Below are positions 1 through 64,000 of a DNA stretch of 64,000 nucleotides, piece after piece. The notes beneath the pieces are model-generated. The model was not told the origin of the DNA and did no database searches. It saw only the letters and a list, made by a program, of their open reading frames with translations. Within the stretch, counting starts at the first letter, position 1. Each line of letters starts with the position of its first letter. Source of the stretch: Rhodococcus triatomae BKS 15-14 (lineage in GTDB: Bacteria > Actinomycetota > Actinomycetes > Mycobacteriales > Mycobacteriaceae); the NCBI GenBank assembly GCA_000341795.1, contig AODO01000073.1, positions 124,001 to 188,000 of the forward strand. The letters run 5' to 3'. Position numbers and translations under genes: made by a program.

Positions 1-41
1 CGCAGGACGCTGATCCGGCGCGTCCCACACGGTCGGCAGTC

Positions 42-1346
42 TCAGCGCGGCTCGCCCGCCGTCGCCACCGCGCCGTGGTACTCGGTCGGAAGGAACACCG
101 CGAACAGCGCGGGCCGTCGCCGTCGCAGATCGAGCCGGCCACCGTCCGCCTCGACCAGAGCGCGCGCCAACGCCAGCCCGACACCGGTGGACCCACCGGC
201 GGAGAACCCGCGCTCGAAGATGTGCGGTGCGAGTTGATCGCTGACACCGGTCCCCTCGTCGCCCACCTCGACACAGACCGTCGCCTCCCGGCGTGGCCCC
301 ACCCCCGGCACCAGTCGCACCACGACGGTGCACGTTCCCGAGCCGTGGATCAGGGCGTTGTCGATCAGCACCGCCACCGCCTCGCGCAGCCTCGACGGCG
401 TCGCCGACGTCCGGACCGCGTCCTGCCCGCGCAGCACCAGCCGACGCCCCGCCTGCTCGTACTGCGGCTGCCACTCGGCGACCACGGCGCCCAGCTCGTT
501 CACCACCGACAACGACCGCCGATCCTGGCCTTCGCTCCGGGACGAGCGCACCAGCTCGTCGATGGCGACCGTCAGTCGGTCCACCTGGGCCATCGCGGCG
601 TTCGCCTCGTCCACGACAGCGGGATCGGAGTGGACGGACAACTCGTCGAGCCGCAAGCGGACCGCGGTCAGGCGGCTCCGCAACTGGTGGGACACGTCCC
701 CGACGAGTGCCCGCTCGCGCTGCAGGCGGCCCGAGATCTCCACGGTCGCCGAATCGAGGACATCGGACACGCGGTCCAGTTCCGCGATTCCGTGCCTGCG
801 CGGGTCGGTACGGAAGTCGCCCTCCGCGAGGCGCGCCGCGCGGTCCGCGACGTCGCGCATCGGGTCGGCGAGCCTGCGAGCCGTGACCGACGCGACCGCG
901 CTGCCCGCGGCGAGCGACGCGAGCACCACCAGCGCGACGGCACCGACGGCCTGCTGCTGCAGGGTCCGCATCGACGCCGACGGCGTCTCCAGCCGCAACG
1001 ATCCCGACCGGCCCATCGAAATCGCCTCCACCAGGGGCCGCTCCACCTCCGGGACGCCGATGTCGATGCGGGCGTTCTCGCCGGCCGCGGTCGGATAGAC
1101 CACCGACAACCGTCCGCCGCGCGGTACCGCGACCCGGAGCGCGTCCACGTCGAGTCCGCCCTCGATGACGCCGGCCTCGCCCTCCTGCGCGATGATCTCG
1201 GCGGACATCCGGTCCAGCCTGGCCTGCAGATCGCTGCGGGTGAAGTCCTCGACCCACAACCACGCGGTGTAGGTGAGCGGCACCCCGAGGAGCAGCCCGG
1301 TCAACAGGACGACGGCGATGATGGACAGCAGGATCCGGCGGCGCAC
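42..1346 (-). CDS. Sensor histidine kinase (HAMP, HisKA, HATPase)
   Basis: Membrane sensor kinase of 434 aa that should autophosphorylate and pass phosphate to the regulator encoded just upstream. Seen: a first membrane segment at about residues 5-30, a periplasmic sensor loop, a second segment at about 134-154, a HAMP linker, then the phospho-acceptor motif DVSHQLRSRL with His220. The ATPase end carries the N box DNALIHGSG, the G1 box GDEGTGVS and the G2 box GGSTGVGLALAR, so all catalytic boxes are present. Its start lies 13 bp after the response-regulator stop, so the pair forms one operon with the regulator first. The signal sensed cannot be read from the sequence. Bases 1-41 downstream hold nothing recognisable. 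Confidence 0.93.
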   Translation of the reverse strand: MRRRILLSIIAVVLLTGLLLGVPLTYTAWLWVEDFTRSDLQARLDRMSAEIIAQEGEAGVIEGGLDVDALRVAVPRGGRLSVVYPTAAGENARIDIGVPEVERPLVEAISMGRSGSLRLETPSASMRTLQQQAVGAVALVVLASLAAGSAVASVTARRLADPMRDVADRAARLAEGDFRTDPRRHGIAELDRVSDVLDSATVEISGRLQRERALVGDVSHQLRSRLTAVRLRLDELSVHSDPAVVDEANAAMAQVDRLTVAIDELVRSSRSEGQDRRSLSVVNELGAVVAEWQPQYEQAGRRLVLRGQDAVRTSATPSRLREAVAVLIDNALIHGSGTCTVVVRLVPGVGPRREATVCVEVGDEGTGVSDQLAPHIFERGFSAGGSTGVGLALARALVEADGGRLDLRRRRPALFAVFLPTEYHGAVATAGEPR

Positions 1347-1359
1347 GGCGGTGGCGGAA

Positions 1360-2037
1360 TCAGGTGTTGAGCCGGAAACCGACGCCGCGCACCGTCACGA
1401 TGCGCCGCTCGCCGATCGGCCCCTCGTCGCCGATCTTCCGGCGCAGCCACGACATGTGCATGTCGAGGGTCTTGGAGCCGCGCAGGTCGACGTCGCCCCA
1501 CACCTCCTGCAGGATGACGTCGCGCGAGACCACCTCCCCGGCATGGTCCATGAGCACCTTGAGCAGCTCGTACTCCTTGTTGGCGAGCGCGATCTCGCTG
1601 CCCCCGACCAGCACCCGTCGTGCCGCCGGCTCGAGCCGGATGTCGCCGGCCTCGATCGTGGAGTCCTCCGGACCACCCCGACGACGCAGCAGCGCCCGCA
1701 CCCGCGCCATCAGCTCGGCGAGGCGGAACGGCTTCCCGACGTAATCGTCGGCACCTGCATCCAGACCGACCACGAAATCCACCTCGTCGGTCCGTGCGGT
1801 CAGCATCAGCACGGCGAGCTCCGACCCGTTGGCCCGAAGCTGGCGGCACACCTCCAGCCCGTCCATACCCGGTAGCCCGAGGTCGAGGATGAGCAGATCG
1901 AACGATCCGCCGAGCGCCAGTTCGAGAGTGGCAGGACCCGCCTCCTCGACGGTCACCTCGTAGCCTTCGCGGCCCAGCGCGCGCGACAAGGGTGCGGCGA
2001 TCGCCTCGTCGTCCTCGGCGAGTAGTACGGCAGTCAC
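1360..2037 (-). CDS. OmpR/PhoP-type response regulator
   Basis: Two-domain DNA-binding response regulator of 225 aa. The receiver domain has the acidic pocket EDD at residues 8-10, the phospho-acceptor Asp52 in LDLGLPGMDG, the conserved Thr in LTART and the Lys in GKPF. The second half is a winged-helix effector domain ending in the usual VRGVGFRL strand. It is the partner of the histidine kinase encoded immediately downstream on the same strand. Nothing next to the pair points to a target operon; the adjacent membrane-protein genes are separated by about 60 bp and could be unrelated. Confidence 0.93.
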   Translation of the reverse strand: MTAVLLAEDDEAIAAPLSRALGREGYEVTVEEAGPATLELALGGSFDLLILDLGLPGMDGLEVCRQLRANGSELAVLMLTARTDEVDFVVGLDAGADDYVGKPFRLAELMARVRALLRRRGGPEDSTIEAGDIRLEPAARRVLVGGSEIALANKEYELLKVLMDHAGEVVSRDVILQEVWGDVDLRGSKTLDMHMSWLRRKIGDEGPIGERRIVTVRGVGFRLNT

Positions 2038-2098
2038 GGGTCCACCCTACGGACGCCCTGCTGCCATCGCGCCGAACAGGCGCCGCCCTGCCGTGTCG

Positions 2099-2668
2099 TC
2101 ACCGCCAGCCGCGCCGTGGCGTCCCGTCGTCCGGGGAGTTCCCCGGGCCGTCGGGAACGTCGTCACGGTCGAGTTGCATGGCGTCGAACACCTGGTGGTA
2201 GAGCAGGGAGTGCACCCGTTGCACGTCGGGGATGTCGTCGAACTCGAGCGGGTCGTCGGCGGCCGAGGCGATGACGAGCGTGCCGGTGCGCATCATCCGG
2301 TCGATCAGTCCGTGCCGGAACTGCACGTTGCTGATCCGGCCGAGCGGGATGTCGATTCCGGTGTGGGTCAGCACGCCCTGACGAATCAGGACGCGGCGGT
2401 CGGTCACGATGAAATGGGTGGACTGCCAGCTGACGAACGGTGCGACGCAACGCCATCCGACGATCCCGAGCCACACCAGCAGGACGAGGACGAGGACGAC
2501 GGCCCGTGTCGTGCCGTCGAGTCGATCCTGCGCGAGACCGGCCGCGAACCCGGCGACCGCGGTCGCGACGATGAACGTGACGGTAGGCAACACCAGCATC
2601 TTCCAGTGCGGATGGCGGTGCAGCAACAGTTCTTCGTCCGCGGCCAGCGCGTCCTCCGGGTAGCCCAT
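2099..2668 (-). CDS. PH domain-containing (YdbS-like) membrane protein
   Basis: Protein of 189 aa with two hydrophobic segments at about residues 23-45 and 53-72, followed by a bacterial PH-like domain (bPH2/DUF304 type). The domain start is recognisable by the stretch STHFIVTDRRVLIRQG and the later IPLGRISNVQF. The C-terminal tail is hydrophilic and rich in Asp, Pro and Gly. Members of this family are common and mostly uncharacterised; membrane-linked protein binding is the usual suggestion. It starts 17 bp downstream of the AI-2E-type transporter stop on the same strand, so the two are probably cotranscribed. Confidence 0.8.
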   Translation of the reverse strand: MGYPEDALAADEELLLHRHPHWKMLVLPTVTFIVATAVAGFAAGLAQDRLDGTTRAVVLVLVLLVWLGIVGWRCVAPFVSWQSTHFIVTDRRVLIRQGVLTHTGIDIPLGRISNVQFRHGLIDRMMRTGTLVIASAADDPLEFDDIPDVQRVHSLLYHQVFDAMQLDRDDVPDGPGNSPDDGTPRRGWR

Positions 2669-2685
2669 GCGAGGAAGTGTGCCAC

Positions 2686-3996
2686 CTACCGCACCGGCCC
2701 GGCACCGTCCGGCTCCCCCTGGTCGGCCGCCGAATCCTCCGTGTCTCCCCCGGGTTCGGGGGTGGTGTCATCGGGCGCGGGACGGGCGGTGATCTCCTCC
2801 TCCGCTTCGGCCTGCAGTTCGGCCACCCGCTCCGCGGCCTCCTCCTCGTCCAGCAGCATCTCCCCCGCCGACGGCGGCGCACCCGAGATGAGAGCGTTCG
2901 CCCACCGCGTCGACGGATCGATGTCGAGCAGCAGCGCCTTGACCAGGAGGGTCGCGGGAATCGCCAGCAGTGCCCCCAGCGGCCCGAGCACCCACCCCCA
3001 GAACACGAGCGCCAGGAAGGTCACCGTCACCGACAGGCCGACCGCGTCACCGACGAACTTCGGTTGGATCACCGACTGGATCGTGACGTTGATGACGCTG
3101 TAGACGACGATCACCCACAGCATCAGCACCGGGCCACCCTGCAGCAACGCGATGAGCGCGGGCGGGATGAGCCCGACGACGAATCCGATGTTGGGGATGT
3201 AGTTCGTGATGAAGGAGAGCAGGCCCCACAGCACCGGCAACGGGATCCCCATCGCCCACAGGGCGCCCGCGTCGATGACGGCGACGATCAGGCCGAACAC
3301 GGTCGAGACGATCAGGTAGCTGCGGGTCCCGGAGGCGAACGACGAGAAGGCGTAGGCGATGTCGGGCCGCGCGAAGGCGACTGCGCGCATCCGGTCGCCG
3401 AACGAACTCGCATCCATCGCCATGAACAGGACCAGCGCGAGCAGGAAGAAGAGGTTGGAGAACACCCCGAGCAGGCCGAGCAGGATGTCGTCGAGAAACC
3501 CGATCAGCTGACCGAAGTCGATGCTCGACAGGGCCTTGTCCACCTGATCGGAACCGATGTCGAGGCCGGAGAGCCACGTCTGCACGTCCGCGACGAGCGC
3601 GTCCGCCTTGTCCGCGTACTGCGGGAGCAAGGTCGCCAACTGTGCGATCGAGATCGCGAGGGCGGCGATCAGACCCAGCAGGATGGCGTAGACCGCCACC
3701 AGTGTCGCGACGACGGCTGCCCATCTCGGCAGGCCCTTGCGCTGCAACCAGTCCCCGAGCGGCTGCACCGCCACGACCAGCATCAGTGCGAGGAAGACCG
3801 GACCGAGGATCCCGGAGAACGACCGGACGCCGGCGATCGCGACGACGGCCCCCGCCATGGCGAGCAGGACGATCAGCCCGCGCGGCCACCCCTGGGCGGG
3901 CACGACACCCTGCTGGGCGGCGTCGGGCGCCTGCGCGGCGGCGTCGGCGCGCGTGCCGACCGATCGGTCACCGGACTCTTCACCACTGGGCGTCAC
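2686..3996 (-). CDS. AI-2E family transporter (PerM/UPF0118)
   Basis: Integral membrane protein of 436 aa with seven to eight predicted transmembrane stretches between residues 40 and 370. It has family-typical stretches such as FITNYIPNIGFVVGLIPPA and the signature-like GDAVGLSVTVTFLALVFWGWVLGP region. The N-terminal 38 residues and the C-terminal 70 residues are hydrophilic and acidic, extending beyond the usual core of about 350 aa. The family was named for autoinducer-2 export, but in actinobacteria the substrate is usually unknown and Na+/H+ exchange has also been reported for some members. It heads a two-gene operon with the PH-domain gene and is divergent from the small DUF7144-type membrane protein gene. 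Confidence 0.88.
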   Translation of the reverse strand: MTPSGEESGDRSVGTRADAAAQAPDAAQQGVVPAQGWPRGLIVLLAMAGAVVAIAGVRSFSGILGPVFLALMLVVAVQPLGDWLQRKGLPRWAAVVATLVAVYAILLGLIAALAISIAQLATLLPQYADKADALVADVQTWLSGLDIGSDQVDKALSSIDFGQLIGFLDDILLGLLGVFSNLFFLLALVLFMAMDASSFGDRMRAVAFARPDIAYAFSSFASGTRSYLIVSTVFGLIVAVIDAGALWAMGIPLPVLWGLLSFITNYIPNIGFVVGLIPPALIALLQGGPVLMLWVIVVYSVINVTIQSVIQPKFVGDAVGLSVTVTFLALVFWGWVLGPLGALLAIPATLLVKALLLDIDPSTRWANALISGAPPSAGEMLLDEEEAAERVAELQAEAEEEITARPAPDDTTPEPGGDTEDSAADQGEPDGAGPVR

Positions 3997-4158
3997 TCAC
4001 CGAGGTTCGCGCGCTGCCGATTCTCGAACCTCACCCGTGACGGATGAGGTTTCCGGCCCCGACGACGGTCCACACTGCCAGTGGACACTCGTGATCACCG
4101 TCCACAGATCACCCAGCAAGCCCACATCGACGATCGTCACATCTCGAGAGGAAGGGCC

Positions 4159-4578
4159 ATGACGGACCAATCGGCGGCTAACCACAGCGGCGGAAGCGTG
4201 AAACAGGGATTCGCCGCGGGCGCCTCCATCGCGGCAGCGATCCTTCTCCTCACCCTCGGCATCCTCGAGGTGTTCCAGGGGATCTCGGCGGTCGCGAAGG
4301 ACGACGTGCTCGTGTTCGGCCCCAACTACACCTACGAGTTCAGCGTCACGGCCTGGGGCTGGATCCACATCGTCATCGGCGTGCTGGTCGCGCTGACGGG
4401 GTTCTTCCTGCTGTCCGGCGCCACCTGGGCACGGATCACGGCGATCTTCCTCGCCGCGCTGGCGATCATCGCCAACTTCCTGTGGCTGCCGTACTACCCC
4501 CTCTGGTCGATCCTGATCATCGCCCTGAGCGTGGTCGTCATCTGGGCGATCACCGTCTGGGACACCGACCGGTACTGA
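4159..4578 (+). CDS. DUF7144-type small membrane protein
   Basis: Four-helix membrane protein of 139 aa. The start at 4159 follows a good ribosome site (GAGAGGAAGG) and begins MTDQSAANHSGG; an upstream in-frame ATG has no such site. The conserved core GWIHIVIGVLVALTGFFLLSGATWARI followed by NFLWLPYYPLWSI is typical of the DUF7144 family found across actinobacteria, which has no assigned function. Expression is probably from its own promoter in the gap shared with the divergent transporter gene. It is followed by a strong bidirectional terminator before the convergent birA. Confidence 0.85.
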   Translation: MTDQSAANHSGGSVKQGFAAGASIAAAILLLTLGILEVFQGISAVAKDDVLVFGPNYTYEFSVTAWGWIHIVIGVLVALTGFFLLSGATWARITAIFLAALAIIANFLWLPYYPLWSILIIALSVVVIWAITVWDTDRY

Positions 4579-4592
4579 TCGACCTCGTCACC

Positions 4593-4636
4593 CGACACGA
4601 GGGGTGCGGGCCCACGGGCCTGCGCCCCTCGTGTCG
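4593..4636. terminator. Bidirectional hairpin terminator
   Basis: A perfect 12-bp stem, CGACACGAGGGG pairing with CCCCTCGTGTCG, extended inward by a few more pairs with two wobbles. It lies exactly between two convergent genes, the small membrane protein (+) and birA (-). There is no U tract, as is common for actinobacterial terminators. Confidence 0.8.
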
Positions 4637-4638
4637 CG

Positions 4639-5481
4639 TCAGGACCCGGGATGCGGACGCAGGTGCGTGACGTCGCCCGCGGACACCGCCACCGGCTCGC
4701 CGCCGTCGTCGGGACGCACCACGATGCGGCCCTGCAGGTCGACATCGGTCGCGGTCCCGATCAGCTCCGTGTCGCCGGGCAATTCCACTCGCACTCGCTG
4801 GCCGAGGGTGCCGCAGCGGCTGCGGTAGTCCGCGGCCAGCCCGTCGACACGCCAGCCGTCCGCCTGCCATGCGGTGTACTGCGTGGCCAGCGAGCGCAGC
4901 AGCGCGCGGGCGAGGGTGTCCCGATCGGTGACCGTCGCCCCGGCGAGCTGCAGCGAGGTGGCCGTGGGCACGGGCAACTCCGCCTCCGTGAGCGTGACGT
5001 TCAGCCCGACTCCGATGACCACTGCGGGAGCAGGGGTGGTCGCGGCGACCTCGGCGAGGATCCCCGCCACCTTCTTCCCGTCGATCTGAACGTCGTTCGG
5101 CCACTTGAGGGTGGCGTCCACCTCGGCGACCGCACGCAACGCGTCCACGACCGCGACGCCCGTCATCAGCGGAAACCAGCCCATCGACTCCAGTGGCAGG
5201 CCGGGCATCCGCAGCAGGACCGACACCGAGACGGACGAGCGCGCCGGCGCGACGAAGCTGCGCGAGTGCCTGCCGCGGCCGTGATCCTGGTATTCGGCGA
5301 GGAGGACCGCCCGGTCGAGTGCGCTGTCCACGGACCGCGCAAGCAGATCGGCATTCGTCGATCCGGTCTCGGCGACGACGTCGAGGGACGAGTAGAACGC
5401 CCGGGGATCACCGCCCCCGCTCACGAGCGCGGTACGCAGGGCGTCGGCGTTCAGCGGTGGCCGGTTCAGGTCCGTGTACAT
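4639..5481 (-). CDS. birA: Biotin--[acetyl-CoA-carboxylase] ligase BirA
   Basis: Biotin protein ligase of 280 aa that activates biotin as biotinyl-AMP and attaches it to the carrier domain of acyl-CoA carboxylases such as AccA3 encoded 6 kb away. Seen: the substrate motif ETGSTNADL, the biotinyl-AMP loop as GRGRHSR (Ser where many homologues have Gly), the catalytic KWPNDV, then GKKVAGIL and GVGLNV. The C-terminal SH3-like domain is present. There is no N-terminal helix-turn-helix, so this is a monofunctional ligase and not a repressor. The end of a hairpin element (5492-5655) lies only 10 bp upstream of the start codon. Confidence 0.95.
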   Translation of the reverse strand: MYTDLNRPPLNADALRTALVSGGGDPRAFYSSLDVVAETGSTNADLLARSVDSALDRAVLLAEYQDHGRGRHSRSFVAPARSSVSVSVLLRMPGLPLESMGWFPLMTGVAVVDALRAVAEVDATLKWPNDVQIDGKKVAGILAEVAATTPAPAVVIGVGLNVTLTEAELPVPTATSLQLAGATVTDRDTLARALLRSLATQYTAWQADGWRVDGLAADYRSRCGTLGQRVRVELPGDTELIGTATDVDLQGRIVVRPDDGGEPVAVSAGDVTHLRPHPGS

Positions 5482-5491
5482 GCGACGAGCC

Positions 5492-5655
5492 TAGGGCGTG
5501 TCTCCCGATCCCTCTCGGATGCACCTGGCGAGATGATCGTCGTCCGGCAAGGCGGAGGAGAAGCCGATACCGCTGTTGTGTCGGTGCCGACGACAACGCA
5601 GCAGGACGGCGATCAGACGCCAGGTGCACCGAAACGGGGATTGGGAGATGCCCTA
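5492..5655. repeat. Hairpin (MITE-like) element, copy 1
   Basis: A 164-bp element bounded by imperfect inverted repeats of about 39 bp. The left end reads TAGGGCGTGTCTCCCGATCC and ends GCACCTGGCG; the right end, read on the other strand, begins TAGGGCATCTCCCAATCCCC and ends GCACCTGGCG. Inside, GATCGTCGTCC pairs with GGACGGCGATC, and a central stem pairs GTTGTGTCGG with CCGACGACAAC. TA at both outer ends would fit a TA target duplication. There is no coding capacity. A shorter relative lies at 47042-47120. The rest of the birA/accD5 gap (5656-5814) holds a small GCTACC/GGTAGC hairpin and no gene. Confidence 0.7.
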
Positions 5656-5814
5656 CGGTGCCCCGCCGTCCCACGCGGCGCCGCCGGCGAGCGACGGGCG
5701 GCGGATCGAACCCCCGGCCACCTGCGCTACCCGCCGGTAGCTTAAGTTGGACGATTCCCCGCGATCCGACCTACCGCGACCGGGCTCCCCCGGCGGCCGA
5801 TAAGCTCGGGTCCC

Positions 5815-7455
5815 ATGACCAGCGTCCAGGAGTCCGCCGCCACCGCGGCGTCGAACGTCCCCGATATCCACACCACCGCGGGCAAGCTCGCGGACCTGCA
5901 CCGTCGTCAGGCCGAGGCACACTTCCCGTCCGGTGAAGCGGCGGTGGAACGGGTGCACGCCAAGGGCAAGCTGACCGCCCGCGAACGCATCGAGGCGCTG
6001 CTGGACGAAGGCTCGTTCGTCGAGTTGGACGCGTTGGCGCGGCACCGGTCGACGAACTTCGGGCTCGGGGACAACCGGCCGGCCGGTGACGGTGTCGTCA
6101 CCGGCTACGGCACCGTCGACGGCCGCGACGTGTGCGTGTTCTCCCAGGACGCCACCGTCTTCGGTGGATCGCTCGGGGAGATCTACGGCGAGAAGATCGT
6201 CAAGGTCATGGACCTGGCCCTCAAGACCGGGCGGCCGCTGATCGGCATCAACGAGGGCGCCGGTGCCCGCATCCAGGAAGGTGTCGTCTCCCTGGGCCTG
6301 TACGGGGAGATCTTCCACCGCAACATCCAGGCGTCCGGGGTGATCCCGCAGATCTCGCTGATCATGGGTCCCGCCGCCGGCGGTCACGTGTACTCGCCGG
6401 CGTTGACGGATTTCGTGGTGATGGTCGATCAGACCTCGCAGATGTTCGTCACCGGTCCCGACGTCATCAAGACCGTCACCGGTGAGGACGTCACCATGGA
6501 GGACCTCGGTGGCGCGCACACGCACATGGCGCGCTCGGGTGTCGCGCACTACGTCGCGTCCGGGGAGCAGGACGCCCTCGACTACGTCAAGGACCTGCTG
6601 TCGTACCTGCCGAGCAACAATCAGGCGGCCGCGCCGCGGTTGGCGCCGTCCGATCCGATCGTGGGGTCGATCGAGGACTCGCTGACCGACGAGGACCTCG
6701 AGCTGGACACGATCATCCCGGATTCGGCGAATCAGCCGTACGACATGCACGAGGTGATCCGGCGTCTGCTCGACGACGACGAGTTCCTCGAGGTGCAGGC
6801 CGGGCGGGCGGCGAACGTGATCGTCGGGTTCGGTCGTGTCGACGGCCGCTCGGTGGGGATCGTGGCGAACCAGCCGATGCAGTTCGCGGGGTGTCTCGAC
6901 ATCGACGCCTCGGAGAAGGCGGCGCGGTTCGTGCGGACCTGCGATGCGTTCAACGTTCCGATCATCACGTTGGTCGATGTTCCGGGGTTCTTGCCGGGTA
7001 CCGATCAGGAGTACAACGGCATCATCCGGCGTGGCGCGAAGTTGTTGTACGCGTACGGGGAGGCGACGGTCGGGAAGATCACCGTCATCACCCGTAAGGC
7101 GTACGGCGGTGCGTACGACGTGATGGGGTCCAAGCACATGGGTGCGGATGTGAACCTGGCGTGGCCGACGGCGCAGATCGCGGTGATGGGTGCCTCGGGT
7201 GCGGTGGGGTTCGTGTACCGCAAGCAGCTCAAGGATGCCGCGGCGGCCGGTCAGGACGTCGATGCGTTGCGGTTGCAGTTGCAGAACGAGTACGAGGACA
7301 CGTTGGTCAATCCGTACATCGCTGCCGAGCGTGGGTATGTCGATGCGGTGATTCCGCCGTCGCACACTCGTGGTCAGATCGTGGCGGCGTTGCGTCTGCT
7401 CGAACGCAAGATGGTGACTCTGCCTCCGAAGAAGCACGGAAACATCCCGCTGTGA
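5815..7455 (+). CDS. accD5: Propionyl/acyl-CoA carboxylase beta subunit AccD5
   Basis: Carboxyltransferase subunit of 546 aa that moves the carboxyl group from carboxybiotin to propionyl-CoA or acetyl-CoA, giving methylmalonyl-CoA or malonyl-CoA for lipid synthesis. Both crotonase-fold halves are visible. The N-terminal half has [20 protein letters not shown] and the oxyanion glycines in [12 protein letters not shown]. The C-terminal half has [28 protein letters not shown] and [18 protein letters not shown]. It starts an overlapping gene series with accE5 and maf. Partners should be AccE5, encoded next to it, and the biotinylated AccA3, encoded 4 kb downstream. Confidence 0.95.
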
Positions 7456-7817
7456 GCGTCGACGAACTGGACACCGCCGTGAGCGTCGGCGCAGAAATCG
7501 GCGCCGTGAGCGTCAGCGATTACATTGAGTCGGTGACAATCACCGACAACGCACTCGCCGAGGTCGAGGTGCTCACCGAAGCCGCCGAGACGATCGATGC
7601 GGCGGCCGCAACCGAAGGTAGGCAATTGCCGGTCATCAAGGTGCTCAAGGGCAATCCCAGCGACGTCGACATCGCCGCGATCGTCGCGGTCCTCGCCGCC
7701 GCCGGCTCGGCAGCCACGCCCGTCGACACCGCACCCGCCGACCACTGGGGCGAGCCGACCAGGATGCACCGCGTGCGCGCGCCCTTCTCGCCCTACGCGT
7801 TCCAGAACCGGGCGTGA
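7452..7817 (+). CDS. accE5: Acyl-CoA carboxylase epsilon subunit AccE5
   Basis: Small subunit of up to 121 aa that bridges or stabilises the AccA3-AccD5 complex in actinobacteria. The conserved C-terminal part includes [25 protein letters not shown], then [21 protein letters not shown]. The first start, GTG at 7452, overlaps the accD5 stop (GTGA). Two further in-frame GTG codons at 7479 and 7506 each open with the same nine bases GTGAGCGTC at 27-bp spacing, so the true start is uncertain and the N terminus looks like a small tandem duplication. The maf start overlaps its stop. Confidence 0.9.
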
Positions 7818-8458
7818 CCCGCCTGGTCCTCGCCTCGGCCTCGCCTGCGCGACTGACCGTCCTGCGCAAGGCGGGAATCGAGCCGTACGTGCACGTGTCC
7901 GGTGTGGACGAGGACGCCGTCCAGGCCGCGCTCGGTCCGCGCGCGGCACCCCAGCACGTGGTGACCGAGCTGGCGCGGGCGAAGGCCGCGGCGGTCCTGC
8001 CCGCACTACCCGCCGACATCGTGGCGGACGCGGTGGTCGTCGGATGCGACTCCATGCTGCTGATCGACGGCGAGTTGCAGGGCAAGCCCCACCACGCCGA
8101 CGTGGCCCGGGCGCGCTGGCGGTCGATGGCAGGGCGCAGTGGAACCCTCCTGACGGGCCACTGCGTGCTCCGGGTCCGCAGCGGCGAGCAGATCGGCGAG
8201 GCACGCGCGGACAGCGCGACGGTCGTGCATTTCGGTACCCCGTCGGGCGACGACCTCGAGGCATACCTCGACTCGGGGGAGCCGATGCAGGTCGCGGGGG
8301 CCTTCACCCTCGACGGGCTCGGTGGCTGGTTCATCGACCGCATCGAGGGCGACCCGTCCAGTGTCATCGGCATCGGGCTGCCGCTGGTGCGGCGACTGCT
8401 CGGCGACGTCGGGGTGGGGATCGCGGACCTCTGGACGGCCTCACCACCGGTGACCTGA
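7814..8458 (+). CDS. maf: Maf family nucleotide pyrophosphatase
   Basis: Protein of 214 aa that hydrolyses non-canonical or modified nucleoside triphosphates to the monophosphate plus pyrophosphate. Seen: the N-terminal phosphate-binding motif [20 protein letters not shown] containing the conserved acidic residue, and the later [29 protein letters not shown] region near the C terminus that is diagnostic for Maf. It starts with GTG overlapping the accE5 stop by four bases, so translation is probably coupled. The same neighbour order (accD5, accE5, maf, sseA) is known in mycobacteria. Confidence 0.93.
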
Positions 8459-8632
8459 CCGACGCCGCTGCGGCACACCCTGCGCTGTCCACCGCAGTAC
8501 GCCCACGGCGGGACGCCTCGGCGCGGCCCCACAGGTGTGACCCGAACGGCTCCGCCACGGTGGGGCGACGGACGGCACGCTGCGCCTAGACTTGCGCTGT
8601 CACCTCGTCGCCGACCGTCAGGAGCCTGCACC

Positions 8633-9529
8633 GTGCCCGTTGCGCCCGATCCCAACACGTCCTTCGCGGCCTACGCACACCCGGAACGGCTCGTCACCAC
8701 GGAATGGCTGGGCGCGCACATCGGCGCACCCGGCATCAAGGTCGTCGAGTCCGACGAGGACGTGTTGCTCTACGACATCGGGCACATCCCCGGTGCCGTG
8801 AAGATCGACTGGCACACCGACCTCAACGATCCGGTGACCCGCGACTACATCGACGGCGCGGCGTTCTCGGACCTGATGAGCCGCAAGGGCATTCGCCGGG
8901 ACGACACGGTCGTGATCTACGGCGACAAGAGCAACTGGTGGGCCGCCTACGCCCTGTGGGTGTTCACCCTGTTCGGGCACGAGGACGTGCGCCTGCTCGA
9001 CGGCGGCCGGGACGCGTGGATCGCGGAGAACCGCGACACCACCTTCGACGTGCCCGAGAACGCTGCCACCGACTATCCGGTCGTCGAGCGGAACGACGCC
9101 CCGATCCGGGCGTTCAAGGACGACGTGCTCGCGCACCTCGACGGTGGTCCCCTGGTCGACGTCCGGTCGCCGCAGGAGTACACCGGCGAGCGGACCCACA
9201 TGCCCGACTACCCCGAGGAGGGCGCGCTGCGCGGCGGCCACATCCCCAGTGCGATCTCGATTCCGTGGGCCAAGGCTGCCGCACCCGACAGCCGGTTCCG
9301 CTCGCGCGCCGAACTGGACGAGGTGTACGCCGGGCTGGCACCCACCGACGACGTGATCGCCTACTGCCGGATCGGCGAGCGGTCGAGCCACACCTGGTTC
9401 GTGCTCACCTACCTGCTCGGTTTCGAGAAGGTGCGCAACTACGACGGTTCGTGGACCGAGTGGGGCAACGCGGTGCGCGTGCCGATCGTCAAGGGCGAGG
9501 AGCCCGGCGAGGTCCCGGCGATCGCATGA
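8633..9529 (+). CDS. sseA: Thiosulfate sulfurtransferase (two-domain rhodanese), SseA-like
   Basis: Tandem rhodanese of 298 aa that transfers sulfane sulfur from thiosulfate or mercaptopyruvate to an acceptor. The N-terminal domain is structural; the C-terminal domain carries the active-site loop CRIGERS with catalytic Cys245. [10 protein letters not shown] (domain 1) and [12 protein letters not shown] (domain 2) mark the two domain entries. The start is GTG 8633, placed 8 nt after CAGGAG; an in-frame GTG 96 bp upstream lacks a ribosome site. The 174-bp gap after maf is long enough for its own promoter. It overlaps the following sufE-like gene (ATGA), pointing to a joint role in sulfur handling. 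Confidence 0.92.
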
Positions 9530-9939
9530 CGCTGCCCGCCCCGCTCGCCGAGATCGTCGACGACTTCGCCGCGGTGTCCGACCAGGAGAAACTGCAGTTG
9601 CTGCTGGAGTTCAGCCGAGAACTGCCTGCCCTTCCCGCCGAGTTGCAGGAGGCGGCGATGGAACCGGTACCGGAATGCCAGTCGCCGCTGTTCCTGTCTG
9701 TCGACGCGGCGGACCGCGATCACGTCCGACTGCACTTCAGCGCACCTCCGGAGGCGCCGACGACACGCGGATTCGCGTCGATTCTCCATCAGGGTTTGGA
9801 CGGGCAGAGCGCGCAGGCGATACTGGACGTGCCCGGAGACTTCTATTCGGCGCTGGGACTGGCGGACGCCGTCAGCCCGCTGCGACTCCGAGGCATGTCC
9901 GCGATGCTGACCCGCATCAAGCGTCATCTGCGGGAGTGA
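9526..9939 (+). CDS. SufE-like Fe-S cluster assembly protein
   Basis: SufE-fold protein of 137 aa. SufE proteins accept persulfide sulfur from a cysteine desulfurase on a conserved cysteine; here the candidate is Cys51 in [10 protein letters not shown], followed by the family stretches [12 protein letters not shown] and [18 protein letters not shown]. The start codon overlaps the rhodanese stop (ATGA), which suggests coupled translation and that the rhodanese may be a sulfur donor or partner; that link is an inference from gene order. No cysteine desulfurase gene is visible nearby. Confidence 0.9.
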
Positions 9940-9987
9940 GCGCGACACTCAATCGACCGGGCCGATCTCGAGAAGTGGGTTCTGCGT

Positions 9988-11397
9988 ATGGAATTCACCG
10001 AACTGGTGGACTACCCCGTCACCCCGGGGACGCTGACGGAGTGGATCCCGACCGCTCCGTGCGACGGCGCGAACCCGTGGTTCGTCGACGCCAGGCCGTC
10101 GTCGTTCGTGCAGGAGTCCCGGCTGCGTGAGGCACACACCGACCCGTGGACGGGCCGTGAGTCGTGGCTCGGGACCGCGTTCGAGATCTCGGGACCGCTC
10201 GACGCGGAGGCCTTCGGCCGCGCACTGAACACCTGGATCGACCGACACGAGGGGCTGCGCAGCCATGCGGGACTCGCTCCCGGCGCCGGGGATCTGCGCC
10301 GGCGAACGGTGGCTCCCGGCCGGGTGCGGGTGGACTCGCAGAAGCACGGCTACCGCACGTCGGCCGCCGAGAACTGCGCGCACCTGCAGGCGCTGTTCGA
10401 CGGTTGCACGGCGCCGACGTCGTGGCCTGCGTTCGCGTTCGCGACCGTCGAGCCGCCGGACCGCGACCGGGCGTTCACCGTGTACTTCGCCGCCGATCAC
10501 GCGCTCGTCGACGGGTTCTCGATCGTCCTCGTCGCCCAGGAGATCGACGCGCTGTACCGCGCCGAGCGGGACGGGGCCGACCCGGCGCTGTTCCCGGTGG
10601 GCAGCTACCTCGACTTCAGCGCGCACGAGCGCACTCGCGTCGGGGAACTGTCCACGGACCATCCGGCGGTCGCGCTGTGGCGCGGCGTCCTCGACCGCGG
10701 GCACGGACAGCTCCCGGAGTTCCCGCTCGACCTCGGCGAACTGCCCGAGCAGCCGTCCGCGCAGCGCGGACTGTCCGCCTGGGTACTCGACCGGGACGAC
10801 GCGGACGCGTTCGCCGTGGTGTGCCGCAAGATCGGGCACGGCTTCTTCGCCGGCACCCTGGCCTGCATGTCGGTCGTGGGCGCCGAGTTGGCGGGAGCGG
10901 ACCGTTTCGACGCCGTCACACCGATGCACACTCGCGACGCCCCGGGATGGGCAGGATCGATCGGCTGGTTCGTCGGGATCAGTCCGATCAGCTTCGGTGT
11001 GCGGGGGGCCGGCTCGTTCTCCGATCTGGTCCGGCGAGCGTCCGTCCAGGTCACCGCCGCGAAACCGGCGTCCCAGGTTCCGTTCGAGTGGGTGTGCGAC
11101 GCACTCGGAGCCTCTCCCCTGCCCCGGTTCGTCGTGTCCTACATGGATCTACGGTTCGTGCCGGCCGCAACGGAGTGGCCGGACCGGAACGCGCGTGCGC
11201 TGCGCAGCAAGCAGTACACGAACGACGTGCACATCTGGGTCAACCGGACACCGCAAGGCGTGAACATCGCGGCCCGTTTCCCGGCGACGGAGTCCGCCAC
11301 GGCGGCGGTGCACCGGTACGTGACCCGCCTGCGCAGCCTCATGGAGGAGGCGGTCGGCACGGGAACCTGCGGGCTGCCGGCATCCGTCACCCGGTGA
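9988..11397 (+). CDS. Condensation-domain acyltransferase, PapA-like
   Basis: Protein of 469 aa with the chloramphenicol-acetyltransferase/condensation fold used by polyketide-associated (Pap) acyltransferases and NRPS condensation domains. The catalytic motif HALVDG (HxxxDG, His171 and Asp175) follows the FAAD strand. The second half carries GWFVGISPISF and the bridging region that resembles PapA proteins. It probably esterifies a lipid or sugar hydroxyl with an acyl-CoA or carrier-bound acyl group; the substrate cannot be read. It sits 48 bp after sufE and just before accA3, a position I do not recall in mycobacteria, so it looks like a lineage-specific insertion within the carboxylase block. 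Confidence 0.8.
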   Translation: MEFTELVDYPVTPGTLTEWIPTAPCDGANPWFVDARPSSFVQESRLREAHTDPWTGRESWLGTAFEISGPLDAEAFGRALNTWIDRHEGLRSHAGLAPGAGDLRRRTVAPGRVRVDSQKHGYRTSAAENCAHLQALFDGCTAPTSWPAFAFATVEPPDRDRAFTVYFAADHALVDGFSIVLVAQEIDALYRAERDGADPALFPVGSYLDFSAHERTRVGELSTDHPAVALWRGVLDRGHGQLPEFPLDLGELPEQPSAQRGLSAWVLDRDDADAFAVVCRKIGHGFFAGTLACMSVVGAELAGADRFDAVTPMHTRDAPGWAGSIGWFVGISPISFGVRGAGSFSDLVRRASVQVTAAKPASQVPFEWVCDALGASPLPRFVVSYMDLRFVPAATEWPDRNARALRSKQYTNDVHIWVNRTPQGVNIAARFPATESATAAVHRYVTRLRSLMEEAVGTGTCGLPASVTR

Positions 11398-11474
11398 CCG
11401 CCCGACGAACCGAGAAACTACTGGTCAGTAGGACTTAGGGTGTTCAGCGGTTCCGTTGCCGTCGCCCCAGCCGA

Positions 11475-11505
11475 TTGCGTTCGCTTCCCGACCGGTGCAT
11501 ACACT
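11475..11505 (+). promoter_or_regulatory. Candidate accA3 promoter
   Basis: TTGCGT and TACACT are separated by 19 bp, about 90 bp upstream of the accA3 start, in the 197-bp gap after the acyltransferase. The -10-like box is good but the spacer is long, so this is a weak prediction. Confidence 0.35.
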
Positions 11506-11594
11506 GCGAGAACTGCCGACAACACACCAGCCGGGACTGATCCCCGGAAGGGACGCCCACCCGTGGCGCCCCCTTGCGATCAACAGGAGGCTCC

Positions 11595-13385
11595 GTGCCC
11601 AGTCATGCCAGCACACAGATCACGAAGGTGCTCGTCGCGAACCGCGGTGAGATCGCTGTGCGGGTCATCCGGGCCGCGAAGGACGCCGGATACGGCAGCG
11701 TCGCGGTGTACGCCGAACCCGACGCCGACGCCCAGTTCGTGAAGCTGGCCGACGAGGCATTCGCCCTCGGCGGACAGACCTCCGCCGAGTCGTACCTGGT
11801 GTTCGACAAGATCCTCGACGCCGCCGCCAAGTCCGGCGCCGACGCCATCCACCCCGGCTACGGGTTCCTGTCCGAGAACGCCGACTTCGCCCAAGCCGTC
11901 ATCGACGCCGGACTGATCTGGATCGGACCGTCCCCGCAGTCGATCCGCGACCTCGGAGACAAGGTCACCGCCCGCCACATCGCCGAACGCGCCAACGCCC
12001 CGATGGCCGCCGGCACCAAGGACCCGGTCAAGGGCGCCGACGAGGTCGTCGAATTCGCCAAGCAGTACGGCGTGCCGGTCGCGATCAAGGCCGCGTTCGG
12101 TGGCGGTGGCCGCGGCATGAAGGTCGCGCACACCATCGAGGAGATCCCGGAGCTGTTCGACTCCGCCACCCGCGAGGCGATCGCCGCGTTCGGTCGCGGG
12201 GAGTGCTTCGTCGAGCAGTACCTCGACAAGGCCCGCCACGTCGAGGCGCAGGTCATCGCCGACCAGCACGGCAACGTCATCGTCGCCGGCACCCGCGACT
12301 GCTCCCTGCAGCGCCGGTTCCAGAAGCTCGTCGAGGAGGCCCCGGCCCCGTTCCTCACCGACGACCAGCGCGACCGCATCCACAACTCGGCGAAGGCGAT
12401 CTGCAAGGAAGCCGGCTACTACGGCGCCGGGACGGTGGAGTACCTGGTGCAGGGCGACACCGTCTCCTTCCTGGAGGTCAACACCCGCCTGCAGGTCGAG
12501 CACCCCGTCACCGAGGAGACCGCGGGCATCGACCTGGTCCGTCAGCAGTTCCGCATCGCCAACGGCGAGAAGCTGCAGATCACCGAGGACCCGACCCCGC
12601 GTGGGCACTCGTTCGAGTTCCGCATCAACGGTGAGGACGCCGGCCGCGGGTTCCTGCCCGCACCGGGCCCGATCAGCGTGTACAAGGAGCCGACCGGCCC
12701 CGGTGTGCGTGTCGACTCCGGTGTGGTGCAGGGCGATGTGATCGGTGGGCAGTTCGACTCGATGCTCGCCAAGCTGATCGTCACCGGTGAAACCCGGGAG
12801 CAGGCCCTGCAGCGTGCCGCCCGCGCGCTGGCGGAGTTCGAGGTCGACGGTCTGGCGACGGTGATCCCGTTCCACCGGCACATCGTGGAGAACCCGGCGT
12901 TCGTCGGGGACGGTGAGGGCTTCGACGTGTACACCAAGTGGATCGAGAACGAGTGGGACAACGTCATCGAGCCGTACGCCGGTGCCGGTGCGGTCGCCGA
13001 CGACGAGGAGACCCTGCCGCGGCAGACGGTTGTCGTCGAGGTCGGTGGGCGTCGGGTGGAGGTGTCGTTGCCGGGTCAGTTCTCCGTCGGGTCGGCTGCG
13101 CCGGCGGTGGGGGCGATCACCCGTAAGCCGAAGGCCCGTAAGCGTGGTGGTGCCGGCGCGGGTGCGGCCTCGGGTGATGCGGTGACCGCGCCGATGCAGG
13201 GCACCGTCGTCAAGGTTGCCGTGGAGGAGGGTCAGGAGGTCGCCGAGGGTGATCTGATCGTGGTCCTCGAGGCGATGAAGATGGAGAACCCGGTGACCGC
13301 GCACAAGGCGGGTGTCGTGACGGGGCTGGCGGTGGAGCCCGGTGCGGCGATCACGCAGGGCACCGTCCTCGCCGAACTGAAGTAA
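11595..13385 (+). CDS. accA3: Biotin carboxylase / BCCP alpha subunit AccA3
   Basis: Alpha subunit of 596 aa that carboxylates its own biotin with ATP and bicarbonate and hands the group to AccD subunits. Order: the N-terminal biotin carboxylase domain ([16 protein letters not shown]), the ATP-grasp region with the glycine-rich loop [12 protein letters not shown], the active-site stretch [14 protein letters not shown], a Gly/Ala linker, and a C-terminal biotinyl domain with [11 protein letters not shown] in which Lys562 should be biotinylated by BirA. The start is GTG 11595, five bases after AGGAGG; an in-frame ATG 21 bp upstream lacks such a site. The gene has its own upstream gap and is followed by a nested hairpin. 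Confidence 0.95.
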
Positions 13386-13397
13386 GCAGCTGCGCTG

Positions 13398-13454
13398 CCT
13401 GTGCGCGTTTTTGGTAGCTCTGGCTACCGAACTCGCGCACAGGCCCGAAGGGCC
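13398..13454 (+). terminator. Nested hairpin after accA3
   Basis: An outer stem CCTGTGCGCG (13398-13407) pairs with CGCGCACAGG (13434-13443), enclosing an inner stem GGTAGC/GCTACC. A small GGCCC-GAA-GGGCC hairpin follows at 13442-13454. It lies 13 bp after the accA3 stop with a short T run inside the loop. Confidence 0.65.
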
Positions 13455-13459
13455 TCCAC

Positions 13460-13801
13460 ATGGAACCGATCGAGATCAACGCCGGATCGTGGTACCTGCG
13501 CGCACTGCGCGCCGACGACCGCGTCGACGACCGTCCCGCGCTCGCCGACGGCGGCGTCACCGATCCCACACACATCGAGACTCGCTCCGCGCAGTGGACA
13601 TCCGACGAGCACTACTCGTGGGCGGTGTGCGAACCGACGACGGGCGAGCTGCTCGCCGAGGTCGGCCTCACCCCGAACGGCGACAGCGCGACGCTCACCG
13701 GATGGGCGCGACCCGGTCACGACGACGCGCTCGACGCCGCCGCGCAGTCGGTGGAGCGTTTCGGCACGGCAGGACTCGGACTGCGGGTCAGTCGCGGCTG
13801 A
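13460..13801 (+). CDS. Small protein resembling the N-terminal part of a GNAT acetyltransferase
   Basis: Protein of 113 aa. The pattern WYLRALRADDRVDD, then a conserved Trp (AQWTSDEHYSWAV) and GELLAEVGL resembles the first half of RimJ/RimL-type N-acetyltransferases. The acetyl-CoA-binding loop R-x-x-G-x-G/A expected in the second half is absent; only GWARPGHDDALDAAAQSV follows. It is therefore either a reduced, possibly non-catalytic relative or a small protein in its own right. No frameshifted remainder is visible downstream, where the convergent phosphatase gene overlaps its last 14 bp. Confidence 0.6.
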   Translation: MEPIEINAGSWYLRALRADDRVDDRPALADGGVTDPTHIETRSAQWTSDEHYSWAVCEPTTGELLAEVGLTPNGDSATLTGWARPGHDDALDAAAQSVERFGTAGLGLRVSRG

Positions 13802-14600
13802 GCAGACGCTCCCGCAGCGCGTCCACGTCCCCCGCGCCGAGTCCGAGTCCCCGCGTGAAGTAGTCCTCGATGTCACCGAAGGACGTTCGCATCTCGGTGA
13901 GCGCTGCCTCGAGGTACTCCCGACGCACGCCGAGCAGCGGAACCAGGATGTCGGGGTTTCCACCCGCGTCACGGAAGCGGTCGAACACCGGCTGGAGGGC
14001 GGGCAGGAGTTGCTCGTTGGTGAGCAGGTACTCGGTGAACACCACCTCCTCGTCGACGCCGAGGAGCAGCAGTAGAGCAGCGACGGCCCAGCCGGTGCGG
14101 TCCTTGCCCGTGGTGCAGTGGATCAGAACCGGGGCGTCGCCACCGCGCGCCAGGTCGGTGTAGAGGGCGCGGTAGGCCGTGACCGCGGACGGCATGGACA
14201 CGAACTCCCGGTAGCTGTTCAGCAGGTGGCCGCTCGCCTCGGAGCCACCGAGCGCCTGCTCCGCGAGCACCGGGTCCTCGAGAAGCTTCAGCATCATCGC
14301 GGGTGCCGCCGAAGGATCCCGGTCGGCGAGAACGTCGAGGGGCACTTCCTTGGCACCCGCCGGAATGCGGTCGGGTCGAACCTCCCGCTCGGCGACGGTT
14401 CGCAGGTCGAACACGGTCGCGATGCCGAGGCCCTCGAGCACGGCGGCGTCGTCGTCGGTGACCGCTCCGAGATCGGTGGACCGGAAGAGGACTCCCCTGC
14501 GGACGACCGCTCCCGCGTCGGCGGAGTAGCCGCCTGCGTCGCGCAGGTTGGGCACGGAGGCGACGGAGATGGGGGACCCGACCGGGGGCGTGATGCTCAT
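13788..14600 (-). CDS. Protein-tyrosine/phosphoinositide phosphatase, PtpB-like
   Basis: Protein of about 270 aa of the DSP-like family that includes mycobacterial PtpB. It opens with VPNLRDAGGYSADAGAVVRRGVLFRS and carries the P-loop HCTTGKDRTG (Cys162 from this start). The KDRTG form is typical of the PtpB/phosphoinositide phosphatase group. The ATG at 14600 is chosen by homology to the usual N terminus. A GTG at 14630, overlapping the stop of the small upstream membrane-protein gene, would add ten residues and is favoured by translational coupling; either could be right. The 3' end overlaps the convergent small gene by 14 bp. There is no secretion signal; whether it is secreted is unknown. 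Confidence 0.88.
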   Translation of the reverse strand: MSITPPVGSPISVASVPNLRDAGGYSADAGAVVRRGVLFRSTDLGAVTDDDAAVLEGLGIATVFDLRTVAEREVRPDRIPAGAKEVPLDVLADRDPSAAPAMMLKLLEDPVLAEQALGGSEASGHLLNSYREFVSMPSAVTAYRALYTDLARGGDAPVLIHCTTGKDRTGWAVAALLLLLGVDEEVVFTEYLLTNEQLLPALQPVFDRFRDAGGNPDILVPLLGVRREYLEAALTEMRTSFGDIEDYFTRGLGLGAGDVDALRERLLSRD

Positions 14601-14626
14601 GCCTGCACGGTAAACCACCCGGACGG

Positions 14627-14806
14627 TCACGGACCTGCCGGAGTCCCGACGACGCCACCCGCCGGGGCGCAGCCGGCCGGGGCCGCAGCGTCACCGACGG
14701 CGACGCCGAGCGCCATACCGAACACGAGTGCGGCGGCGACACCGATCACCCAGGTGGCACGCGCGACCTCGCGGTCGGGCGCGGGAGTCTCGAACTGGTG
14801 GGTCAC
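14627..14806 (-). CDS. Small single-pass membrane protein
   Basis: About 59 aa, beginning MTHQFETPAPDREVARATW from GTG 14806 with AAGGACC upstream. One hydrophobic helix spans about residues 20-39, followed by an Ala/Gly/Pro-rich tail with one Cys. An upstream ATG at 14869 is possible but has no ribosome site. Its stop overlaps a GTG codon in frame with the PtpB-like phosphatase gene (GTGA), so the two may be translated together. The family is not recognised. Confidence 0.5.
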   Translation of the reverse strand: MTHQFETPAPDREVARATWVIGVAAALVFGMALGVAVGDAAAPAGCAPAGGVVGTPAGP

Positions 14807-14953
14807 GTCAGGGGTCCTTCGGAGCGCACGGGGCGGAGTGAGTCCGCGAGGGGTGCCCTCGATCGGCACCGCTCGCAGAGTCCGCCGCTCCTGGTCCGGA
14901 GCCGCTCAGAGTGACAGAGGGGTACGACAGGTTCGTGCCCCGCGGTGACGGAG

Positions 14954-16288
14954 TCAGCAGCCGAGGGTGCGATCGAGTGCGGCGACGGCCTCGGACAACT
15001 CACCTGCCGTGACGGTCAGCGGCGGCCGGAACCGGATTCCCCGCTCGCCCGTGCCGAGCAGGAGGACGTGCTCGCGCTCCCGGAGCGTGGCGACCACCGC
15101 GTCCCGTCGACTGACGGTGTCGAGGGTGACCGCGCACATGAGTCCGCTCCCCCGCGGATCGGTGACGACGTCGGGGTGCCGCGCGGCGAGCGCGTCCAGT
15201 TCGGCCAGCAGGTGCGAGCCGAGCAGTCGGGCCCGGTCGATCAGCCGGTCGCGCTCGACGACTTCGAGGATCCGCCGAGCCCGCACCATGTCGGTGAGGT
15301 TGCCACCCCACGTCGAGTTGATCCGCGAGCCGACGCGGAAGACGTTGTTCGGTTCCTCGTCGACGCGGCCGCCTGCCATGATCCCGCACACCTGGGCCTT
15401 CTTGCCGAATGCCACGACGTCGGGTTCGAGTCCGAGTTGCCGGTAGGCCCACGTGCTTCCGGTGATGCCGATTCCGGTCTGCACCTCGTCGAGGACGAAC
15501 AGCGCGTCGTGTTCGGTGCACAGCGCCGCCATCGCCCGGAGGAATTCGGGGCGTAGATGCCGGTCGCCGCCCTCTCCCTGGATGGGTTCGGCGACGAAAC
15601 ACGCGATGTCGTGGGGATGTTCGGCGAAGGCCCGCCGCGCCTGGTCCAGTGCCCGGTTCTCGGCGGCGACGATGTCGACGCCCGTTTCGACGGCGGGTGC
15701 GTCGATCCTCGGCCAGTCGAATCGGGGGAAGCGGGCGACCTTGACCGGGTCGGTGTTGGTCAGGGACAGCGTGTAGCCGCTGCGCCCGTGGAAGGCGTGC
15801 CGCAGGTGCATGACCCGGGTCCCCAGCGCGGGGTCGCGGCCTGCGGCCTCGTTGCGGCGGCTCTTCCAGTCGAAGGCGACCTTGAGCGCGTTCTCGACCG
15901 CAAGGGCACCACCGTCGACGAGGAACAGGTGCGGCAGGCGGGGGTCTCCGACGACCCGCTCGAAGGTGTCGACGAATCGCGCCATGGCGGTGGTGTAGAT
16001 GTCGGAGTTGCTGGGCTTGTTGACGGCGACCTCGGCCAGTTCGCGGAGAAAGGCGGGGTCGTCGGCGAGGTCGGGGTGGTTCATCCCGAGTGCGGACGAG
16101 GCGAAGAACCCGAACATGTCGAGGTACTCGGTGCCGTCACGTTCGTCGACCAGGGTTCGGCCGCGGGATCGCGTCAGGTCGAGCACCAGGTCGAAACCGT
16201 CGACCAGGAGGTGCTCGCCGAGCACCCGGAGGACGTCCTCTGGGCCGATGCGCCCGGGACCGGACTGGTGGTCGATCGCGCCGCTCAT
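14954..16288 (-). CDS. lat: L-lysine 6-transaminase
   Basis: PLP-dependent class III aminotransferase of 444 aa that moves the epsilon-amino group of lysine to 2-oxoglutarate, giving aminoadipate semialdehyde (piperideine-6-carboxylate). Seen: the sequence MFGFFASSALGMNHP typical of LAT, the cofactor-binding LDEVQTGIG, and the Schiff-base lysine in FGKKAQVCG (Lys296/297), followed by RINSTWGGNLTDMVR. The upstream Lrp regulator and the divergent semialdehyde dehydrogenase complete a lysine catabolism unit. The 63-bp AT-rich gap upstream (16289-16351) is a plausible site for Lrp-type control. Confidence 0.94.
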   Translation of the reverse strand: MSGAIDHQSGPGRIGPEDVLRVLGEHLLVDGFDLVLDLTRSRGRTLVDERDGTEYLDMFGFFASSALGMNHPDLADDPAFLRELAEVAVNKPSNSDIYTTAMARFVDTFERVVGDPRLPHLFLVDGGALAVENALKVAFDWKSRRNEAAGRDPALGTRVMHLRHAFHGRSGYTLSLTNTDPVKVARFPRFDWPRIDAPAVETGVDIVAAENRALDQARRAFAEHPHDIACFVAEPIQGEGGDRHLRPEFLRAMAALCTEHDALFVLDEVQTGIGITGSTWAYRQLGLEPDVVAFGKKAQVCGIMAGGRVDEEPNNVFRVGSRINSTWGGNLTDMVRARRILEVVERDRLIDRARLLGSHLLAELDALAARHPDVVTDPRGSGLMCAVTLDTVSRRDAVVATLREREHVLLLGTGERGIRFRPPLTVTAGELSEAVAALDRTLGC

Positions 16289-16351
16289 AACGCCAGGCTA
16301 TGCGAAATTTTCCTGAATCGAGCTGCTCTGGTGTAACAATTCCGGTTCTTA

Positions 16352-16792
16352 CTAGGATCGATCGTAAAATGTTTGCAGAATGATGGTGCTGCGGGTCCGG
16401 ACGTTCGCGGTGGCCCGGATCCGCTGCAGCAGCTGTTCGAGCGCCCGCGGGGACGCCACCCGCACCAGGAGGACGTAACTCTCGTCGCCGGCGACCGAGT
16501 GGCATGCACGAATCTCCGGAATGCCCGCGAGCCGCTCGGGTGCGTCGTCGGGCCCCGCCGGATCGAAAGGAGTGATCGCCACGAACGCCGACAGCTCGTC
16601 ACCGAGGGCGGCCGGGTCGATCCGAGCCCCGTATCCCCGGATCACCCCTCGGGACTCGAGCCGCCGCACCCGCGTCTGGACCGCCGACACCGACAGCCCC
16701 GCCCGCTGCGCCAGTGTGGACAGCGTGGCCCGCCCGTCGTCGACCAGTTCGTGCACGAGCAGCGTGTCGATCTCGTCCAGTGGCTCCGACAT
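16352..16792 (-). CDS. lrpA: Lrp/AsnC family regulator
   Basis: Protein of 146 aa with an N-terminal helix-turn-helix (TLSTLAQRAGLSVSAVQTRVRRLESRGVIRGYGARI) and a C-terminal ligand-binding RAM domain. It lies directly upstream of lat on the same strand and divergent to the dehydrogenase gene. In mycobacteria the orthologous regulator controls lat and responds to amino acids; the same role is inferred here. The 73-bp gap to the divergent gene should hold both promoters. No clear palindrome was seen there. Confidence 0.92.
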   Translation of the reverse strand: MSEPLDEIDTLLVHELVDDGRATLSTLAQRAGLSVSAVQTRVRRLESRGVIRGYGARIDPAALGDELSAFVAITPFDPAGPDDAPERLAGIPEIRACHSVAGDESYVLLVRVASPRALEQLLQRIRATANVRTRSTIILQTFYDRS

Positions 16793-16865
16793 GGGGGCAG
16801 GCTAGCCCAGTACGTCCCGCACCCCGACACGTTCCGAACGCCGCGACCCGACGGAGGTATCCGCG

Positions 16866-18374
16866 ATGACCGAGACCGCACCCCTCGACCTGCGAAACCG
16901 AGCGGCCGACGCACTGCGTGCCTGCGGTACCGATGTCCCGTTCGGCGACGACGTGCCCGCGATGTCACCGATCGACGGGACCGTGCTGTACACACTGCGC
17001 GCGAGTTCGCCCGACGAGGTCACGGCCGCAATCGAGAGTGCACGGCACGCGTTCTCGCAGTGGCGGGCGGTGCCCGCGCCGGTACGGGGCGCGCTGGTCC
17101 GGCGACTCGGCGAACTGCTCACCGAGCACAAGCGGTCCCTGGCCGACCTCGTCACGATCGAGGCGGGGAAGATCCCGTCCGAGGCGCTCGGCGAGGTACA
17201 GGAGATGATCGACGTCTGCGAGTTCGCGGTCGGGATTTCGCGGCAGCTGTACGGGAGGACGATGCCGTCCGAGCGCCCAGGACACCGTCTGATGGAGACC
17301 TGGCATCCGCTCGGGGTGGTCGGGGTGATCTCCGCCTTCAACTTCCCGGTCGCGGTGTGGGCGTGGAACGCCGCGATCGCGTTCGTGTGCGGAGATCCCG
17401 TGGTGTGGAAGCCGTCCGAGCTGACACCGCTCACGGCCCTCGCCTGCGACGCGTTGGTTCGCCGAGCCGCTGCGGAGACGGGGGCACCCGACGGGTTGCA
17501 CAGCGTGCTGATCGGGTCCGGCCCGGTCGGCGAGCAGCTCGTCGACGACCCCCGGGTCGCCCTGGTGAGTGCGACCGGCTCGGTGCGGATGGGCCGCGAG
17601 GTGGGACCGCGGGTCGCCGCCCGCTTCGGCCGGTGCCTGCTCGAACTGGGCGGCAACAATGCCGCCGTGGTCGCGCCGTCCGCGGACCTCGACCTCACGG
17701 TCCGGGGAGTCGTGTTCGCAGCAGCCGGCACCGCCGGCCAGCGGTGCACCACGTTGCGCCGGCTCATCGTGCACTCGTCGATCGTGGAGACCGTCGTCGA
17801 CCGCGTTGCGGACGCGTACCGTCAACTGCGCGTGGGTGATCCGTTCGAGGACGGCGTCCTGGTCGGTCCGCTGATCCGCGAGCGGTCGTGGGCGGCCATG
17901 ACGTCGGCACTCGATCACGCTCGCGCGGCCGGCGGGACGGTGGTGTGCGGGGGCGAGCGGGTGGACCGCGACGGCGTCTACGCCTCACCGGCGCTGGTGC
18001 GGATGCCCGAGCAGGCCGCCGTGGTGCGGGAGGAGACGTTCGCGCCGATCCTGTACGTACTGTCGTACGACACGCTCGACGAGGCGATCGCGCTGCACAA
18101 CGACGTCCCGCAGGGGTTGGCGTCGGCGATCTTCACCCTCGATCAGCGTGAGGCGGAACGGTTCCTGGCCGCCGACGGGTCCGACTGCGGTATCGCGAAC
18201 GTCAACATCGGCACATCGGGGGCGGAGATCGGTGGCGCGTTCGGCGGAGAGAAGGACACCGGCGGCGGCCGCGAGTCGGGGTCCGATTCCTGGAAGGCGT
18301 ACATGCGACGCGCCACGAACACCGTCAACTACTCCGACCAACTCCCCCTCGCTCAGGGAGTGCACTTCGAGTAG
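16866..18374 (+). CDS. pcd: Aminoadipate-semialdehyde (piperideine-6-carboxylate) dehydrogenase
   Basis: NAD(P)+-dependent aldehyde dehydrogenase of 502 aa. The family motifs are intact: FNFPVAVWAWN for the oxyanion Asn, WKPSELTPLT for cofactor binding, LELGGNNA with Glu260, and GQRCTTLRR with catalytic Cys294. The sequence type (antiquitin/AmaB-Pcd group) and the divergent lat gene point to oxidation of the LAT product to 2-aminoadipate, completing the first two steps of the lysine aminotransferase pathway. The start follows GACGGAGG. No further 2-aminoadipate catabolic gene is adjacent, although the aminotransferase encoded at 37925-39094 resembles that class. Confidence 0.93.
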   Translation: MTETAPLDLRNRAADALRACGTDVPFGDDVPAMSPIDGTVLYTLRASSPDEVTAAIESARHAFSQWRAVPAPVRGALVRRLGELLTEHKRSLADLVTIEAGKIPSEALGEVQEMIDVCEFAVGISRQLYGRTMPSERPGHRLMETWHPLGVVGVISAFNFPVAVWAWNAAIAFVCGDPVVWKPSELTPLTALACDALVRRAAAETGAPDGLHSVLIGSGPVGEQLVDDPRVALVSATGSVRMGREVGPRVAARFGRCLLELGGNNAAVVAPSADLDLTVRGVVFAAAGTAGQRCTTLRRLIVHSSIVETVVDRVADAYRQLRVGDPFEDGVLVGPLIRERSWAAMTSALDHARAAGGTVVCGGERVDRDGVYASPALVRMPEQAAVVREETFAPILYVLSYDTLDEAIALHNDVPQGLASAIFTLDQREAERFLAADGSDCGIANVNIGTSGAEIGGAFGGEKDTGGGRESGSDSWKAYMRRATNTVNYSDQLPLAQGVHFE

Positions 18375-18421
18375 CCGATGTCGGATTGAACCGACGACCC
18401 GAGGGGTCACCGGCACTGGGC

Positions 18422-19259
18422 TCACAGGCGACGGACCCGCTCGTCATAGTCGGCGCGCGCTGCCGAGTCGACGGAGGTAACTGCCCGGTCGCCGCCGACC
18501 ACGCGCCGCACCAGTCGGACCAGCGACTCCGGCGCCGCGGCGAGCCCGAGGTCGAGGGCGGCCAGGTAACCGGGTACGGGCGTCTCGGCGCGCCGGGTGC
18601 GGCAGGTCCGCACGACGGCTGCCGCGATGTCCTCGGGGGGCGACCGTGGGCAGCCCCTTGCCGAGCGGCAGGCCCGACGTCAGGGTGGTGCGCACCGCGC
18701 TGGGCAGCACCGTCGACACGCTCACACCGTGCTCGGCGAACGCCAGGCGCGCCGCCGACGACAGACCGACGGCCGCGAACTTGCTGGCGTTGTAGACGGC
18801 CAGCCCGGGGATCGCGATCTTGCCGGCGAGGGACGCGACGTTGGCGATGTGCCCGAAACCCCGCTCGATCATCGCCGGCGCCACCGCGCGCATGCCGTGG
18901 ATCAGGCCCCACACGTTCACGTCGAGGGTTGCCTCACCGATCTCGTCCGGTTCGTCGAGGAACGGCGCCACCGGCATCACACCCGCATTGCCGACCAGGA
19001 CGTCGATCGGCCCGAGGTCCGCGACGACCGCGGCGACACACGCGTCCCACGACGCCCGGGTACGCACGTCGAGGGTGTACGCCCGCGCCGCCGAACCGAT
19101 CTCGGCCGCCGCCACGTCCGCTGCGGCGCGGTCCAGATCGGCCACCGCGACCCGCGCTCCGCCGGCCGCCATCGCCTGCGCGGTGGCGCGTCCGATACCA
19201 CGTCCCGCACCGGTGACGAGGACGACCGCGCCGACGAGGGAGATCTCCGGGTACTTCAT
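18422..19259 (-). pseudogene. SDR oxidoreductase interrupted by a frameshift
   Basis: Short-chain dehydrogenase/reductase of about 280 aa if read through. The first 210 or so residues are intact: cofactor motif GAGRGIG near the N terminus, NAGV, catalytic Ser in ASLAG and YNASK. After GLPLGKGLPTV the frame is lost at a run of six G (18634-18639 on the + strand). Removing one base restores a product continuing with an alpha-helical C terminus to the stop at 18422. The lesion could be a sequencing slip, a phase-variable tract or real decay; the catalytic core lies before it. The start overlaps the monooxygenase stop (ATGA). Confidence 0.85.
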
Positions 19260-20719
19260 CGTGCCGACACCTCGTATGCTCGTTGATCGAATTCGTTCAG
19301 TCGCTGCACCATTCGGCCCGTCGACCACGGCCAGTTGAAGCTGTTGCGGCCGTTGACGTCGAGGAAGTAGCTCTGGCAGCCGCCCGCGTTGTAGACGGTC
19401 GTCGCCAGCGCCTGCTGAACGTCGGCGTTGAAGGCGGCCTGCACGTCGGCGCGGGTCTCCATCCGTGTCCACCCTCCGGCGCGGGCCGCGCTGATCGCCG
19501 ACGCCAGGTACTCCAACTGCGCTTCGAGGATGGTGAATGCCGAGGTGTGGCCGGTACCGAGCGCGGGACCGAGGAGTACGAAGGCGTTGGGGAATCCCGC
19601 GACCGTGGTCCCGAGGTAGGCCTGTGGACTGCCCTTCCAGTGGTCGTCGAGGCTGCGGCCGGCACCGTCGAAGACCCTGCTGCCGATGGGCATGTCGAGG
19701 ATGTGGAAGCCGGTACCGAAGATGATGACGTCGACCTCGCGTTCGGCGCCGTCGGTCCCGATGACGGTGTTGCCGCGCACGGAGGCGACGGCGTTCGCGT
19801 GCACCTCGACGTTCGGCCGCGTCAACGCCGGGTAGTAGGTGTTGGACAGCAGCAGCCGCTTGCAGCCGAGGGTGTAGTCCGGTGTGAGTGCCTGTCGCAG
19901 TTCGGGATCTGGAACCTGCGCTCGAAGTTGGGCTCGGCCGATCTGCTGCACGATCCGCAGGATCCACGGGTTGCGGAAGCCGACGCCGAGCGCCTCCATG
20001 ATGGTGTACTCCATCGACCGCAGGGCCCGCTGCGCACCGGGAACGCGCCGCATGACCCACCGTTCGACCTTCGGCACGTAGTGGTCGGGCTTGGGCAGCA
20101 CCCACTGGGCGGTGCGCTGGTACAGGTGCAACTGCTCGACGTCGGGCGCGATCGCGGGCACGAACTGCACTGCGGACGCACCGGTTCCGACCACCGCGAC
20201 CCGCTTCCCCGTCAGGTCGAGGTCGTGGTTCCACCGGGACGAGTGGAAGGCCTCGCCGTCGAAGGTGTCGAGGCCCGGGATGTCGGGCACCAGAGGTTCG
20301 CTCCACGGCCCGGCGGCCGCGATCACCGAACCCGCGGTGAGGGTTCCGCGGTTCGTGTCGACCACCCACCGATGGCGGGTCTCGTCCCACTGCGCACGGG
20401 TCATCTCGGTGCCGAAGCGGACGTGCTCCCCGACGCCGTGTTCGGCGGCAATCCGGTCGACGTAGTCGAGGATCTCCCCCTGCCCGGCGAACAGCCTGGT
20501 CCACTCCGGATTGGGGGCGAACGAGTACGAGTAGAGCCCGGACGGGACGTCGCACGCACATCCGGGGTAACTGTTGTCGCGCCACGTGCCGCCGAGTGCG
20601 TCGCCCTTCTCGAGGACGACGAAGTCGGTGATGCCCATGCGTCGCAGGGTGATCGCCGCACCGATTCCGGAGATCCCGGCTCCGATGATGGCGAACTCGA
20701 CGTGTTCCTGCCTGGTCAT
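19256..20719 (-). CDS. Flavin-containing (Baeyer-Villiger type) monooxygenase
   Basis: FAD- and NADPH-dependent monooxygenase of 487 aa. The N-terminal dinucleotide motif is GAGISGIGAA, followed by GGTWRDNSYPGCACDVPSGLYSYSF typical of BVMO/steroid monooxygenase relatives. The fingerprint reads FDGEAFHSSRWNHD, i.e. F-x-G-x3-H-x3-W with Asn where Pro or Asp is usual. The second Rossmann motif is VVGTGASA. It inserts oxygen next to a ketone carbonyl to make an ester or lactone; the substrate is unknown. It is the middle gene of an operon with ATGA overlaps on both sides, after a patatin-like hydrolase gene and before an SDR gene. Confidence 0.9.
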   Translation of the reverse strand: MTRQEHVEFAIIGAGISGIGAAITLRRMGITDFVVLEKGDALGGTWRDNSYPGCACDVPSGLYSYSFAPNPEWTRLFAGQGEILDYVDRIAAEHGVGEHVRFGTEMTRAQWDETRHRWVVDTNRGTLTAGSVIAAAGPWSEPLVPDIPGLDTFDGEAFHSSRWNHDLDLTGKRVAVVGTGASAVQFVPAIAPDVEQLHLYQRTAQWVLPKPDHYVPKVERWVMRRVPGAQRALRSMEYTIMEALGVGFRNPWILRIVQQIGRAQLRAQVPDPELRQALTPDYTLGCKRLLLSNTYYPALTRPNVEVHANAVASVRGNTVIGTDGAEREVDVIIFGTGFHILDMPIGSRVFDGAGRSLDDHWKGSPQAYLGTTVAGFPNAFVLLGPALGTGHTSAFTILEAQLEYLASAISAARAGGWTRMETRADVQAAFNADVQQALATTVYNAGGCQSYFLDVNGRNSFNWPWSTGRMVQRLNEFDQRAYEVSAR

Positions 20720-21669
20720 CGCGTGACTCCGTTCTCGATCTGGCGGGCCACGGCGGCCCGGGTGGTGCGCAGCGACGACTCCAGCGTCGCGAGCCGTCTG
20801 CGGTCGTCCATGAAGTTCGGACCCATCACGGCGAGGTCCTCGGCCGTCGCGTCGAGGCGGATCACCCGGGTTCCCGCGGCGCGCACGGCGTCCAGCTCGG
20901 CGTCGAGACCCGCACTCATCCATCCGCGCAGGATCAGCCTTTCGAGTCGAGCGGCGCCGCGCGCGGGCACCCGGCCGGTCGACGCCATCGGCGCGAGCAC
21001 GACGAGTTCGTCGAGTTCGAGCGGCGCGACGAGGTCTGCGGAGGCGGTCGACGCGGCACCGCCGTCCACGAATCGACGGCCACCGATCCGCACCGGCGGG
21101 AACCAGCCGGGGATCGCCCACGATGCGCGAAGCGCTTGCGAAAGCGTCGCTTCCGGAGCACCCGGAGATCCGAACGCAACACGTTCGCCGGTGTCGTAGT
21201 CCATCGCGACGAGCCAGGTCGCGGGGTGCGCCACCCACGCACGATCCGGCGCCACCCCGGATGCGAGCCGATCGAGCCAGGCTGCGTCCCCGCCGCCGGG
21301 CGGGAGCAGACCGCTCAGTGCGGTGACGGTGCCCGCGCCGCGGTTCCGGACCATTCGTCGCGACCCGAACCCGAGGCGCGGCAGAGGCGGGAACCGGCCC
21401 GGCGCGTCGGCCAGGTGGGTGCGCAGCGCCGAGTGGGCGACCTGCTCGCCCAGCTGCATCGCGACCAGCTCGTCCACGCCGACACCGCTGCCGAGCATCG
21501 TGACGAGTTCAGCGCCCGCCGAGGTCCCGACGAGGACGTCCGCCTCGCGTGGGTCCCAGTCCAGGGCGTCGCGGACGGCGGCCAGTGCCGCGACCGCCCA
21601 CGCCGCACCGAGAGTGCCGCCGCAACCGATGACCAGTCCCCGACGAAGGTGTCTGTCACTCGAAGTCAT
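20716..21669 (-). CDS. Patatin-like phospholipase/esterase
   Basis: Protein of 317 aa with the patatin fold. The oxyanion loop GCGGTLGAAW lies near the N terminus, the nucleophile elbow GTSAG carries the catalytic Ser, and the second member of the Ser-Asp dyad is in the motif VDGGAAS. It should hydrolyse lipid or other carboxylic esters. It is the first gene of the patatin-monooxygenase-SDR operon and is divergent from a TetR regulator across a short gap containing a perfect palindrome, which is the likely control point. It has no signal peptide, so it is probably cytoplasmic. Confidence 0.9.
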   Translation of the reverse strand: MTSSDRHLRRGLVIGCGGTLGAAWAVAALAAVRDALDWDPREADVLVGTSAGAELVTMLGSGVGVDELVAMQLGEQVAHSALRTHLADAPGRFPPLPRLGFGSRRMVRNRGAGTVTALSGLLPPGGGDAAWLDRLASGVAPDRAWVAHPATWLVAMDYDTGERVAFGSPGAPEATLSQALRASWAIPGWFPPVRIGGRRFVDGGAASTASADLVAPLELDELVVLAPMASTGRVPARGAARLERLILRGWMSAGLDAELDAVRAAGTRVIRLDATAEDLAVMGPNFMDDRRRLATLESSLRTTRAAVARQIENGVTR

Positions 21670-21684
21670 ATTCAGAAACTAGCA

Positions 21685-21696
21685 GTATTCGAATAC
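21685..21696. promoter_or_regulatory. Palindromic operator candidate GTATTCGAATAC
   Basis: A perfect 12-bp palindrome in the 70-bp gap between the divergent patatin operon and the TetR gene. It sits 16 bp upstream of the patatin start, in an AT-rich pocket, so it is a good candidate site for the adjacent TetR protein. Confidence 0.5.
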
Positions 21697-21739
21697 CATC
21701 GGTATGCCAAATGGAGAGATTTTTGCGAACGGAGTGTCG

Positions 21740-22342
21740 ATGGCCCGGATGACCAGGTCGGAAAGCCAGGCCCAGACAAGGGCCCACCTGACAGCGACCG
21801 CCCGCGACCTGTTCCTCGCCAATGGCTACGGCGTCACCTCCCTCGAGAAGGTCGCGGAGGAGGCCGGCTACTCGAAGGGTGCCGTGTACTCGAACTTCCG
21901 CAACAAGAAGGAGCTCTGCCTGGAGGTCCTCCAGCTGATCCACGCGACCAAGGGCAGCGAGATCGCCGAGGTGATGGCGCGACCGGTGCCGCTCGAGGAA
22001 CGGCTGATCGCGTTCGAGGACTGGGCGGAGCGCACCCTCGGTGACGTCGAATGGACGATGCTCGAGTTCGAGTTCATCGCAGCCACCCGCCACGACCCCG
22101 AACTGCGAACGGCGTTGGCAACGAACCTGTCCTCGACCCATCACATCGTGCAGGCCGTCCTCGGCGCGCTCGTGGCGTCCGGCGAGGTCACCCTCCCGAT
22201 GTCCGTGGAGGACGCGACGACCAGTGTGCTGAGCTTCGGCGTCGGCCTCGGCATCCAGCGCGCCATCGATCCGACGATCTCGACGTCGGTGATCACCCGA
22301 AACCTACGCGCGCTTCTCGGCGGCTCCGGCGACGGCCCGTGA
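21740..22342 (+). CDS. TetR family regulator
   Basis: Protein of 200 aa with an N-terminal HTH (FLANGYGVTSLEKVAEEAGYSKGAVYSNFRNKKELCLEVL) and a variable ligand-binding domain. The start is ATG 21740, five bases after GGAG; an in-frame ATG 36 bp upstream would overlap the operator region and has no ribosome site. Divergent orientation from the patatin-monooxygenase-SDR operon makes it the likely regulator of that operon. Its stop overlaps the GTG that opens the decayed VOC gene. Confidence 0.9.
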   Translation: MARMTRSESQAQTRAHLTATARDLFLANGYGVTSLEKVAEEAGYSKGAVYSNFRNKKELCLEVLQLIHATKGSEIAEVMARPVPLEERLIAFEDWAERTLGDVEWTMLEFEFIAATRHDPELRTALATNLSSTHHIVQAVLGALVASGEVTLPMSVEDATTSVLSFGVGLGIQRAIDPTISTSVITRNLRALLGGSGDGP

Positions 22343-22999
22343 GTCACTGGCCGGGGCTCGCTCGCGGCGTCACGCTCGATCAGCGGGACGCGGAGCGGCG
22401 CACGATTCCACTGACAGGTGGCAATCCACCGGACCTGCGCACCGACGACGCGGCGGCGAGATTGGAGGCGGCCGAAGCCGCGGGAGGTTCGGTGATGGTT
22501 CCTCCCATGGCGGTCGGCGACGAGGGCACCATGGCTGTGGTGACCGATCCCGCGGGGGCGGTGATCGGGTTCTGGCAGCCCGACCGGCATCAGGGGTTCA
22601 GCCAGTGGGGCGAGCACGGGACGCCGTACTGGTTCGAGTGCCACAGCAAGGACCATGCGAAGTCGATCGACTTCTACCCGAAGGATCGGCGCTCGGCTCG
22701 AGGAGATCGGGACGGGCGGAGACGGCTCGCCCGGACCGGACGCCTACAGCCAGGTCTTCGTCGGCGACTCGTCGTGGTCGGGCATCATGGACACCTCGAA
22801 GCTCAGCCCTCCCGAGGTGCCGTCGTTCTGGCAGGTGTACGTCACATCCGACGATGTCGCCGCCACCGTCGCGCAGGTCGAATCGCTCGGCGGCGCGGTC
22901 CTGATTCCCGCCGAGGACACCCCGTACGGGACGCTCGCAACGGTCACCGACCCGTTCGGCGCGGCCTTCTCCCTGGGCCACCCACCGGCCGGCGTGTAG
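22339..22999 (+). pseudogene. Decayed VOC/glyoxalase-family protein gene
   Basis: Remnant of a tandem VOC-domain protein, intact examples of which are about 260 aa. The first readable part (22339 frame) runs from SHWPGLARG into VEAAGG-type sequence: AAEAAGGSVMVPPMAVGDEG, then PAGAVIGFWQPDRHQGF and SIDFYPK. The second half continues in another frame as ARLEEIGTGGDGSPGPDAYSQVF to GHPPAGV. The usual first VOC strand set is missing and residues are lost at the frame change, so this is deletion plus frameshift and not a single slip. Its opening bases resemble the start of the acyl-CoA dehydrogenase gene at 23079. Confidence 0.75.
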
Positions 23000-23021
23000 A
23001 CACTCGGCATGTAAAAACTGA

Positions 23022-23059
23022 CGGGTCCCGTCGGTCCGCCTCCGGGCAGACGGGACCCG
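23022..23059 (+). terminator. Hairpin terminator
   Basis: A perfect 11-bp stem, CGGGTCCCGTC with GACGGGACCCG, with a 16-nt loop. It lies between the decayed VOC gene and the acyl-CoA dehydrogenase gene, whose GTG start comes 20 bp later. Confidence 0.7.
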
Positions 23060-23078
23060 CGGGCAATACGCTGGCGCC

Positions 23079-24107
23079 GTGACGCACTGGCCGGAGCTCG
23101 CTCACGACATCGCCGAGGACGTGCTGTTCCCGGCGGCCGACAGCGTGGACGCCGACGGGGAGATCCCGTCGAGCCACTTCTACGCACTCGCCGACGCGGG
23201 GTTCTACGGTCTCGCCGCACCTCCCGAACTCGGTGGGCCGACGATCGACATCGCCGACCTCGTCGCGGTCGTCGAGACGCTGTGCGGTGGATGCCTCGCG
23301 ACGACGTTCACCTGGATGCAGCACCACGGTGTCGTCGGCGGTCTCGCCGCCAGCGGCAACACCGCACTGCGGGAACGGTTCTGGGACGGCCTGCTGTCCG
23401 GGTCGGTCCGCGGCGGAGTGGCGTTCGCGGGCGCGATCCCGCAGCCTCCTCTGCTGTACGCGCGGCGGGTCGACGGCGGCTACGTCCTCGACGGGGTCGC
23501 ACCGTTCGTCACGGGTTGGGGCATCGTCGACGTCCTCCAACTCAGCGCACGCGACGAGTTCGACGACTCGATCGTCCACCTGCTCGTCGACGCCACCGAG
23601 ACCGCCGGGCTCACCGTCGACGAGCTTCCGCTGATCGCCGCACGCGGCAGCAACACCGTGCGAATGCGGATCGACGGCCTCGAGGGTCGCGACGACCAGG
23701 TCGTCGGCGTGGTGGCGCCGGAGGTGTTCGCCGCGGGTCAGACGTTCGGGTCGTGGCTCAACGGCTGCATGGCGACCGGGGTGGCGCGGCGTTGCCGCGC
23801 GGAGCTGACCGGACTCGGAGTGGACACCCACGCGCTCGACCTGACCTCGGTGTCGGTCCGCGACGGCCTCGACGCCGCGCTGGCCGGCGACGACACCGAC
23901 CTGTTCGAGGCCCGCGCCGCCGCATCCGAGCTGGCGCTGCGGTCGGCGGCGGCACTCGTGGCGGCAACCGGCAGCGCGGCGTCGGTGACCGGCACGACCG
24001 CGGGTCGCCTGATGCGGGAGGCCACGCTCACCCTGGTCGCGGCGTCACGCCCGCAGATCCGGTCCGAACTGCTGAACCGCTTCGGAGGCCCGACCGGCAT
24101 GCGATGA
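23079..24107 (+). CDS. Acyl-CoA dehydrogenase family protein
   Basis: Flavoprotein of 342 aa, shorter than the usual 380-400 aa of classical acyl-CoA dehydrogenases. The N-terminal helical domain includes FYGLAAPPELGG; the middle strand region is GVAFAGAIPQPPLLYARRVDGGYVLDG. The C-terminal helices are truncated relative to the norm and end with RSELLNRFGGPTGMR. The usual catalytic Glu could not be placed with certainty. It starts with GTG 20 bp after a hairpin and overlaps the lhr start by four bases (ATGA), so it leads an operon with lhr and nei. That partnership is odd in function and may be only positional. Confidence 0.78.
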   Translation: MTHWPELAHDIAEDVLFPAADSVDADGEIPSSHFYALADAGFYGLAAPPELGGPTIDIADLVAVVETLCGGCLATTFTWMQHHGVVGGLAASGNTALRERFWDGLLSGSVRGGVAFAGAIPQPPLLYARRVDGGYVLDGVAPFVTGWGIVDVLQLSARDEFDDSIVHLLVDATETAGLTVDELPLIAARGSNTVRMRIDGLEGRDDQVVGVVAPEVFAAGQTFGSWLNGCMATGVARRCRAELTGLGVDTHALDLTSVSVRDGLDAALAGDDTDLFEARAAASELALRSAAALVAATGSAASVTGTTAGRLMREATLTLVAASRPQIRSELLNRFGGPTGMR

Positions 24108-27100
24108 CGATGTCGGACCCGCCAGGCAGTATGGACTACATGGATTCGGTGCTCGGCAGGTTCTCCGCGGCCACCCGGGAGTGGTTCGAGGGCGCCTTCC
24201 CGGCACCGACGTCCGCGCAGCTCGGAGCCTGGGAGGCCATCGCCGACGGCGCCCACGCCCTGGTGGTGGCCCCGACCGGGTCCGGCAAGACGCTGTCGGC
24301 GTTCCTGTGGGCCCTCGACAGGCTCGCTGCCCGTGACCCGGACGAGGACAGGCCCACCGGAACGACGGTCCTCTACGTGTCGCCGCTCAAGGCCCTCGCC
24401 GTCGACGTCGAACGCAACCTGCGCGCCCCGCTCGTCGGGATCACCCAGACCGCCAAGAGACTGGGGCTGATCCCGCCGGAGATCAGTGTCGGGGTCCGGT
24501 CCGGGGACACCACCCCGGCGGCCCGCCGGACGATGCTGCGCACCCCACCGGACATCCTCATCACCACTCCGGAATCGCTGTTCCTGATGCTCACCTCCGC
24601 GGCCCGGGAGACGCTGGCGACCGTGCAGACGGTGATCGTCGACGAGGTGCACGCCGTCGCCGCGACGAAACGCGGGGCACACCTCGCCCTCTCCCTGGAA
24701 CGCCTCGACATGCTGCTCGAGAAGCCCGCGCAACGGATCGGGCTCTCCGCCACCGTGCGGCCGCACGAGGAGGTGGCCCGGTTCCTCGCCGGATCCGCCC
24801 CGGTACGCATCGTGTCGCCGCCGGCACCGAAGACCTTCGACCTCACCGTCCGGGTGCCCGTCGAGGACATGACCGAGCTCGGTGTCACCGATCCGGATCC
24901 GATGTCGGAGTCCCCGGCGCCGCAGCAGGGTTCGATCTGGCCGCACGTGGAGGAGCAGATCGTCGACCTGGTGCTGGACCACTCGTCGTCGATCGTGTTC
25001 GCCAACTCGCGACGACTGGCGGAACGACTCACCGCGCGCCTCAACGAGGTCTACGCCCAGCGACTCGGCGATCCGGTCGCCACCGTGCACCGGCCGCCGT
25101 CGCAGCTCGGCGCGACCTCGGAGGTCGCACACGGCGCCGGACAGCTGCTCGCCCGCGCGCACCACGGGTCCGTGAGCAAGGACCAGCGCGCCCTCATCGA
25201 GGACGATCTGAAGTCCGGTCGGCTGCGCTGCGTGGTCGCCACCTCCAGCCTGGAACTCGGCATCGACATGGGGGCGGTGGATCTCGTGGTCCAGGTGGAG
25301 GCACCGCCGTCGGTGGCGAGCGGCCTGCAGCGGGTGGGCCGGGCGGGGCACCAGGTCGGCGAGATCTCCCGCGGTGTGCTGTTCCCGAAGCACCGGACCG
25401 ACCTGATCCACTGCGCCGTCACCGTCGAACGCATGACCGCGGGCAAGATCGAATCGCTTGCCGTTCCGGCCAATCCGCTCGACATCCTCGCCCAGCACAC
25501 CGTCGCCGCCTGCGCGCTGGATCCGATCGACGCCGGCGTCTGGTTCGATGCCGTGCGGCGCACCGGGAGCTTCGCGACACTGCCGCGGTCCGCGTTCGAC
25601 GCGACCCTCGACCTGCTCGCGGGCCGCTTCCCGTCCGACGAGTTCGCCGAGCTGCGTCCGCGGCTGGTGTGGGACCGGGACGCGGACGTGCTCACGGGCC
25701 GCCCAGGGTCGCAGCGGCTGGCGGTGACGTCGGGTGGCGCGATCCCCGACCGCGGGCTGTTCACCGTCTACATGGTCGGCGAGAAGTCGTCCCGTGTGGG
25801 CGAACTCGACGAGGAGATGGTGTACGAGTCCCGCGTCGGGGACGTGTTCGCCCTCGGCGCGACCAGTTGGCGAATCGAGGAGATCACCCACGACCGGGTC
25901 CTCGTGTCCCCCGCCTACGGCCTGCCCGGCCGGTTGCCGTTCTGGCACGGCGACGGTCTCGGCCGGCCCGCCGAACTCGGCGCCGCGCTCGGCGAGTTCC
26001 TCCGCGAGATCGCGCTCGGCGACGCCGAACAGGTGCGGACACGACTGTCGGGGCAGGGCCTCGACGAGAACGCCACCACCAACCTGGTCGCCCTGGTCGA
26101 CGAACAGGCGCGCGCGACCGGTCAGGTACCGAGCGACCGGACGCTGGTGCTGGAGCGATTCCGCGACGAACTCGGCGACTGGCGGCTGGTCCTGCACTCC
26201 CCCTACGGGCTCCCCGTCCACGCGCCGTGGGCGCTCGCGATCGGCGCCCGGCTCCAGGAACGGTACGGCGTCGACGCGGCACCGACCGCCTCCGACGACG
26301 GCATCATCGTCCGGCTGCCCGACACCGCCGACGACCCGCCCGGCACCGATCTGTTCGTGTTCGACCGCGACGAGATCGAGGACGTCGTCACCGAACAGGT
26401 CGGCGGCTCCGCGCTGTTCGCGTCACGGTTCCGCGAGTGCGCGGCCCGCGCACTGCTGCTCCCCCGCCGCACACCGGGACGTCGCGCCCCGCTCTGGCAG
26501 CAGCGTCAGCGGTCCGCGCAGCTACTCGACGTCGCCCGCAAGTACCCCACCTTTCCGATCCTGCTCGAGACCGTCCGCGAATGCCTGCAGGACGTGTACG
26601 ACCTGCCGTCGCTGACCCGTCTGCTCACCGACGTGGGACGACGGAAGATCCGGATCCTGGAGGTCGACACTCCCACCCCGTCGCCGTTCGCGACGGCGCT
26701 GCTGTTCGACTACGTCGGCGCCTTCATGTACGAGGGCGACAACCCGCTCGCCGAACGACGCGCGGCGGCGCTGTCACTGGACTCGACGTTGCTCGCCGAA
26801 CTGCTCGGCCGGGTCGAACTGCGAGAACTGCTCGACGAGGCGGTGATCGAGCAGACCGAGCGGGAACTGCAACGCCTCGCCGACGACCGCCGGGCGCGCG
26901 ACGCCGAGGGCGTGGCGGACCTGTTGCGGCTCCTCGGCCCGCTGACCGTGGACGAGGTGATCGCCCGGACGACCGAGGATCCGCGGGAGTGGTTGCGCGA
27001 GCTGGAAACCCGGAAGCGCGCGATGACCGTGACGTTCGCCGGGAACACCTGGTGGGTGGCGATCGAGGACGCGCCACGCATGCGGGACGCCCTCGGCGTT

Positions 27101-28663
27101 CCGCTGCCGATCGGCACTCCCGCCGCGTTCGTGGAGCCGGTCGACGACCCCCTCGGTGACCTCGTCGCGAGGTACGCCCGCACCCACGGCCCGTTCACCC
27201 TCGCCGACGCCGCCGCCCGGTTCGGGCTCGGCACCGCGATCGTCCGCGACACCCTGCAGCGACTGGCCGCCGACAAACGTGTCGTCGAGGGCGAGTTCCG
27301 TCCCGCCGGAACAGGTTCGGAATGGTGCGACAGCGAGGTGCTGCGTCGGCTGCGTCGCCGGTCGCTCGCCGCCGCGCGCCGCGAGGTGGAACCGGTCGAG
27401 CCCGCCACGCTGGCCCGGTTCCTTCCGGAGTGGCAGCACGTCGGCGGTGGATTGCGCGGAGTGGACGGCGTCGCGACCGTCGTCGAACAGCTCGCCGGAG
27501 TGCCGATTCCGGCGTCCGCGTGGGAGTCGCTGGTGCTGCCGTCCCGGGTGCGGGACTACCGGCCCGCCATGCTCGACGAACTGACCACCACCGGTGAGGT
27601 GCTCTGGTCCGGTGCCGGCCAGATCGCGGGCAGTGACGGCTGGGTCCGGCTGCACCTCGCCGACACCGCACCACTGACGGTGCCTGCACCGCAGGACATC
27701 GAGCTGACGGAGCTGCAGCGCGGCATCCTCGACGCGCTCGCGCCGGGCGGTGCGTTCTTCTTCCGCACCCTGTCCGACCAGCTCGGCTCCCTCGACGACA
27801 CGGTGCTCGTCGACGCCCTGTGGCAGCTGGTGTGGGCGGGGCACGTCACGGGCGACTCGTTCGCGCCGCTGCGGGCGCTGCTGTCCGGGCCGACGCGGTC
27901 GACGCCGAGCCATCGGTCGCCGCGCCGAGCGCCACGCACCCGCGCGTACCGGGCCGTGTCCCGTCCGGTGATGCCGACACGCACCGGTCCCCCGACGGTG
28001 GGTGGGCGGTGGTCACTGCTCCCGGATCCCGAGCCGGACGCGACGATCCTCGCCCATGCCCGCGCCGACATCCTGCTCGACAGGTACGGCGTCCTGACCC
28101 GTGGTTCCGTTGTCGCCGAGGATGTTCCGGGTGGCTTCGCGCTGATGTACAAGGTGCTGCGCGAGTTCGAGGACGGTGGCCGGGCCCGGCGCGGCCATTT
28201 CGTCACCGGCCTGGGCGCCGCGCAGTTCTCCAGCTCGGAGGTCGTGGACAGGCTGCGCACGTTCGCCGACGTCGACGCCGGCGAGCGGGTGGGGGTCGCG
28301 CTGGCGGCCACCGATCCGGCGAATCCGTACGGCGCGGCGTTGCCGTGGCCGGCTCTGCAGGGCGGGCACCGCCCGGGGCGAAAGGCCGGCGCGATCGTCG
28401 TGCTCGTCGGCGGTGAACTCGCGCTGTACGTCGAGCGAGGAGGCAAGACGGTACTGACATTCACCGACGACGCCGGCGACCGGCACACCGCCGCCATCGC
28501 ACTCGCCGAACTGGTGGACGGCGGCGGAATCGACAAGCTCGTCGTCGAGAAGATCGACGGCGAACCGGTGCACACCAGCGCACTCGCGCCCGCTCTCGTC
28601 GAGGCGGGGTTCTCGGCGACCCCGCGCGGACTGCGCAAACGCGCCCGGCTCGCGGGGCGGTGA
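24104..28663 (+). CDS. lhr: ATP-dependent DNA helicase Lhr (large helicase-related)
   Basis: SF2 helicase of 1519 aa, the full length of the two-part Lhr family. The first 860 or so residues are Lhr-Core: Walker A VAPTGSGKT at about 55-63, YVSPLKAL motif Ia, DEVH box at 180-183, SAT motif III (GLSATVRP), and motif VI QRVGRAGHQ. The second part is the long Lhr C-terminal domain with winged-helix repeats. Lhr translocates 3' to 5' on single-stranded DNA, unwinds RNA:DNA hybrids and takes part in mutagen response. Overlapping the previous gene and 6 bp before nei, it is presumably co-expressed with that DNA glycosylase. Confidence 0.96.
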   Translation: MTMSDPPGSMDYMDSVLGRFSAATREWFEGAFPAPTSAQLGAWEAIADGAHALVVAPTGSGKTLSAFLWALDRLAARDPDEDRPTGTTVLYVSPLKALAVDVERNLRAPLVGITQTAKRLGLIPPEISVGVRSGDTTPAARRTMLRTPPDILITTPESLFLMLTSAARETLATVQTVIVDEVHAVAATKRGAHLALSLERLDMLLEKPAQRIGLSATVRPHEEVARFLAGSAPVRIVSPPAPKTFDLTVRVPVEDMTELGVTDPDPMSESPAPQQGSIWPHVEEQIVDLVLDHSSSIVFANSRRLAERLTARLNEVYAQRLGDPVATVHRPPSQLGATSEVAHGAGQLLARAHHGSVSKDQRALIEDDLKSGRLRCVVATSSLELGIDMGAVDLVVQVEAPPSVASGLQRVGRAGHQVGEISRGVLFPKHRTDLIHCAVTVERMTAGKIESLAVPANPLDILAQHTVAACALDPIDAGVWFDAVRRTGSFATLPRSAFDATLDLLAGRFPSDEFAELRPRLVWDRDADVLTGRPGSQRLAVTSGGAIPDRGLFTVYMVGEKSSRVGELDEEMVYESRVGDVFALGATSWRIEEITHDRVLVSPAYGLPGRLPFWHGDGLGRPAELGAALGEFLREIALGDAEQVRTRLSGQGLDENATTNLVALVDEQARATGQVPSDRTLVLERFRDELGDWRLVLHSPYGLPVHAPWALAIGARLQERYGVDAAPTASDDGIIVRLPDTADDPPGTDLFVFDRDEIEDVVTEQVGGSALFASRFRECAARALLLPRRTPGRRAPLWQQRQRSAQLLDVARKYPTFPILLETVRECLQDVYDLPSLTRLLTDVGRRKIRILEVDTPTPSPFATALLFDYVGAFMYEGDNPLAERRAAALSLDSTLLAELLGRVELRELLDEAVIEQTERELQRLADDRRARDAEGVADLLRLLGPLTVDEVIARTTEDPREWLRELETRKRAMTVTFAGNTWWVAIEDAPRMRDALGVPLPIGTPAAFVEPVDDPLGDLVARYARTHGPFTLADAAARFGLGTAIVRDTLQRLAADKRVVEGEFRPAGTGSEWCDSEVLRRLRRRSLAAARREVEPVEPATLARFLPEWQHVGGGLRGVDGVATVVEQLAGVPIPASAWESLVLPSRVRDYRPAMLDELTTTGEVLWSGAGQIAGSDGWVRLHLADTAPLTVPAPQDIELTELQRGILDALAPGGAFFFRTLSDQLGSLDDTVLVDALWQLVWAGHVTGDSFAPLRALLSGPTRSTPSHRSPRRAPRTRAYRAVSRPVMPTRTGPPTVGGRWSLLPDPEPDATILAHARADILLDRYGVLTRGSVVAEDVPGGFALMYKVLREFEDGGRARRGHFVTGLGAAQFSSSEVVDRLRTFADVDAGERVGVALAATDPANPYGAALPWPALQGGHRPGRKAGAIVVLVGGELALYVERGGKTVLTFTDDAGDRHTAAIALAELVDGGGIDKLVVEKIDGEPVHTSALAPALVEAGFSATPRGLRKRARLAGR

Positions 28664-28669
28664 CGTGAC

Positions 28670-29482
28670 GTGCCGGAGGGGGACACCGTGTGGCAGGCAG
28701 CCGGGAGGTTACGCGCGGCGCTCGCCGGCCGGGAGTTGACGGTCTGCGACGTCCGGGTGCCGCGGTACGCGACCGTCGACCTGACTCCTCACGTCGTGGA
28801 CGAGGTGCTCAGCCGCGGCAAGCACCTGCTGGTCCGCGTCGGCGACACGACCGTGCACACCCACCTGAAGATGGAGGGCGAGTGGCACGTGTACCCGGCG
28901 GGGGCACGATGGCGTCGACCGGCCTGGCAGGCACGAATCCTGCTCGGCACCGACAGTCACCTCGCCGTCGGCTTCCAGCTCGGCATCGTGGAAGTGCTAC
29001 CGCGCGAACAGGAATCGGACGCCGTGGGACATCTGGGCCCCGACCTGCTCGGGCCGGACTGGGACGAGCGGACCGCAGCCGCGAACCTCACCCACGACCC
29101 GGCGCGTGCCGTCGGGATCGCGCTCCTCGACCAGCGCGTACTGGCCGGTGTCGGCAACGTCTACCGCAGTGAACTGTGCTTCCTGCGTGGCGTACACCCT
29201 GCGACTCCCGTTGCGGCGGCAGGTGATCCGCTGCCGTGGGCGAGTCTCGCGCACCGTCTGCTGGTCGCGAACCGGGACCGCGCGGTCCGCGTCACCACCG
29301 GCGAGCGGCGGCGCGGGCGGGAGCTGTGGGTGTACGGCCGCGGCGGGAAACCCTGCCTGCGCTGCGGGACACTCGTCCGACGCGGCGATCTCGGCGAGGA
29401 CGGCCGGGAGCGCACCGTCTTCTGGTGCCCCAGCTGCCAGCCGTTCACCGCGACCGACGGTGCGCGACACCCGTGCGGGTGA
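28670..29482 (+). CDS. nei: DNA glycosylase/AP lyase of the Fpg/Nei family
   Basis: Protein of 270 aa that removes oxidised pyrimidines and nicks the abasic site. After Met removal the N terminus is PEGDTVW, giving the catalytic Pro and Glu of the Nei group. THLKMEGEWHVY and the helix-two-turn-helix segment LLDQRVLAGVGNVYRSELCF follow. The C-terminal zinc finger is CLRCG...CPSCQ. The start is GTG 28670, six bases after the lhr stop. The lhr-nei pairing is also found in mycobacteria and fits a common DNA repair role. Confidence 0.94.
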   Translation: MPEGDTVWQAAGRLRAALAGRELTVCDVRVPRYATVDLTPHVVDEVLSRGKHLLVRVGDTTVHTHLKMEGEWHVYPAGARWRRPAWQARILLGTDSHLAVGFQLGIVEVLPREQESDAVGHLGPDLLGPDWDERTAAANLTHDPARAVGIALLDQRVLAGVGNVYRSELCFLRGVHPATPVAAAGDPLPWASLAHRLLVANRDRAVRVTTGERRRGRELWVYGRGGKPCLRCGTLVRRGDLGEDGRERTVFWCPSCQPFTATDGARHPCG

Positions 29483-29498
29483 CCGGAATCGGCCGCGC

Positions 29499-30845
29499 TC
29501 AGACGAAGTCGAACAGGGGCGGCACCACCAGCACGACCAGCGCCGCCCATCCGCCGAACACGGGCAGGTACCGCGTCTGCCAGAGTTCCACCGCCTCGAA
29601 GCGGCGACGTCCGCGCAGGAACCCGATCTGCACACGCCCCGACCACGCCAGATTCGCGAACAGCACGAGGTTGAGCCCGAGGGCGACCGCCTTGTTCGGG
29701 CTCACCCCGAATTCCGCGATCCGGGTGAGCATCGCCGTCAGCATCACCAGGTCGACCGCCAGCGCGCTGGCGACGAGGATCAACTGAAGGCGGTCGAACA
29801 GGTCCGGTGGATCGAGGGGGTCCCGCGCCGAGATCGAGTACAGCAGCAGTCCCAGCACCACGACGAGAATGAGATCCATCAGGATCAGCAGGGTGCGGTC
29901 GACGTCGACGAGGTTGCCGTCCAGCGCGAAGGCCACGAGCAGCACCAGCAGCATCACGATCGTGAGCGGAGTGAACACCCGGGTGAGGACGGGAGCGATG
30001 TTCTCCACCACTCCCTGTTTCGCCTCGACGAGCCACGCGGCGACGATCACGGCACCCGGCACACCGAACGGCAACACCCACTCCTCGATCACCCACTCCA
30101 TGTCGGTGCCGAGCGCGGTGAACGCCCCGACGGTGAGACCGATGAGGACGCCCCCGCCGAGTGCCAGCAGCGTCAGGTACACGACCCACTCACCCGTGAA
30201 CCGGATGAAATCCATCCGCCTGCGGTGTGATCGCCACTCCCCGCCCACGTATGCGAGACCGACGACGAACCAGAGCACGATCGGAGCGTGTATCGCGACG
30301 ATGATCTCGGTGGCGCCGCCGGGCGCGAGTGGAAACGCGTTGACCGCCGAGGCGGTCGCCACGAACGCTCCCATGAGAACGGCCGCGACTCCCACCGTGA
30401 CCCGCCGCTTCCACGCGAAGTAGCTTGCGAGGAAGGGCAACACGAGGACCGCGGCGTTGCGTGCGAAGGCGCCCGCGTCCAGTCCGACCCGGAGCGCCAC
30501 CTCGAGCACCGCCCCGGCACACACGGCGAGCGCGAGGACCACGACGAGCTCACGCCGCGGCACCCGCGTGCGCTCGCCCTGCTCTGCGGGAACGAGCACC
30601 AGTTGCTTCCACAGCCGTTCGGAATGCTCCCGGGCGAACTCGCGGGAGATGGCATCCACACTGCCCATCCGTTTGACCGCCACGAGGAAGGCCTCGTCGT
30701 CCGTCAATCCGGATGCCACGAGGTCCGAGATGCGTCCCCGCAGATGGTCTTCCATCTCGTCGGCGTCGGACGTGGAGATCGCCCGGTGCCGTTCGACGAA
30801 CCCCCGCCAGCGGCCGATCTGCGATTCGAGCGCGACGTCCGTCAT
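29499..30845 (-). CDS. Membrane protein with permease-prefix domain, PadR-linked
   Basis: Protein of 448 aa. The N-terminal 90 residues (ESQIGRWRGFVERHRAISTSDADEMEDHLRGRISDLVASGLTDDEAFLVAVKRMG) form the helical permease-prefix domain often attached to transporters or encoded beside PadR regulators. About ten hydrophobic segments follow. No transporter catalytic motif is seen, so the function is unknown. The start at 30845 shares one base with the PadR stop (TGATG), which fixes the start; a longer in-frame reading upstream would run through the PadR gene. The 3' end is 17 bp from the convergent nei gene. Confidence 0.8.
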   Translation of the reverse strand: MTDVALESQIGRWRGFVERHRAISTSDADEMEDHLRGRISDLVASGLTDDEAFLVAVKRMGSVDAISREFAREHSERLWKQLVLVPAEQGERTRVPRRELVVVLALAVCAGAVLEVALRVGLDAGAFARNAAVLVLPFLASYFAWKRRVTVGVAAVLMGAFVATASAVNAFPLAPGGATEIIVAIHAPIVLWFVVGLAYVGGEWRSHRRRMDFIRFTGEWVVYLTLLALGGGVLIGLTVGAFTALGTDMEWVIEEWVLPFGVPGAVIVAAWLVEAKQGVVENIAPVLTRVFTPLTIVMLLVLLVAFALDGNLVDVDRTLLILMDLILVVVLGLLLYSISARDPLDPPDLFDRLQLILVASALAVDLVMLTAMLTRIAEFGVSPNKAVALGLNLVLFANLAWSGRVQIGFLRGRRRFEAVELWQTRYLPVFGGWAALVVLVVPPLFDFV

Positions 30846-31237
30846 CACGCCCACCTCGGATCGGTATGCGGCCGAATTCCCGAGCCCAGAGCGGGACTCG
30901 GCGGCAGCCCTGCGGTCTGCCACACCGCGTTCAGTGCGTGCGCGACGACGTCCCACTGACTGCGCCGCTCCGCGAGCACCTTTCTGCCGGTGTCGGTGAT
31001 GGCGTAGTGCTTGCGTCGCCGGCCGACGTCCGAGGTACCCCAGGACGCCGTCACGAATCCCGATCGTTCGAGACGGTGCAACAGCGGATAGAGCATGCCG
31101 TCGGTCCACTCGATCTGCCCGCCGGACAGTTCGTGCACCCGTTTGAGAACGGCGTATCCGTACGACTCACCCTCGGCCAGGATGCCGAGGACGAGCAGCG
31201 TCGCGGATGCCGCGACCAGGTCCTTGTCGATGTGCAC
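30845..31237 (-). CDS. PadR family transcriptional regulator
   Basis: Winged-helix regulator of 130 aa. Seen: LLVLGILAEGESYGYAVLKRVHELSGGQIEWTDGMLYPLLHRLERSGFV, the typical PadR N domain, then a wing (VGRRRKHYAITDTGRKVL) and a short C-terminal helix for dimerisation. GTG 31237 with GGGAGG upstream is the likely start; an ATG 12 bp earlier has no ribosome site and sits against the operators. It probably represses its own operon, including the membrane protein gene downstream, through two operator palindromes just upstream. Confidence 0.9.
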   Translation of the reverse strand: MHIDKDLVAASATLLVLGILAEGESYGYAVLKRVHELSGGQIEWTDGMLYPLLHRLERSGFVTASWGTSDVGRRRKHYAITDTGRKVLAERRSQWDVVAHALNAVWQTAGLPPSPALGSGIRPHTDPRWA

Positions 31238-31250
31238 GACGCCTCCCATA

Positions 31251-31287
31251 CCTAGATCAGCTAGGCATGAACCCTAGCAGATCTAGG
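31251..31287. promoter_or_regulatory. Twin PadR operator palindromes
   Basis: Two copies of the same palindrome design, CCTAG-N5-CTAGG, at 31251-31265 and 31273-31287. Their centres are 22 bp apart, i.e. two helical turns, so bound dimers would face the same side of the DNA. They lie directly upstream of the padR start. Confidence 0.7.
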
Positions 31288-31338
31288 CATAGGGACGGAC
31301 GAACGCGGGCGACGGCGGTTCGACGCCGCCGCCCGGCA

Positions 31339-31923
31339 CTAGGGGTTTCCCGCTCGCGCGAGCAGATCGAGGCAATGCCGCACCAGCCGCTCCCGGGACA
31401 CCGTGACCGTGCCGTCGAGATAGCCGATGAACAGGCTGGTGAGCGCGCCGACCAGACCGATCGCGCGCAGCGTGCGTTCGTGGGGATCGTCGAGAACGCC
31501 GAGCTGAGCTTCCACCAGGGACACGAAATTCGGGGCCAGCGCCAGACCGCGCCCTCCGAGCGTGGGCTCCCGCAGGGGCGCGAGCAGCAGCACCCGTCCC
31601 GCCTCCGGATGATCCAGAACGAGACCGACGAATGCACGCATCGCGAGCTCGGCGACCTCGGACAGACTGGTGGCCTTCGCGACCGCGGCCACCAGCGCGG
31701 CGCGGGCGCGTTCGGCGACCTCCTCGTAGACCTCACGGATGTAGGTGTCGCGGTCCGCGAAGCTCTCGTAGAAGTACCGCTCCGTGAGACCCGCCTCCCG
31801 GCACGCGGTCCGGACGTTGACGGTGGGATTCTCCGCGGCGCCCAGCAGGTCCACACCGACCTCGAGGAGTCGGGTGCGCCGCTGCCTGCGGCGTTGGTCG
31901 AGGTCCGGCCTAACGGTGCTCAT
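31339..31923 (-). CDS. TetR family regulator
   Basis: Protein of 194 aa. The HTH region reads LLGAAENPTVNVRTACREAGLTERYFYESFADRDTYIREVY, and the rest is a helical effector domain. It is transcribed toward the PadR gene and is divergent from the haem-binding-type protein gene at 32011. No clear operator was found in the 87-bp gap, so the target is open. An isolated regulator; ligand unknown. Confidence 0.88.
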   Translation of the reverse strand: MSTVRPDLDQRRRQRRTRLLEVGVDLLGAAENPTVNVRTACREAGLTERYFYESFADRDTYIREVYEEVAERARAALVAAVAKATSLSEVAELAMRAFVGLVLDHPEAGRVLLLAPLREPTLGGRGLALAPNFVSLVEAQLGVLDDPHERTLRAIGLVGALTSLFIGYLDGTVTVSRERLVRHCLDLLARAGNP

Positions 31924-32010
31924 CGATTCCCGAGTCTAGGACAGCGCGTGCACACGATCGGGCCACCGAACACGTCACCGGCGAACACCCGTCGCCGGTA
32001 CGGTCTGCGC

Positions 32011-32445
32011 ATGCACAACGAGATTGATCTCACCCGGGCCCGCGCGGCCGCCGAGGCGGCACTGGACGCGGCCGAGCGGAACGGCAAGCGGATCAGTGTC
32101 ACCGTCGTCGACCACCGGGGGCACGACGTGTTCGCCGTGCGCGGTGACGGCGCACCGTGGTTCACCGTCGGTGTGGCGCGGGCGAAGGCCGCGACCGCTG
32201 CACTGATGGGGGCTGCGTCGGGCGACCTCGCCGGCCTCCGCGCGGCACACCCGGACCTGCTCGACCTGATCGGCGCGCAGACCACGCAGCCGATGACGAC
32301 GCTCGCGGGTGGTGTGCCCGTACGCCTCGACGGTCGGGTCGTCGGCGCGATCGGGGTCAGCGGCGCCGATCCCGACGAGGACGTCTCGTTCGCCCGCGCC
32401 GGGATCGCCGCACTCGCGTCCGTCACCGAACGGTCCGGCGCGTAG
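32011..32445 (+). CDS. GlcG/HbpS family haem-binding-like protein
   Basis: Protein of 144 aa of the DUF336 (GlcG/HbpS) fold. Conserved stretches: ARAAAEAALDAAERNGKRISVTVVDHRGHDVF, FTVGVARAKAATAALMG and GGVPVRLDGRVVGAIGVSGADPDEDVSFARAGIAAL. Family members bind haem or small cofactors and some act in redox sensing; HbpS itself has a signal peptide, whereas this one has none and should be cytosolic. The gene stands alone between a divergent TetR gene and a convergent SDR gene. Confidence 0.87.
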   Translation: MHNEIDLTRARAAAEAALDAAERNGKRISVTVVDHRGHDVFAVRGDGAPWFTVGVARAKAATAALMGAASGDLAGLRAAHPDLLDLIGAQTTQPMTTLAGGVPVRLDGRVVGAIGVSGADPDEDVSFARAGIAALASVTERSGA

Positions 32446-32495
32446 GCCGCCGGACCGGTTCACGAGTCTCCGCTCGACGACCGCTGCCGAACCCG

Positions 32496-33263
32496 CTACA
32501 TGTGGGTGCCGCCGTCGATCCGGATCTCGGTGCCGGTGACGAACTTTCCGTCGTCGGAGGCCAGCATCGCGATGACGCCCGCGACGTCCTCCGGCGGCGC
32601 GAAGCCGTCACCGATCCACGGGTACAGCTTCCCGATCAGGGTCGGGTCCACGCCCTCCGTCGGGAAGCCGGGGTTGCTGGTCATGCCGGACGCGATCGAG
32701 CCGGGTTCGACGGCGACCGCGCGCAGACCCTGCTTGGCGTACTCCAGGGCGATCGCGTGCGTGAAGGACCGGATTCCGCCCTTCGTCGCGGCGTACGCCG
32801 CCATGTAGGGGTGCGCGAAATGCGCGGACGTCGAACTGAAGTTCACGACGACGCCCTTGCCGGAGTCCAGGAGTGCGGGCAACGCCTGCCGCGTGACGAG
32901 GAACGTCCCGGTGAGGTTGACACCGATCATCGTGTTCCAGAACTCGAGCGTCGTCTCGGCGGTGTGGGACGAGCGCAGGATTCCCGCGGCGTTGACGAGC
33001 ACCTGCAGTCCGCCGAGTTCGTCGATGGCACCGCCGATGTTGTCCCGAACGGACTCCTCGCTCGAGATGTCGACGGTCGTCACGCTGAGGCGATCGGCGG
33101 TGCCCGCCTCCTCCGCGCGCGCCCGGGTCACCTCGAGTCCCGCCTCGTTGACGTCGGCGCCCACGACGACGCCGCCCTCGGCGAGGATCCGGGCCACGGT
33201 CGCCTGGCCGATGCCCGATCCCGCGCCGGTGACGAGCACCTTGCGTCCCTCGAAGCGATTCAT
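32496..33263 (-). CDS. SDR family NAD(P)-dependent oxidoreductase
   Basis: Classical short-chain dehydrogenase of 255 aa. GAGSGIG cofactor motif near residue 12, Asp in VGADVNEAG suggesting NAD(H) preference, NAAGI, catalytic Ser in NFSSTSA and YAATK, and the C-terminal GTEIRIDGGTHM. All catalytic residues are present, unlike the frameshifted SDR at 18422-19259. It is divergent from a TetR gene across a 95-bp gap with a palindrome, so it is the likely target of that regulator. The substrate is not predictable. Confidence 0.92.
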   Translation of the reverse strand: MNRFEGRKVLVTGAGSGIGQATVARILAEGGVVVGADVNEAGLEVTRARAEEAGTADRLSVTTVDISSEESVRDNIGGAIDELGGLQVLVNAAGILRSSHTAETTLEFWNTMIGVNLTGTFLVTRQALPALLDSGKGVVVNFSSTSAHFAHPYMAAYAATKGGIRSFTHAIALEYAKQGLRAVAVEPGSIASGMTSNPGFPTEGVDPTLIGKLYPWIGDGFAPPEDVAGVIAMLASDDGKFVTGTEIRIDGGTHM

Positions 33264-33306
33264 CTACTGCACTTCCTCTCGTCTGGTCAGCACACAAGCA
33301 AGGGAA

Positions 33307-33321
33307 TGGCACACCGTGCCA
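33307..33321. promoter_or_regulatory. Operator candidate TGGCAC-N3-GTGCCA
   Basis: A perfect 6+3+6 inverted repeat in the gap between the divergent SDR gene (start 33263) and TetR gene (start 33359). Position and symmetry suit binding by the adjacent TetR protein. Confidence 0.5.
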
Positions 33322-33358
33322 CTATGACACGCTGAGCCAACATGCAATGATGGTGCGC

Positions 33359-33994
33359 ATGGCGGCCCCGAAAGCGCAAGCCCCCGTGTCACTGACAGAG
33401 CGGCGGAAGGCGCAGACCCAGCTCGACATCGCCCGATCCGCGGCCCGTCTCTTCGCCGAACGCGGCGCCGCCGCCGTCACCGCCGAGGACGTCGCGAACG
33501 CCGCGGGCATCGGCCTGCGCACCTTCTACCGCTACTTCCGCACCAAGGAGGAGGCCGTCGCGCCGCTGCTCACCGCCGGCATCGACGACTGGATCGCAGA
33601 CCTCGCGAGCACCGAGCGCGGCACCCCGGTGGTCGAGGCACTCGAGAACTCGGCCCGGCGCGCCCTGTTCAGCTCCGGGCCCGACGGCTACCGCGCACTC
33701 GAGCTCAGCCGCGACCTGCTGCGCGCCGTTCCCGGTGATCCGGGACTCGAATCGGTGTGGTTCCGCGTCGTCAACGACACCGAGGAGAAGCTCGTCGCGA
33801 CGCTCGGCGACCTCATGGGCCCCGCAGCCGACCCCGTCGACGTGCGGCTCGCCGCCGTGGCGGGCAACACGGCGATGCGACTCGCGATCCAGACGTGGGC
33901 CGGCTCCGACGACGACACGGGCGCCGTCCCGCGTCCGGCGGACATCGCGGTGCGCTGCATCCGAACGCTCACCGCGGGACTCGTGTCGCCCTGA
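33359..33994 (+). CDS. TetR family regulator
   Basis: Protein of 211 aa from ATG 33359 (MAAPKAQAPVSLTERRK); an in-frame ATG 12 bp upstream is also possible. HTH: AARLFAERGAAAVTAEDVANAAGIGLRTFYRYFRTKEEAVAPLL. The C-terminal part resembles the domain found with acyl-CoA-responsive TetR proteins, but this is weak. It is divergent from the SDR gene, which it probably controls through the TGGCAC palindrome. Confidence 0.9.
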   Translation: MAAPKAQAPVSLTERRKAQTQLDIARSAARLFAERGAAAVTAEDVANAAGIGLRTFYRYFRTKEEAVAPLLTAGIDDWIADLASTERGTPVVEALENSARRALFSSGPDGYRALELSRDLLRAVPGDPGLESVWFRVVNDTEEKLVATLGDLMGPAADPVDVRLAAVAGNTAMRLAIQTWAGSDDDTGAVPRPADIAVRCIRTLTAGLVSP

Positions 33995-34031
33995 GCCGCG
34001 ATGAGCGCCGGTCCATGGGACGCTGTAGCGC

Positions 34032-34529
34032 ATGTCGCGCACGCCGCTTCCCGTCGAGGACTACGCCAGCCGGATCAGCGCCTACGTGTACGGCAACGTC
34101 CTCGTTCTCACCGCGTTGTTGCCCCTGAACGGCAGCGTCGGCCTCACGCACGCGGGACTCGTGGTGATCGGCACCTCGCTGTCCACGTTCGTGGCACACG
34201 CGTTCGCGGAGTCGGTGGGACGCAGCGCCCGGAGCGGACGGCAACTGACCACCGCCGAGCGCATTGCCGAGCTACGCGACTCCGTCCCGGTGCTCACCTC
34301 CGGCTTCGTGCCCGCACTCGTCGTCGGCATGGGCGGTTTCGGCTGGATCGAACTCGACAGCGCCCTGATTCTCGCCGAGATCTGGGTCGTCACCCGCATC
34401 GCGAGCATCACCTACGTGATCACCCGGCTCCGGGGCGAGCGCCCGAACGGGCAGACCCTGATCGGGTCACTGGTGCTCGGCGCCGTCGCCGTCGCCGTCG
34501 TGGCGATCAAGCTGATCCTCACGCACTAG
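34032..34529 (+). CDS. Four-helix membrane protein of unknown function
   Basis: Protein of 165 aa. Hydrophobic segments lie at about residues 18-34, 38-56, 88-110 and 140-162, with a charged loop (GRSARSGRQLTTAERIAELRD) in between. The pattern, including HAFAESVGR and the C-terminal GSLVLGAVAVAVVAIK, is seen in uncharacterised actinobacterial membrane proteins; no catalytic motif is visible. Its stop overlaps the convergent glpD stop by four bases. Confidence 0.75.
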   Translation: MSRTPLPVEDYASRISAYVYGNVLVLTALLPLNGSVGLTHAGLVVIGTSLSTFVAHAFAESVGRSARSGRQLTTAERIAELRDSVPVLTSGFVPALVVGMGGFGWIELDSALILAEIWVVTRIASITYVITRLRGERPNGQTLIGSLVLGAVAVAVVAIKLILTH

Positions 34530-36259
34530 CGCGAGATCGGCACCGGCTCCAGGATCTCCGCCCGCGCCTCGGGTGCCGCGGCCCGCAGCGCGTCCGCGCC
34601 CGGATCGTCGGGCTGCGCCTGGGACATCACCTCGGCCTCCACCCTGGCACGGTACGTCGCGACCTCACGGTCGACCGTCGCGTCGTCCCAGCCGAGCACG
34701 GGCGCGACGAGCCGGGCGACCTGCTCCGCACAGTTCACGCCCCGGTGCGGGTACTCGATCGAGATGCGGGTGCGCCTGGCGAGGAGGTCCTCCAGGTGCA
34801 GCGCGCCTTCCGCCGCTGCCGCGTACACCGCCTCCACCTGCAGGTAGTCGGGAGCGTCGGTGATCGGCTGGAGCAGTTCGGGCGTGTCCGCGGCCATCCC
34901 GAGGACCTCGTCGACGAGCGAGCCGTAGCGGTCGAGGAGGTGTTTGACGCGATACGGGTGCAGGCCGTGCAGCCGGCCCAGGTGCACGACCTGGTTCACC
35001 AGCGCGAAGTAGCCGTCCGCTCCCACGAGCGGAACACGCTCGGTGATCGACGGGGCGATCCGCGCCGGAATGTCCTCCGACGCCAGATCGACGGCATCCT
35101 TGCCCATCACGCGGTAGGTGGTGTACTTGCCTCCGGCGATGGCGATCAGGCCCGGTGCCACCCGGGCCACCGCGTGTTCACGCGAGAGCTTCGACGTCTC
35201 GTCGCTCTCCCCGGCGAGCAGAGGCCGCAGCCCGGCGTACACGCCGTCGATGTCGGCGTGCGTGAGCGGCGTGACGAGCACCTTGTTCACGTGCCCGAGG
35301 ATGTAGTCGATGTCGGCCTTGGTCGCGGCGGGGTGCGCGAGATCGAGATTCCAGTCCGTGTCGGTGGTCCCGATGATCCAGTGACTGCCCCAGGGGATCA
35401 CGAACAGCACCGACTTCTCGGTGCGGAGGATGATCGCGGCGTCACTGACGATGCGGTCCCGCGGGACAACGATGTGCACACCCTTGCTGGCACGTACCCG
35501 GAACCGGCCTCGCTGCCGGGACAACGCCTGGATCTCGTCGGTCCACACGCCGGTCGCGTTGATCACCACGTGCCCGCGCACCTCCGTGGTGCTGCCGTCC
35601 TCCGAATCCCGCACGCGCACACCGGAAACGCGATCCGCCTCCCGCAGGAACCCGACCACCTGCGTGGACGTGCGCACCACGGCGCCGTAGTGCGCGGCGG
35701 TGCGGGCGACCGTCATGGTGTGCCGGGCGTCGTCGACGACGGTGTCGTGGTAGCGGATGCCGCCGATCAGGGCGGTGCGCTTGAGACCCGGCGACATCCG
35801 CAGCGCACCGGACCGTGTCAGATGCTTCTGCGCGGGAACCGATTTCGATCCGCCCATTCGGTCGTACAGCATGAACCCGGCGGCCATGTACGGCCGCTCC
35901 CACACCCGGTGGGTCAGCGGGAACAGGAACTCGAGGGGCTTGACCAGGTGCGGCGCCAACGTCGACATCGACAGCTCACGCTCGTGCAACGCCTCGGCGA
36001 CCAGACCGAACTCGAGCTGCTCCAGGTAGCGCAGACCGCCGTGGAACATCTTGGAGGACCGCGACGACGTCCCGGACGCGAAGTCACGCGCCTCCACCAG
36101 CGCCACCTTCAGCCCGCGCGTCGCCGCGTCCAGGGCGGCGCCCGCGCCGACGACCCCGCCACCGATGACCACGACGTCGAACTGGTCGACGCCCAACTGT
36201 TCCCAGGCCAGCTTGCGCTGGGCGGGTCCCAGGAACTGCACACCAGGCTGCTTGTCCAA
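34526..36259 (-). CDS. glpD: Aerobic glycerol-3-phosphate dehydrogenase
   Basis: FAD enzyme of 577 aa that oxidises sn-glycerol-3-phosphate to dihydroxyacetone phosphate and passes electrons to quinone at the membrane. The Rossmann motif VVVIGGGVVGAGAALDAATRGLKVALVE is followed by SSRSSKMFHGGLRYLEQ and later INATGVWTDEI; the C-terminal helical domain of GlpD is present. The start is TTG 36259, seven bases after GGGAG, with no better in-frame ATG. It is divergent from glpK, so glycerol uptake product and oxidation are jointly encoded. Confidence 0.94.
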   Translation of the reverse strand: MDKQPGVQFLGPAQRKLAWEQLGVDQFDVVVIGGGVVGAGAALDAATRGLKVALVEARDFASGTSSRSSKMFHGGLRYLEQLEFGLVAEALHERELSMSTLAPHLVKPLEFLFPLTHRVWERPYMAAGFMLYDRMGGSKSVPAQKHLTRSGALRMSPGLKRTALIGGIRYHDTVVDDARHTMTVARTAAHYGAVVRTSTQVVGFLREADRVSGVRVRDSEDGSTTEVRGHVVINATGVWTDEIQALSRQRGRFRVRASKGVHIVVPRDRIVSDAAIILRTEKSVLFVIPWGSHWIIGTTDTDWNLDLAHPAATKADIDYILGHVNKVLVTPLTHADIDGVYAGLRPLLAGESDETSKLSREHAVARVAPGLIAIAGGKYTTYRVMGKDAVDLASEDIPARIAPSITERVPLVGADGYFALVNQVVHLGRLHGLHPYRVKHLLDRYGSLVDEVLGMAADTPELLQPITDAPDYLQVEAVYAAAAEGALHLEDLLARRTRISIEYPHRGVNCAEQVARLVAPVLGWDDATVDREVATYRARVEAEVMSQAQPDDPGADALRAAAPEARAEILEPVPISR

Positions 36260-36275
36260 AGCTTCGCTCCCGCAG

Positions 36276-36305
36276 TTGACGGCAAATCGTGGCCCAGCCT
36301 AGTAG
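36276..36305 (+). promoter_or_regulatory. Candidate glpK promoter
   Basis: TTGACG and TAGTAG separated by 18 bp, in the 82-bp gap between divergent glpD and glpK; the predicted transcript start would give a leader of about 30 nt before the GTG of glpK. Confidence 0.45.
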
Positions 36306-36341
36306 CTTCATGCCGAGACCGCCCGAGAGACAAGGACGCCA

Positions 36342-37844
36342 GTGACCCGGTACATCGCCGCGATCGACCAGGGCACCACGTCGAGCCGCTGCATGATCTT
36401 CGACCACAACGGCCGCGCGGTGACCTCCGCCCAGCAGGAACACCGCCAGATCTTCCCCCGGGCCGGATGGGTGGAACACGATGCGAGCGAGATCTGGAGG
36501 ACCACCAGGGAGGTGGTGGCCACAGCCCTCGCCAAACGCGACCTCACCAACGCGGACATCGCGGCCGTCGGCATCACCAACCAGCGCGAGACGACCGTCG
36601 TGTGGGATCGCGCCACCGGCGAACCCGTGCACAACGCGATCGTGTGGCAGGACACCCGCACCGACCAGCTGTGCGCGGAACTCGCGGGCGACCGTGGGCC
36701 GGACCGCTACCGCCGGACCACCGGACTCCCCCTGTCCACGTACTTCTCCGGACCCAAGCTCCGCTGGATCCTCGACAACGTCGACGGGGTACGCGACCGC
36801 GCCGAAGCCGGTGAACTCTGCTTCGGGACGATGGATTCGTGGATCCTGTGGAATCTCACGGGCGGGGTGACCGGGGGCGTGCACGCGACGGACGTGACCA
36901 ACGCCTCCCGCACCATGCTCATGGATCTGCGCACCCTCACGTGGGACGAACAGATCTGTTCGGACATGCGGATCCCGATGTCGCTGCTGCCGGAGATCCG
37001 CAGCTCGTCCGGCGTCTTCGGCACCGCCCGCGAGCGGGGAAACCTCGCGGGTGTGCCGGTCGCGGGCATCCTCGGCGACCAGCAGGCCGCGACCTTCGGG
37101 CAGGCGTGCCTGTCACCGGGCGAGGCCAAGAACACCTACGGCACCGGCAACTTCCTGCTCCTGAACACGGGCACGGAACCGGTGCAGAGCGAGCACGGTC
37201 TGCTGACCACCGTCTGCTACCGGATCGGCGACGCCGCACCGGTGTACGCACTCGAGGGGTCGATCGCGGTGACCGGGTCGCTGGTGCAGTGGCTGCGCGA
37301 CAATCTGGGAATCATCAACTCCGCCAAGGAGGTCGAACTGCTCGCCTCCGCGGTCCCGGACAACGGCGGCGCGTACATCGTGCCCGCCTTCTCCGGCCTG
37401 TTCGCCCCGCGCTGGCGCCCCGACGCCCGCGGCGCGATCGTCGGACTCACCCGGTTCGTCAACAAGGGCCACCTCGCCCGCGCCGCGCTGGAGGCCACTG
37501 CCTTCCAGACCCGGGAGGTGATCGAGGCGGCCGCCGCCGACTCCGGCGTCGCGCTCACCTCGCTCAAGGTCGACGGCGGCATGGTGCTCAACGAGACGCT
37601 CATGCAGTTCCAGGCCGACATCCTCGACGTCCCCGTCATCCGGCCGGTGGTCAACGAGACCACCGCACTCGGTGCCGCGTACGCCGCCGGCCTCGCGGTC
37701 GGCTACTGGGACTCGGAGGACGACATCCGCGCCAACTGGGAGGTCGGCCGGACCTGGACGCCGAACATGGCCGCGGACCGTCGGGACCGGCTGTACCGGG
37801 AATGGAACAGGGCCGTCGAGCGCACCTACGACTGGGCCGACTGA
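36342..37844 (+). CDS. glpK: Glycerol kinase
   Basis: FGGY-family kinase of 500 aa that phosphorylates glycerol with ATP. Seen: the N-terminal phosphate loop [30 protein letters not shown], the substrate region [39 protein letters not shown] and the C-terminal [20 protein letters not shown] with [16 protein letters not shown]. The start is GTG 36342 after AAGGACG. The product, glycerol-3-phosphate, is the substrate of the divergently encoded GlpD. No glycerol facilitator gene is present here. Confidence 0.95.
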
Positions 37845-37854
37845 CCCCCGTCCT

Positions 37855-37911
37855 GGTTCCCTGATGTCACATCGGGTAACGCCAGGTGACCCGATGTGAC
37901 ATCAGGGAACC
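37855..37911. terminator. Perfect 23-bp bidirectional terminator stem
   Basis: Arms 37855-37877 and 37889-37911 are exact complements over 23 bp, starting GGTTCCCTGATG, with an 11-nt loop. It lies 10 bp after the glpK stop and 13 bp before the stop of the convergent aminotransferase gene, so it serves both. Confidence 0.88.
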
Positions 37912-37924
37912 GTCAGCGGCGGCG

Positions 37925-39094
37925 TCAGCCGGCGTGAGCGGCGGCGAGACGGGCGACGGCCTCGTCCAGCCGAGCGGGCGTGTTCGTCGTGAAGCACAGC
38001 CGAGCGCCGGCGCGGTCCCGCGCATCGACGGCGAAGGCGGAGCCGGGGACGAACGCGACGGCGTGATCGAGCGCGGCGCGCAGCAGCTCGTCCGTGTCGG
38101 TGCCGTCGTGGAACTCGAGCCACCCGAACATGCCGCCACCGATTCGGGACAGCGTCGCACGGTCGCCGAATTCACGCTGGACCGCACCGCGCAGCGCGTC
38201 CGCACGGCGACCGTACTCGGCGCGCAGTGCGCCGAGGTGCCCGTCCAGCCACGGTTCGTCGACGAGCAACTCGGACACGATCTCGTGCGCCAGTCGGGAG
38301 TCGCACAGATCGGCCCCCTGCTTGACCAGTTCCACCGCGGCGCAGATCTCACGGGGTGCGACCATCCATCCCACGCGCAGGGCGGGCGCGAGCGTCTTCG
38401 ACACACTGGAGAGCCGGACCACCCGATCAGACTGCGCGGCAAGCGGTTCCGGCGGGAGGCCCGCGTAGTGCAACTCGCCGTACGGGTCGTCCTCGACGAC
38501 GAGAAATCCGTAGCGCTCGGCGAGGGCGGCCAACTCCCGCCTGCGCGGCGCCGACAGGGTCACGCCGCGCGGATTGTGGAACGTGCTGACGGTGTGGACC
38601 AGGACCGGCCGCTCCCCTGCGGCGAGGAGATCGGCGAGCCGGTCGGTCCGCATGCCGTCCGCGTCGAGCGGGACGGTCAGGATCCGCGCCTGCGCGGCGC
38701 GCAGCACCTGAAGCGCTCCGGGATAGGCGGGTTCCTCGACCACGACGGTCGCGCCCGGGTCGACGAGCACCTGCGCGATCAGGCTCAGCGCCTGCTGTGA
38801 GCCGTGCGTGACGGCCACCTCGGCGGCTGCCACGGGCTGCGGACGCGACGCCGACTCCCGCCGGGCGATCACCTCACGCAGGGCGAGCAGGCCGGCGGTC
38901 TCGGTGTACTGCAGGGATTCGGCGGACTCGAGTGCCCGTGCGGTGGCGACACGGATCCTGTCGAGTGGGACGAGGCCCGGATCGGGAAGGCCGCCGGCGA
39001 GGCTGAGGACCTCGGGCCGGGCGGTCACCGCGAGCAGGTCTCGGATGGCGGACGAACGCAGCGCGGCCATACGGCGCGCGAGGACTGGGGGCAC
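37925..39094 (-). CDS. PLP-dependent class I/II aminotransferase
   Basis: Protein of 389 aa of the fold-type I group that includes 2-aminoadipate and aromatic aminotransferases (LysN/MocR-like). Seen: LSLAGGLPDPGLVP at the N terminus, VTHGSQQALSLIAQVL for the cofactor, VEEPAYPGALQVL, FHNPRGVTLS, VEDDPYGELHY and the Schiff-base lysine in SSVSKTLAPALRVGW. The start is GTG 39094, five bases after GGGAG; a longer open frame upstream has no ribosome site and low-complexity sequence. It could act on 2-aminoadipate from the lysine pathway encoded at 14.9-18.4 kb, but that is speculation from the family. Confidence 0.87.
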   Translation of the reverse strand: MPPVLARRMAALRSSAIRDLLAVTARPEVLSLAGGLPDPGLVPLDRIRVATARALESAESLQYTETAGLLALREVIARRESASRPQPVAAAEVAVTHGSQQALSLIAQVLVDPGATVVVEEPAYPGALQVLRAAQARILTVPLDADGMRTDRLADLLAAGERPVLVHTVSTFHNPRGVTLSAPRRRELAALAERYGFLVVEDDPYGELHYAGLPPEPLAAQSDRVVRLSSVSKTLAPALRVGWMVAPREICAAVELVKQGADLCDSRLAHEIVSELLVDEPWLDGHLGALRAEYGRRADALRGAVQREFGDRATLSRIGGGMFGWLEFHDGTDTDELLRAALDHAVAFVPGSAFAVDARDRAGARLCFTTNTPARLDEAVARLAAAHAG

Positions 39095-39225
39095 GACAAC
39101 TCCCGGAGATCGGCGGGGACGAGGACGGGTCTCCTGATTCCTGTCGGATGCACGCGCCGAAGCGGGAATCGGGACGCGTGCACTGGAGACGACCTGTCGC
39201 CGGCGGATCCACGGGCGGGAGGCAC

Positions 39226-39257
39226 GGAAGGCGGCCGGAGGGTGCCGGCCGCCTTCC
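39226..39257. terminator. Hairpin with perfect 13-bp stem
   Basis: GGAAGGCGGCCGG and CCGGCCGCCTTCC enclose a 6-nt loop. It lies between lpdA and the aminotransferase gene (both minus strand), 13 bp beyond a second hairpin, and probably acts as a backup terminator for lpdA. The rest of the 215-bp gap shows no gene. Confidence 0.7.
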
Positions 39258-39269
39258 ACTATGACTCCA

Positions 39270-39300
39270 TCGGGATCGGCATGTGAAATGCCGATCCCGA
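39270..39300 (-). terminator. lpdA terminator hairpin
   Basis: TCGGGATCGGCAT and ATGCCGATCCCGA form a perfect 13-bp stem with a 5-nt loop, ten bases downstream of the lpdA stop codon. Confidence 0.8.
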
Positions 39301-39309
39301 ATAGCGGGA

Positions 39310-40713
39310 TCAGTCGAGGTCGTCGTGTCGCATCAGCTGCCGCGCGGCCTCGGTGATCGACCCGGACAGCGACGGATACACCGAGAACGTCTGCGCGAGG
39401 TCGTTCACCGACAGGTTGTTCTGCACGGCGATCGCGATCGGCAGGATCAACTCCGATGCGGTGGGCGCGACCACCACGCCGCCGATGACGACACCGGTCG
39501 CGGGGCGACAGAAGATCTTCACGAATCCACGTCGCAGCGAGGACATCTTGGCTCGCGGGTTGGTGTTCAGCGGCAGCATCACCGTGCGAGCGGGCACGTC
39601 ACCGTTGTCGATGGCGGCCTGGCTGACGCCGACGTTCGCGATCTCGGGCCGGGTGAACACCGCGGACGCCACGGTCTTGAGCTTGATCGGGCTCACGCCC
39701 TCGCCGAGCGCGTGGTACATCGCGATGCGTCCCTGCATGGCCGCGACCGAGGCGAGCGGGAGCAGTCCGGTGCAGTCACCGGCTGCGTAGATACCCGACA
39801 CCGACGTCCGCGACACCCGGTCGACCCGCAGGTAGCCGCCGCGATCGAGCTCGATGCCGACCTTCTCGAGGCCCAGACCGGAGGTGTTCGGCGTGGAACC
39901 GACGGTCATCAGCGCGTGACTGCCCTCCACCGTGCGCCCGTCGGACAGGGTGACGCGGATGCCGTCGGCGGTGCGGACCACGGAATCCGCGCGGGCGTGC
40001 TTGACGAGCGTCACACCGCGCTCGGACAGCGCCTCCTCGAGAACCAGCGCGGCATCGGCATCCTCGTGCGGAAGCACACGGTCGCGGCTCGACACCATCG
40101 TGACGTGCACACCCATCTCGGTGTACGCGGACACGAACTCGGCGCCCGTCACACCCGATCCGACGACGACGAGATGCTCGGGCAGGGTGTCGAGATCGTA
40201 GAGCTGGCGCCAGTTGAGGATCCGCTCACCGTCCGGCTCCGCGCCCGGCAGCACCCGAGGTGACGCACCGGTCGCGATCAACACCACGTCGGCCTCGAGG
40301 ATCCGCTCCCCGCCCCCCGCGAGGGACGCCCGGACCTGATGGGACGCCATGCCGATGACGGAGTCGATCAGCTCACCCGAGCCGGAGAGCAACTCCACCC
40401 CGGCCGCCTCCAGCTTTCCCCGGATGTCGGCGGACTGCGCCTGCGCGAGGCTCTTGACCCGCGCGTGGATCTGCGGAAGGAAGATCGTCGCCTGCTCCGG
40501 ATCGAGGGCGATGCCGAGGTCGGTGGCTCGCCGCATGTCCGTCCGGACCCCGGTCGACGCGATGAAGGTCTTCGACGGAACGCAGTCCCACAGCACGCAG
40601 GCGCCGCCGACACCGTCGGAGTCGACGAGGGAGACCGATGCCCCGTGCGCCGCGGCGACAAGCGCCGCCTCGTAGCCGGCGGGGCCACCGCCAATGATCA
40701 CGATCCGGGTCAT
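39310..40713 (-). CDS. lpdA: Flavoprotein disulfide reductase-like NAD(P)H quinone reductase LpdA
   Basis: FAD protein of 467 aa of the lipoamide dehydrogenase superfamily. FAD motif IVIIGGGPAGYEAALVAAAHGASVSLVD, then GACVLWDCVPSK with a CxxxxC pair (Cys39/Cys44), NAD motif VVVGSGVTGAEF and GIYAAGDCTG. The C-terminal His-Pro-Thr/Glu dyad of true disulfide reductases is missing: the equivalent position reads YPSLSGS (about 446-452). Mycobacterial LpdA (Rv3303c) is a quinone reductase and not a lipoamide dehydrogenase, and the same is likely here. The start is 40713 after GGAGGACGG. In mycobacteria it also neighbours glpD2. Confidence 0.9.
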   Translation of the reverse strand: MTRIVIIGGGPAGYEAALVAAAHGASVSLVDSDGVGGACVLWDCVPSKTFIASTGVRTDMRRATDLGIALDPEQATIFLPQIHARVKSLAQAQSADIRGKLEAAGVELLSGSGELIDSVIGMASHQVRASLAGGGERILEADVVLIATGASPRVLPGAEPDGERILNWRQLYDLDTLPEHLVVVGSGVTGAEFVSAYTEMGVHVTMVSSRDRVLPHEDADAALVLEEALSERGVTLVKHARADSVVRTADGIRVTLSDGRTVEGSHALMTVGSTPNTSGLGLEKVGIELDRGGYLRVDRVSRTSVSGIYAAGDCTGLLPLASVAAMQGRIAMYHALGEGVSPIKLKTVASAVFTRPEIANVGVSQAAIDNGDVPARTVMLPLNTNPRAKMSSLRRGFVKIFCRPATGVVIGGVVVAPTASELILPIAIAVQNNLSVNDLAQTFSVYPSLSGSITEAARQLMRHDDLD

Positions 40714-40907
40714 CCGTCCTCCATGTTTCGGCAGCGTGCGCGCATTTCTCGGTGCTTTCACGCTATTCCACCGGGACGGTCGCATGCACATCGAGACGCA
40801 GCCGGAGCGACGAACGGGGCGGTTCCTGCGCCGGGAGGATCACGACGGGGCGGCGCGAAGCCCGGTTGCCGGTCGAACCTCACGCGTCCACGGTCTAGGC
40901 TTTCGCC

Positions 40908-41384
40908 GTGCCGATTTACGCCGCCTACGGATCCAACATGCACCCCGAGCAGATGCTGCAGCGCTGCCCGCATTCGCCGATGGCGGGGACGGGCTGGCTC
41001 AACGGCTGGCGGTTGACGTTCAGCGGCGGGGACATCGGCTGGGAGGGCGCACTGGCGACGGTCGTCGAGGACCCCGACTCACGCGTGTTCGTGGTGCTCT
41101 ACGACGTGCCCGACGAGGACGAGGCGAGCCTCGACCGGTGGGAGGGCTCCGAACTCGGGATCCACCGCAAGATCCGGCTGCGGGTGGACACCGACTCCGG
41201 CGACTCGGTACTGGCCTGGCTCTACGTGCTCGACGCCTACGAGGGCGGGCTGCCGTCCGCTCGCTACCTCGGCGTGATGGCCGACGCCGCGGAGATCGCC
41301 GGGGCACCCGCGGACTACGTCCGCGAACTGCGCACCCGCAACAGCCGCAACGTCGGCCCGGGGACCCCCGGCTACTCCGGCTGA
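40908..41384 (+). CDS. Gamma-glutamylcyclotransferase-like (AIG2) protein
   Basis: Protein of 158 aa of the GGCT/AIG2 fold. The motif YAAYGSNMHPEQM near the N terminus carries the YGSN substrate-binding loop, and the domain continues with VVLYDVPDEDEASLDRWEG, where the acidic stretch contains the candidate catalytic Glu. Substrate could be a gamma-glutamyl amine or peptide. The start is GTG 40908. It lies between the divergent lpdA gene and the convergent amidohydrolase operon, matching the place of Rv3304 in mycobacteria. Confidence 0.82.
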   Translation: MPIYAAYGSNMHPEQMLQRCPHSPMAGTGWLNGWRLTFSGGDIGWEGALATVVEDPDSRVFVVLYDVPDEDEASLDRWEGSELGIHRKIRLRVDTDSGDSVLAWLYVLDAYEGGLPSARYLGVMADAAEIAGAPADYVRELRTRNSRNVGPGTPGYSG

Positions 41385-41398
41385 CCGCGGTCACCCCC

Positions 41399-41440
41399 GG
41401 GGACGGTCGGCTCGCCACTTCAGGGGACGGTCGGCTCGCC
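41399..41440. repeat. 24-bp period tandem duplication at the amidohydrolase 3' end
   Basis: The 18-mer GGGGACGGTCGGCTCGCC occurs at 41399-41416 and again at 41423-41440. The second copy encodes the C-terminal GEPTVP of the amidohydrolase, and the first repeats those codons beyond the stop. Confidence 0.75.
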
Positions 41441-42589
41441 TCCGATGGCCAGGTTGGCGAACACCCGCACCCCGACACCGAGCGCCCGCTCGTCGAGGTC
41501 GAACGTCGGCTGGTGGATGTCGAGTTGCTCGCCGATTCCCGCCCACACGCCGAGCCGCGCCATCGCGCCCGGCACCTCCTCGAGGTACCAGGAGAAGTCC
41601 TCACCGCCGCCCGACTGCGGTGTGTCCGACAGCGCATCCGGTCCGAGCTGCGAGATCGCATGCTCGAACATGCGGGTGGAGACCTCGTCGTTCACGACGG
41701 GAGGCACCCCGCGCCGGTAGTTGAGTTCGTAGCGCACGCCCGTCGGGGCGAGCAGCCCGTGGACGATCTCGCGCACGAGTGGTTCGAGCAACGCCCAGGT
41801 GTCGTGGTCGCCGGTACGGACGGTGCCGACGAGCCGCCCCGTCTGCGGGATGGCGTTCGGTGCCTGTCCGGCACTGACCGCGCCCCACACCATCACGGTG
41901 CTGGTACGCGGGTCGATGCGCCTGCTCAGCATGCCGGGCAGTCCGGTGATGACGGTGCCGAGGGCGTACACCAGGTCGGTGGTCAGGTGCGGTCGGGAGG
42001 TGTGCCCACCAGGCGAGTCGAGCAGCAGTTCGACGGTGTCGGCGGCGGACGTGATGGCACCGAGCCGGACCCCGACCCGCCCCGCAGCGAGTCGCGGATC
42101 ACAGTGCAGCGCAAAGATTCTCGACACACCCTCCATGGCACCGGTGGCGACGACGTCGAGCGCGCCACCCGGCATCACCTCCTCGGCGGGCTGGAACACC
42201 AGCCGCACCCCGTTCGGCAGCGGCTCCGGCGCCTGCGCGAGCGCGAGGCCCGTTCCCAGCAGGATCGTCGTGTGCGCGTCGTGACCGCAGGCATGGGACA
42301 CCCCCGGGACGGTCGACGCGTACGGCGCGCCCGTGTCCTCCTGCAGCGGCAGGGCGTCCATGTCCGCGCGCAGGGCGACTCGCGGTCCGTCCGGTCCGAT
42401 GTCACAGATGAGTCCGGTGCCACCCGGCAGGATGCGCGGCGACAGTCCGGCGGCGGTGAGGGTGTCCGCGACGAACTCCGTGGTCGCGAACTCCTGCCGG
42501 GCCAGTTCCGGGTGCGCATGGATGTGACGTCGCCACCCGGACAGGTCCGCGATGTGCTCGTCGACCCAGCGGTCGATCCAACCGGTCAC
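41420..42589 (-). CDS. amiA1: M20 family amidohydrolase, AmiA1-like
   Basis: Metal-dependent amidohydrolase of 389 aa. Motifs: RRHIHAHPELARQEF, LRADMDALPLQED, HACGHDAHTTILLG with the metal ligands, FQPAEEV with the catalytic Glu pair, and SGGGEDFSWYLEEVPGAM near the C terminus. It should cleave N-acyl amino acids or similar amides. The start is GTG 42589 overlapping the stop of the paralogous upstream gene (GTGA), indicating an operon and coupled translation. Confidence 0.92.
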   Translation of the reverse strand: MTGWIDRWVDEHIADLSGWRRHIHAHPELARQEFATTEFVADTLTAAGLSPRILPGGTGLICDIGPDGPRVALRADMDALPLQEDTGAPYASTVPGVSHACGHDAHTTILLGTGLALAQAPEPLPNGVRLVFQPAEEVMPGGALDVVATGAMEGVSRIFALHCDPRLAAGRVGVRLGAITSAADTVELLLDSPGGHTSRPHLTTDLVYALGTVITGLPGMLSRRIDPRTSTVMVWGAVSAGQAPNAIPQTGRLVGTVRTGDHDTWALLEPLVREIVHGLLAPTGVRYELNYRRGVPPVVNDEVSTRMFEHAISQLGPDALSDTPQSGGGEDFSWYLEEVPGAMARLGVWAGIGEQLDIHQPTFDLDERALGVGVRVFANLAIGGEPTVP

Positions 42590-43779
42590 TGCGCGATCCC
42601 CTGTCGCCGGCGCGCGAGCTCTCGCGCAGCGCGGGCCTCCAGCAGCCTCGTCCGTTGCGCCGGGTCGGTCGCGGCGGCGATCACCGTTCCCGCGAGCGCC
42701 CGCGCGCCGTCGAGCACGGCCCGGTCGGCGGACTCCGTCACGCAGGCCGCTGCGAACTCCGGCTGATGGGTGACCGCGCCACCCGATTCGATCCCGATCA
42801 CGGGGTGTATCCCCGGAATCACCTGCGTCACGTTTCCCATGTCGGTGCTGCCCAGCGGGCGCGATCCTTCCCGGTCGGGGGGCAGCGGCGAGCGGCCCAT
42901 CGTCTCGATCTGTTCCCGGTACGCCCCCACCAGCCACGGGTCGGGGCGCAGTTCGTGGTAGTTCGGTGACACCGTACGGATCTCGTGCGTGCACCCCGCC
43001 GCCAGCGCGCCCGCCTCGAAGCATGCGAACGCCCGATCCGCCAGCGCCGTCAACGCGGTGGCCGTCTCGGCGCGCAGGTAGTACAGCATCTCGGTTCGGG
43101 CCGGGACGATGTTCGGGGCGACGCCACCGTCGCTGACGATGCCGTGCATCTGCTGACCCGGATCGAGGTGCTGACGCAGCAGTCCGAGCCCGACCTGCGC
43201 GACGGTCGCGGCGTCGGCGGCGTTGAGGCCCAACTGCGGTGCCGCCGAGGCGTGCGCTTCGCGTCCACTGAAGGTGACGGCGACGTCCGCCATCGCGAGC
43301 GAGTGCGCGCCCGCGATGTCGTCCGGGCCGGGATGAACCATCGCGACCATGGCGAGGTCGTCGAACACCCCGCGGTCGAGCATCAGGACCTTGCCCCCGC
43401 CGGTCTCCTCCGCAGGCGTGCCGATCACCCTGATCGTGATTCCGAGCCGATCGGCCAGCGGCGCGAGCGCGATACCGGCGCCGACGGCGGCCGCGGCGAT
43501 GATGTTGTGCCCGCAGGCGTGCCCGATCTGCGGGAGCGCGTCGTACTCGGCGAGGATGCCGACGACGAACTCCCCGCTGCCGCGTTCGGCGCACAGCGCG
43601 GTCGGCAGGTCGGCGTACGGGATCGCGACCTCGAAGCCGTACCGGGACAGCACGTCCGCCACCTTCGCGGCGCTGCGGTGCTCGTCGAAGGCGAGCTCGG
43701 GTTCGGCGTGGATGGAGTGGGACAGCGCGATCAGGTCCGCCTGCGCACGCACGATCGCGTCGTCCACTTCCGAGGTCAC
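42586..43779 (-). CDS. amiB1: M20 family amidohydrolase, AmiB1-like
   Basis: Metal-dependent hydrolase of 397 aa related to aminobenzoyl-glutamate hydrolase-type M20 enzymes. Motifs: LSHSIHAEPELAFDEH, ILAEYDALPQIGHACGHNIIAAAAVGAG with ligand His residues, GTPAEETGGGK, and a dimerisation domain with FSGREAHASAAPQLG. It is distinct in sequence from the downstream AmiA1-like protein, though of the same family. The two overlap by four bases. In mycobacteria the same pair sits beside deoD. Confidence 0.92.
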   Translation of the reverse strand: MTSEVDDAIVRAQADLIALSHSIHAEPELAFDEHRSAAKVADVLSRYGFEVAIPYADLPTALCAERGSGEFVVGILAEYDALPQIGHACGHNIIAAAAVGAGIALAPLADRLGITIRVIGTPAEETGGGKVLMLDRGVFDDLAMVAMVHPGPDDIAGAHSLAMADVAVTFSGREAHASAAPQLGLNAADAATVAQVGLGLLRQHLDPGQQMHGIVSDGGVAPNIVPARTEMLYYLRAETATALTALADRAFACFEAGALAAGCTHEIRTVSPNYHELRPDPWLVGAYREQIETMGRSPLPPDREGSRPLGSTDMGNVTQVIPGIHPVIGIESGGAVTHQPEFAAACVTESADRAVLDGARALAGTVIAAATDPAQRTRLLEARAARELARRRQGIAQ

Positions 43780-43870
43780 AACTCCCAGTGTCTCACCCGG
43801 GTCGCCGTGGAGCGGCAGTTGGTGCGGTCACCCCCGCGGGGCGGCGGTGACCGCACCACCACACGCAGGT

Positions 43871-44569
43871 CTATCCGAAGGCGAGGTTGTCCGGGGTGGT
43901 CGCGACAGCGAACGCGTCGAGGATCGGTGCGTGCAGGTCCGACTTGATCTTGGCGAGGTTCTTGCCGTGCAGCGTGGTGGTCGCGGCGGCACGGGCGACC
44001 GCGGCGGCGAGCACACCGTCACCCTCCGCGATCTCGTTGACGATGCCCGCGGCCAGTGCATCCGCGCCGCCGTAGCGGCGACTGGTCGTCATCGCCTCGA
44101 CGGCGACCGCACGCGGCAGCTGCAGCGTCATGAGCGCGTTCATCCCGACCGTGAACGGCATGTTGAGGTTGGCTTCCGGCAGGCACCAGAAGCCGCGGTC
44201 CGCGCGCATCACCCGCAGGTCGGACGACGCGGCGAGCATCGTGCCCGCGCCGAACGCGTGGCCGCCGATCGCGGCGACCGTGGTCATCGGGAAGGTCAGC
44301 ACCCGACTGAAGACGGTGTGCACCCTGTCCAGGTACCAGTGGATCTTGTCGAGGTTGCCGAAGAGCCAGTCGGTGTCGAGGCCGTTCGTGAAGAACTTGC
44401 CGGACGCCGCGAACACCAGCGACGCCGGTCCGTCGACCCCCTCGACCTCGTCGAGCGCGGTGTGGAACGCGTCGATCCAGTCGGGGTGGAAACGGTTCTC
44501 GCTGTCGGTCTGGCCCTGGTCGCCGAGGTGCAGGATGTGGACGTCGCCGTCGCGCTCGAGGTAAGGCAT
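43871..44569 (-). CDS. Enoyl-CoA hydratase/isomerase family protein
   Basis: Crotonase-fold protein of 232 aa. [12 protein letters not shown] corresponds to the first oxyanion-hole region and [24 protein letters not shown] to the second; [17 protein letters not shown] follows. The usual second catalytic Glu region reads LPEANLNM, close to the norm. Such proteins act on enoyl-CoA or isomerise the double bond; the exact substrate is open. The start is ATG 44569 ([10 protein letters not shown]); a longer frame upstream would run over the deoD promoter and start region. Confidence 0.88.
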
Positions 44570-44621
44570 GCCCGATACCTTACCTGCGAGTAACTTCCGT
44601 TGTCGCCAGTACTGTGCCCTC

Positions 44622-45407
44622 ATGGATTCCCTCCAGCAGCAGGCCGCGCAGGTACTGCGTGAACGGACCGGCGCCGCCGCACACGACGTCGCGATCGTCC
44701 TCGGCTCGGGATGGCGGGCGGCCGCGGACGCCTTCGGGCCCGCCACCGTGAGCATCCCGATGACCGAGCTGCCGGGTTTCGCCGCCCCGTCCGCCTCGGG
44801 TCACGCAGGCACCGTGCTGTCCGTGCCGGTCGGCGAGCTCCGGGTGCTCGTCCTGCTCGGACGCACCCACGCCTACGAGGGCCACGAACTCACCCGCGTC
44901 GTGCACCCGGTGCGTACCGCAGTCGCGGCCGGCGCCCGCACCGTCGTGCTGACCAACGCCGCGGGCGGCATCCGCGACGGACTCGCCGTCGGACAGCCCG
45001 TCCTGATCTCCGACCATCTCAACCTGACCTCGCGGTCCCCCCTGGTCGGAGCGCAGTTCGTCGACCTCGTAGACGCCTACTCCCCACGGCTGCGGGCACT
45101 GGCACGGTCTATCGACCCCGCCCTGGAGGACGGCGTGTACGCCGGTCTGCCCGGACCGCACTACGAGACGCCCGCCGAGATCCGCATGCTCCGCACACTC
45201 GGCGCCGACCTCGTCGGAATGTCCACCGTGCACGAGACGATCGCCGCCCGCGCCCTCGGCGCGGAGGTGCTGGGGATCTCCCTGGTGACCAATCTCGCCG
45301 CGGGCATCACGGGTGAGCGGCTCGATCACGCGGAGGTCCTCGCGGCGGGGGCGGCATCCGCCGGGCGCGTCGGCGGCCTCCTGCGCGAGCTGGTGTCGGC
45401 GCTGTGA
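44622..45407 (+). CDS. deoD: Purine-nucleoside phosphorylase
   Basis: Trimeric-type PNP of 261 aa that phosphorolyses inosine or guanosine (nucleoside + phosphate to base + ribose-1-phosphate). Seen: VAIVLGSGW phosphate-binding loop, [64 protein letters not shown] and [10 protein letters not shown]. The start is ATG 44622. The stop overlaps the GTG start of pmmB, so the ribose-1-phosphate released can be processed by the product of the next gene. Confidence 0.94.
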
Positions 45408-47023
45408 CACCGCCACTGAGGCAACTGGTGGACGACTGGATCGCCGGCGATCCCGATCCCGCCGCCCGGGCGGAACTGCGTTCGCTGCCCGACGCCGAGT
45501 TGGCGGACCGCTTCGCCGCGCCCCTGACGTTCGGCACGGCCGGCCTACGCGGACCGCTGCGCGCCGGACCGAACGGGATGAACGTCGCCGTCGTCACCCG
45601 CGCGACCGCGGGCATCGCAGCCTGGCTGCAGGCGAAGTGCCTCGGCGGATCCGTCGTGGTCGTCGGCCGCGACGGCCGTCACGGTTCCGCGGTGTTCGCG
45701 ACGACCGCGGCGGAAGTGCTTGCGGGAGCCGGATTCTCGGTGGTCCTACTGCCCGGACCGACGCCGACACCGGTGCTCGCCTATGCCGTCCGGGCGCTGC
45801 GGGCACAACTCGGCGTGCAGATCACCGCCTCGCACAACCCGGCAGGCGACAACGGGTACAAGGTGTACCTCGACGGCGGTGCGCAGCTGATCTCGCCGTC
45901 CGACCGCGAGATCGAGACGGCGATCGCCGCCGTCGGCCCGGCGGCGGCGGTCCCACGCTCGACGGTCGAACCGGCCGCAGCGAGCACCCTGCGCGCCGAC
46001 TACCTCGCCCGCGTCGCCGCACTGGCCCGCGGCAGGGACCGCGACCTGCGAATCGCCGTCACCCCGCTGCACGGCGTCGGCGGCAGTGCCGTCGTCGACG
46101 CGCTCCGGGCAGCGGGCTTCGCCGACATCCACACCGTCGGCAGCCAGTTCGCGCCCGATCCCGACTTCCCCACGGTCGCGTTCCCGAACCCGGAGGAGCC
46201 CGGGGCGACGGATGCACTCCTGGAACTGGCCGCGGCCGTCGACGCGGATCTCGCCGTCGCGCTGGACCCCGACGCCGACCGGTGCGCCGTCGGTGTCCCG
46301 ACACCCGACGGGTGGCGGATGCTCACCGGTGACGAGACCGGCGCGATCCTCGGTGACCACCTGCTGAGCGAACTCCCTGCGGGCACCGACCCGCTCGTCG
46401 CGACGACGGTGGTGTCCTCCCGACTGCTCGCGCGCATCGCCGCCGCGCGCGGCGCCCGGTTCGCTCGGACCCTCACCGGATTCAAGTGGCTCGTGCGGGC
46501 GGGCGAGGGGCTGGTCTACGCGTACGAGGAGGCCATCGGGCACTGTGTCGCGCCGGACCTGGTGCGGGACAAGGACGGCATCTCCGCCGCCGTCGTCGTC
46601 GCGGACCTCGCCGCGACGCTGAAGGCACACGGTCGAACCGTGCCGGACGTGCTCGACGATCTCGCCGTCGAGCACGGCGTGCACGCGACCGCGCAGGTGT
46701 CACTGCGCTTCGCCGATCCCACGGGGATCACGGACGCCATGACGCGACTGCGCGGCCGGCTGCCGACCGAGTTGGCTGGCGAACCCGTCACGGCAGACGA
46801 TCTGTCCACCCGGCGCGGGCAGTCGCGCACCGACGCAGTCGTCCTGACCGGGCGACGGGTGCGGATGGTGGTCCGTCCGTCCGGGACCGAACCGAAGCTC
46901 AAGTGCTATCTCGAGGCTGTCGAGTCCGTCTCCGGACGCGACGACCTGTCCCGTGCGCGCAGCGCGGCCGCCGACACGCTCCGTCGCGGCACACTGTTCG
47001 CCCGGTCGCTCGTCACGCCGTAG
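45404..47023 (+). CDS. pmmB: Phospho-sugar mutase (phosphopentomutase/phosphomannomutase)
   Basis: Alpha-D-phosphohexomutase superfamily protein of 539 aa. Active-site Ser143 in [15 protein letters not shown], metal-binding loop LDPDADRCA, sugar-binding [18 protein letters not shown] and the C-terminal phosphate-binding [12 protein letters not shown]. It is named pmmB in mycobacteria; the overlap with deoD suggests phosphopentomutase activity (ribose-1-phosphate to ribose-5-phosphate), as in other deoD-linked members, but the substrate is not proven by sequence. The start is GTG 45404. Confidence 0.92.
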
Positions 47024-47041
47024 CGAGCTCCGGCTGGCCAG

Positions 47042-47120
47042 TGGTTCCCGATCCCTCCCGGATGTACCGACGACGATGGGGCGCCGGGTGCGTCGTACCC
47101 GGATCGGGAGAGGTGCCCTA
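47042..47120. repeat. Hairpin (MITE-like) element, copy 2 (short)
   Basis: About 79 bp related to the element at 5492-5655. The right end read on the other strand begins TAGGGCACCTCTCCCGATCC and continues to GCACCCGGCG, matching the copy 1 ends; the left end keeps CCCGATCCCTCCCGGATGTA but has lost the terminal TAGGGC. The long interior is missing. The terminal TAG of the right end is the stop codon of upp. Confidence 0.6.
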
Positions 47121-47747
47121 GATGTTGCGCGGTCCGAACTGGCGGTCACCCGCGTCACCGAGACCGGGCACGATGTAGGCGTCCTCGTTCAGCCCGTCGT
47201 CGACGGCCGCGACGACCAGTCGGATCGGCAGACCCGAGTCGGCGAGTGCCGCAACGCCTTCGGGAGCGGCCACGACGCAGACCGCGGTGACGTCGGTGGC
47301 GCCGCGCCCGGCGAGCAACTCGATGGTCCGCACCATCGAGCCGCCGGTCGCGAGCATCGGGTCGAGGACGTATACGGGGAGACCCGACAGGTCCTCGGGC
47401 AACGATTCGAGGTACGGCACGGGCTCGTGCGTCGTCTCGTCGCGGGCCATGCCCACGAACCCGACCTGCGACTGCGGGATCAGCGAACTCGCCTGCTCGA
47501 CCATGCCGAGGCCGGCCCGGAGCACCGGCACGAGCAGCGGCGGGTTCGCCAGCCGGACGCCACGAGCGGGGGCGACGGGGGTCGCGACCTCGAACTCCTC
47601 GATCTCCGCGTCGCGGATCGCCTCGTAGATGAGCATGTGGGTCAGCTCCCGCAGCGCCGACCGGAAGGCGGGATTGCTGCTGCGAGCGTCGCGCATGGTG
47701 GTCAGCAGGGCTGCCGCGAGCGGGTGATCGACCACGTGCGTCTCCAT
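47118..47747 (-). CDS. upp: Uracil phosphoribosyltransferase
   Basis: Salvage enzyme of 209 aa joining uracil and PRPP to [20 protein letters not shown], the flap [24 protein letters not shown] and the PRPP loop [12 protein letters not shown] are all present, with the uracil-binding end [18 protein letters not shown]. The start is ATG 47747 (METHVVDHP), the usual N terminus; a longer frame upstream is not conserved in type. The stop codon TAG is supplied by the end of the hairpin element, which therefore also marks the 3' end of the gene. Confidence 0.95.
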
Positions 47748-47897
47748 GGCCTCAGGATAGGCAGCCACACCACGGCGCCGCGACGCGGCTCGGACGACGG
47801 CGCCACGCGAGGGAACCGGAAGCCACGGCGGTGCGTCCAATGTTGTGACGGGTGCACAGTCACGCACCCGCCGAGACGAGGAAACGGGGGGTACGGG

Positions 47898-48221
47898 ATG
47901 GCCGAGTTCTCAGCGGTGACCGAGGGGATCCGCGCCTACGGCGGCACCGCCACGGCGATGGCGTCGGGTGTCCGGGACGCGGCGCTGGGCGCGGCCGCGA
48001 CGGGTCCGGGAGTGCTGACGCCGGTGTTCGGGCTGATCGGTGGCGACTTTCTGGCCGCATTCGCGTCGGCGCACGGCGCACACACTGCCGCGTTGACGGC
48101 GCTCGCGGACACCCTCGACGGCATGGGCGTCGCCGCGCACGCCACCGCCACCGCCTACGACGACGCCGACTGCGGTGTCGCGACTGCCGTGACCGCCGCG
48201 GGTGCGGAGGTGATCGCGTGA
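47898..48221 (+). CDS. EspC-like (DUF2580-type) protein with T7SS signal
   Basis: Small alpha-helical Ala-rich protein of 107 aa. The helix-turn-helix hairpin and the central [19 protein letters not shown] fit the EspC/DUF2580 group of type VII secretion-associated proteins. At the end of the second helix, Tyr87-x3-Asp91 (YDDAD) forms the YxxxD secretion motif. It overlaps the next gene, encoding a WXG/NlpC-P60 protein, by four bases, like other T7SS substrate pairs that are secreted as heterodimers. The start is ATG 47898 after a G-rich site. No ESX machinery genes are nearby. Confidence 0.72.
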
Positions 48222-49381
48222 TCCCCGTCGACGTGCTGACGCGTCCCATCACGGACCTGGTTTCCTCGTTCGGTTCCGGAGCCCTGCCCGCGGACGGCCC
48301 GCCGGAGGCGCTCGCCGTCGCGTCCGCCGCCCTCGATTCCGCGTACGCCCTCGGCAAGCTCGGGCTCGCCGAGCTGGGCGGCGCCTGGACGGGCGTCGCG
48401 GCCGAGGCCGCGATCACGAAGGGTGAGCAGGCGCAGGCCCAGCAGGTTCAGCTCTCCGAGCAGGGCACGGAGATCGCCCGGGTGGTCACCGCGGCGTCCG
48501 AGGTGGTCGGCGCGGGCCTCGTGGAACTGCAGGGGATCGTGCAGTCGTTCGTGTCGACCGCGATCTCGGCGGGTCCCGCGTTGACCACCCCGGCGGGCCA
48601 GATGATGATCGTGGCGTCTGCGATCGACCATCTGTCCCGTGGCCTGTCAGTGGTCGCGCGGGTGCGCGGCGAGCTCGACGTGCACACGGCAGCGATGGCC
48701 CGGTTCGTGACACCCGAACCGGTGGCCGCACCGGCGCCGGTCGGCGACATCCACGCCGTCATGAGCCGATCGATCGGAGATCCGCTGGCCGGTGTGCAGG
48801 AGCGCGGCGACTCGATCGGCGCGTTCGTCCAGCACTTCGTCGACGCGGCGAAGACGGCACCGAACCCGTTCGGTGACGGCCCGCTGTTCCCGGGGCAGGA
48901 GGCACAGGGCGACGCCGGGGGGCCGGCTGCGCTCGGCGGCAACGATTTCGGAAGCAGCGACTTCGGCAGCAGTGGCGGAGTCCAGATCCTGCTCCCCGAC
49001 GGCAGCACGGCGACGGCGCCGAACGCGGAGGCCGCGAACGCGGTGCGGAACGCGTTGAGCCAGCAGGGTGTGCCGTACCAGTGGGGCGGCACGGCGCCGG
49101 GCCAGGGCCTGGACTGCTCGGGCCTGACGCAGTGGGCGTACGGCGAGGCCGGCATCGACCTGCCGCGGACCGCCCAGGAGCAGACGGTGGGCCTTCCCGT
49201 CGATTCCGCCGACCTGATGCCCGGCGACCTCGCCGTGTGGGACGGCCACGTGGCGATGGTCATCGGCAACGGCCAGATGGTCGAGGCAGGCGATCCGGTC
49301 CAGGTGTCGGCAGTGCGCACCGGCAACATCGGGATGGGCTTCCACGGCTTCTACAGGCCCAGCCAACCGTTTAGCGCCTAA
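48218..49381 (+). CDS. WXG-like plus NlpC/P60 (C40) peptidoglycan hydrolase
   Basis: Protein of 387 aa. The N-terminal 160 residues are helical with a WTG motif at 57-59, like WXG100 proteins, followed by a Pro/Gly/Ser-rich linker (165-255). The C-terminal NlpC/P60 domain has catalytic Cys300 in GLDCSGLTQW and His344 in WDGHVAMVIGNG, so it should cut the D-Glu to diaminopimelate bond in cell-wall peptides. There is no Sec signal, which fits type VII export with the EspC-like partner. The last 10 codons use AGG, TTT and TAA, unlike the rest of the gene, and the integrase gene begins at once; the 3' end is probably attL sequence. Confidence 0.88.
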   Translation: MIPVDVLTRPITDLVSSFGSGALPADGPPEALAVASAALDSAYALGKLGLAELGGAWTGVAAEAAITKGEQAQAQQVQLSEQGTEIARVVTAASEVVGAGLVELQGIVQSFVSTAISAGPALTTPAGQMMIVASAIDHLSRGLSVVARVRGELDVHTAAMARFVTPEPVAAPAPVGDIHAVMSRSIGDPLAGVQERGDSIGAFVQHFVDAAKTAPNPFGDGPLFPGQEAQGDAGGPAALGGNDFGSSDFGSSGGVQILLPDGSTATAPNAEAANAVRNALSQQGVPYQWGGTAPGQGLDCSGLTQWAYGEAGIDLPRTAQEQTVGLPVDSADLMPGDLAVWDGHVAMVIGNGQMVEAGDPVQVSAVRTGNIGMGFHGFYRPSQPFSA

Positions 49382-49393
49382 TGTGTACCACAT
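49350..49393. other. Predicted left attachment junction (attL) of the element
   Basis: The serine integrase gene starts 1 to 10 bp after the NlpC/P60 stop. Codon choice changes within the last codons of the host gene, and a small palindrome ATGTG-TAC-CACAT spans 49381-49393. No tRNA gene is present. The crossover core cannot be fixed without the right end. Confidence 0.55.
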
Positions 49394-50972
49394 GCGAGTT
49401 GCGATCTACGCGAGGATCTCCGCAGACCCCTCCGGAAACGAGCTCGGTGTAGGTCGCCAGCTCGAAGACTGCCGGACGCTCGTCGACCAGCTCAAATGGG
49501 AGCCGGTCGACGAGTTTGTCGACAACGACCTGAGCGCATCGAGCGGTGTCGTCCGTCCGGAATATGAGCGACTCCTCGCTGACGTCGAAGCCGGGGCGGT
49601 CGATGCAATCGTCGCCTGGCACCCCGATCGGCTCTACCGGCGAACCTCGGATCTCGAGAGGCTCATCCTCGTCGCCGAGGCGCACGGGGTCACCTTCCGG
49701 ACCGTGATGGCCGGAGACATCGACCTCTCGACCGCCTCAGGTCGAATGGTGGCCCGCATGCTCGGAGCTGCGAGCACACACGAGGTCGAGCGAGCGCGGG
49801 AGCGGATGGTCCGAGCCCACCTTCAAGCCGCCATGAACGGCAAGTGGCGGCTCCGAAAGAGAGCGTTCGGCTGGACCCTCGGCGGTGTCGAGCTCGTCGA
49901 GGAGGAAGCCGAGGCGATCCGCAAGGCCGCCCGGCACGTCCTCACAGGCGGGAGTGTCCGATCCGTCGTCCGTGAATGGAACGAGAGCGGGCTGCAGACA
50001 GCCGGGTCGGCGGCGAAGTTCGACGGCACCGCGATTCGCGAGATCCTCACCTCGCCTCGGGTTGCCGGTCTCGCGACGTACAAGGGCCGGATCGTCGGCC
50101 CCGGCCAGTGGCCCGCGATTCTCAGCGAGGACGAACACCGGGGGTTGGTGGCCGTCTTCTCCAACCGCGCGCGACGGAGGTCGAGGACCTACGAGCGCAA
50201 ACACCAGGGCTCGGGCGTCTACCGGTGCTCGGAGTGCCCGGCGACTGTCCACGTCCACCAGGACGGCAAGGGGAGGCAGTCCTATCGGTGCTCGGAATCT
50301 CCGGGGCACCCGAGCCGTCGAGTCGAGACCCTCGACGCCTACATTGCCGACCTCGTCATCGGGCGGCTCTCGAAGTCGGGTGTGTTTGACCAACTCTTCG
50401 CACCGAGCGTGGTGGTCGACCTGGATGCGTTGCATGCCGAGCGGAGCGGGTTGGAGGAGCGCCTCAGCGAGCTCACGGGCCTGTACGCCGAGGGCATCCT
50501 CGATGCCGAGCAGCTCCGCGAAGGTGCCACCACGATTCGCGAGAAGATCCTGACCGTCGAGCTCCGGATGGGTGAGTCTCAGATCGAGATCCCCGACTGG
50601 CTCCGGTCGGGTACCGCCGAGATCGCCTCCGTCCCTGCCCTCCGCCAGCGCTGGGAGGCCACGTCGGCGGATCGTCGAGGCAAGATCATCGGCCGACTCC
50701 TGGACGTCTCGATCCTGCGGTCGCCGAGCGGTCGGCGGCGGTTCTGCCCTGAGTTCGTCCTCACGGAGTGGAAGCTCCCCGAGATCCTCGAGCCGAAGGA
50801 TGCCGCTGCAGTCGTCTCGTTGCTCGCCCCGGCCTCCGAAGTCGAGGACGACCTCGCCGCCCGATTCGCCGAGTCCATGACGAAGACCTGGGAGACGTAC
50901 ACCGAGGCGGCACGGCTGTTGTCAGAGGGTAACGACATCCAGGCGGTCATCGAGAAGTTGGGCAACAGCTAG
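49392..50972 (+). CDS. Large serine integrase
   Basis: Site-specific recombinase of 526 aa that joins attP to attB through a 5' phosphoserine link. The N-terminal resolvase domain has the nucleophile Ser10 in YARISADPSG, then GRQLEDC, DNDLSASSG and WHPDRLYRRTSDLERL. The recombinase domain follows, with a zinc ribbon using Cys279, Cys282, Cys300 and probably His306. A coiled-coil stretch lies at about 350-390. ATG 49392 is chosen by homology; GTG 49383 is also in frame. Neither has a ribosome site, which may mean it is supplied by the attP side in the circular form. Confidence 0.94.
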   Translation: MRVAIYARISADPSGNELGVGRQLEDCRTLVDQLKWEPVDEFVDNDLSASSGVVRPEYERLLADVEAGAVDAIVAWHPDRLYRRTSDLERLILVAEAHGVTFRTVMAGDIDLSTASGRMVARMLGAASTHEVERARERMVRAHLQAAMNGKWRLRKRAFGWTLGGVELVEEEAEAIRKAARHVLTGGSVRSVVREWNESGLQTAGSAAKFDGTAIREILTSPRVAGLATYKGRIVGPGQWPAILSEDEHRGLVAVFSNRARRRSRTYERKHQGSGVYRCSECPATVHVHQDGKGRQSYRCSESPGHPSRRVETLDAYIADLVIGRLSKSGVFDQLFAPSVVVDLDALHAERSGLEERLSELTGLYAEGILDAEQLREGATTIREKILTVELRMGESQIEIPDWLRSGTAEIASVPALRQRWEATSADRRGKIIGRLLDVSILRSPSGRRRFCPEFVLTEWKLPEILEPKDAAAVVSLLAPASEVEDDLAARFAESMTKTWETYTEAARLLSEGNDIQAVIEKLGNS

Positions 50973-51142
50973 ACCCCTCGTCGACCCTCGAAACTCCCGA
51001 CACCGGGAGGATGGTCCACCCACTGTGGCGATGTCGGCCCCGAGAACGCCTCGTCCTCCGAAAGTCACACAGTTCCAAGGAATTTGAGACTCTCAACCCG
51101 AGCTTGACCCTGTGACGTAACGAACACACGTCAATTTCTCGA

Positions 51143-51185
51143 CCCCTTAAGTGTCAAACCCGCTACCTAAGGGGTGAAGTTTGAC
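51143..51185. promoter_or_regulatory. Interleaved inverted repeats upstream of the element HTH gene
   Basis: CCCCTTA (51143) pairs with TAAGGGG (51168) and GTCAAAC (51153) pairs with GTTTGAC (51179). The arms alternate (A, B, A', B'), so they can form two overlapping operators or, in RNA, a pseudoknot. They lie in the 358-bp gap after the integrase, which has no gene. Confidence 0.6.
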
Positions 51186-51209
51186 GAATTGTCTAGCCCT
51201 AGACAGTGT
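51181..51209 (+). promoter_or_regulatory. Operator palindrome inside a candidate promoter
   Basis: The 16-bp palindrome TGTCTAG-CC-CTAGACA (51190-51205) lies between TTGACG (51181) and CAGTGT (51204), spaced by 17 bp. A protein bound there would block RNA polymerase, as expected for a lysogeny switch. Downstream, TGTGCCG (51249) and CGGCACA (51281) form a further inverted pair. Confidence 0.5.
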
Positions 51210-51330
51210 TTCGACGCCCTGACCTGCCCAGTTTCCCTTTACACGAAATGTGCCGGAATGTAACTTCGATCCCGTCAGCGCGGCACAGGGTAAGTGCCGC
51301 AGATTATTTCACGGTTAAGGAGAAATTCGA

Positions 51331-51774
51331 ATGTCCCAGGAAATCACCCAGGAGTACATCTCGGTATCCGGTGCGGCCAAGCGCTTCGGCTGCAGCACCA
51401 CCGCCGTCCGCCAGTGGATCGCAGACGGTCGAGTCGAGGCCATCAGGCTCGGACCGAAGACCATCCGGATCTTGATCTCGTCCCTCGATGACCTCATCAC
51501 CGAGGTCCTGGATTCGCCCACACCAAACCTCGCGAAGCACATTCCGAATCGCGCCCGACGACTCGCACAGAGCCACGGCCTCGTCCTCACCCTAGACATC
51601 GGCGTGTTCGGGCTTCACATCTGCGACTTGCACGGCGCGGATTGCAGGGCACGAAAGGTCACAGACGTCGACGCTCAGCATGGGGAGCATCACGAGCTCG
51701 TTTTCGCCTCTCAGGATATTGAGCGGGTTATCGCCTACCTCGACAACCCATTTGGGCCCGAACAGGCCGCCTAA
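51331..51774 (+). CDS. HTH DNA-binding protein, excisionase/MerR-like
   Basis: Protein of 147 aa. The N terminus reads EYISVSGAAKRFGCSTTAVRQWIADGRVEAIRLGPKTIRI, a winged-helix domain of the type found in excisionases and MerR-like proteins. The rest (to residue 147) has several His and two Cys (LHICDLHGADCRA) and no recognised domain. The start is ATG 51331 after AAGGAG. Being the first gene after the regulatory region and next to the integrase gene, it could be the recombination directionality factor or the immunity regulator; sequence alone does not decide. Confidence 0.75.
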   Translation: MSQEITQEYISVSGAAKRFGCSTTAVRQWIADGRVEAIRLGPKTIRILISSLDDLITEVLDSPTPNLAKHIPNRARRLAQSHGLVLTLDIGVFGLHICDLHGADCRARKVTDVDAQHGEHHELVFASQDIERVIAYLDNPFGPEQAA

Positions 51775-51848
51775 CCTCCCCACCCCAACGATTCACACTC
51801 CGACGATCCCCGTCGCGAGATCACTCTCAAACACTCTCAGAGGCAATA

Positions 51849-53672
51849 ATGAACGACTGCAACGTATCCGCACCCGGCAACGGCGACGCCCCACTCGGCC
51901 CCGCCGCCCACAATGTCCTCGAGCGCCTCCGCTCCCTCGGGATCCCCCTCTCCGGCGACGGACTGACGAGCGAATGCCCAGCCACCGCCCACAGCGGCTC
52001 CGAAGGTGCCGAGCTTTGGATCCACCCCAACGCGAACGGTGTCGTCCTCGAATGCGCGGACGGATGCTTCACCGACGACATCCTCGACGCGCTCGAGATC
52101 GTCGCCGAGGGTCTCGCTGACAGCTATTGGGAGCGGCAGCAGACCGCACGACGCAACGAGTGGCCGAGCCCGAACGAGCCGCACAAGGTCGCTCTCCGGA
52201 TGCTCGCCAGGCTCTCGTACCAGGGCACGCCCACCCTGCGGTATTGGCGAGGCTCCTGGATGCTCTGGGAAGGCGTGAAGTACCGGGAGGCCGAGCCGAC
52301 CGAACTCCGCCGTCACATCTACCAAACCCTCACGGACGCCGTCTACCTCAAGGTGGACGCGAAGGGGAACACCTCGCGGCCGAGGTGGGGTCCAGGAAAG
52401 ACCAAGGTGTCGAACGTCCTCGATGCGATGGAGTCCGAGACCTTCCTCAATCCCTCGGTCGGATCGCCGAGTTGGTGCGGCGGGTCCGGCGTCTTCACCG
52501 CAGCCTCGACCTCGATCATCTGCGCGAACGGGATCCTCAACATCGAGGACAAGACGTTGACGCCACACACTCCGCGTCTGTTCTCCCAGATCTCGGTGCC
52601 GTTCGACTACGACCCCGCCTCCCCGGAGCCTGTCGAGTGGTTGCGGTTCCTCGGGAACATCTTCGAGCACGACCCCGACGCGATCCACACACTCCAGGAG
52701 TACATCGGCTACATCCTCAGCGGCCGAACGGATCTCCAGAAGGGCTTGCTCCTGGTCGGCCCGAAGCGTGCGGGCAAGGGCACGATCTTCCGAGTCCTGA
52801 CGACGCTCCTCGGCGGCGAGGAGAACGTGGCCTCGACGGTGCTCGCCAAGCTCGCCAACAACTTCGGCCTCGAATCCCTCATCGGCAAGCCGCTCGCGAT
52901 CATCCCGGACGCCACCCTGGACGATAAGAACCGCGACATGGATCAGATCGTCGAGCGGCTCAAGTCGATGATCGGCGAGGACACCGTCGAGATCCCGAGG
53001 AAGTACAAGACGGACTGGGTAGGCAAGCTCGGCGCACGCTGGATCATCGGCGCGAACGCCCTGCCCTACCTCGCGGACGCCTCCTCGGCGGTCTCCTCCC
53101 GGTTCGTGGTCCTGGAACTCGTGAAGAGCTTCTACAACCAAGAGGACTACACGCTCGGTGACAAGCTCGCCGCCGAGATGAGCGGGATTCTGAACTGGGC
53201 ACTCGAGGGTCTCGATCGACTGAATCGAACCGGTAGGTTGACGACCAGCTCGCTGTCGCAGGAGCGCACCCGAGACATGGAGGACCTGTCCTCGCCGGTG
53301 TCGGTGTTCGTCCGGGAGATGTGCGACCTCGACCCCGAGGCGAAGACCGGCAAACAACAGCTCTTCGACCTCTGGGAGATCTGGCGACGCGGAGAAGGCT
53401 TCGACCGGATCAACGCCACGGTGTTCGGGCGCAACCTCAAATCCGCCGTGGCGAGCATCGGCAACTCGGCCAAGATCCCGCACCCCACCGACCCGAACAA
53501 GCGGCTCAACGCCTTCTCCGGCATCAAGCCGAAGGAGGACGCCGGGGAGCGTGCGAGTCGGGTGAGCTTCGGAGACGCCAACTTCTGGCGGGTGATGGCC
53601 GAACAAGCTGAGCCGGTGAGCCGTGAGGACTACTTCGCAGCGGACTACCCCTTCGAGGACCCTGAGAAGTAG
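51849..53672 (+). CDS. Phage/plasmid primase-helicase, P4/D5 type (SF3)
   Basis: Protein of 607 aa for element DNA replication. The N-terminal 90 residues have Cys43, His48, Cys69 and Cys73 in a zinc-finger-like arrangement as in DNA primases. A D5-N type linker is followed by the SF3 helicase domain: EYIGYILSGRTDLQKGLLLVGPKRAGKGT (Walker A at 304-312), PLAIIPDATL (Walker B region) and ARWIIGANALPYLADASSAVSSRF, motif C with the arginine finger area. No archaeo-eukaryotic primase motif was identified, so priming activity is uncertain. It is followed by the repeat-rich region proposed as origin. Confidence 0.9.
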   Translation: MNDCNVSAPGNGDAPLGPAAHNVLERLRSLGIPLSGDGLTSECPATAHSGSEGAELWIHPNANGVVLECADGCFTDDILDALEIVAEGLADSYWERQQTARRNEWPSPNEPHKVALRMLARLSYQGTPTLRYWRGSWMLWEGVKYREAEPTELRRHIYQTLTDAVYLKVDAKGNTSRPRWGPGKTKVSNVLDAMESETFLNPSVGSPSWCGGSGVFTAASTSIICANGILNIEDKTLTPHTPRLFSQISVPFDYDPASPEPVEWLRFLGNIFEHDPDAIHTLQEYIGYILSGRTDLQKGLLLVGPKRAGKGTIFRVLTTLLGGEENVASTVLAKLANNFGLESLIGKPLAIIPDATLDDKNRDMDQIVERLKSMIGEDTVEIPRKYKTDWVGKLGARWIIGANALPYLADASSAVSSRFVVLELVKSFYNQEDYTLGDKLAAEMSGILNWALEGLDRLNRTGRLTTSSLSQERTRDMEDLSSPVSVFVREMCDLDPEAKTGKQQLFDLWEIWRRGEGFDRINATVFGRNLKSAVASIGNSAKIPHPTDPNKRLNAFSGIKPKEDAGERASRVSFGDANFWRVMAEQAEPVSREDYFAADYPFEDPEK

Positions 53673-53693
53673 CAGCGACCGGGTGTCCTAGTA

Positions 53694-53994
53694 GGTGCCG
53701 CCTGTCCCAGCCCGCCAACCCATCTGGGACAGGATCTAGGACACCCAAACCCGCTGGTCACCCCCTCTTTTTCTCTCTCTTGTCCTACTTTCCTAGATAA
53801 ATACCAGAAAGAGGTAAAGATAGAGAAGAAGAGGGTATAGGAGGATATACAGAGAGAGTATGTATACCCACTCAAATCTGAGCCAGTTTTTCGCAGAAGT
53901 AGGACAGGACCTCGAGACGGCCCGGAATCCGCCTTTGACCTGCGGCGATTCTTGACAGGCCCGGAAAATCAAACTAGGACACGCAACTAGGACA
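53694..53994. repeat. TAGGACA iteron-like repeats in AT-rich DNA, putative replication origin
   Basis: TAGGACA or its complement occurs at 53694, 53737, 53781, 53900, 53975 and 53988, with the variant TGGGACA at 53703 (inverted) and 53725. The first four form nested inverted pairs (GTGTCCTAG/CTAGGACAC outside CTGTCCCAG/CTGGGACAG). Between 53761 and 53880 lie a pyrimidine tract, a purine tract partly complementary to it, and an AT-rich GGGTATA/TATACCC inverted pair. The placement right after the helicase gene suggests initiator binding sites and an unwinding element. No gene is seen in 53673-54448. Confidence 0.6.
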
Positions 53995-54058
53995 CGGAGA
54001 TCGGGATGCCGGACACGGCGAATCCTCCCGGCACTGCCTGACCGGTGAGACGGAGAAG

Positions 54059-54200
54059 GCCTCGGGGACGTATGTGGCACCCCCGAGACCTCCCCGGTGA
54101 TCGGGAGCGAAGCTACCGCCCCCGAGCCTCCTGGTGGATCGAGCGGGAGTACACCCCACTCGAGCACCTCGGTGGCCGAAGGCGAAGGCACCGCCCTCGG
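54059..54200. repeat. Degenerate tandem units of 36-39 bp
   Basis: Units at 54059-54087 (partial), 54088-54126, 54127-54164 and 54165-54200. Each has CCTC-GGTG near its start, a CG-rich purine middle, then A/CACC and an end such as CCCGAG or CTCGAG. The first contains a perfect CTCGGGG/CCCCGAG stem. The units diverge strongly, so the array is visible by spacing and pattern more than by identity. Confidence 0.5.
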
Positions 54201-54281
54201 ACACCGGAGAGCCGTGCCCGGTTACGACGGGCGCAGTTCTCGCCGAGATCGTACGACAGCCGGGTGACACGGTTTCATCGC

Positions 54282-54299
54282 ACATATTGCGGAATATGT
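54282..54299. promoter_or_regulatory. Palindrome ACATATT-GCGG-AATATGT
   Basis: A perfect 7+4+7 inverted repeat in AT-rich DNA, 150 bp upstream of the 54449 gene. It is a possible operator or small RNA hairpin; the region to 54448 holds no convincing gene. Confidence 0.4.
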
Positions 54300-54448
54300 A
54301 AAAGTTTCTCCGAATGCTCGAAATGGGCACGGTTTTACTTGTCCGCTTTCTTCGCGATTGGGAGAATGGTATTCAACAGCCGAACGCCACATAGACGATT
54401 TATCCCAGGCCGTCGGCTCCCCATTCAGATCTTTTCAAGGAGAAACAC

Positions 54449-55066
54449 ATGGCTACGGAGCCATCCCCCAACGAATTCGAGGACAACCTCCTCGCCGCAC
54501 TCAAGAAGTTCATCGAGGACATTACCGAAGCCGTCTCGACGGCTTCCGACATCACCCGCACTCTCCACCCGGTCCCGGCAGACGAGCCCTCGGTGGAAGA
54601 GGTGGACGCAGCGGCGTTGCCGGAGGACGAGCCCGCGCCCCTCATCGAGACCCCCCAGGTCTTCGTCAGAGGTGGAGGTGGAGGTGGTGGTGGAGGTGCG
54701 GGAGCCGAGACGCCAAGGGACAACCCGGGTCTCATCCGGGCGGTGGAGGCCCTCGGACAGCTGAGTGGTCGATTCTGGTTGATCGAGCCTCTCTCCGGAT
54801 CCGATGAGGGTGTCGAGTACGTCGACACGGTCATCCGGCACTGGGCGGACGGTCAGGTGCGCATCCTCCGACGTAAGCCGGAAACCGTCGCCGACAGCCT
54901 CGAGGCCCTCGGCGTCCTGAACAAGGTTGACGGTCACTTCGCCGCCCTCGAGTCTGCGATCGAGGAGATCGCCAGCGTGCCCGACCGGATCCACGCCCGG
55001 AACGCTCTGCGGGCAGTTCGCCGGACGATCGAGAAGGCCAGCGGCACAGAGGACGGTGCGGCATGA
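54449..55066 (+). CDS. Element protein with a nine-glycine linker
   Basis: Protein of 205 aa, family not recognised. It has three visible parts: an N-terminal amphipathic helix (EFEDNLLAALKKFIEDITEAVST), an acidic Pro-rich stretch to about residue 70, a pure glycine run of nine residues after VFVR, and a helical C-terminal domain of about 120 aa. The start is ATG 54449 after AAGGAGAAACAC. It opens a three-gene overlapping series. It ends with GTEDGAA, identical to the end of the next product. A link to replication or DNA binding is possible from position only. Confidence 0.75.
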   Translation: MATEPSPNEFEDNLLAALKKFIEDITEAVSTASDITRTLHPVPADEPSVEEVDAAALPEDEPAPLIETPQVFVRGGGGGGGGGAGAETPRDNPGLIRAVEALGQLSGRFWLIEPLSGSDEGVEYVDTVIRHWADGQVRILRRKPETVADSLEALGVLNKVDGHFAALESAIEEIASVPDRIHARNALRAVRRTIEKASGTEDGAA

Positions 55067-55452
55067 GCGAGGCGAGGAAGATCCAGAAAAAGCGCCTCCT
55101 CTATGTCGCGTACCTGCCCATCGTTCCCGAGATGCAGGGTGCCGACGCCGAGGACTTCCTCGACGCCACCGAGTTCGTTCCGGACGACACCCCCACGGAT
55201 CTCGCCCTCAAGGCGTACGGATGGGCGAGGAAGCTCGTACGGGCAACCGACTTCGGAGATCCCGAAGCGGTGGAGGCGCTCAACGCCCTCGGTCTCGGTG
55301 ACGCTGGCATCCAGGACCGACTCCTTACCGGTGGTGACGCTGGCAAGGAAGCCCTCGGCGAATTGGTCTCCGCCCTACTCGCCATCGAGGACCCCGCCGA
55401 GCAGGCCGAAACAGCGGTGGCCCTCTTCGGCACAGAGGATGGTGCGGCGTGA
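55063..55452 (+). CDS. Unknown element protein
   Basis: Protein of 129 aa, mostly helical and acidic after a basic start (MSEARKIQKKRLLYVAYLP). No domain recognised. It overlaps the previous gene by ATGA and the next by GTGA, so the three are translationally coupled. The 24 bases at its 3' end are almost the same as those at the end of the preceding gene, giving the same GTEDGAA C terminus. Confidence 0.7.
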   Translation: MSEARKIQKKRLLYVAYLPIVPEMQGADAEDFLDATEFVPDDTPTDLALKAYGWARKLVRATDFGDPEAVEALNALGLGDAGIQDRLLTGGDAGKEALGELVSALLAIEDPAEQAETAVALFGTEDGAA

Positions 55453-55643
55453 ATGACGGTGTGGTCGACCTCCGCGTCGGATCCGAGACCCTGGGCAACT
55501 TCGTCATCACGACGCTGTTCGCCGACGAGGATGGTCCGGAGGCCGTGAAGTCGATGATCGACGAGATCCTGGCTCACCTGAGCGAGACGATCTGGTGCCG
55601 TTACGAGGAGTTCCAGAGGGCGGAGGGTGAAGACGCCGCCTGA
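55449..55643 (+). CDS. Small unknown element protein
   Basis: Protein of 64 aa from GTG 55449, overlapping the previous stop. Acidic, with one Cys and one Trp (LSETIWCRYEEF), ending AEGEDAA, which resembles the GTEDGAA ends of the two preceding products. It is followed directly by a strong terminator, so it closes the operon. Confidence 0.65.
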   Translation: MNDGVVDLRVGSETLGNFVITTLFADEDGPEAVKSMIDEILAHLSETIWCRYEEFQRAEGEDAA

Positions 55644-55656
55644 GTAGTCGAGAAGG

Positions 55657-55696
55657 CCCCGTTATTGCCGAATTACCGGCAGTAACGGGGTCTTTC
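55657..55696 (+). terminator. Intrinsic terminator
   Basis: CCCCGTTATTGCCG pairs with CGGCAGTAACGGGG (one wobble) around a 6-nt loop, followed by TCTTTC. It ends the 54449-55643 operon. Confidence 0.9.
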
Positions 55697-55712
55697 TGCA
55701 TTTCCCGAATTG

Positions 55713-55724
55713 GTTTCCGGAAAC
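55713..55724. promoter_or_regulatory. Palindrome GTTTCCGGAAAC
   Basis: A perfect 12-bp palindrome just after the terminator and upstream of the next small-gene set, which starts at 55824. It is a likely operator or part of the promoter region for that set. Confidence 0.4.
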
Positions 55725-55823
55725 GTTCACTTTTATTCGCCCCTAAGCTCGCCATTCTCCAAAATGGACTCATGACCAAAGCGGTCCCGCGGGCGAGCCC
55801 CGCCAGGAGAATTAGGTAGAACA

Positions 55824-56156
55824 ATGGCAATTCAAGAGTGTGACGATCCGATGCGTCTCTTCACAGGGCAGTGTGACCACGGAGCGGATGAGCACCGCAG
55901 CACCGCGGGCTATCTGCAGTGTGTCGGCCTGGACTGGGTCCGAGACAGCGAGAGCTCCGAAATGGAGTTCGTGGAATTCCACCAAGCGGGTGTGTATTGG
56001 TGCGGAGCGGCATTTAGCCTCTTCCCCTTCGAGAGTGAGGCACGTCGAGCGCTTCGCGTGAAGAAGTACATGTGCCCAGCCGGTACGGAATGCCTCGGCC
56101 AGCATGAGCTCGCCGACTTCGGAGGTCTGTATTCGGCATCGGGGAGCCAGCGATGA
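55824..56156 (+). CDS. Cys-rich unknown element protein
   Basis: Protein of 110 aa, family not recognised. Six cysteines (6, 17, 33, 60, 84, 90) and several His suggest a metal-binding or folded small domain: TGQCDHGADEH, YLQCVGLDW, VYWCGAAF, KYMCPAGTECLGQHE. The start is ATG 55824; the AGGAG at 55802 is rather far, so the nearer AGGT may serve. It overlaps the next gene by four bases. Confidence 0.65.
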   Translation: MAIQECDDPMRLFTGQCDHGADEHRSTAGYLQCVGLDWVRDSESSEMEFVEFHQAGVYWCGAAFSLFPFESEARRALRVKKYMCPAGTECLGQHELADFGGLYSASGSQR

Positions 56157-56464
56157 TCCGGAATGGAGAACGGCTCACCGCGGCTCGAGATATGGAGGCG
56201 ATTCCGGTCGTCGGCCGATGCAACTGCAACCGCCGTCATCCGAGCTACATCGAGTTTGCTCGATGCGCCTTCCCAGGCGTCCAGTGGACGAGCTCGTCGG
56301 CCGGAGAGTTCGCGATTGTCGTTCGTTGCGGAGACCAGGCCGTAGGGACCCTCTACAGGAGTCTGCGGGAAGCCACTCGACGGTTCGACCAGATCGAGGG
56401 TTTGGGGTGCTTCCACCGGGACGGTTGCACCGGTCGTCACTCACTCGTGGCGGTGTTGCCGTAA
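56153..56464 (+). CDS. Cys-rich unknown element protein
   Basis: Protein of 103 aa. Two Cys/His clusters, GRCNCNRRHPSYIEFARC and GCFHRDGCTGRH, frame a middle stretch FAIVVRCGDQAVGTLY, pointing to a small zinc-binding fold. The start overlaps the preceding stop (ATGA) and the stop overlaps the next start (TAATG). It pairs with the other Cys-rich protein just upstream; function unknown. Confidence 0.65.
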   Translation: MIRNGERLTAARDMEAIPVVGRCNCNRRHPSYIEFARCAFPGVQWTSSSAGEFAIVVRCGDQAVGTLYRSLREATRRFDQIEGLGCFHRDGCTGRHSLVAVLP

Positions 56465-56742
56465 TGGCCTCCTCCAACGGGTGGACAGCCGGGGTGGTGC
56501 ACCTCGGCCCTCCGAACCGCCAGAGATTCGATGCACCACAACACTTCGTGGAGATGACCCGGATCGAGCGAAGTACTCACGCAGACCATTACGTGGACGC
56601 TGAAACGGCCATCCAGGACCGAATCCGACGCCTGGACGAGTCAGGGCAGTCGTACGAACGTGACGGCCTGACGCTTCGGTTCCGGAATGGATCGACCGAT
56701 GTCGAAATGACGTATCGGAACCCCGGGGCTCCCGATGACTAG
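56464..56742 (+). CDS. Unknown element protein
   Basis: Protein of 92 aa (MASSNGWTAGVVHLGPPNRQRF). The start at 56464 shares one base with the previous stop; a longer frame upstream would duplicate the coding of the Cys-rich gene and was refused. Basic middle with a helix (ETAIQDRIRRLDESGQSYERDG) and a strand-rich end. No family recognised. Confidence 0.6.
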   Translation: MASSNGWTAGVVHLGPPNRQRFDAPQHFVEMTRIERSTHADHYVDAETAIQDRIRRLDESGQSYERDGLTLRFRNGSTDVEMTYRNPGAPDD

Positions 56743-56995
56743 AGCAACTCCGGAAGAGGTCGAGGCGATCATCGAATGCCTCGGCACGCTCCTCTACTCG
56801 ACAGGACCGAGAGAGTTCCGTATTGCGGGGCTCCTCGGCGAGATTCAGCAGGGCCTCGAGCTACGGAGGCAGACCCAGAGACGGCTCGATCTCCTCGAGA
56901 TCGCCGTTGCCGACCTGGCCCACCCGAAACCACCCGAAGACCTCGAGGTGCTCGACGCCGAGGTTGTGGCTGTCGAGTACGAGGACACGCAGTGA
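56735..56995 (+). CDS. Unknown element protein, probably coiled coil
   Basis: Protein of 86 aa. A helical stretch with heptad-like leucines (GLLGEIQQGLELRRQTQRRLDLLEIAVADL) is followed by an acidic tail ending VEYEDTQ. The start overlaps the end of the preceding gene by 8 bp and the stop overlaps a GTG that opens a 40-aa frame. Confidence 0.6.
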   Translation: MTRATPEEVEAIIECLGTLLYSTGPREFRIAGLLGEIQQGLELRRQTQRRLDLLEIAVADLAHPKPPEDLEVLDAEVVAVEYEDTQ

Positions 56996-57114
56996 AGCGG
57001 TACACGGCACCGACTCGGCCGCCGGTCACGGGTTTGCATTTGGAGCGACTGGGTCAGATTTCGACCACCGACCTCGTTTGCACATGCGGCGAGCGATTCA
57101 CCACCGAGGCGTGA
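56992..57114 (+). CDS. Very small element protein with CxC motif
   Basis: A 40-aa frame from GTG 56992, overlapping the previous stop by GTGA and ending with TGA that overlaps another in-frame GTG. The C-terminal TTDLVCTCGERFTTEA resembles half a zinc knuckle. Support is only from the chain of overlaps and the compact Cys motif. Confidence 0.4.
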   Translation: MKRYTAPTRPPVTGLHLERLGQISTTDLVCTCGERFTTEA

Positions 57115-57233
57115 GTAATTCAGAGCTGGGAGAACCCCGCTCTCGTGACTGGCGTCTCGCTCAACTTCGAAAAATCGCGGGCCTGGATGCAGGACCACAG
57201 GCCGCACGGCGAGATCAAACAGGAGCACCCGGA

Positions 57234-57890
57234 ATGAATACCCCCGAAAGCGACTTCTTCATCACGCTCGAGGACCGCATCGCGATCGTCGACCTCCTCC
57301 GCGAGATCCCGGAGCTCATCGAGGATCTGGCCGTCACAATCTCCCGTCAGGACCGTCTCGGTACCGGAGGACCGCAGATCTCCTCGGGCAGCTACAAGGA
57401 GCGTCCGTTGGTCTTCAACGAGTTCGCCTCCGACGCTGCCGACCACTTGCATGGAATCCTCGGAAGCTGGGCTCGGTATGTCCTCGAGGAGCGTGGGTCC
57501 GCAGCATGGCCGGAGGACTCGACGCTGACGATCGCTCGGTGGCTGGACCACAACGTCGTCTCGCTGGCGATGACGCCCGGATCGGAAGAATGCCTCGGCG
57601 AGCTCCGTGATGCGGTCCGCCGAGTTCGCCGGGCGGTCGACCTGCCTCCCGAGAAGGTCAGGTCCGCCGTCGATGATGACGAGCTCGCCCGGGCACGGGA
57701 GCTCGCGATGTCCGAACGAGTGACGGCAGCGCAGGCGGAGAGGTGGGTCGAAATCCTCGAATACCAGCCGAAGAAGGCCGAAACGATCCGCCAATGGGCG
57801 AAAAGGGGAAATATCGAGAAAGGCGAGGACGGGCTGTATTCCCTGGCCGACATTCTCGCCCGAAGTAAACCGCTGGAACGGCCGAAATAA
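57234..57890 (+). CDS. Unknown element protein with C-terminal HTH-like region
   Basis: Protein of 218 aa. The N-terminal domain (FFITLEDRIAIVDLLREIPELIEDLAVTISRQDRL...HLHGILGSWARYVLEERG) is helical and of a type frequent in actinophages. The C-terminal 50 residues, TAAQAERWVEILEYQPKKAETIRQWAKRGNIEKGEDGLYSLADILA, look like a winged helix-turn-helix used as a DNA reader. The start is ATG 57234 after AGGAG. An in-frame GTG at 57111, overlapping the preceding 40-aa frame, would add 41 residues and is not preferred. A terminator follows. Confidence 0.72.
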   Translation: MNTPESDFFITLEDRIAIVDLLREIPELIEDLAVTISRQDRLGTGGPQISSGSYKERPLVFNEFASDAADHLHGILGSWARYVLEERGSAAWPEDSTLTIARWLDHNVVSLAMTPGSEECLGELRDAVRRVRRAVDLPPEKVRSAVDDDELARARELAMSERVTAAQAERWVEILEYQPKKAETIRQWAKRGNIEKGEDGLYSLADILARSKPLERPK

Positions 57891-57930
57891 TTTCGGTGTC
57901 ACACTTCGATATGTTAAGCTTACGCTGTAA

Positions 57931-57966
57931 GGCGAGGACAATCTGAGAAATCAGGTCCTCGCCTTT
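57931..57966 (+). terminator. Intrinsic terminator
   Basis: GGCGAGGAC pairs with GTCCTCGCC around a 15-nt loop, followed by TTT. It ends the 55824-57890 gene set. Confidence 0.8.
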
Positions 57967-58219
57967 GGTGTTTCCAGACTCCCCCTAATCCTGCGGTGTA
58001 AGCCGGTCCACAAATGGACATCCGCTTCGAGCGGTTACTTGACACACCGCACCTCCTTCGAGATGCCCGCGTCGACACACGCGCCTCGGAGGCATGCCCC
58101 TCGACACCCCGCGGTTCCTGCCTGCGGTTGCGCTTGCCGAGGGGCTTCAACTTCCGTCCGGCCGAGTGCCTTCTCCTCGCTCGGTCGGGCGGATCTCCAC
58201 GACCGAAGGCGATCCCGAC
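57967..58219. other. Gap without a convincing gene
   Basis: Open frames cross this stretch but their residues are Arg/Ser/Pro-rich and unlike real proteins. One TTGACA box (58038) may be part of a promoter for the next gene set, but no good -10 was found at the right distance. Confidence 0.45.
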
Positions 58220-58417
58220 GTGACCAGACAAGACCTCGTTGACGAGATCGCCTCGACTCTGAGCTCCCTTCGGGTGGCACGCGCTTCGTACGAGCACGCC
58301 GACGTGTTCACCGATCCAGACAACGAGCGCCAGATGGTCGACCTCCGTCGCCGTAAGCGGCTCGTCGAGGACCTGACCAACGAACTGAACGAGCTACTCG
58401 ACCAAGTCGGTCGGTAA
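58220..58417 (+). CDS. Small coiled-coil element protein
   Basis: Protein of 65 aa from GTG 58220 (MTRQDLVDEIASTL). Almost entirely helical with heptad leucines and a basic patch (DLRRRKRLVEDLTNELNELLDQVGR). A longer in-frame reading from ATG 58094 is less protein-like. It heads a gene set that runs into the packaging genes. Confidence 0.6.
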   Translation: MTRQDLVDEIASTLSSLRVARASYEHADVFTDPDNERQMVDLRRRKRLVEDLTNELNELLDQVGR

Positions 58418-58435
58418 TCATCAAGGAGAAGCACA

Positions 58436-58798
58436 GTGGCGCTAATCATCACATCGAACACACTCGGTCCGATCGTCTTCATTCGGGGCGAGGTCCGCGA
58501 AGAAGTCGACGGGAACGGTGTCGTCAACGTCATCGATGCTCACGGCCAGGTCGTCGCGAGCTTCGAACACCGCAAGGCTGGAGTGATCGCCGTACATGTT
58601 CCGTGCCCCCTCGACACCGACGAGAATGTCCGATCGACTGTCGGCCCCTCCAAGGAGAGGCTCGCAGAGCTTCGCCGTCAGGATGCCGAGTGGACCGAGC
58701 AGTACATCGAGGAGTGTGAAGCGTCTCTGTCGCGGGCCAGGATGAGGTTCGCAGAGTACCGAAACGCATTGGGCGGCAACGAGCCGCACGCCGAGTGA
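58436..58798 (+). CDS. Unknown element protein
   Basis: Protein of 120 aa from GTG 58436 after AAGGAG. The first half is strand-rich (LIITSNTLGPIVFIRGEVREEVDGNGVVNVIDAHGQVVASFEH), the second half helical and charged. No family recognised. It overlaps the next start by GTGA. Confidence 0.68.
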   Translation: MALIITSNTLGPIVFIRGEVREEVDGNGVVNVIDAHGQVVASFEHRKAGVIAVHVPCPLDTDENVRSTVGPSKERLAELRRQDAEWTEQYIEECEASLSRARMRFAEYRNALGGNEPHAE

Positions 58799-59214
58799 CC
58801 GGGTACGACTTTGAGCGCCAGGCGCTTCGCCTGGAACGCGAAAACGCAGACCTCCGACGCCAGGCCGATCGAGCCTGGCTCATCGCGATGTCGACGGCAC
58901 ACGAGGCCCAGCGGCACGGAATCGTCTTGGACGCCGAGGGGCTCGGAGAGCACTGGCTCGAGACACGAGCCGCCGAGCTCTACCACGAACATGTTGCCGA
59001 GGCACTTGAAGGCTTTCGGAAGACCACGGTCACGGCGTTGTTCGACGCCGAGGATGCCGTCGTCAAGGCTGGCGAGGATCCAGGCAACATCCTGGCCTGG
59101 GTGACACGAACCATCCTGCGAGCCAACGGCAAGGCCAAGAACGTGCCGCTCGAGAAGGCGCGAGAGCAGGCCCGCCACGAGGTGGCCGAGATCCTCGGCA
59201 CCGACACGAACTAG
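58795..59214 (+). CDS. Unknown element protein, helical
   Basis: Protein of 139 aa from GTG 58795, overlapping the previous stop. The N-terminal helix (FERQALRLERENADLRRQADRAWLIAMSTAHEAQRHG) looks like a coiled coil; the rest is helical and rich in Ala and Glu. Adjacent to the HNH and terminase genes but with no known packaging motif. Confidence 0.68.
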   Translation: MTGYDFERQALRLERENADLRRQADRAWLIAMSTAHEAQRHGIVLDAEGLGEHWLETRAAELYHEHVAEALEGFRKTTVTALFDAEDAVVKAGEDPGNILAWVTRTILRANGKAKNVPLEKAREQARHEVAEILGTDTN

Positions 59215-59221
59215 GAGAACA

Positions 59222-59485
59222 GTGTCCGGACTTCTCGATGTTGCGCTTCCGCCTCAACCGGGCGAGGACCCGAAGAGGACCGAAGCATTCCCATGTGTCG
59301 AGGTCTCGATGGGTAAGTCCGGCCGAGTGTTCCAGATCCCGGGCGCTACCGGATGGATCACCGAGGAGTCAGGCGATCTCGTCATCCTCGGCCACCCACT
59401 GAGCAAGGACCTCGAGCAGATCTCTCGGCATCCGGCTGGCACGTGGTTCGGAGTTCGCTTCGGCTGGAACGTGGTGGAGGTCTGA
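59222..59485 (+). CDS. Unknown element protein
   Basis: Protein of 87 aa from GTG 59222 after TAGGAGAACA. Mixed strand pattern (VFQIPGATGWITEESGDLVILGHPLSKDLEQISRHPAGTWFGVRFGWNVVEV). No family recognised. It lies 3 bp before the HNH gene and is probably translated with it. Confidence 0.65.
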   Translation: MSGLLDVALPPQPGEDPKRTEAFPCVEVSMGKSGRVFQIPGATGWITEESGDLVILGHPLSKDLEQISRHPAGTWFGVRFGWNVVEV

Positions 59486-59488
59486 CGC

Positions 59489-59767
59489 ATGAGCAAGGCG
59501 TGGGCAGGCGGCTCGACACGAGCCTGGCGCACCCTCCGAGATTTGATCCTCGAGCGGGACGAGCACACCTGCCAGCAGTGCGGCAACGCAGCGGCCCAGG
59601 TCGACCACATCCGAAACAAGGCTGAGGGCGGCTCTGACCACCCCGACAACCTGATGTCTATCTGCATCCCATGTCACGAGGCCAAGACCCGGGCAGAGAC
59701 GCAGAGGGCGCACAAGCGCAGGCCGAAGGCCCGCCGAGAACCTGAACGTCACCCCGGACTCCTCTGA
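59489..59767 (+). CDS. HNH endonuclease
   Basis: Protein of 92 aa with a complete HNH fold: zinc ligands CQQC (28/31) and CIPC (59/62), catalytic His in AAQVDHI (His40), and Asn54 plus His63 in HPDNLMSICIPCHEAKT. Small HNH proteins directly upstream of terminase genes take part in DNA packaging in many phages, cutting with the large terminase. A basic C-terminal tail should help DNA binding. The 124-bp gap to TerS shows no gene. Confidence 0.92.
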   Translation: MSKAWAGGSTRAWRTLRDLILERDEHTCQQCGNAAAQVDHIRNKAEGGSDHPDNLMSICIPCHEAKTRAETQRAHKRRPKARREPERHPGLL

Positions 59768-59891
59768 CCCCAGGGGACCACCCCGTCCCCACCGCCTCGC
59801 GGCCACCGTTGGGTGCTGCTGCTGAGGCTCCGGACGGGTCTGGGGTTTTTCGCCCGACATGGGCACCACACCCGACACGGGAGGCACAGAC

Positions 59892-60359
59892 ATGGCAGGA
59901 CGAGGTCCAGCCCCCAAACCAGAGGACCAGCGAGCCCGCGGCAAGCGATCCAACCCGAACGGACTCCGCGTCCTCGCTGCAGAGCCCTCGCCCCAGCCCG
60001 CACTTCCGGATCTGACACCTGTAGGCGAGCCCTGGCCGACCCTGACGGTGGCCTGGTGGTCGATGTGGGCGGAGTCTCCGCTCGCCGTCGAGTTCACGGC
60101 CAATGACTGGTCCGAACTGCTCGATACCGCCGTCCTCCACGCTGCCCTCTGGTCCGGCGACCACAAGGTTGCCGCAGAGCTCCGCCTCCGCGTCGCCAAG
60201 TTCGGCGCCACCCCCGAGGATCGCGCTCGACTCCGAATCACCTTCGCCGCTGCCGACGAGGCATACGACAAGCGAGAGAAGCCGACTCGCGGCTCCGATG
60301 GTCGCTACGCCGGTCTCCGATCCGTTGGCGGTGCTCAGCATGGGCTGGCGGGGTCCTGA
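59892..60359 (+). CDS. Small terminase subunit
   Basis: Protein of 155 aa. The start is ATG 59892 (MAGRGPAPKPEDQRARGKRSN) after GGGAGG; an in-frame ATG 33 bp upstream has no ribosome site. The Arg/Pro-rich N terminus followed by WPTLTVAWWSMWAESPLAVEFTANDWSELLDTAVLHAALWSGDHKVAAELRLRVAKFGATPEDRARLRI is the pattern of actinophage P27-type small terminases. It selects DNA for packaging with TerL. Its end overlaps the start of the large subunit gene. Confidence 0.85.
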   Translation: MAGRGPAPKPEDQRARGKRSNPNGLRVLAAEPSPQPALPDLTPVGEPWPTLTVAWWSMWAESPLAVEFTANDWSELLDTAVLHAALWSGDHKVAAELRLRVAKFGATPEDRARLRITFAAADEAYDKREKPTRGSDGRYAGLRSVGGAQHGLAGS

Positions 60360-62016
60360 GTACCCGGGCGAACTCCCGACTGGCGGTTGGCAGGTCCTCG
60401 AGTGGATGGCCGAGTGGTTGGTCATCCCTGATGGACCCAACGCTGGCGAGCCGCTCGTCCTGACGGCCGAACAGGCTCAGTTCGTCCTCGACTTCTACGC
60501 CATCGACCCGCACACGGGAGAGCGCATGATCCGGCGAGCGATCCTCTCCCGACCTAAGGGCTGGGGAAAGTCGCCGCTCATGGCTGGACTGTGCCTTGCC
60601 GAGGCTCTCGCCCCGGTGAAGCCGGTCGGTTGGGACGCGGACGGCGAGCCGGTACTGGCGACGTGGGAATCGCAGGGATTCAAGCCGAAGGTCCAGATCC
60701 TCGGTGTCTCCGAGGACCAGACCGCCAACACCTGGGATCCGCTCCTGGACATGGTCCGGAACGGCCCCCTCGTCGACATGCCCGGCGTCCAGGCGATGGA
60801 CACCTTCGTCACGGTCCCCCGCGGACGGATCGAAGCCGTCACGTCGAGCGCGACATCCCGAGAGGGCTTCCGCCCGGTCTTCGCGGTGTTCGACCAGACC
60901 GAATCCTGGACGGCGTCGAACGGCGGCAAAAAGGTTGCCGCTGCGGTCCAGCGAAACCTCTCCAAGATGAACGGCTCGTCGATCGAGACGCCGAACTCCT
61001 ACCGCCCCGGCTTCGGGTCGGTGGCTGAGGACTCGTTCAAGGCCTGGCAGCAGCAGCAGGAAGGGAAGCTCAAGAACGACACCGGCATCCTCCTCGACCA
61101 CCGTGAGGCTCCGGCGGATACGGACATCACCGACCGCGAGTCGATGCTCGAAGGCCTCCGGATCGCCTACGGATGCAGTGCCAACGCTCCCTGTGTCCTC
61201 GCCGAACGACACGACCACCCTGAGCACGAGCCCGGATGGGTCGAGATCCCCCGAATCCTCTCTGACTTCTGGGATCCGGCGACCGACCCCAGTGACGGAC
61301 GGATGTACTTCCTGAACCAGGTCACGTCCGCCTCGGATGCCTGGATCACCTCTCCCGAGTGGCTGAGTTGCCGCTGGGACTCCGAGGCTCGGGTCATCGA
61401 CCCGAAGGAGCCGATCGTCCTCGGCTTCGACGGATCGAGGTCGAAGGCCCGAGGCAAGGCCGACGCCACCGCACTGGTCGGCTGCACGGTCCGCGACGGT
61501 CACGTCTTCCTCATCCGCGGATGGGAGCAGCCGGACAACGTCGAGGAGTGGGAGGTCCCGACCATCGAGGTCGAGGCCGAGATTCACGACACCTTCAAGA
61601 AGTTCAACGTCATCGGCATGTACGCCGACCCCGCGAAGTGGGAGTCCTACATCGCGAACTGGGAAGCCAAGTACGGCTCCCGACTCAAGGTGAAGTCCAG
61701 CCAGAAGCACCCGATCGAGTGGTGGATGACAGGTGGCCGGAGCGGCATGGTCGCGAAGGCGCTGTCCCTCTTCCACACCGCGGTGACCGAGGAAGAGATG
61801 ACGCACGACGGCTCGGCAATGCTGACCCGCCACGTCCTCAACGCACGACGGAAGATCCGCGGCGACCTTGTCCACATCGGCAAGGAATTCCCCGACTCCC
61901 CCAACAAGATTGACGCCGCGGTTGCGGCGACCCTCGCGTGGCAGGCCCGACTAGATGCTGTCGCGCTCGGCTACGGCCAGATCAAGAAATTGCAGGCACC
62001 CAGACGTCTCCGCTGA
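60298..62016 (+). CDS. Large terminase subunit
   Basis: Packaging motor of 572 aa. ATPase: RPKGWGKS (Walker A, 85-92) and FAVFDQTE (195-202) in the Walker B position. The nuclease half has GFDGSRSKARGKADATALVG with acidic metal ligands, then MYADPAKWESYI and FPDSPNKIDAAVAATLAWQA. The start is uncertain: ATG 60298 gives MVATPVSDPLAVLSMGWRGP, which suits related proteins; GTG 60331 and ATG 60340 are alternatives. None has a strong ribosome site, and coupling with TerS is likely. Confidence 0.92.
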   Translation: MVATPVSDPLAVLSMGWRGPEYPGELPTGGWQVLEWMAEWLVIPDGPNAGEPLVLTAEQAQFVLDFYAIDPHTGERMIRRAILSRPKGWGKSPLMAGLCLAEALAPVKPVGWDADGEPVLATWESQGFKPKVQILGVSEDQTANTWDPLLDMVRNGPLVDMPGVQAMDTFVTVPRGRIEAVTSSATSREGFRPVFAVFDQTESWTASNGGKKVAAAVQRNLSKMNGSSIETPNSYRPGFGSVAEDSFKAWQQQQEGKLKNDTGILLDHREAPADTDITDRESMLEGLRIAYGCSANAPCVLAERHDHPEHEPGWVEIPRILSDFWDPATDPSDGRMYFLNQVTSASDAWITSPEWLSCRWDSEARVIDPKEPIVLGFDGSRSKARGKADATALVGCTVRDGHVFLIRGWEQPDNVEEWEVPTIEVEAEIHDTFKKFNVIGMYADPAKWESYIANWEAKYGSRLKVKSSQKHPIEWWMTGGRSGMVAKALSLFHTAVTEEEMTHDGSAMLTRHVLNARRKIRGDLVHIGKEFPDSPNKIDAAVAATLAWQARLDAVALGYGQIKKLQAPRRLR

Positions 62017-62030
62017 GAAGGGGGAACAAC

Positions 62031-63386
62031 GTGGCACTCACCCCGGAACAGTGGCTCGACCGGCTGACACGACGACTCGATGACGAGAGGCCGAGGTACG
62101 CCCTCCTGCGGTCCTTCATGACCGGCAACGCTCCACTCCCCGAGGGTGCTGATGGTTGCCGCGAGGCATACCAGAAGTTCCAGCGCAAGGCGCGCACCAA
62201 CTTCGGTGAGCTCATCGTGGATGCGGTTGCAGACCGGATGTCGATCTCCGGCTTCCGGGTCGGCGGACAGACCCAGGACGACGACATCGCCCGGAGGATC
62301 GTTCGGCGAAACCGGCTGGGGAGCAAGTCCAACGACGTCCACCGCGACATGCTGGGCCTCTCGGCCGGATACACGATGGTGCAGGCGGGCCCGAAAGGCG
62401 CGATTGTCACGCACGAGCGTCCAGAGCAGGTCATCACCGAGACCGACCCTCTGTTTCCGACGGTCGTTCGGGCTGGGCTCAAGGTCTACCGCGACCAGGT
62501 CCTCGGCCATGACTTTGCCTTCCTCCACCTTCCTGGTGTGGTGTTCCGCTACTCCCGCCCGTTGTTCGACGAGCGCGGCGACCTGGTCGACATGCCCTCC
62601 ACCCAAGGAGGTTGGACGCTCGTCGGAGAAGAGCCGACGATGCAGTCGTTCGTGTCGATCTATCCGTTCGAGAACCGTGACGGGCTCGGCGAATTCGAGA
62701 CATACACCGATGTCCTGAATCGCATCAACTGGGATGTCCTACAGCGCCTGGTCCTCACGGCAATGCAGGCGTATCGACAGCGAGCCCTCAAGGGCGAGAT
62801 GGCAACCGAGGACGCCGAGGGTAATCAGATCGACTACTCCTCGATGTTCACCCCGGGTGCCGGTGCCTTGTGGCAGCTTCCGGCAGGTGTCGAACTCTGG
62901 GAGTCCCAGACGACAGACCTGACGTCGATCCTCTCGGCAACCAAGGAAGACATTCGAGAGCTTGCCGCGGCCACCAGAACCCCGATGTCCATGCTCATGC
63001 CGGACAGCGCAAACCAGTCCGCCGAGGGCGCGGCATCCGCCCGAGAGGCCTTGGTGTTCAAGGCCCAGGACCGGATCGCCCGGGCTGGCTCGGTGTGGGA
63101 TGCCGTCATGGGTGCCGCTCTGGCGATCGAGCAAGGCCTCGACCAGCCCGTCGAGGACGTCGAGACGCTCTGGATCCCAGTCGAGCGTCGAACCCTGCAG
63201 GAGCGAGCCGACGCCGCATCCAAGGCCCAGGACATCCCCTGGCGCAACCGGATGACGGACATCTGGGGGTACAGCGCGGAACAGGTCGACGCAATGGAGG
63301 CCAACCGAGCCTCCGATGCCCTCAACGCTGCGATGTTCACACAGATGCCGGCAAATTCGAAGGCTGTCGCCGATGGCGACGCCTGA
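62031..63386 (+). CDS. Phage portal protein
   Basis: Protein of 451 aa of the actinophage (SPP1/HK97-like) portal family. The start is GTG 62031 after AAGGGGGAA. Family-typical sequence: LLRSFMTGNAPLPEGA...AYQKFQRKARTNFGELIVDAVADRMSISGFR, later VLNRINWDVLQRLVLTAMQAYRQRALKG and the helical LAAATRTPMSMLMPDSANQSAEGAASAREALVFKAQDRI that forms the crown and channel loop. It forms the dodecameric vertex through which DNA is pumped by the terminase. It overlaps the next gene by 14 bp. Confidence 0.93.
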   Translation: MALTPEQWLDRLTRRLDDERPRYALLRSFMTGNAPLPEGADGCREAYQKFQRKARTNFGELIVDAVADRMSISGFRVGGQTQDDDIARRIVRRNRLGSKSNDVHRDMLGLSAGYTMVQAGPKGAIVTHERPEQVITETDPLFPTVVRAGLKVYRDQVLGHDFAFLHLPGVVFRYSRPLFDERGDLVDMPSTQGGWTLVGEEPTMQSFVSIYPFENRDGLGEFETYTDVLNRINWDVLQRLVLTAMQAYRQRALKGEMATEDAEGNQIDYSSMFTPGAGALWQLPAGVELWESQTTDLTSILSATKEDIRELAAATRTPMSMLMPDSANQSAEGAASAREALVFKAQDRIARAGSVWDAVMGAALAIEQGLDQPVEDVETLWIPVERRTLQERADAASKAQDIPWRNRMTDIWGYSAEQVDAMEANRASDALNAAMFTQMPANSKAVADGDA

Positions 63387-64000
63387 GACGCTGCCGCTCC
63401 TGGATGACGCCTATGCCCGGACCGTTCGTGAGGTCCGGGCTCGGGTCACCGAGTTCGTGGTGTCCAGGTTCGGACCTGCAGCGATCGGTGACGCGGGGCT
63501 CTCGGCCTTCCTGACCGAGATCCTCCCGACGGTCCTCGCCGGACGGAGGCAGATCGCCGCACTGACCGACGCCTACCTGGCCGAGCGGCTCAGTGTCTCG
63601 CTGGCCCGGACGGTCCTCCCCCAGGGAGTGATCGACACCGCGGCTCTGCGAGGCATCGACCCCGCCGAGGAATACACCCGACCCACGGTCTCGACCAGGA
63701 CGGCGCTGTCCCAGGACGCGACCGTCGAGCAGGCGGTCGCTGCCGGTGTTCACCGTCTCGTCGACCTCGTCGCGACCGACATGCAGCTCGCCAAGACACA
63801 CCAGGCGAAGGCGGTCCTGTCGCGGACCCGCGGTGTCCAGGGATACCGCCGAGTCCTCAACGGCAGCGAGAACTGTGCCCTCTGCCTGATCGCCTCCACC
63901 CAGCGCTACAGCGTCGGCTCCCTGATGCCGATTCACCCCGGATGTGACTGCGGTATCGCCGAGATCGTCTCCGACGCAGACATGGCAGGTAGTGACGAGC
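63373..64000 (+). CDS. MuF-like minor head protein, cut by window end
   Basis: At least 209 aa, open to the window end. The start is ATG 63373 within the portal 3' end. The distal part has CALC (Cys168/Cys171) and HPGCDC (His188, Cys191, Cys193), the Cys/His pattern of the phage MuF (SPP1 gp7-like) domain. MuF proteins are minor head components encoded right after the portal, often fused to effector or toxin domains at the C terminus; that part lies outside the window. Confidence 0.85.
   Translation, partial: MATPETLPLLDDAYARTVREVRARVTEFVVSRFGPAAIGDAGLSAFLTEILPTVLAGRRQIAALTDAYLAERLSVSLARTVLPQGVIDTAALRGIDPAEEYTRPTVSTRTALSQDATVEQAVAAGVHRLVDLVATDMQLAKTHQAKAVLSRTRGVQGYRRVLNGSENCALCLIASTQRYSVGSLMPIHPGCDCGIAEIVSDADMAGSDE

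Follow-up and report, generated by a model that had tools for sequence, protein, structure and literature searches.

A cluster of TAGGACA sites directly downstream of an SF3 helicase gene as the probable replication origin of a Rhodococcus triatomae prophage

Excerpts from two reports describe the SaPI/PICI origins as two iteron sets that flank an AT-rich region (PMC6092414, PMC7581432). The second of them places the SaPI origins just downstream of rep and shows that, in the SCCmec protein Cch2, a C-terminal domain binds repeats located just downstream of its own gene (PMC7581432). AICE replication modules were described with a Prim-Pol and, in one case, with a D5-type protein, and the word "iteron" is absent from the main text of that description (PMC3218068). 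The consulted sections of a paper on mycobacteriophage origins cover RepA-type and RNA-based origins, with primase, SF3 and helicase unmentioned in them (PMC7157519). We found no paper in the open-access literature on an origin of the type considered here in actinobacterial prophages.

Here we analysed a 64,000-nucleotide stretch of the Rhodococcus triatomae BKS 15-14 genome (referred to as the window, with positions counted from its first letter), in which an SF3/D5-type helicase gene is directly followed by a cluster of short repeats. The best explanation of the sequence data is that 53681-53994 is the replication origin of a prophage and is used by the adjacent SF3 helicase, and we hold this reading to be very probably correct. 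The following features of the prophage were identified:

49344..49359, + strand: presumed att core, 16 bp (exact repeat at contig C72:211244)
49383..50972, + strand: serine integrase of the prophage (Pfam, PHROGs)
51331..51774, + strand: small HTH protein encoded immediately before the helicase (Pfam, PHROGs; HTH_17 below the curated cut-off)
51849..53672, + strand: SF3/D5-type helicase, 607 aa, replication initiator candidate (Pfam, PHROGs, profile)
59859..63386, + strand: small terminase, large terminase and portal of the same prophage (Pfam, PHROGs)

The carrier of the iteron stretch is a full-size prophage and not a PICI: instead of a satellite without the full structural gene set, we found terminase, portal, major tail, tape measure and minor tail genes. 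The last three lie past the end of the window, where 8 of the 10 frames scanned were matched, and an HNH gene is also among the prophage genes inside it (Pfam/PHROGs). The pair of exact 16-bp repeats gives a prophage length of ~37.9 kb, which agrees with the 36,977 bp of an IMG/VR record carrying the identical helicase (100% identity) and beginning at about window position 49392. The att core is located in the 3′ end of a host frame (47852-49381, NlpC/P60-like by eye), so that the insertion apparently lies where a coding gene ends. The HTH protein (51331..51774) is a candidate excisionase or regulator. A 205-aa protein (54449-55066), with a nine-glycine run at window 54671-54697, had no Pfam or PHROGs match.

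Pfam assigned residues 135-273 of the helicase to D5_N and residues 302-412 to the DUF5906/SF3 core, while DNA primase families of PHROGs matched residues 113-582, which is the helicase part. No primase catalytic domain was found by Pfam in the 607-aa protein, and its first 100 residues received no assignment from Pfam or PHROGs. A profile built from 77 proteins, the window's own and 76 out of 78 listed relatives, matched 7ola, which we take to be the SaPI5 primase-helicase (its database name is DNA primase), with an E value of 5e-28 and reaching the C-terminal part of 7ola. The C-terminal region of the window helicase (~481-566) aligns with the winged-helix-like tails of its relatives. A tail-only profile of 77 members matched the winged helices of RFX5 and hRFX1 (8zjr and 1dp7; E 4e-6 and 4e-5, respectively), and of the 77 profile members, Pfam (E 0.01) detected Pox_D5 in 50, with RFX_DNA_binding detected in 18. 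The tail of the window protein itself was reached by no Pfam model, neither Pox_D5 nor RFX_DNA_binding, and its last 140 residues matched no solved chain at E 10. According to excerpts from a 2023 report, the fold of the tail of an ASFV helicase resembles both the origin-binding domain of P4 and the DNA-binding domain of Rfx1 (PMC10516667), so the link between D5 tails and RFX was already known. No Rep_3/RepA-type initiator was matched by Pfam among the window proteins scanned.

The helicase stop is followed by a gap of 776 bp (53673-54448), which ends at the co-directed gene 54449. The gap contains:

53684 (-), 53737 (+), 53781 (-), 53900 (+), 53975 (+), 53988 (+): TAGGACA sites (motif search)
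53703 (-), 53725 (+): TGGGACA sites (motif search)
53681..53746, no strand: left iteron group, two nested perfect inverted pairs, with the sites 53684 (-), 53703 (-), 53725 (+) and 53737 (+)
53763..53886, no strand: AT-rich core, ends approximate, presumed melting region (AT content, arms)
53763-53786 and 53812-53835: pyrimidine arm and purine arm, 24 nt, 83% complementary
53781..53787, - strand: TAGGACA at the left edge of the AT-rich core, with a one-mismatch match also at 53789
53830-53839 and 53863-53872: GGGTATA and TATACCC arms
53900..53994, + strand: right iteron group, three direct sites (TAGGACA at 53900, 53975 and 53988)

The original prediction had counted six TAGGACA and two TGGGACA sites from 53694 onwards. 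The counts are right and the start is not: the true span is 53684-53994, since a start at 53694 omits the site at 53684 and leaves only five of the six TAGGACA. That first site begins 12 bases beyond the helicase stop. The nested inverted pairs attributed to the first group turned out to be exact, the outer pair (53681-53691/53736-53746) over 11/11 and the inner pair (53701-53710/53724-53733) over 10/10 positions, and as a single strand the left group folds strongly (z -5.3). The last two TAGGACA are direct and 13 bp apart, as had been described (53975, 53988), and the complementary pyrimidine and purine tracts and the GGGTATA/TATACCC pair are likewise present. The core had been called unlike anything else in the window, which holds for its AT content: the 80-bp AT maximum of the 64 kb is 65% at 53787, and the runner-up place elsewhere has 61%. 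In 60-bp windows the AT content of the core rises to 0.63, versus 0.32 at the start of the gap and past the last site. The sites are 7-12 bp long and in both orientations, and the long direct iterons of classical Rep_3/RepA plasmids were not found.

Such a concentration of sites is beyond chance. TRGGACA occurs 20 times in the 64-kb window versus 8.1 expected, with 8 of the 20 inside 53684-53994; no second cluster is present in the window, where the other matches are scattered singly, and the rest of the prophage has three scattered TRGGACA at contig 187900-205000 and none from 205000 to 211244. In 20,000 first-order Markov gap sequences the mean was 0.07 for TAGGACA and 0.15 for both words, and neither ever exceeded 3, compared to the 6 TAGGACA and 8 sites of both words observed in the gap. 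Among 500 Markov gap sequences, no 7-mer formed a cluster of more than 4 copies, versus the 6 observed. The word of the window's cluster is CTAGGACA, and CTAGGACAC has 10 copies in the 5.8-Mb genome, 4 of which are in the iteron stretch. A DNA similarity search with the origin itself gave no match in 50,697 phage records.

A search with the single helicase protein gave no relative in genome contigs and only the same element in viral contigs (IMG/VR). The relatives surveyed came from whole genomes (18 of 401, 6 of 397 and 9 of 394 genomes matched, with the own genome counted in each), from phage and plasmid records (16 chosen by hand from 819 and 247 matching records), from IMG/VR (the best 80 of 290, leaving out the window's own element among them) and from genome contigs (the best 80 of 155). 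The named-record relatives are mostly from Streptomyces, and also from Nonomuraea, Mycobacterium, Nocardia and others. The resulting 205 loci, including the window, were reduced to 123, window included, by clustering at 85% identity; two did not have the room on both sides that the test requires, and 120 loci were tested besides the window. In a blind scan of each, all 7-mers were considered and the one most strongly clustered in a 350-bp stretch was taken, wherever in the locus it lay.

In 65 of the 120 loci, against an expectation of 10.8, the top cluster was no further than 450 bp from the 3′ end of the helicase gene (P 2e-36 by exact convolution, and 5e-13 with the most cautious single rate). 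Tighter identity cut-offs of 0.60, 0.50 and 0.40 left 39/67, 28/46 and 11/21 near the 3′ end, respectively. The 800 bp that precede the helicase gene held no more top clusters than chance would give (10 versus 9.6 expected, 120 loci). By source, the cluster was near the 3′ end in 10/18 loci of family genomes, 4/10 of order and class genomes, 6/16 of phages and plasmids, 37/59 of IMG/VR and 8/17 of genome contigs; the family stretches had prompted the idea of a constant cluster position, and the remaining sources are independent of that idea. The same place and layout, with other words, are observed after many related helicase genes. A simple rule, to search the 3′ end of the D5/SF3 gene for a short word that clusters, pointed to candidate origins in 65 of the 120 related elements.

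In the other 55 of the 120 loci the top cluster was not near the 3′ end. These include 6 of the 10 order and class loci (L050, L051, L053, L054, L056, L059) and 10 of the 16 phage and plasmid records (L064-L071, L073, L075), the latter being actinophages, a Salmonella phage and a Vibrio phage; in 6 of these 10 a DNA polymerase gene starts within 1.3 kb of the helicase end. In L023, L052 and L057 the cluster is within the 3′ coding end of the helicase. Clusters were also seen upstream, within ~330 bp of the helicase gene in L032 (GGTGACA, 12 copies) and L034 (GCGTGAC, 7 copies), and further upstream in L038 (TAAATCA, 11 copies; 3590-3934 of the oriented locus).

Described origins served as positive controls. 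In P4 the annotated crr, directly after the alpha gene, was the top cluster (GTGAACA) and the annotated ori the second (GGTGAAC), and in Sfi21 the annotated origin after the putative primase was the top cluster (GTAACTA; score 6.5 versus 6.3 for the next). The blind scan also marked phi105 and the satellite Javan307 at or just after their genes. From the position found by the blind scan and the recovery of P4 crr, P4 ori and the Sfi21 origin, we conclude that with this stretch a full-size prophage most likely carries a Rep-ori module of the SaPI/PICI/P4 type. The origin reading of the original prediction gains support from the cluster position in the relatives and from the equal placement of P4 crr and the Sfi21 origin. 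Of its expectation that the repeats recur in related elements, the architecture stood, in about half of the relatives, and the letters did not.

Clusters of TAGGACA were absent from the first 19 relatives (L003-L021, with a flank of ~1.5 kb at most), and conservation of TAGGACA as such was rejected, the word being unclustered there. Pattern scans of IMG/VR for TAGGACA gave at least 144 loci, at 12 of which the gene neighbours were examined, and most of the pattern matches listed are not beside SF3 genes. Among the 144 loci listed, blast (E 1e-6) found an SF3 relative in 13, including the window's own element (L375), and a cluster of at least 7 sites together with an SF3 relative in three besides L375, namely L353, L326 and L297, the last with its cluster ~3.5 kb from the SF3 relative. 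Directly after DUF5906 (SF3-type) genes, 7-11 TAGGACA sites were found in L353, L326, L331 and L266/L284 (L266 and L284 are alike); L331, L266 and L284 were missed by the blast search, their neighbours being DUF5906 by Pfam. The tails beside these clusters match the family tail profile (E 4e-25 to 8e-9).

Other TAGGACA arrays have different surroundings. In L377 (4037-4269), 13 sites directly follow a 763-aa AAA_25 protein, of another ATPase family, which was rejected as a bearer of the same tail (tail profile E 0.72). Tandem TAGGACA with a 9-bp period were seen in L319 (627-741, 13 copies) and L242 (3271-3349, 9 copies), and no SF3 relative was found near these two arrays in the contig stretch.

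A cluster scoring at least 8 is near the 3′ end in 65 of the 123 loci, window included, and its word varies: CCCTGCACA, CCCTGAACA, GGTGGCACAGGT, TGACACAGG, GGGTTACC, GGGAACA, as well as CTAGGACA in the window and GGTGAACA in P4. That the place is constant while the word changes between elements is, in our opinion, the most interesting part. A post hoc filter, which dropped three CAGGGAG-type repeats and five clusters centred more than 450 bp away, left 57 of the 65 loci. In these 57, the AT maximum inside the cluster had a median percentile of 0.999 of its own locus and was in the top 5% in 89%; against same-length random stretches of the same locus, it was in the top tenth for 36 of the 57. 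Sites are depleted in the cluster AT maximum (109 versus 146 expected, 57 loci), and hence, with the AT percentile, two groups round an AT-rich core are the usual layout, with exceptions that include L055, L057, L079, L161 and L211. The two-group layout is not peculiar to the window.

ACA/TGT is present in 20 of 56 words (window excluded); of 64 control clusters taken from other parts of the loci, 5 have it (Fisher p 2e-4). The more alike two helicases are, the more alike are their words, a weak relation that nevertheless exceeds chance (rho 0.17 to 0.25): on the 65 loci rho was 0.20 for the core, and 0.17 for the tail with a Mantel p of 0.003, and on the 57 loci the Mantel p for word versus initiator similarity was 0.001. 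In partial Mantel tests on 65 loci, tail given core gave p 0.166 and core given tail p 0.022; on the 57 loci (eight dropped post hoc and tails realigned) the values were 0.008 for the tail and 0.076 for the core. It was not established that the C-terminal tail alone sets the word, in whose prediction it has no clear lead over the core. Some of the most word-similar pairs have only remotely alike proteins (L036/L006, L231/L101), and a given word thus also seems to turn up independently. The RFX half-site is RGYAAC. At least 5 of its 6 positions are matched by 16 of the 57 consensus words, compared to a column-shuffle mean of 4.4 and a maximum of 10 in 200, with kinship of the loci uncorrected; the window's word fits it poorly by eye.

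Tentatively, and with more doubt than confidence, we propose that the SF3/D5 initiators of phages, plasmids and integrative elements may form one self-loading family with RFX-like winged-helix tails, whose 7-10 bp words would be rewritten by lineage on a common theme (a terminal ACA, perhaps akin to RGYAAC), with place and two-group layout fixed. If true, initiator sequence and iteron word would be a readable protein-DNA code that predicts the origins of unknown elements.

Some properties of the gap may also suggest that the sites are operators of a prophage regulator, in the manner of repressor operators or stoperators, that control the genes from 54449 on: they lie between co-directed genes in a gap of 776 bp, some of them as inverted pairs, and an HTH gene is located upstream of the helicase. 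Operators, however, are not expected to track helicase 3′ ends across remote elements, and the single scatter of the other TRGGACA in the window and prophage, with no second cluster, also speaks against them. No sigma-70-like promoter was detected in 53600-54500, a scan that may miss actinobacterial promoters. We consider the operator role quite improbable.

It is very unlikely, in our judgement, that the inverted pairs and the pyrimidine/purine hairpin represent transcription terminators or an RNA element instead. Although 53673-53760 folds as RNA (z -5.3) and 53755-53900 as DNA (z -3.95), the first of these folds is a by-product of the inverted iterons, and three sites are direct and unpaired. 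Neither the terminator scan nor Rfam supported this reading: the scan found none in 53673-53994, its two matches being at 54315 and 54449, and the ten Rfam matches, on the pyrimidine/purine hairpin, were all miRNA models far below their gathering scores. A terminator could coexist with an origin.

Partition or transfer sites (ParB or TraB/FtsK-type repeats) hardly come into consideration, for although some relatives carry other repeat clusters (CAGGGAG, CCTGACC), and in L183, L213 and L220 CAGGGAG follows the helicase at a distance within 0.1-0.75 kb, CAGGGAG where it is a top cluster is mostly ~3-6 kb upstream of the helicase 3′ end, the CCTGACC of L062 is at the end of an FtsK-type gene, and scans of nine window proteins turned up no partition gene (Pfam, PHROGs). 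In L062 (1713-1866) there are seven CCTGACC at the 3′ end of the FtsK/SpoIIIE gene, and L176, L177, L194, L202, L205 and L208 have 8-9 CAGGGAG ~3.9-5.4 kb upstream of the helicase 3′ end. L062 and the CAGGGAG loci belong to Streptomyces/Pseudonocardia relatives, and we presume that both kinds of cluster are transfer-site repeats (clt/TRS).

For the origin reading, we propose that the prophage would first excise, after which the SF3 helicase (51849-53672) would act on the origin. It would bind the 7-10 bp iterons via its C-terminal winged-helix-like domain, with one oligomer per iteron group, and the AT-rich core between the groups would be melted. Two hexamers would then be loaded, one on each strand, and unwind bidirectionally, and the host primase and replicase would complete replication. 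The stretch offers, in a GC-rich bacterium, a testable candidate origin of a prophage with a serine integrase.

Compared with the described systems, Streptococcus phage Sfi21 likewise has an annotated non-coding origin, of 302 bp, directly after a putative primase gene; it differs in its word (GTAACTA), in being a low-GC phage and in its remote helicase (22% identity). SCCmec Cch2, as far as the excerpts describe it, shares with the window a helicase gene with repeats just downstream, but has three 5-nt iterons and belongs to a staphylococcal chromosome cassette. P4, with alpha, crr and ori, has mixed-orientation short type 1 repeats directly downstream of its SF3 gene, as in the window, and the ACA end of its word GGTGAACA is common to many survey words. 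On the other hand, P4 has two cis regions ~4.7 kb apart and another word, whereas the window prophage has one cluster only, and primase and helicase joined in one protein as in P4 were not found, with no primase catalytic model in the window helicase (Pfam). The SaPI/PICI Rep-ori (SaPI5 PriRep1, E. coli PICIs) differs from the module in the window, which lies in a prophage with terminase, portal and tail genes and has an initiator without a detected primase catalytic domain. Their likeness, which concerns layout and initiator and not a comparison of iteron letters, consists of a D5/SF3-type initiator with the origin directly 3′ of its gene, as given in the same excerpts, and of two iteron sets about an AT-rich region, for which the window has 4-5 sites, the AT core and 3 sites. 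Judged by these sequence features, the module would work like the SaPI/PICI Rep-ori and would be a known kind of origin.
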